Below, one piece after another: positions 1-17,110 of a stretch of 17,110 nucleotides of DNA. Where the stretch lies: positions 1 to 17,110 of the forward strand of contig CAKTKB010000023.1 in the NCBI GenBank assembly GCA_934569195.1, given 5' to 3'. The position numbers and the translations under genes were made by a program. Numbering within the stretch: the first letter of the stretch is position 1; each line of letters starts with the position of its first letter. The notes below the pieces were generated by a model that worked only from the letters and a program-made list of their open reading frames with translations, searched no databases and was not told where the DNA came from. The DNA comes from an uncultured Oscillospiraceae bacterium (GTDB taxonomy: Bacteria > Bacillota > Clostridia > Oscillospirales > Oscillospiraceae).

Positions 1-675
1 GCATTGAAACCAGACAATGCTCTTCACATTTCCTAGGTTCACATCCGCATACATCCCTGCCAGCCGGGCTTTCAGACCGGAAACCGTCTCATAGGGCGGC
101 GTGAAAAAGCCCGCCTTTTCATAAGCGTGACGGATGAACCAGTCGGTTCGCTTATGTTCGCCTTTTACATAGAAGCAGCCGCAGAATACGCCGCCGGGCT
201 TCAGAACCCGAAAGACTTCCCGATAGGCGGCTTCCTTGTCCGGAAAGGCGTGAAAGCCGTTCAGAGACAGGACAACGTCAAATGTACCGTCCCCATAGGG
301 GAGCGCGCCTACATCTCCCTGTTGGAAGGTCACATTGTGCAAATTCAGGCGGTTTGCCTTTTCCTGCGCCTGCCCCATCATATCCGCCGAGTAATCCAGA
401 CAGGTAATATCCGCTTCCGGCAGGGTCCGGTAAACCGGCATGGTCAGAATACCCGTCCCGACCGGCACCTCCAGCAGCCTGCCGAAGAAATGCTCCGGGA
501 TACCGGACAGGGCCTTTTCCAGATAAGCGTCGCATTCTGCCTTGTCCATATCCCACACCAGACGGCACACCGCCTTCCCGGGCAGCGTGGAGCAGGTAAT
601 CATGCCGTCATAAAAGCTGTTTCCGCCTGTCAGACGATAGGCGCCGCGAATGGCTTCTTTCCGTTCCAATTTCAT
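1..675 (-). CDS. Class I SAM-dependent methyltransferase, 3' end cut by window edge
   Basis: The reading frame is open for 225 codons from an ATG at 675 to the window edge, with no stop, so the C-terminus is missing. The translation has a class I (Rossmann) methyltransferase core. Motif I is LLEVPVGTG (about residue 66), with Val where the usual second acidic or Gly position would be. The acidic end of beta-2 is CLDYS (about residue 92). A QQGDVGALP stretch is motif III-like, FDVVLSLNGFHAFPD is motif IV-like, and VLKPGG is the post-motif typical of the Methyltransf_11 group. The substrate cannot be read from sequence; small molecules or quinone/lipid-like acceptors are usual for this group. 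The start overlaps the stop of the upstream gene as ATGA, and the SD-like GGAGG sits inside the end of that gene, so translation is probably coupled. It is the last visible gene of the four-gene minus-strand cassette. Confidence 0.85.
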   Translation of the reverse strand, partial: MKLERKEAIRGAYRLTGGNSFYDGMITCSTLPGKAVCRLVWDMDKAECDAYLEKALSGIPEHFFGRLLEVPVGTGILTMPVYRTLPEADITCLDYSADMMGQAQEKANRLNLHNVTFQQGDVGALPYGDGTFDVVLSLNGFHAFPDKEAAYREVFRVLKPGGVFCGCFYVKGEHKRTDWFIRHAYEKAGFFTPPYETVSGLKARLAGMYADVNLGNVKSIVWFQC

Positions 676-1385
676 TCCTCCGCATTCCGATTTTTTCTTT
701 CCTGTCTGCCCGCCCAGATAACATTGGCAAGCATCCAGATGCACAGCGCCCCGTTGCCCGAGCCTTGGCTCAGGACAAAATCCCATGTCGAAATTTTCGC
801 GCCAAATGCCTGCCGGATGTCCGGAATCAGAACAAACAGGATCTGAAACACGATCATGTGTACTGCGAACATCCGCCGCGGGAGCATGGTTTTCTTCGTC
901 AGCACCGCAAAGGCGCTGGTCAGAATCAGCAGAACCATCCCGGCATAGGCAAGGTACATCGTAGGCATCAGGCGGCTGTATTGCGCCTGAATCAACGCCG
1001 CCGTTTCATCCCGTCCGAGCAGGGGAGAGAGGGTGCTCGTCCAATCCGCGAGGCTGCCGATAAAGAGGTGCAGCGTACCGGCTGTGGCTATGTAGATCAC
1101 GCCGCCTACAAGGGCTGCCGTGCGGGTTTTGCGGTATTGCGGCTGAATTTGCCAATAGGTAGCACGCACCGTGAAAAATCCGAGCGCCATACCGCACAGC
1201 CCCGTCGCAATCAGCAGCGGCAGCCGCCATCCTTCCCATGACCCGTTCAGATAGGCTTCCCGCATAAACAATCCGCTGTCGCCCGGGCTTGCTGGGATCA
1301 CGCTCAGACAAAGGTCGCCGACAAGCATCAGAAATGCGCCGACGGCACCCCAGAAACAGTCTCTCTGATACCTTTTGAGCTTCAT
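672..1385 (-). CDS. Six-helix integral membrane protein, DUF6796-like
   Basis: A 237-residue hydrophobic protein with about six predicted transmembrane segments (roughly residues 10-30, 54-73, 90-112, 140-162, 170-190 and 208-226). An upstream in-frame ATG at 1469 would add 28 residues, but those are Arg-rich and not membrane-like. The ATG at 1385 has a strong AAGGAGG at about 7 nt and is chosen instead. Motifs such as GDLCLSVIPASPGDSG in the first loop and the long conserved-looking ends recall the small membrane family now called DUF6796, judged from memory and not searched. No catalytic residues or transporter signature are evident and the function is unknown. It lies 109 nt downstream of the oxidoreductase gene and overlaps the methyltransferase start by 4 nt, so it is probably co-transcribed with both. 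Confidence 0.8.
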   Translation of the reverse strand: MKLKRYQRDCFWGAVGAFLMLVGDLCLSVIPASPGDSGLFMREAYLNGSWEGWRLPLLIATGLCGMALGFFTVRATYWQIQPQYRKTRTAALVGGVIYIATAGTLHLFIGSLADWTSTLSPLLGRDETAALIQAQYSRLMPTMYLAYAGMVLLILTSAFAVLTKKTMLPRRMFAVHMIVFQILFVLIPDIRQAFGAKISTWDFVLSQGSGNGALCIWMLANVIWAGRQERKNRNAEE

Positions 1386-1494
1386 GCTGTCCCTCCTTGA
1401 TCTTAGACTTGATGCGCATACTGGCCGATGCATCAACGCTGCCCGGCCGATTGTCATAAGCCTGGCCATCCGGCGCAGGCAATCCGTTAGTTTG

Positions 1495-2424
1495 TTACGC
1501 TTTCAAATATCCGGCGCATTCCTTCTCAAGCGCCTGCCATACCGGATATTTTGCGCCGTTTTCATCAAAGAAACGCTTTAGATCCCGGTTCAAGGCGCTC
1601 ATCTCATCCACCGCGCTCATGGCATGGTCGGAAGTACAGATTTTTCCCAGGCTTGTTGCACACATGAGCTTGAAGAACCGCAGGCAGGTCTTGCGATATG
1701 CGGCGCCCTCAAAATCCGTATCCTCCTTCGGAAGAATGGTGTGCCCCGCATCCCGAATGGCGCGGTAGGCTTCTATGTTGGCGTCGATCATTTTGTTCAG
1801 GTACGCCGTATTGCCCTTCAGCTTTTTCAGATCACCGTCCGTTTTATTGCAGGCAAATGCGGAGGGCATCACGAACGCAGCATGGCAGAGGAGATAATCC
1901 CCCATGTTCGGCTCGTAGACGACCTTGTATTTCGTGCCGCTGAAAATCTGTCCGATCAGCCGCTCGTTGGAAGGTGCGTCCGCAAGCTGGCCAATGGTGA
2001 TTTTTTTCAGGTCGATCGAGGCCACATATTCCGGCTCCCGATGGCCTGCCGAGAGCGCAAAAGCAAACAGGACATTCTTCTCCGGGAGGGACGCGGCAAG
2101 AGCCTTTGCGCCCACATTGTTGCCCACAAATACGATGTTCTTTGTCGCGTTGGCCCGCAGGATCTCCAATCCCGATTCAATCTGCGTGTAACGCATAACG
2201 ACAAAAATCACGTCGTAAGCATCATCCGGCTTCAGATCCGTCACCACCGGAATGTGGCTGACCGACATACGGGGGGAAAACTTGTCCTTGATCCGAAGCC
2301 CGTTTTTGTGGATGTCCTCCGCCCATTTTCCCCGCGCCAGCAATGTAACGTTTTTCCCGGCACGGAAAAAGTTCCTTGCAAGATTGCAGCCGAGTACGCC
2401 TGCGCCAAACACCAAAATTCTCAT
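1495..2424 (-). CDS. Ketopantoate reductase (ApbA/PanE)-like oxidoreductase
   Basis: A 309-residue protein with an N-terminal NAD(P)-binding Rossmann motif, GAGVLG at residues 7-12, followed by the ApbA/PanE pattern: an Arg after beta-2 (LLAR, 28-31) that favours NADP, and GNNVG at 101-105 corresponding to the family's nicotinamide-side loop. The C-terminal half is mostly helical, as in ketopantoate reductases. In true PanE a catalytic lysine lies at the start of the C-terminal domain (often W-x-K or WLKYH-like). The corresponding stretch here reads GDYLLCH (175-181), with Leu where Lys is expected, so a pantothenate-pathway role is doubtful. It is better called a ketopantoate reductase family protein of unknown substrate. 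The start has GGAGAG about 8 nt upstream and the gene follows the ATC-hydrolase-like gene by 23 nt, so the two are almost certainly one transcript. Confidence 0.85.
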   Translation of the reverse strand: MRILVFGAGVLGCNLARNFFRAGKNVTLLARGKWAEDIHKNGLRIKDKFSPRMSVSHIPVVTDLKPDDAYDVIFVVMRYTQIESGLEILRANATKNIVFVGNNVGAKALAASLPEKNVLFAFALSAGHREPEYVASIDLKKITIGQLADAPSNERLIGQIFSGTKYKVVYEPNMGDYLLCHAAFVMPSAFACNKTDGDLKKLKGNTAYLNKMIDANIEAYRAIRDAGHTILPKEDTDFEGAAYRKTCLRFFKLMCATSLGKICTSDHAMSAVDEMSALNRDLKRFFDENGAKYPVWQALEKECAGYLKA

Positions 2425-2447
2425 TGTTTCATCTCTCCGTTTCCAAT

Positions 2448-3149
2448 TTACTTATTTCTCCGAAAACCCGCTTCATCACGATATTCGGGGTGATCTTTTA
2501 TGTAGGCATCCTTGTCCCCACAGATGGTGTAATCGCACTTGCAGCCATCAACGCAGGTAGAGGTGCGAATCAGCCTGGCATGGATCAACTCCATGGAAAC
2601 ATAGTCCACATTGCACAGCGCCGGCATGATTTCCGTAAGTCCGTGCTTCTTTGCAAATTCCGCCGCAGGGCATGCCGTGAATTCGTAATAGATCGGCTTG
2701 CCCTTTTCCAAGGGAGCGACGGACATTTCGTAGTCGTGCCATTGATCGCACGCTTTTTTGGCACGCTGAAATGCCTTGTACATCAGCCTTCGCCAAAAGG
2801 GCTTATTGCAGTCCACAAACTTCAATTTGCGAAAAGAGGGAAGGATCAGATTCTCCTCTATCTCTTCTATTTCCCGGAAGGAGGTAACGGACCTGCATAC
2901 TGCGTAGTAGCTCATGATGGCAATGCAGTCATAGGTGCCGCCTGCGCCGTTGTGAAAATTCTTCTCTCCGCCAAGATCCGTGCGCCAATCGGAAAGAAAT
3001 TCCGCATATTTCAGCTGCACCTGCTCCCATATCGTCTCTCGTTCCTCTGACGGGTAGTGCAGAGCAATTTTCGCCTGAATTTCCTTCTTGCAGGGCTTTG
3101 AATACAGCACATGACAGGCGCGGTTTATTTTTACTTCCCGATCATCCAT
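2448..3149 (-). CDS. L-2-amino-thiazoline-4-carboxylic acid hydrolase family protein
   Basis: A 233-residue soluble protein resembling the ATC hydrolase family (Pfam ATC_hydrolase). The characterised Pseudomonas enzyme opens the thiazoline ring of L-2-amino-thiazoline-4-carboxylate to give N-carbamoyl-L-cysteine, but most clostridial members are uncharacterised. Visible family-like features are the N-terminal helical segment, a Gly-rich NGAGGTYDC stretch in the middle, the ACPAAEFAKKHGL region, and a Cys-rich C-terminus (CVDGCKCDYTIC). An in-frame ATG at 3176 would add nine residues. The ATG at 3149 is preferred because AAGGAG lies 8 nt before it. It is the first gene of the minus-strand cassette, about 120 nt downstream of a good promoter. 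The family name is a recollection from sequence style; the substrate is inferred only from the family. Confidence 0.72.
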   Translation of the reverse strand: MDDREVKINRACHVLYSKPCKKEIQAKIALHYPSEERETIWEQVQLKYAEFLSDWRTDLGGEKNFHNGAGGTYDCIAIMSYYAVCRSVTSFREIEEIEENLILPSFRKLKFVDCNKPFWRRLMYKAFQRAKKACDQWHDYEMSVAPLEKGKPIYYEFTACPAAEFAKKHGLTEIMPALCNVDYVSMELIHARLIRTSTCVDGCKCDYTICGDKDAYIKDHPEYRDEAGFRRNK

Positions 3150-3205
3150 CTTCCTGCTCCTTCCGGATGGGTCCATGCCGCAGAATCCGCCGGGGTGCGG
3201 CGTGG

Positions 3206-3221
3206 GTTAGTTTACGCTAAC
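3206..3221. promoter_or_regulatory. Inverted repeat, possible operator in leader of the four-gene cassette
   Basis: GTTAG (3206-3210) and CTAAC (3217-3221) form a perfect 5-bp inverted repeat with a 6-nt spacer. It lies between the minus promoter at 3274-3302 and the ATC-hydrolase-like start at 3149, where a bound repressor could block transcription. The half-sites loosely recall TTAG..CTAA sites of DtxR-family metal regulators, but the match is too short to name a regulator. Confidence 0.3.
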
Positions 3222-3273
3222 TGTCAGCCTTTCAAAAAGCCGCCGCCAGCGGCATCCTGAAAGCTACGTTTTC

Positions 3274-3302
3274 ATTATATCACCGGTTTTGTGCAAACAC
3301 AA
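3274..3302 (-). promoter_or_regulatory. Sigma-70-type promoter for the minus-strand cassette
   Basis: On the minus strand a perfect TATAAT -10 (3274-3279) is preceded after exactly 17 nt by TTGTGT (-35, 3297-3302), a partial match to TTGACA. Transcription would start near 3267 and run into the ATC-hydrolase-like gene at 3149, leaving a leader of about 118 nt that contains the GTTAG/CTAAC inverted repeat. The region 3177-3501 otherwise holds only the divergent promoter for the phosphoesterase. Confidence 0.6.
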
Positions 3303-3348
3303 TACCAATATAGGTTCCGTTTTTGTTTTTTGCACAGGTGCAGATCTC

Positions 3349-3377
3349 TTGCGTATTCCGGATTTCTGTGCTATATA
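3349..3377 (+). promoter_or_regulatory. Possible promoter for the metallophosphoesterase gene
   Basis: TTGCGT (3349-3354), a 17-nt spacer and TATATA (3372-3377) precede the plus-strand phosphoesterase gene, leaving a leader of about 118 nt. Only the TTG of the -35 and most of the -10 match consensus, so it is tentative. It would be divergent from the minus promoter at 3274-3302, with the two -35 regions about 50 nt apart. Confidence 0.4.
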
Positions 3378-3501
3378 TCAGGAGAAGAAACGCCGGTGCC
3401 CAAGGGGCTGGGAGCCGGACAGGTGACGGACCCGGAGCGAATGTGCCGGGCTGTACCGAAGGAAAGAATATACCGGAAATTTTTGAGCGAAAGGAGTTTG
3501 T

Positions 3502-4275
3502 ATGCGGTATTATGTTGTGGCCGACATTCACGGCTTTTTTGATGCATTCAGGGCAGCTTTGGATGAAAAGGGCTTTTTTGCGGACATCTGTCCCCATAAG
3601 CTGATCGTCTGCGGCGACCTGTTTGATAGGGGAGAGCAGGCTCTGGAATTACAGAATTTTATGCTGGATTTGCTTTCCAGGAATGAGCTGATTCTCATAC
3701 GGGGCAACCATGAAGACCTGGCGCTGGACTTGCTGAACGGCTGGGCGAAGCGCAGCTACCTGCAAATCCACCATCACACCAACGGGACGATTGACACGGT
3801 GCTGCAGCTCACGGGTTCCACGCCGGATGATCTGAATCATCTCCCGGACAGCGTGGGCAGAAAATTCCTGAAGAGTCCGTACATACAGACGCTGATCCCC
3901 GCCATGCTGGATTATTATGAAACGCCGCACTACGTTTTTGTGCATGGGTGGATTCCCTGCGCAGCCGTCAGCCATGCGCCCCATGTCACGGAATACATCT
4001 ACCGAAGTGACTGGAGAAACGCAGATCGAAAGGCATGGGACAGAGCCAGATGGCTCAACGGTATGGAAGCGGCGCACGGCGGCGTTGTCGAACCCGGAAA
4101 GACGATTGTCTGCGGCCATTGGCACTGCTCCTTTGGACACGCGCACTATGAGGGCAGGGGAGGGGAGTTTGACAACAACCCGGATTTCACCACATACTGT
4201 GGCAACGGCATTCTTGCCCTGGATGCCTGCACAGCGCTTTCGGGGAGGGTCAACTGCCTGGTCCTGGAGGACTGA
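3502..4275 (+). CDS. Calcineurin-like metallophosphoesterase (Ser/Thr phosphatase type)
   Basis: A 257-residue protein with the full metal-binding signature of the calcineurin-like superfamily: DIHG at 8-11, GDLFDRG at 38-44, GNHE at 68-71, VHGW at 147-150 and GHWH at 205-208. These supply the Asp, His and Asn ligands for the di-metal centre. The GDxxDRG / GNHE / HG pattern is that of PPP-type bacterial protein phosphatases and related Ap4A hydrolases rather than of nucleases. There is no signal peptide, so it is cytosolic. The start is supported by AAAGGAG 6 nt upstream. It is a single gene facing the giant surface protein gene, and a strong hairpin separates the two 3' ends. The substrate (phosphoprotein or dinucleotide) cannot be decided from sequence. 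Confidence 0.9.
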   Translation: MRYYVVADIHGFFDAFRAALDEKGFFADICPHKLIVCGDLFDRGEQALELQNFMLDLLSRNELILIRGNHEDLALDLLNGWAKRSYLQIHHHTNGTIDTVLQLTGSTPDDLNHLPDSVGRKFLKSPYIQTLIPAMLDYYETPHYVFVHGWIPCAAVSHAPHVTEYIYRSDWRNADRKAWDRARWLNGMEAAHGGVVEPGKTIVCGHWHCSFGHAHYEGRGGEFDNNPDFTTYCGNGILALDACTALSGRVNCLVLED

Positions 4276-4317
4276 TTGCTCCGGACCCGGAGTTATACAG
4301 TTTTATAAACAGACTGA

Positions 4318-4349
4318 GGCCGCCGCGGGAATATCCCGCGACGGCCTTT
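4318..4349. terminator. Shared hairpin between two convergent genes
   Basis: Arms GGCCG/CGGCC (4318-4322 and 4342-4346) and CGCGGGA/TCCCGCG (4324-4330 and 4334-4340) fold around an ATA loop. On the plus strand the junction is a C-A mismatch and only TTT follows. On the minus strand the same position is a U-G wobble, giving an unbroken 13-bp stem but no proper U-tract. It sits between the stop of the phosphoesterase (4275) and the stop of the surface protein gene (4394) and probably serves both directions. Confidence 0.65.
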
Positions 4350-4393
4350 GCTATGGAAATGTGAGGGAAGCTGTTACAGTATCCCGGTTTGGC

Positions 4394-7300
4394 TTACTTC
4401 ACAAAGTAATTCAGGAAGCGCACCAGAATGGCTGCTACCTGCGCGCGCTCCGCGTCGCTGCGTGCGTTCAGCCGGATTGCATCGCCGTCCTGGACGCCGG
4501 AAACCAGTCCATCCGCGACAGCCCAGGCCAGAGCGTCCTGTGCATAGCCGCTGACCTGATCGCCATCCGCGAATACATTCAGATTTGCGGAGTGGCTGAC
4601 GTCATAGCCCTTGTAGCGAGCATACCGGTACAGGATGGTCACGACCTGCTCCCGGGTAACGGGCGCATTGGGATCGAACCGATCCTTCTCTACACCGGCT
4701 ACGATGCTCTGCTCGGCAGCCCAGCGTACGGCATCGGTGTAGTACTTACCGGCGGGAACGTCTGTGAAGGGATTTTCTGCATCGGTCAGGGGGCTGCCCT
4801 CCATCCGCCAAAGCACGGCCACAAGCATTGCCCGGGTCATGGTTTCGGTGGGAGCAAAGGTAGTCTCCGAAGTACCGGCAAAGAGATTTTCCAGCACAGC
4901 GCGGTCCACGGACTCGTGGTACCACTTATCTGCGGATACGTCGGTAAACTTCTCGCTGGGGCAGCCGTCTCCGCCGTCGCAGACAGACAGCTTCTCAACG
5001 GACTCGGTCCGAGTCTCGCCGCACTGTGTGCAGGTATAGGTCATTTCGCCCTCTGCATAGGCAGTCGGCTTCCGAGTGAGTGTACCCTCGTCCCAGGTGT
5101 GGCCCAGAGCGGGAATGGCCTCAAGCTTGGTTTCTCCGCACTGTGCGCAGGTGAAGGAACGGATTCCGGCATGGACGCAGTCTGCCTGGCCGATCACGGT
5201 GCCCTCATCCCAGCTGTGGCCCAGAGGCTGAAGGATCTGTGCAATATAGCTGTAATCGCAGTTCTTGCAGGAGTAGATCACATAGCCGTAGGTCGTGCAG
5301 GTGGCCGGGGTCGTCTCCTCGGTCAGGTCGTGCTCCGTCTTGGGAATGGGCTGCGTGTAGCTTTCGCCGCAGCCCTCGTGGGTGCAGGTGAAGGTCAGCT
5401 CGCCCTCCTCCGTGCAGCTGGCTTCCTTGGTAACGGTCTGCTGGAAATCATGATCCAGCGCGTCCGTGAAGCTGTCCACATAGCTTTCGCCGCAGACGGC
5501 GCAGGTGTGGGTCGTATAGCCCATCTTATCACAGGTGGGCTCGGTAACGACGGACTTGTAATCATGGCCCAGAGCCTCCGTAATGCCGTCCACATAGCTC
5601 TCGCCGCAGACGGTGCAGGTGTGGGTCGTGTAACCGATGGACGTGCAGCCCGGCTTCGTCTCCGCGCTCTCATAGGTGTGCTCCGTCCGGGCAATGACCT
5701 CGATCCGGCTTTCGCCGCAGCGGGAGCATATGTAGGTCATTTCGCCCTCGGCCGTGCAGGTGGCAGCCTTGGTTACGGTGCCCTCGTCCCAGTCGTGGCC
5801 CAGGGCCGCAACGGTCAGCGTTTCCTCCATACCGCAGTAGCGGCACACGCCGATCATTTCGCCGGCTTCCGCACAGGTTGCCTCCCGAACGATCGTCCAG
5901 TCGCTGTAAACGTGCTTTCCGGCTGCGCAGTCCTTCAGATGCACAATTAGATCCTCGGCCGCAGTCAGCTCCGCATAGCGGGTGACATAGTGCTTCTGCA
6001 GCTCCGTCAGTGCGTCGTAGGCGGCCCGGGCTGCGCGGATGGCATCCTCCCGGTCCAGTGTGACCGTGCCGATGGCCTCGATCTGTGCATCCACCGCAGC
6101 GGCAGCTGCACGGTCCGCCTCATCCGTCGTCAGATAGACCAGGCGGAGAATCGTCTTAAGGGACATACCCGTGTCCTGAACGTAAGCAGGAGCGTCGCCA
6201 AAGAGCTCGTCGCCGGACACGCCGTCCAGACCGAAGGCGACCGTCCCGGCCTGCTTCATCCGGAAGGTGAGGGTGTCCAGGAGAATCCGGCCGTCTGCGT
6301 CCGCCGTCAGCTCGGCGCCCTCAGCCGGTGTCAGAATGCGCATGACGCTGCCCTGAGCACAGCGGTCCTCAAAAGTCAGATTTTCTGCCGCCTGTGCGCC
6401 CAGCAGCTCCATAAGCGCCGTGTCGTAGGTCAGGCTGTAGCCGACCGTTCCGGCGGTGGTCGTGCCGGTCAGATAGACCCGTGCGGTTACCTCCGCGCCC
6501 TGGGTGAAGGTGTCCCGATCCAGCTCCACGGTGATTTCCGCAGTGGGCAGAGCCTCTGCAAAGACGGGGTAGGGGTCCACGCCGATGCGCTGGACATAGG
6601 CGTCGCCCAGCAGGGCCAGGACAGTACCGTCAGCGAATTCCTCCGCCGTCCGGGTCTCGGCCTTTCCGGCAGTGTCCTTGCCGATGGAGTTCGTCGCACC
6701 CACGGCCTTGATATTTTCGTTGTAGCTATAGCAGTTGCTCCACTTGTTGGCCATTGTATATCCCGTCAGGCCGCCAACATTTTTGAAGGGGCCGACCAGT
6801 TCTACGGCTGCATAGCAGTTCTGCGCTGCGGTAGTAATCGCACTGGAGCCGGTCAGACCGCCGCAGTAGGTTGCGCTGGCGTTGCCCTTGTTGCAGTAGA
6901 CCGTACCCTGGGCATAGCAGTTGATAAAGTCCAGCTTGCTGGTCATATTGCCGATCAGGCCGCCGGCATTCTGCCGCGCCGCAGTGTTATAGGATGCCAC
7001 GGTGATATTCGTGCGGCAGCGCCGGATTGTGCCGGCATAGTAGCCGATCAGGCCGCCGACATCTTTTCCGCCGATAACAACGCCTTCGTAGCTGCAGTTT
7101 TCGACCACAGACGCGTCAGAACCATAGCCGACGATACCGCCGACACGGTCTGTCTCCTGACCACCCACATAGCGGTCCTGCACATGCAGGTTCTTGACGG
7201 TGCCATCAAGGTTGCCGAACAGGCCGAACTGGCTCGCGATTTCCCCTGCCGGGAGGTACAGGCCGGAGATGGTGTGGCCGTTGCCGTCAAACGTACCGGT

Positions 7301-10300
7301 GTACTTGGTGCCATTCACGATCGTGCCATAGCTAATGGGCGCGATGATCCGCAGGTTATTTGTCGATGCCGCGCTGGGCAGCAGGGTATCATCCAGAGAG
7401 GCAAGCAGATTTTCGTTGATGGTGATGTCGTTTGTCAGAATCGCGTTGGCTGCGTTATTCTGCGCCGTGCCCGTGGGCAGGGTGCCGTTCACCAGGCGGG
7501 CAAACCAATCGAGCTGATCGACATTTTCCAGGATGTAATACGTCTCGCCGTCGATTTCCTCGGTCCGCATGGTCTTTTCCGTCTCCTCGATCGGGAGCCG
7601 ATCAGCGTCCTTGAGGGCCTGCTCATAGTCGGCGTAGTTGGCAATCCTCGACGTATCGCCGCCGCGCTGGGTATAGGCCGCCAGGTCTGCTGTCAGAGCG
7701 GGGAGAAGCTCGATTTTGGCCAGCGTCATGGGGGTTACGGTCTTGATTTCGGCAACAAGCTGGTCAATGACCGCCTGCTCCGCAGCCAGTGCCGCCTCCA
7801 GGACGGGTACATTGGTTACCTGGGCGCGCTCTTCCTCGGAAAGCGCCTGATAGCATTCGTTTGCCGTAGCCAAGTTGGTGAAGCAGTTGTCCGTGCCGTC
7901 CAGTGCGACGGTGCCGATGGCATCGATCAGCGCAATGGCGACCTGGGCGGAAGCGTTGGCGTACGTGCCCTTTGCAAAGTAGACTCTATTATCAGCCGTG
8001 CGGAACATCGGGTGATCGTCCACGCCGATGCGCTGGCCGAAGGCATCGCCCAGCCGGTAGGCCAGCTCGCCGCTCGTCATCATTTCACCCTGGATTTTTC
8101 CGCCGCCGATCTGCTCCGCAGGATCACGGGACAAGTCGCTGACGCACTCCAGGCCATCGACATTGGGATAGTAGCTGTTTTCGATTACCGTACCTGTGCC
8201 GTTCAGGACACCCGCAATCGCGCCCTGGAAATAGGCGGGGCCGATCTTGCCGGAGACAAAGCAGTTCTTGATCTGCACTTTGCCGTAGTTGTGGCAGCTG
8301 ATGCCGCCCAGACGGTATATCTGCTGGGTCGTCGTATACTCGGTGTCCTCCAGGCTTATGTCTGCAATGCAATAGCAGCTGTCGATCAGCGCGCCAGAAT
8401 TGGAGGTATTCACCAGGCCGCCGGCCCAATACTTGCCGTAGAGCTTGCCTTCAAAGCCGCAGCGCAGCAGCTTCGCATCCTTGTTCACGTAGTAGGCAAG
8501 ACCTGCAACGTGGAAGCCCTGGGTATAGGCATCCTTGAGCACCAGATCCTTAACGGTGCCGTTGACATTGATAAACATGGCGTCGCCGTCATGCTCATAG
8601 CTTTCGACAGAGCTGTAGTAGATCGCACCGGAGATGGTGTGGCCGTTGCCGTCAAAGGTGCCGTCCAGCGTATCCATCATGGGCAGGCGGGTGAGCTTAT
8701 CCAGCTCGTCTGCCTTTACCGCGCCGTTCTCATCCAGCAGCGTGGCCAGGAGATCTTTGTTGACGGTGATGTCCGCCGTCAGGATGGCATTGGCCGCCGT
8801 ATTGCGATCCTTTGCAGTCAGCGTGCCGTTCAGGAGGCCGATGTACCACTGCAGCTGCTCCAGGTTGGAGATCGCGTAATAGGGCTGGCCGTCAATGGTC
8901 TTGATCTCGATGGTCTGCTCGACCTTGCTCTCCTTGTCCGCCTGGACGCACTTGGCATAGGCTGCCTCGGCTGCGGTAAGGGTCGCGTAATTCGTCACAC
9001 GGTCCGCATCGCCGCCCCAGGCAAGGTAGCGGTCATAGGTACCGCGGACTGCATCCAGCGCGTCCTTGCTGTCCAGGGTGATCTCCCCAAGGGCATCAAT
9101 CCGGGCAATCAGGGCGTTTACTGCGGTATTGTAATCCGCCTGCTTCTGCGTGAGAACATCCAGCTTGGTAACCTTTGCCTGCTCGGCTTCCTCCAGCATA
9201 TCGTAGCAGTCCTGGGCCGCAGTGATGTTGCCAAAGCAGTTCTCCGTCCCGTCCAGGGCAACCGTGCCGATGGCGTCAATCATCAGGTCGCAGGTCTCCG
9301 CGGAGGCGTTGCGCAGGCTGCCGCCCGCCATAAAGACGCGGTTTGTGCCGTCGGAGAAAACGGGGTTGGTGTCCACACCCAGCTTCTGGCCGAAGGCCTT
9401 GCCCAGCAGCCAGGCCACGGTGCCGTCCCGGAACTCCGCAGTCGTCTTGGTGACGGTGTTGCCGGTAGCCGTGCTGGCGTTTACATCCAGGCAGTAGGAC
9501 GGGCCGTCCAGGATGTCCGCCAGGCTTGCAATGCCGAAGGTCTCCGGTGCCTGCATGATGCCCAGGGCGTAGCAGTTACGGACGACGGCAGATGTGTTGG
9601 TCGTCAGGGTAATACCGGCTGCCTGCTTTGCCGCCGTCAGATCGGCGAGGGAATAGCAGTTCTCAATCAGGTAGTTCTTTCCGGTGCAGCCGCCGGTAAT
9701 GCCGGATACCGACCCCTCTGTGGATGTGGCGCTGCCGCGGAAGCTGCAGCGGCGAATGGTCAGATCATAGCTAAAGCCGCCGCCATGGATGCCGCCTATA
9801 TCGCTGGCAGCCTTCAGAGATGCGTTTACGGAGCAGTCCTCAATCGTGCCATAGCCGATGCTCATAATGCCGCCAACATACTCAACCGTGGTGTTTTCCG
9901 AAATCAATGTACCGGTAAACGAAGCATTGCGGACGATCGACTTGGTAGACTGGGCGGAGGCGACGATACCGCCGGCATAGGTGGTGGCCCGAATCTGTCC
10001 CTGGAAGGAGACGTCCTCAAGCAATATCCCGGAGCCGCTGCCGACGATACCGCCAACCTCTCCGCCGCTCAGGTAAGAATCCGTTACATGCACATTTTTG
10101 ACGGTTGCGTTTGGAGCGTCGCCGAACAGGCCCATATGGCCTTTCCAGTATGCCGTCCGGACCAGACCGGAAATGGTGTGTCCCTGGCCGTCAAAAATAC
10201 CCTCAAAGTATGCCGTGTGGCTTGTCGCACCGAAGCCCTCGCCGGAGGTCCAGGTATAGCCGCCGATAGGCGTCCACTGGCGCCAGCCATTCTGCTTTGT

Positions 10301-12661
10301 CAGGTTGCCATCCGCATCCAGGACATGCTCGTTAAAGACAATGTCCGCATCCAGCAGAGCGTTGGCGCTTTCCTGCCGGGCATCCCAGCCGCCGGACAGC
10401 TGACCGTTGACCAGCTTTGCAAACCAGATCAGCTCGTCCGCGTTCTTGATGACGTAGTATTCCTTTTCGTCCACAGTCCGCTTTTCGATCGTTGCTTCGA
10501 CCTGGGCAAACAGCAGCGACTCATAGGAAGCCTCCGCGTCCGTCAGGACCTTCAGCTGCTCCGCCGTGACCAGGTTCTTTACGCCCTCGGGCGCCTCGTC
10601 GTAGGCCAGCCGGGCCGCGTCGATCTTTGCCTTGCATGCGTCGGTCAGCGTGACCTCTCCGATGGCGTTGATCTTCTCCACAATGGCCGCCGCCCGATCG
10701 GGGTAGTCGGACTCGATGACGGAGAAGGTGACGTCCTGGAAGCTGCACCAATAGTTGGTTGCCTCGGGGGAGTCGTCGCCCTTGTAGTTGCCTCCCTCAC
10801 TCTGGGGGCTGAGGGACAGGTGCGTATCCGGCGCGGAACCGAATGCGCCCAGGTGAATCCGCACGTTGGAAACGGTGAAGTTTCCCGCCGTGGTCGGAAT
10901 GACCTGCAGGCCCGCATTTTCCTTGATGCCGTACTGGGTGCCTTCACCGCTGACGGTCGCAATTTCCTTGCCGTCGGCATTCAGCAGGGTGCCTTCCAGG
11001 TAGGTGGTGTTGCCGTAGCCCGGGTTGTAGATGGCGCCCAGCTTCGGCTGAGGCGTGGTAACGTTGGAATAGGCGACCTTGACGGTCTCACCGGCGCAGA
11101 TCTTCTGCCCGGGGTTCGTAACATTCTGCACCGTCACATCGCTGTTCACCGCGCCCAGCACGTAGCAGCGCATGGCGTCGCCCGCCTGGACCTTGACGAT
11201 GTTGCGGCCGCCCTTCAGGTTCAGGGTATAGGTGCCGTCAGCGTTGGCAGCCACTCTCGTCCAGGACGATGCCTTGGACGTGGGATAGCCGTTGACGTTC
11301 ATCAGGCTGACGGTCAGGCTCTGGCCATTTTCCGCCGTGGGCTTGATGGTGGTGGGGATGGAGGTATTGGTGATGACGTCCTCATAGCCGTCCATCTTTA
11401 TCGTATTGGCAATGTAGAAAGTGTTCAGGTCGGACAGACCCTCCAGGCCAGTGGTGACGCCCTCCCGGTTGCCGTCGACCATAAAGGCATAGACCGCGAC
11501 GCTGTCGCCATTGATCGCGCCATAAACGGTGTCGTCAAACTCCATGGCGTCGTAGGTCAGCGCCACAATGGACAGGCCCGGCTTCACAGCCTTGACAATG
11601 CCGTACTCGTCCACCGTTACGGAGTCGCCCTCAAGGATGTAGTAGTGCTTGTCCGGCTCCAGATAACCGTTGTTCAGGCCGTTGTTGATTGCCTGCCAGG
11701 CACGGGAGGACCAGGAACCGAAGGCTTCGCCCTGCTGCAGAGAGATAAACTTGGAGGCGTTGCCGTTGGTGATGATGCTGGCCTCATAGGTGCTCTCGTG
11801 CATGTTGGGAGTTTCCTCCAGCTTGTCCACCGTGATGCTCAGGCCGGCCGTGGGGGAGAAGGTGTGGGCCTTCTTCATATAGCCGTCCTTGGAAACGACA
11901 TAGTAGACGTCGCCGCCGGAATTCGTGGGGGCCTCGGCAGTGTAGTAGTCATAGCCGTCCTCCGTCTTGACGAAGGTGGTCTTGAACTGGTTGTTCTGCC
12001 GGTAGAATTTGACCAGCTCCTCCACCTTCAGGGTCGCCCCGGCGGGAATCTTGAAGGAGACGGTGGTTTTTCTGCCGATGTTGTAAGCACGGCCATCGGA
12101 CAGGTTGAAGCCAGAGGCCTTGAAGCCCTGGAAGGTCTCCGTGCCCGGCATGGACCAGAGATTTCCATAGAAGCCGCAGTAAGTCTCGTCCGTCGGCTCA
12201 CAGAAAAACTGATAGCGCACGTTATACCCGTAGGCCGGGACGAGAACGGATGCGCTCTGCTTGTCCGTCGTAACGAGAGACTCGCAGACGAGGGACGTAT
12301 CCTCGGTGTTTACGATGCGCATTTTGAAATCCGTCCGGGCATCCTTCACGCTATAGGCAATCAGGCGCAGATAGACATCAGCGTCACCCGTGACCTTGAT
12401 CATACCTGTGCCGGTGGATTCGTTGCGGTAGGTGTAGGTTCCCGCATCGCCCCGGAAGGCAAAGGTTGTGTAGTCGCCGGAGGTTCCTTTCTCCAGCTCT
12501 ATCTCTTTTCCTGCCGCATCCGTAACCGTCAGCGACTGGACCGCTGCGTAAAGCGTCACCCGGTATGCTCCGGATTCCTCCGAAGCCGCCAGCGCGCCTG
12601 TCGGCAGCATGCCTACCACCAGCACAAGGGCCAGCAGCAGGGCAAAAATACGTTTTGTCAT
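4394..12661 (-). CDS. Giant secreted S-layer-homology surface protein with GLUG beta-helices, cohesin-like domain and C..CxxC repeats
   Basis: A 2755-residue exported protein. Residues 1-26 form a clear Sec signal peptide (MTKR, an Ala/Leu/Val core, then GALAA). Residues 27 to about 650 are Ig-like, including a Big2-style VDEYGIVKAVKPG strand-turn near 350. Three modules follow, each with an IDGxxYYxIxNxxQLxWF-type lead-in, an FDGxGHTISG entry (about 824, 1334 and 1791), a run of GLUG repeats (GGI/GLxG, ENCY) and a closing FGQxxGVDxxPVF. Helical hairpin spacers (IDAIGTVALD type) lie at about 655-715, 1128-1240, 1579-1690 and 2184-2240. Residues about 2040-2170 look like a cohesin fold. Eight C..CxxC repeats (about 2247-2560) precede three SLH domains (about 2572-2753), which anchor the protein to cell-wall polymer. 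The start has AAAAGGAG but a long 13-nt spacing. There are no frameshifts. A cobalamin-type riboswitch and terminator lie in the leader, implying corrinoid-repressed expression. The ligand is unknown; GLUG and cohesin-like parts suggest adhesion or protein docking. Confidence 0.95.
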   Translation of the reverse strand: MTKRIFALLLALVLVVGMLPTGALAASEESGAYRVTLYAAVQSLTVTDAAGKEIELEKGTSGDYTTFAFRGDAGTYTYRNESTGTGMIKVTGDADVYLRLIAYSVKDARTDFKMRIVNTEDTSLVCESLVTTDKQSASVLVPAYGYNVRYQFFCEPTDETYCGFYGNLWSMPGTETFQGFKASGFNLSDGRAYNIGRKTTVSFKIPAGATLKVEELVKFYRQNNQFKTTFVKTEDGYDYYTAEAPTNSGGDVYYVVSKDGYMKKAHTFSPTAGLSITVDKLEETPNMHESTYEASIITNGNASKFISLQQGEAFGSWSSRAWQAINNGLNNGYLEPDKHYYILEGDSVTVDEYGIVKAVKPGLSIVALTYDAMEFDDTVYGAINGDSVAVYAFMVDGNREGVTTGLEGLSDLNTFYIANTIKMDGYEDVITNTSIPTTIKPTAENGQSLTVSLMNVNGYPTSKASSWTRVAANADGTYTLNLKGGRNIVKVQAGDAMRCYVLGAVNSDVTVQNVTNPGQKICAGETVKVAYSNVTTPQPKLGAIYNPGYGNTTYLEGTLLNADGKEIATVSGEGTQYGIKENAGLQVIPTTAGNFTVSNVRIHLGAFGSAPDTHLSLSPQSEGGNYKGDDSPEATNYWCSFQDVTFSVIESDYPDRAAAIVEKINAIGEVTLTDACKAKIDAARLAYDEAPEGVKNLVTAEQLKVLTDAEASYESLLFAQVEATIEKRTVDEKEYYVIKNADELIWFAKLVNGQLSGGWDARQESANALLDADIVFNEHVLDADGNLTKQNGWRQWTPIGGYTWTSGEGFGATSHTAYFEGIFDGQGHTISGLVRTAYWKGHMGLFGDAPNATVKNVHVTDSYLSGGEVGGIVGSGSGILLEDVSFQGQIRATTYAGGIVASAQSTKSIVRNASFTGTLISENTTVEYVGGIMSIGYGTIEDCSVNASLKAASDIGGIHGGGFSYDLTIRRCSFRGSATSTEGSVSGITGGCTGKNYLIENCYSLADLTAAKQAAGITLTTNTSAVVRNCYALGIMQAPETFGIASLADILDGPSYCLDVNASTATGNTVTKTTAEFRDGTVAWLLGKAFGQKLGVDTNPVFSDGTNRVFMAGGSLRNASAETCDLMIDAIGTVALDGTENCFGNITAAQDCYDMLEEAEQAKVTKLDVLTQKQADYNTAVNALIARIDALGEITLDSKDALDAVRGTYDRYLAWGGDADRVTNYATLTAAEAAYAKCVQADKESKVEQTIEIKTIDGQPYYAISNLEQLQWYIGLLNGTLTAKDRNTAANAILTADITVNKDLLATLLDENGAVKADELDKLTRLPMMDTLDGTFDGNGHTISGAIYYSSVESYEHDGDAMFINVNGTVKDLVLKDAYTQGFHVAGLAYYVNKDAKLLRCGFEGKLYGKYWAGGLVNTSNSGALIDSCYCIADISLEDTEYTTTQQIYRLGGISCHNYGKVQIKNCFVSGKIGPAYFQGAIAGVLNGTGTVIENSYYPNVDGLECVSDLSRDPAEQIGGGKIQGEMMTSGELAYRLGDAFGQRIGVDDHPMFRTADNRVYFAKGTYANASAQVAIALIDAIGTVALDGTDNCFTNLATANECYQALSEEERAQVTNVPVLEAALAAEQAVIDQLVAEIKTVTPMTLAKIELLPALTADLAAYTQRGGDTSRIANYADYEQALKDADRLPIEETEKTMRTEEIDGETYYILENVDQLDWFARLVNGTLPTGTAQNNAANAILTNDITINENLLASLDDTLLPSAASTNNLRIIAPISYGTIVNGTKYTGTFDGNGHTISGLYLPAGEIASQFGLFGNLDGTVKNLHVQDRYVGGQETDRVGGIVGYGSDASVVENCSYEGVVIGGKDVGGLIGYYAGTIRRCRTNITVASYNTAARQNAGGLIGNMTSKLDFINCYAQGTVYCNKGNASATYCGGLTGSSAITTAAQNCYAAVELVGPFKNVGGLTGYTMANKWSNCYSYNENIKAVGATNSIGKDTAGKAETRTAEEFADGTVLALLGDAYVQRIGVDPYPVFAEALPTAEITVELDRDTFTQGAEVTARVYLTGTTTAGTVGYSLTYDTALMELLGAQAAENLTFEDRCAQGSVMRILTPAEGAELTADADGRILLDTLTFRMKQAGTVAFGLDGVSGDELFGDAPAYVQDTGMSLKTILRLVYLTTDEADRAAAAAVDAQIEAIGTVTLDREDAIRAARAAYDALTELQKHYVTRYAELTAAEDLIVHLKDCAAGKHVYSDWTIVREATCAEAGEMIGVCRYCGMEETLTVAALGHDWDEGTVTKAATCTAEGEMTYICSRCGESRIEVIARTEHTYESAETKPGCTSIGYTTHTCTVCGESYVDGITEALGHDYKSVVTEPTCDKMGYTTHTCAVCGESYVDSFTDALDHDFQQTVTKEASCTEEGELTFTCTHEGCGESYTQPIPKTEHDLTEETTPATCTTYGYVIYSCKNCDYSYIAQILQPLGHSWDEGTVIGQADCVHAGIRSFTCAQCGETKLEAIPALGHTWDEGTLTRKPTAYAEGEMTYTCTQCGETRTESVEKLSVCDGGDGCPSEKFTDVSADKWYHESVDRAVLENLFAGTSETTFAPTETMTRAMLVAVLWRMEGSPLTDAENPFTDVPAGKYYTDAVRWAAEQSIVAGVEKDRFDPNAPVTREQVVTILYRYARYKGYDVSHSANLNVFADGDQVSGYAQDALAWAVADGLVSGVQDGDAIRLNARSDAERAQVAAILVRFLNYFVK
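4985..5930 (-). repeat. Eight tandem C..CxxC (zinc-ribbon-like) coding repeats
   Basis: Within the surface protein, eight units of about 38-41 residues follow the pattern xATCxxxGxxxYxCxxCGESxxxxIxxxGHDW. Units 3 and 4 are the most alike, also in DNA: about 5470-5525 and 5587-5642 differ at only a few bases, a sign of recent duplication or conversion. Unit 5 has a widened CxxxxC, unit 6 reads CKNCDYS instead of CxxCGES, and unit 8 has lost its first Cys (TAYAEG). This points to decay toward the SLH side. The Cys/His pattern could bind zinc or form disulfides outside the cell. Confidence 0.85.
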
Positions 12662-12674
12662 TTTTGCAGTTCCA

Positions 12675-12682
12675 CTCCTTTT
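12675..12682 (-). promoter_or_regulatory. Ribosome binding site of the giant surface protein, unusually far from ATG
   Basis: AAAAGGAG lies 13 nt before the ATG at 12661, longer than the usual 5-9 nt. No other in-frame start codon lies between it and the signal peptide, so the ATG is still the best start. Confidence 0.6.
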
Positions 12683-12707
12683 CTATTCTGTTTATGATAA
12701 AGTATCA

Positions 12708-12722
12708 CTGAATGCGATTCAG
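12708..12722. repeat. Perfect palindrome CTGAAT-GCG-ATTCAG before the surface protein gene
   Basis: Six-base arms around a 3-nt centre, 46 nt upstream of the ATG and downstream of the leader terminator. In the minus-strand RNA it includes GAAUCGCA, which is complementary over 8 nt to UGCGAUUC in the riboswitch's predicted L5 loop (12915-12922). It could be an operator, a small RNA hairpin, or a docking site for the loop. Confidence 0.4.
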
Positions 12723-12759
12723 AAATACGTATATCTTCCATATATTGCGATTTGATGCA

Positions 12760-12797
12760 AAAAATAGGCTTATATCGCCGACATGGCGATATAAGCC
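12760..12797 (-). terminator. Intrinsic terminator of the riboswitch expression platform
   Basis: On the minus strand GGCTTATATCGCC, a 5-nt loop ATGTC and GGCGATATAAGCC form a perfect 13-bp stem (12767-12797), followed at once by TATTTTTTG. It lies about 100 nt upstream of the surface protein ATG, after the cobalamin-type aptamer, and no gene ends just before it. It therefore looks like a conditional leader terminator rather than the end of an operon. Confidence 0.85.
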
Positions 12798-12816
12798 CAA
12801 TAATCCCAGTAAAATA

Positions 12817-12826
12817 GGGCGATCCC
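12817..12826 (-). other. Small hairpin, candidate L13 / antiterminator element
   Basis: In the minus RNA this reads GGGAUCGCCC, able to form a GGG/CCC hairpin with loop AUCG. Its AUCGC can pair with GCGAU of the L5 loop (a kissing contact). Alternatively its AUCGCC can pair with GGCGAU in the 3' arm of the terminator (12774-12779). That gives the two exclusive states expected of a cobalamin switch that terminates transcription. Confidence 0.45.
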
Positions 12827-12845
12827 GGTGTCGGCAGGAACGTTT

Positions 12846-12973
12846 CAGGCAGTCCGGCGTATCTGACTTATTCTCGCTCCGGTGGAGGAGACATCACAGT
12901 GACCCACTCGCGGGGAATCGCACCCCATTCCGCTTGCTTTCATCCGTTTCACGAAGGAAAGCGGGACTGTCTG
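12846..12973 (-). promoter_or_regulatory. Cobalamin-type riboswitch aptamer
   Basis: In the leader of the surface protein gene, the minus RNA closes with a 10-bp stem: CAGACAGTCC (12964-12973) against GGACTGCCTG (12846-12855), one G-U pair. Inside are hallmarks of the cobalamin family. GGAAT is followed by the L5 hairpin GGGGTGCGATTCCCC (about 12911-12925). An AGTG/CACT hairpin ends in TCACTGTGA (12894-12902). A shortened B12-box-like AAGTCAGATAC (12859-12869) comes just before the 3' closing strand. The long P7-P12 arm of the classic type, with its second CCACTG and GGGAAGG, is reduced to a small CTCC/GGAG hairpin, so this resembles the compact (class II-like) cobalamin aptamers. It is preceded by an extra hairpin at 12985-13012. 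Family assignment is from memory of the consensus. Confidence 0.75.
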
Positions 12974-12984
12974 ACTATATGTAG

Positions 12985-13012
12985 TTGTGCGCGGGCGGTC
13001 CGCCGCCCACAA
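12985..13012 (-). other. GC-rich hairpin at the 5' end of the leader RNA
   Basis: TTGTG/CACAA outer arms and GGCGG/CCGCC inner arms around a CGGA loop, with a CGCG bulge. It starts about 10 nt after the predicted transcription start and precedes the aptamer. It has no U-tract and is probably a 5' stabilising or peripheral riboswitch stem. Confidence 0.5.
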
Positions 13013-13027
13013 AATCTCGTATAGGTT

Positions 13028-13056
13028 ATAATAACACATAGCCATAGATATTTCAA
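13028..13056 (-). promoter_or_regulatory. Sigma-70-type promoter of the riboswitch leader and surface protein gene
   Basis: Minus strand: TTGAAA (-35, 13051-13056), a 17-nt spacer, TATTAT (-10, 13028-13033). Both boxes match consensus well. Transcription would begin near 13021, giving a leader of about 360 nt with hairpin, aptamer and terminator before the ATG at 12661. Confidence 0.75.
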
Positions 13057-13228
13057 GAATTTTAAGTGTAAAACTGTATTTTCTCCGGCGCTGCATCCAG
13101 AACGAACTGCTCCGTTTCTCATCGTCGTTTCAGGATATTGAGCGCTGTGTTTTGGCAGCCTTATGGGAACAAGGCAATCCGGCAAAAGCAAAGCGGGGAA
13201 GGTATGCGCCGCTGCGTATTCCACCGTG

Positions 13229-13257
13229 TTGACAGGCCGGATGTATCCTGATATAAT
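13229..13257 (+). promoter_or_regulatory. Perfect-consensus sigma-70 promoter for the thioesterase-rsmE operon
   Basis: TTGACA (13229-13234), exactly 17 nt, TATAAT (13252-13257), with the start expected near 13264, about 50 nt before the thioesterase ATG. It is divergent from the riboswitch promoter; the stretch 13057-13228 between them shows no gene or clear element. Confidence 0.85.
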
Positions 13258-13316
13258 CCTCTCAGAAAAAAATCACCGGGTCCGCCGCCTGCGCTCCCGG
13301 AAAAACGGAGGCTCAT

Positions 13317-13751
13317 ATGCAGGATTATATTCGTAAGGTAGCCTACCACGAAACGGATAAGATGGGCATTACCCACCATGCCAACTATATCAAGTGGATG
13401 GAGGAAGCCCGGGTGGATTTCCTGGATCAGATCGGCTTCGGCTATGCCCGCCTGGAGCGGGATGGCATCATCTCGCCCGTGATCGGTGTGGAATGTCAAT
13501 ACCGGCACCCTACGACCTTTGACGACGTCGTCCGTATCCACGTGGAGGTTGCGGAATTTAAGGGTGTAAAGCTCTTGATCCGGTACCGCATGACCAATGA
13601 AAAGACCGGTGCGCTGGTGCTGACCGGGCTTTCCATCCACTGCTTTACGGACGGGAACGGACGGCCGATCATTTTGCAGAAGCACTTCCCGGAGTTGGAC
13701 TCCGCGCTGAAGGAGCTGGCTGCAAACACCGGGGAGGCAGGGCAGGTATGA
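13317..13751 (+). CDS. Acyl-CoA thioesterase of the hotdog (YbgC/4-hydroxybenzoyl-CoA thioesterase) family
   Basis: A 144-residue protein, a normal length for a single hotdog domain. Near the N-terminus it has the family signature ETDKMGITHHANYIKWMEEAR (residues 12-32), shared with YbgC and 4-hydroxybenzoyl-CoA thioesterases. Asp14 is the expected catalytic acid, and HANY leads into the long hotdog helix. Members hydrolyse acyl-CoA thioesters in the cytosol, usually as tetramers; chain preference cannot be read here. The start has CGGAGG 5 nt upstream and a perfect-consensus promoter 60 nt upstream. Its stop overlaps the start of rsmE as ATGA, so the two are translationally coupled, although no shared pathway is obvious. 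Confidence 0.9.
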   Translation: MQDYIRKVAYHETDKMGITHHANYIKWMEEARVDFLDQIGFGYARLERDGIISPVIGVECQYRHPTTFDDVVRIHVEVAEFKGVKLLIRYRMTNEKTGALVLTGLSIHCFTDGNGRPIILQKHFPELDSALKELAANTGEAGQV

Positions 13752-14476
13752 CGCGATTTTTTGTGACGCCGGAGGAGCTTGCCCGGGATTTTCCAACCCT
13801 TACCGGAGAGAATGCCGCCCACGCAAGGGTCCTGCGGCTCAAGAATGGAGAGAACATTCTCCTGTGTGACGGTGCCGGTCAGGAACGCTGCTGCACAGTG
13901 GTTGAGACGGCTCCGGAAATAAAGCTCCAGACCGGTCCTCTTTACCCGTCGACGAGCGAGCCGGCCGTACGTGTCAGCGTTTACATGGCGTTTCCAAAGG
14001 CGGACAAGCTGGAGCATGTCATCCAGAAGGCGACGGAGCTGGGGGCGTATGAAATCGTCGCATTCCCGTCGGCCCGGTGTGTTTCCCGTCCGGATGAGCG
14101 GGCGCTGAAAAAGAAGCTGGAGCGCTGGCAGAAGATTGCGGTTTCGGCCGCAGAGCAGTCCGGCCGGGGACGTATTCCGCAGGTCGTGACCTTGCTCAGC
14201 TATCCCGAGGCCCTCAGGCGGGCAATGCAGGCGGACAAGGCCATTTTGTTCTACGAAAACGAACAGGCGACCACCCTGCGCATGGCGCTGGAGTCAGGGA
14301 CCTGGTCCTCTGTGAGTCTTATGACCGGGCCGGAGGGTGGCCTGGAGCCTGGGGAGGTAGGGCAGGCTGCGGAGGCCGGACTTTCCGTCTGTACCCTAGG
14401 GCAGCGCATCCTGCGCTGCGAGACTGCCCCGCTCTGCGCGCTTTCCGCCGTGATGTATGCCAGCGGCGAATTCTGA
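13748..14476 (+). CDS. rsmE: 16S rRNA (uracil(1498)-N(3))-methyltransferase RsmE
   Basis: A 242-residue SPOUT-class methyltransferase, the usual length for RsmE. The N-terminal PUA-like part carries HARVLRLKNG (residues 25-34). The C-terminal SPOUT domain has the cofactor-knot signatures GPEGG (194-198) and LGQRILRCETA (217-227), which bind SAM in the trefoil knot. The middle has KADKLEHVIQKATELG, also typical. It methylates N3 of U1498 in helix 44 of 16S rRNA. It overlaps the thioesterase by 4 nt and is followed 56 nt later by a strong intrinsic terminator, so the operon has only two genes. The common neighbour prmA is not present here. Confidence 0.96.
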   Translation: MTRFFVTPEELARDFPTLTGENAAHARVLRLKNGENILLCDGAGQERCCTVVETAPEIKLQTGPLYPSTSEPAVRVSVYMAFPKADKLEHVIQKATELGAYEIVAFPSARCVSRPDERALKKKLERWQKIAVSAAEQSGRGRIPQVVTLLSYPEALRRAMQADKAILFYENEQATTLRMALESGTWSSVSLMTGPEGGLEPGEVGQAAEAGLSVCTLGQRILRCETAPLCALSAVMYASGEF

Positions 14477-14532
14477 GCCGGCATCCGATGCAGAAGAAAC
14501 GCCCGGTCCAGGAATACCGGTCAAAAAATGCA

Positions 14533-14568
14533 ATCTGCCGAGGGCAAGCGCCTCCGGCAGATTTTTTT
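14533..14568 (+). terminator. Intrinsic terminator of the thioesterase-rsmE operon
   Basis: ATCTGCCG (14533-14540) pairs with CGGCAGAT (14555-14562), extended by AGG/CCT inside, and is followed by seven Ts (14562-14568). Confidence 0.9.
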
Positions 14569-14570
14569 GC

Positions 14571-14614
14571 AAAAAATGTCCTCCATCCGGGATCAAAATC
14601 GGACAGAGGACATT
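14571..14614 (-). terminator. Intrinsic terminator of the pyr operon
   Basis: On the minus strand AATGTCCTC (rc of 14606-14614) pairs with GAGGACATT (rc of 14575-14583), with an inner TCCG/CGGA stem, and ends in TTTTTT (rc of 14571-14576). It begins 15 nt after the pyrB stop. Its A-tract abuts the T-tract of the opposing rsmE terminator. Confidence 0.88.
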
Positions 14615-14628
14615 TTCACTGCGTTTTG

Positions 14629-15726
14629 TCAGATGTTTGGCAGGAATGCCTTGCTTTCACAGTAAAGGCAGCGGCATACGCCCTGCCGGGGGTCGGTCAT
14701 CCGGAAAGCCTGGGGAAGCTCCTGCTCTACGGCGCTGATACAGCGCGGGTTGGCGCAGGTCAGCCCCTCCGCCTGGAAGAAATCCGGTTCCGGCTGGCGC
14801 CGGGGGTCCTTTTCGGCTTCCTCCAGCAGCTTCAGAATCAGGGCCATGCGCATATACTTGCCGTTCAGAGCTTGCCGGAAATAGGCGGCCCGCGGGTCCT
14901 GATCCACGCGGACGCTGATCTCATTCACCCGGGGCAGGGGATGGAGGATACACATGTCCGGTTTTGCGTTCCGGAGCTTCGGCATATCCAGTACATAGCT
15001 GTCCTTGAGACGCTGGTACTGCGTGGGATCGTCGAATCGCTCCTGCTGGATACGGGTCATGTACAGCACGTCCAGCTCCGGGATGGCCTGCTCCAGATCC
15101 GTGCATTCCGTATAGGGAATGCTCTGGCTGTCCAGGGTGTGGATGCGAACATAGTCCGGCAGACGCAGCTCCTCCGGAGAGATCAGGACGAAGCGGTTGC
15201 CCGGGTAGCGGCTCATGGCTTCAATCAGAGAATGGACCGTCCGGCCGTATTTCAGGTCGCCGCAAAGCCCGATGGTCAATCCGTTCAGCCGGCTCTTTTC
15301 CCGGGAAATGGTCAAAAGGTCCGCCAGCGTTTGCGTCGGGTGGTTGTGCCCGCCGTCTCCGGCATTGATAACCGGTATGGACGCATTCCGGGAGGCCACA
15401 TAGGGGGCGCCCTCTCTGGGATGGCGCATAGCGATGATGTCCGCGTAGCAGCTGACAATCTTGGCGGTATCCGCTACGCTTTCTCCCTTGGAGGCGGAGG
15501 ATGAGGAAGCCTCCGAGAAGCCGAGGACGCTGCCGCCCAGCTCCAGCATAGCCGCCTCAAAGCTCAGACGCGTACGGGTAGACGGCTCAAAGAACAGCGT
15601 CGCCAGTTTCTTATAGCGGCAGCGTTCCCGATAAGCCTCCGGATGGGCAATGATGTCCTTCGCGGTGGCAATCAGTCCATCCAGCTCCTCCACGGAAAAA
15701 TCCAAAATACTGATCAGGCTTCTCAT
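14629..15726 (-). CDS. pyrB: Aspartate carbamoyltransferase PyrB with fused PyrI-like zinc domain
   Basis: Residues 1 to about 307 are a full ATCase catalytic chain, which joins carbamoyl phosphate and aspartate in UMP synthesis. Visible residues are the STRTR carbamoyl-phosphate loop (49-53), Lys80 of the 80s loop, Arg101, HPTQ (129-132), Arg162 and HPLPR (262-266). After a Pro-rich linker (about 308-320) a 45-residue tail carries CANPRCIS and [11 protein letters not shown]. The cysteines at 324, 329, 353 and 356 have gaps of 5, 24 and 3, identical to the zinc site of E. coli PyrI (Cys109, 114, 138, 141). The allosteric nucleotide-binding half of PyrI is absent. The catalytic part is complete, so the enzyme should be active. 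The start overlaps the pyrE stop by 4 nt (ATGA). It is the last gene of the operon, followed by a terminator. Confidence 0.96.
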
Positions 15727-16379
15727 ACACTTGCCCCCTGTACAGCCAGGTAGGATTCAATTCTGGCTACGTGCTCTGCGTTGGAAGGGTCCTCCCGCAG
15801 ATATTCCAGAATATCGTACACGTCTACGATGGAATATACAGGGAACCCGAAGGTGTCCTCCACCTCGGCCATGGCGGACTTCTCCGTCTGTCCCTTTTCC
15901 TTGCGATCCACCATCACGAATACGGCGGCAACCTTGACGCCCTCCAGGCGGCTCAGAATCGCCATGCTCTCCCGGATGGCCGTACCGGCGGTGATCACAT
16001 CCTCTGTGATGACGACCTCCTGCCCTGCGTGCGGGACATATCCCACAAAGACGCCGCCTTCTCCGTGATCCTTTGCTTCCTTCCGATTAAAGAAGAAGGG
16101 AACATCCAGCCCCTGATTTGCCAGGGCCACGGAGCTGGCGACGGCAATGGAAATGCCCTTATAGGCAGGCCCGTAGAGAACCGCTTCCTTCCGCCCCAGA
16201 CGGGACAGGTATGCCTGGGCATAAAACTGTCCGAGACGCGCAATCTGCGCGCCGGTTTTGATTTCTCCGGCATTGATAAAATAGGGAATCTTCCGACCAC
16301 TTTTTGCAGTAAAATCCCCAAATTTCAGAACATTTGCCTCTTGCAGAAACTGAATAAACGCTCTTTTGTAGTTCTCCAT
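15723..16379 (-). CDS. pyrE: Orotate phosphoribosyltransferase PyrE
   Basis: A 218-residue type I phosphoribosyltransferase converting orotate and PRPP to OMP. It shows the substrate segment [12 protein letters not shown] (27-38), YGPAYKG (69-75), the flexible catalytic loop [11 protein letters not shown] (99-109) and the PRPP-binding motif [13 protein letters not shown] (122-134). The ATG at 16379 is chosen over the in-frame ATG at 16487, because the latter would lie inside pyrF and add 36 non-conserved residues. GGAGG sits 6 nt before 16379, inside the end of pyrF, whose stop is 1 nt upstream. It overlaps pyrB by 4 nt. All three pyr genes should be translationally coupled. Confidence 0.96.
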
Positions 16380-16380
16380 T

Positions 16381-17085
16381 TTACGCCTCCGTGCAGAATT
16401 CACGTACACACCGCTCATAAGCAGCCACCGGATCGGCCGCTGCCGTGATGGGACGGCCAACCACGATGTAGTCCGAACCGATGGCATTTGCCTGGGCGGG
16501 CGTCATCACTCGTTTCTGATCGCCTGCCTCGCCGTCGGCAAACCGGACGCCGGGCGTGACGGTCAGGAAGGACTGGCCGCACCGCTCATGGACCCGCCCT
16601 GCCTCCAGGGGAGAGCAGACCACGCCGTCCAGCCCTGCATTGCGCGCGGTCTCCGCGTAGTGCATGACGACCTCCTCCATGGGTGCATGAATCATCAAAT
16701 CCTGTTCCATAGCCTGCTGATCCGTGGAGGTGAGCTGGGTCACGGCAATCAGCAGGGGACGGGTCCCGTCGGGGCGAGTCAATCCCTCCAGAGCCGCGCG
16801 CATCATAGCGGTGGTTCCGGCTGCGTGCAGATTACAGATGTCCACATCCAGGCCGGACAGGACGGCCATGGCCTTTTTTACGGTGTTCGGGATGTCGTGC
16901 AGCTTCAGGTCCAGGAAAATCTTGTGTCCTCTGGCTTTGATTTCCCGGACAATCTCCGGCCCCTGTGCGTAGTACAGCTCCATACCGATCTTCACAAAAG
17001 GCTTGCGGCCGGTAAATTTATCCAGGAAAGCGAACACCTGCTCCTTGCTGGAAAAATCGCAGGCAATGATGACGTCTTTACCCAT
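16381..17085 (-). CDS. pyrF: Orotidine 5'-phosphate decarboxylase PyrF
   Basis: A 234-residue group I (short form) OMP decarboxylase, the last step to UMP. It shows Asp10 in ACDFSS, Lys32 in VKIGMELY, the catalytic tetrad segment [11 protein letters not shown] (59-69, with Asp59, Lys61 and Asp64), VTPGVR, and the phosphate-gripping VVGRPI near the C-terminus. The frame extends five codons upstream to a TTG at 17100, but GGAGG (17094-17098) lies 8 nt before the ATG at 17085 and overlaps that TTG, so 17085 is the start. It is the first visible gene of the pyr run. The operon promoter and any PyrR or attenuator control would lie beyond the right edge. Confidence 0.96.
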
Positions 17086-17110
17086 GAATGGCACCTCCAA
17101 TAATATCCGT

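Follow-up and report, generated by a model that had tools for sequence, protein, structure and literature searches.

A candidate divergent cobalamin riboswitch subtype in the leader of a giant surface protein gene of an uncultured Oscillospiraceae bacterium

Cobalamin switches serve to read B12 regulons from genomes. The canonical family RF00174 shares its clan with the cobalamin aptamer RF01482 and with RF01689 (AdoCbl-variant), likewise a cobalamin aptamer. P2-L2 is an element of the canonical architecture (PMC9600662). On the protein side, bacterial transcobalamin-like SLBB/DUF4430 surface proteins, which combine a toroid with SLBB and are encoded in operons with CbiO/CbiQ, are predicted B12 scavengers (Burroughs et al. 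2007, PMC1796856); the word "riboswitch" is absent from the text of that paper.

Here, we analyze an RNA leader in a contig stretch of 17,110 nucleotides (the window). We consider it likely that this leader contains a divergent cobalamin (corrinoid) riboswitch subtype, beyond the Rfam models at this locus, which controls a cell-wall surface protein by transcription attenuation. The assignment to such a subtype is deduced from relatives, covariation, bridges to Rfam models and downstream B12 genes, despite the null result of Rfam at the window. No description of the subtype was found in the open-licence literature searched.

The leader in the window

Read on the minus strand, the leader consists of a promoter, a compact aptamer, a P13-like hairpin and a perfect terminator, followed by the gene of a 2755-residue SLH protein (Table 1). 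An earlier note on this DNA had listed the promoter, the terminator and a set of aptamer motifs, all of which are confirmed by sequence reading and scan: GGAAT at 12931-12927, GGGGTGCGATTCCCC at 12926-12912, TCACTGTGA inside 12903-12894, and AAGTCAGATAC at 12869-12859. The closing stem of 10 bp which it described does comprise ten pairs in the fold, TCAGACAGTCC (12974-12964) with GGACTGCCTGA (12855-12845), arranged around a single internal mismatch that interrupts it. The terminator stem was located by scan at 12799-12765, with TTTTTT behind its 15 pairs.

Table 1. Features of the leader and the gene that follows it.
Feature	Position	Strand	Basis
Promoter TTGAAA-17-TATTAT, TG preceding the -10	13028..13056	-	scan, 10/12
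P1 5' strand TCAGACAGTCC	12964..12974	-	fold and positions
P2-L2 hairpin, ahead of the core	12936..12963	-	fold
Aptamer core, hit of covariance model R2 with 84.6 bits (the 31 sequences underlying R2 include the window)	12852..12935	-	
J3/4 GGAAT, P4 GGGG/CCCC, L4 TGCGATT	12912..12931	-	alignment and pair counts
P5 (GA/TC) with L5 GTGGG	12901..12909	-	alignment and pair counts
P6 (CTG/CAG) with inner hairpin, J6/3 ATAC	12859..12899	-	alignment and pair counts
P3 3' strand (GC) and P1 3' strand GGACTGCCTGA	12845..12858	-	fold, pair counts, positions
P13-like hairpin, loop TGCCGACACC (L13)	12820..12842	-	stem drawn by eye; CTGCCG..ACCGG-like hairpin after many members
Intrinsic terminator, 15-pair stem and T run	12757..12799	-	scan
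Regulated gene, 2755-aa secreted surface protein	4394..12661	-	ORF and domain searches

Because shuffled versions of an 801-base region contain on average 1.0 promoter and 0.8 terminator, neither element alone is strong evidence. Taken alone, the aptamer stretch shows only a moderate gain in folding over shuffles (z -1.68; 7 of 200 as good), and the leader including the terminator reaches z -3.72. The leader is more than chance, as its block pattern is rare and the 31 aligned cores of its family show compensatory changes: in a pattern scan, three of these blocks in order occur in only 4 stretches among 257 billion bases (titles Clostridiales, Defluviitaleaceae, Oscillospiraceae and Bacillota), all four from Bacillota bins with the same RNA.

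The search against the Rfam cobalamin families had been set beforehand as the refutation test for a cobalamin-type riboswitch. At 12740-13070 (331 bases) no match was obtained up to E 10, neither for RF00174 (gathering cut-off 31.5 bits) nor for the RF01482 and RF01689 covariance models. Formally, this outcome at the window refutes the claim of the earlier note, but the refutation is overturned by the relatives, by their Rfam alignments and by the B12 genes downstream of many of them, which support the claim.

An RNA family related to canonical cobalamin switches

Covariance model R2, built from 31 aligned cores including that of the window, has 132 matches scoring 60 bits or higher within one bacterial family, found in 91 of 350 sampled genomes. 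On rescoring, 132 of 134 matches score 68-95 bits, while ten canonical cobalamin switches tested on R2 stay at or below 32.6 bits, three of them without any score. For 30 distinct rows, 98.5% of the cells are paired and the covariation score is 0.497 versus 0.148 (sd 0.016) after shuffling; for 101 distinct rows it is 0.512 versus 0.155 (sd 0.008), the junction structure having been chosen by hand on alignment A4 and alignment A5 fitted to the model. Pair counts and controls reveal a junction of P3, P4-L4, P5 and P6 with conserved L4 and P6; J6/3 reads ATAC in 108 of 134 members, and a terminator-like structure is present in 110 (control mean 13.0/134). By our own reading, a hairpin also occupies the P2-L2 place in L001-L004.

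For a possible kissing interaction between L5 and L13, one position was found paired in 75 of the 106 rows compared, a count that 0 of 5000 permutations reach, with 28 of the 134 rows dropped (one element unrecognised). Counted by distinct combinations, it pairs in 14 of 27 (p 0.008). In the window, L5 GTGGG faces GCCG, which gives a G-G here without the commonest L5/L13 pairing.

None of the 31 cores has an Rfam cobalamin match above cut-off. Homology to RF00174 is established through relatives (L029, L024, L197, L198, L200). RF00174 aligns over its full length (1-189) to member L029 with 31.2 bits (E 1.4e-6; cut-off 31.5), and L024 scores 23.6 bits. Among nine class-wide R2 matches of 42-75 bits, three pass RF00174 and one passes RF01482 at the same place; the R2 scores of L197, L198 and L200 are 46-50 bits and their RF00174 scores 38-45 bits, and L203 has 42 bits on R2 and 63 on RF01482. 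L198 joins variant-type CGGUCACUGUGA to canonical-looking CAGGAUACC, and RF01482 is found below threshold at L005 and L202.

These four intermediates, the shortfall of only 0.3 bits at L029, and many further listed R2 matches of 44-66 bits, known by score alone, could also mean that the variant is the outlying end of a continuous cobalamin riboswitch family, fallen below the cut-off by divergence and functionally nothing distinct; the overall architecture is canonical (PMC9600662). We rate this as unlikely: the window lies far from the Rfam cut-off, the rescored matches stand well apart from the canonical switches, and L5 and J6/3 of most members deviate from the RF00174 consensus.

Canonical RF00174 switches occur above cut-off in 18 of 20 genomes picked for carrying the variant. 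Not one of 53 variant hits overlaps with the 87 RF00174 matches, and at two loci the variant stands in tandem with a canonical switch, a terminator (recognised by eye) lying between them. Together with the retention of L4 and P6 in an RNA whose J3/4, L5 and J6/3 depart from the RF00174 consensus, this coexistence would suit an RNA of cobalamin riboswitch descent which now senses another ligand (a different corrinoid form, cobinamide or another precursor, or a molecule unrelated to corrinoids) as a second input beside the canonical switches. However, many downstream genes constitute an ordinary cobalamin regulon, and none of the four genomes of L001-L004 has an RF00174 match above cut-off; since the leaders of L001-L003 still precede toroid/DUF4430 proteins there, the variant can stand alone. 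A change of ligand is, in our judgment, rather improbable, and we retain the divergent corrinoid riboswitch.

Downstream genes and the surface protein

From the 134 R2 matches, we omitted two second hits of low score (42.7 and 21.5 bits), and a further 18 were without an ORF passing the filter, which leaves 114 first genes including that of the window. We scanned 107 of these, setting apart the window's gene, one duplicate and five ORFs that by eye appeared spurious (L117, L144, L166, L167, L177); the ORFs were picked automatically, and some may be wrong. Among the first 25 families listed by Pfam for each set, DUF4430 occurs 33 times and SLH at least 30 times, followed by TP_methylase (5), CbiK (5), CbiQ (3), CbiD (2), CobT-type DBI_PRT (2), the Cys-rich small domain (2) and Peripla_BP_2 (2). 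Cobalamin synthesis and transport genes, corrin methyltransferases included, are thus found behind members of the RNA family; the window gene itself falls outside these groups, and many other first genes have no clear link to B12 (AP_endonuc_2, AraC regulators, histidine kinases). Homologous leaders before other SLH proteins, a search for which the earlier note had suggested, do exist, as the variant often precedes SLH/DUF4430 surface proteins, and this recurrence supports its proposal of a surface protein under putative corrinoid control.

The window protein is composed of a signal peptide, an Ig-like N-terminal region, GLUG repeats, CxxC-type repeats and a C-terminal SLH part, the signal peptide and CxxC repeats being our own reading of the sequence. 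Pfam reports SLH with E 3e-20; the GLUG assignment of the earlier note reaches 17.6 bits, below the cut-off of 20.5, and for its cohesin-like domain no Pfam cohesin is listed up to E 10. In agreement with the note, domain searches (Pfam to E 10) detect no corrinoid-binding domain, and neither DUF4430 nor an alpha/alpha toroid is listed up to the same E. The model of residues 27-690 is a chain of Ig-like beta-sandwiches matching generic Ig-like chains, with no B12 binder among the structure matches listed. After 12661-4394, the next recognised same-strand gene is 3176-2448.

The N-terminal region recurs in proteins encoded behind the variant at 12 loci, other species among them, although at two of these (L165, L171) the coordinates place a canonical switch closer to the gene. 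In the reverse search, 7 of 14 loci carry the variant upstream of the gene, on its contig and strand; an eighth has a canonical RF00174 switch about 154 bases ahead of the gene, four lack any switch over threshold, one contig ends early, and one canonical switch lies about 1.2 kb upstream. Homologues sharing this region often carry DUF4430, a domain of transcobalamin, among them P0010, which is of similar length. Part of the L003 surface protein, also preceded by the variant, models like transcobalamin or intrinsic factor: its AlphaFold model matches 15 PDB chains with E <0.001, all of transcobalamin, intrinsic factor or haptocorrin, with TM-scores of 0.41-0.54. The rmsd of these matches is 9-13 A, which means that its two domains do not superpose together.

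Corrinoid capture by the window protein is plausible, and for a corrinoid-related job in general, we put the chances at slightly below even. The string of beta-sandwiches, the SLH anchor and a copy without DUF4430 would also suit an adhesin for corrinoid-producing neighbours or mucus that binds no corrinoid; set against the frequent DUF4430 of its homologues, this is possible but doubtful. A relic, a switch that no longer functions and came to lie ahead of an unrelated gene through promoter capture, would accord with the missing Rfam match and with the lack of an identified antiterminator in the leader. It is nevertheless very improbable, for all family-invariant columns are kept in the window, the terminator is intact, and in other species, too, the RNA precedes proteins of this kind.

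Proposed mechanism and comparison with known systems

The variant is probably an OFF switch. With plentiful corrinoid, the aptamer would bind it, L5 would dock with L13, the terminator would form and the giant protein would be off; with scarce corrinoid, the terminator would be bypassed. The RNA family with its covariation and its kinship to RF00174, the terminators and the B12 genes behind other members are observed; ligand binding, the OFF direction, the antiterminator and a corrinoid-related job of the window protein are what we infer. On this scheme the window gene would be part of a corrinoid-supply regulon that also comprises intrinsic-factor-like surface proteins, ECF-type transporters and genes for corrinoid synthesis. 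Going further, the variant might form a riboswitch class of its own, one that arose from the cobalamin aptamer through a rebuilt J6/3 and L5-L13 contact, which senses another corrinoid state or form than the canonical switch of the same cell and drives a scavenging layer of giant SLH proteins, tandem leaders acting as two-input gates; we regard this as unlikely.

The variant resembles RF00174 in the P3-P6 core order, the L4 motif, the CACTGT..AGYCAG P6 and P2-L2, in the P13/L13-like hairpin and terminator downstream, and in the B12 regulon. It differs by J3/4 GGAAU and a short P6 accessory region and, instead of a C-rich L5 and J6/3 AGA, mostly has L5 GUCGG and J6/3 AUAC. The 31 cores tested remain below the RF00174 gathering score, but intermediates above cut-off exist. 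RF01482 leaves the window unmatched, its cut-off being passed at one class-wide R2 match (L203). As Rfam misses the subtype at the tested positions, yet 91 of 350 family genomes carry it (at least 60 bits), B12 regulons are probably under-read.

In Bacteroides, BtuG/BtuH and DUF4465 proteins likewise bind B12 at the surface and serve its capture in gut bacteria, but are lipoproteins from another phylum. The SLBB/DUF4430 proteins of PMC1796856 are of the very kind that follows the variant RNA, while the window protein lacks the domain. The variant provides regulatory evidence for the 2007 prediction that Gram-positive transcobalamin-like surface proteins, from which the animal ones are proposed to stem, act as B12 scavengers.

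A leader that Rfam misses, and its relatives

Ahead of the 2755-residue SLH surface protein, a promoter, an aptamer and a terminator are all present in one leader, as the earlier note had described (see table). The whole leader is more stably folded than its shuffles (z -3.72), the aptamer stretch by itself less markedly so (z -1.68). The Rfam cobalamin covariance-model check proposed in the same note was negative: no cobalamin family matched the 331 bases of the leader searched at E up to 10, and nothing in Rfam 15 matched the window at E up to 1. Taken by itself, this outcome would refute the switch under the criterion set in that note, and relatives were therefore searched for.

Coordinates of the leader and of features in the window and at related loci
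Locus	Positions	Strand	Feature
Window	13056-12661	-	Leader: promoter, aptamer, P13-like hairpin, 15-pair terminator, ribosome site, then the 2755-residue gene
Window	about 13007-12992	-	Strong hairpin, rich in GC (GGGCGG-cgga-CCGCCC), at leader start, without known role
Window	13229-13257	+	Perfect TTGACA-17-TATAAT promoter, TG preceding the -10; divergent from the leader, preceding genes for a thioesterase and an RNA methyltransferase
Window	4394-12661	-	Surface-protein gene; repeated CxxC-type modules at residues about 2290-2546
L016	1071-1324	-	Canonical RF00174 switch on the strand opposite to the variant, about 180 bases upstream of it
L029	2551-2622	-	NiCo riboswitch on the strand of the variant, about 1 kb upstream of it
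L103	1322-3202		Predicted secreted protein with SLH-like repeats
L129	904-2778		Predicted secreted protein with SLH-like repeats

A scan of a genome collection of 84,980 species for the blocks GGTGCRATTCC, GGGYCACTGTGA and GTCAGATAC, in this order, led to four stretches, all from metagenome bins; the bin titles are Clostridiales, Defluviitaleaceae, Oscillospiraceae and Bacillota, and from the isolate codes we take them to be termite-gut bins. At E up to 1, the Rfam cobalamin families match none of the four loci. The genes downstream of three of them (L001 to L003) encode secreted proteins whose domains include SLH, DUF4430 or a squalene-cyclase-like toroid. A CbiQ-type gene comes next at L001 (35.7 bits, cut-off 25), and L003 has a weaker one (24.1 bits) plus an ABC/ECF gene; the first gene of L004, incomplete at the stretch end, lacks DUF4430 by Pfam.

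Structure, control elements and distribution

The covariance model R1, built from 5 sequences, matched 24 of 394 genomes of one order (E up to 0.01, 7 candidates scored per genome), some of them weakly; one match, L034, is a canonical switch (113 bits). R1 matches and block-scan loci together gave the 31 cores, the window's included, of a second model, R2. In the structure on 30 distinct rows, 98.5% of cells are paired, with a covariation score of 0.497 (mean after shuffling 0.148), and slid controls reach at most 48% paired. For 101 distinct rows the values are 98.5% and 0.512, and both sides changed in 14 of 16 pairs. These values call for some caution, since the structure was drawn by hand on alignment A4 and alignment A5 was fitted to the model.

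A terminator-like structure is present within about 260 bases of 110 of 134 R2 matches, compared with a mean of 13.0 of 134 for random stretches from the same loci. An excerpt of a published study (PMC9600662) counts functional cobalamin switches with terminators at 37/38, and by this analogy the terminators of the variant would be consistent with OFF control. Many cores precede a hairpin with a CTGCCG..ACCGG-like loop. One L5-L13 position is paired in 75 of the 106 rows in which both elements were recognised (0 of 5000 permutations as high) and in 14 of 27 distinct combinations (p 0.008); in the window it is unpaired. Tandem leaders at L014 (genome G328) and L091 (G441) carry, in this order and on one strand, the variant aptamer, a terminator (by eye) and a canonical RF00174 switch, and L016 is arranged as if both divergent transcripts were B12-controlled.

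At E up to 0.01, and with 13 candidates per genome scored, R2 finds matches in 190 of the 350 genomes sampled from one family, a count whose weak tail probably includes canonical switches; 132 matches in 91 of these genomes, up to 8 per genome, reach at least 60 bits. Two wider samples both contain the centre genome G347: E 1e-8 is reached class-wide in 10 of 291 genomes (two above 70 bits) and phylum-wide in 9 of 299 (four above 70 bits). The subtype is therefore concentrated in one family, restriction to which is not proven.

Downstream genes and surface proteins

Homologous leaders before other SLH proteins, which the earlier note had asked for, do exist: among 107 first downstream proteins, at least 30 carry SLH, 33 DUF4430, 5 TP_methylase (top NCBIfam match cobM_cbiF, 1.2e-102), 5 CbiK, 3 CbiQ, and 2 each CbiD, a CobT-type phosphoribosyltransferase, a Cys-rich small domain and Peripla_BP_2, all given as raw counts. 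In the scanned subset that holds the L103 and L129 proteins of the table, two members carry a CbiK cobalt-chelatase domain, probably these two; a chelatase anchored outside the cell would be unusual. It is very likely that the variant RNA works in the corrinoid regulon.

According to an excerpt of a 2014 paper (PMC4350170), DUF4430 lies at the C-terminus of transcobalamin-type proteins. For the L003 protein, residues 355-745 were modelled with AlphaFold (pLDDT 85.7, pTM 0.70); the 15 PDB matches of this model at E<0.001 are without exception transcobalamin, intrinsic factor or haptocorrin, with E-values from 3.6e-9 to 1.2e-7, although the TM-scores across both domains are 0.41-0.54. Burroughs et al. 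2007 (PMC1796856) predicted that such bacterial proteins scavenge B12 and are ancestral to the animal ones; the term "riboswitch" is absent from the portion of its text available. The window protein is a member of a recurrent surface-protein class under variant control, for which corrinoid capture is our best guess; for the window protein itself capture is unproven, and it may be a scaffold or adhesin. By eye, its CxxC-type modules lie near the spot where P0010, a homologue of similar length, has DUF4430 and another repeat.

Kinship to canonical cobalamin switches

Judged from sequence, the leader RNA is a divergent cobalamin-riboswitch subtype missed by Rfam at this locus; the earlier proposal of a cobalamin-type switch is supported by relatives, RF00174 kinship and downstream B12 genes. 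L029 aligns end to end with RF00174 at 31.2 bits (E 1.4e-6), below the cut-off of 31.5, and L024 reaches 23.6 bits; none of the 31 R2 cores passes the cobalamin cut-off. In 20 genomes chosen for carrying the variant, 18 of which also have canonical switches over cut-off, none of 53 variant hits overlaps any of 87 RF00174 matches. Ten canonical switches scored at most 32.6 bits on R2, three without a match, as compared to 68-95 bits for 132 of 134 rescored variants.

Among nine class-wide R2 matches (42-75 bits), three (L197, L198 and L200) score above the RF00174 cut-off and L203 above that of RF01482, each where R2 matches; L195, L196, L199 and L201 have no match to the cobalamin models at E up to 0.1, and the sole Rfam match of L202 is a sub-threshold RF01482 hit elsewhere. 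The four passing loci, which lie at the family's edge or beyond it, are intermediates between variant and canonical aptamers, and the 350-genome scan lists many further matches between 44 and 66 bits. The score range between the two groups is therefore not empty, and we conclude that the subtype, as far as its sequences tell, grades into the known family. Among open-licence papers, searched by title and abstract start, no earlier description of it was found.

Published structures, as excerpted in PMC9600662, place the L5-L13 contact beside the corrinoid tail. The variant usually differs from canonical switches in L5, with GTCGG followed by T in 77 of 134 members, and in J3/4, with GGAAT in 119. 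J6/3 of cobalamin switches likewise touches the ligand, which for the variant may be the usual one or another. Here too the variant departs from the canonical switch, with ATAC in 108 of 134 members.
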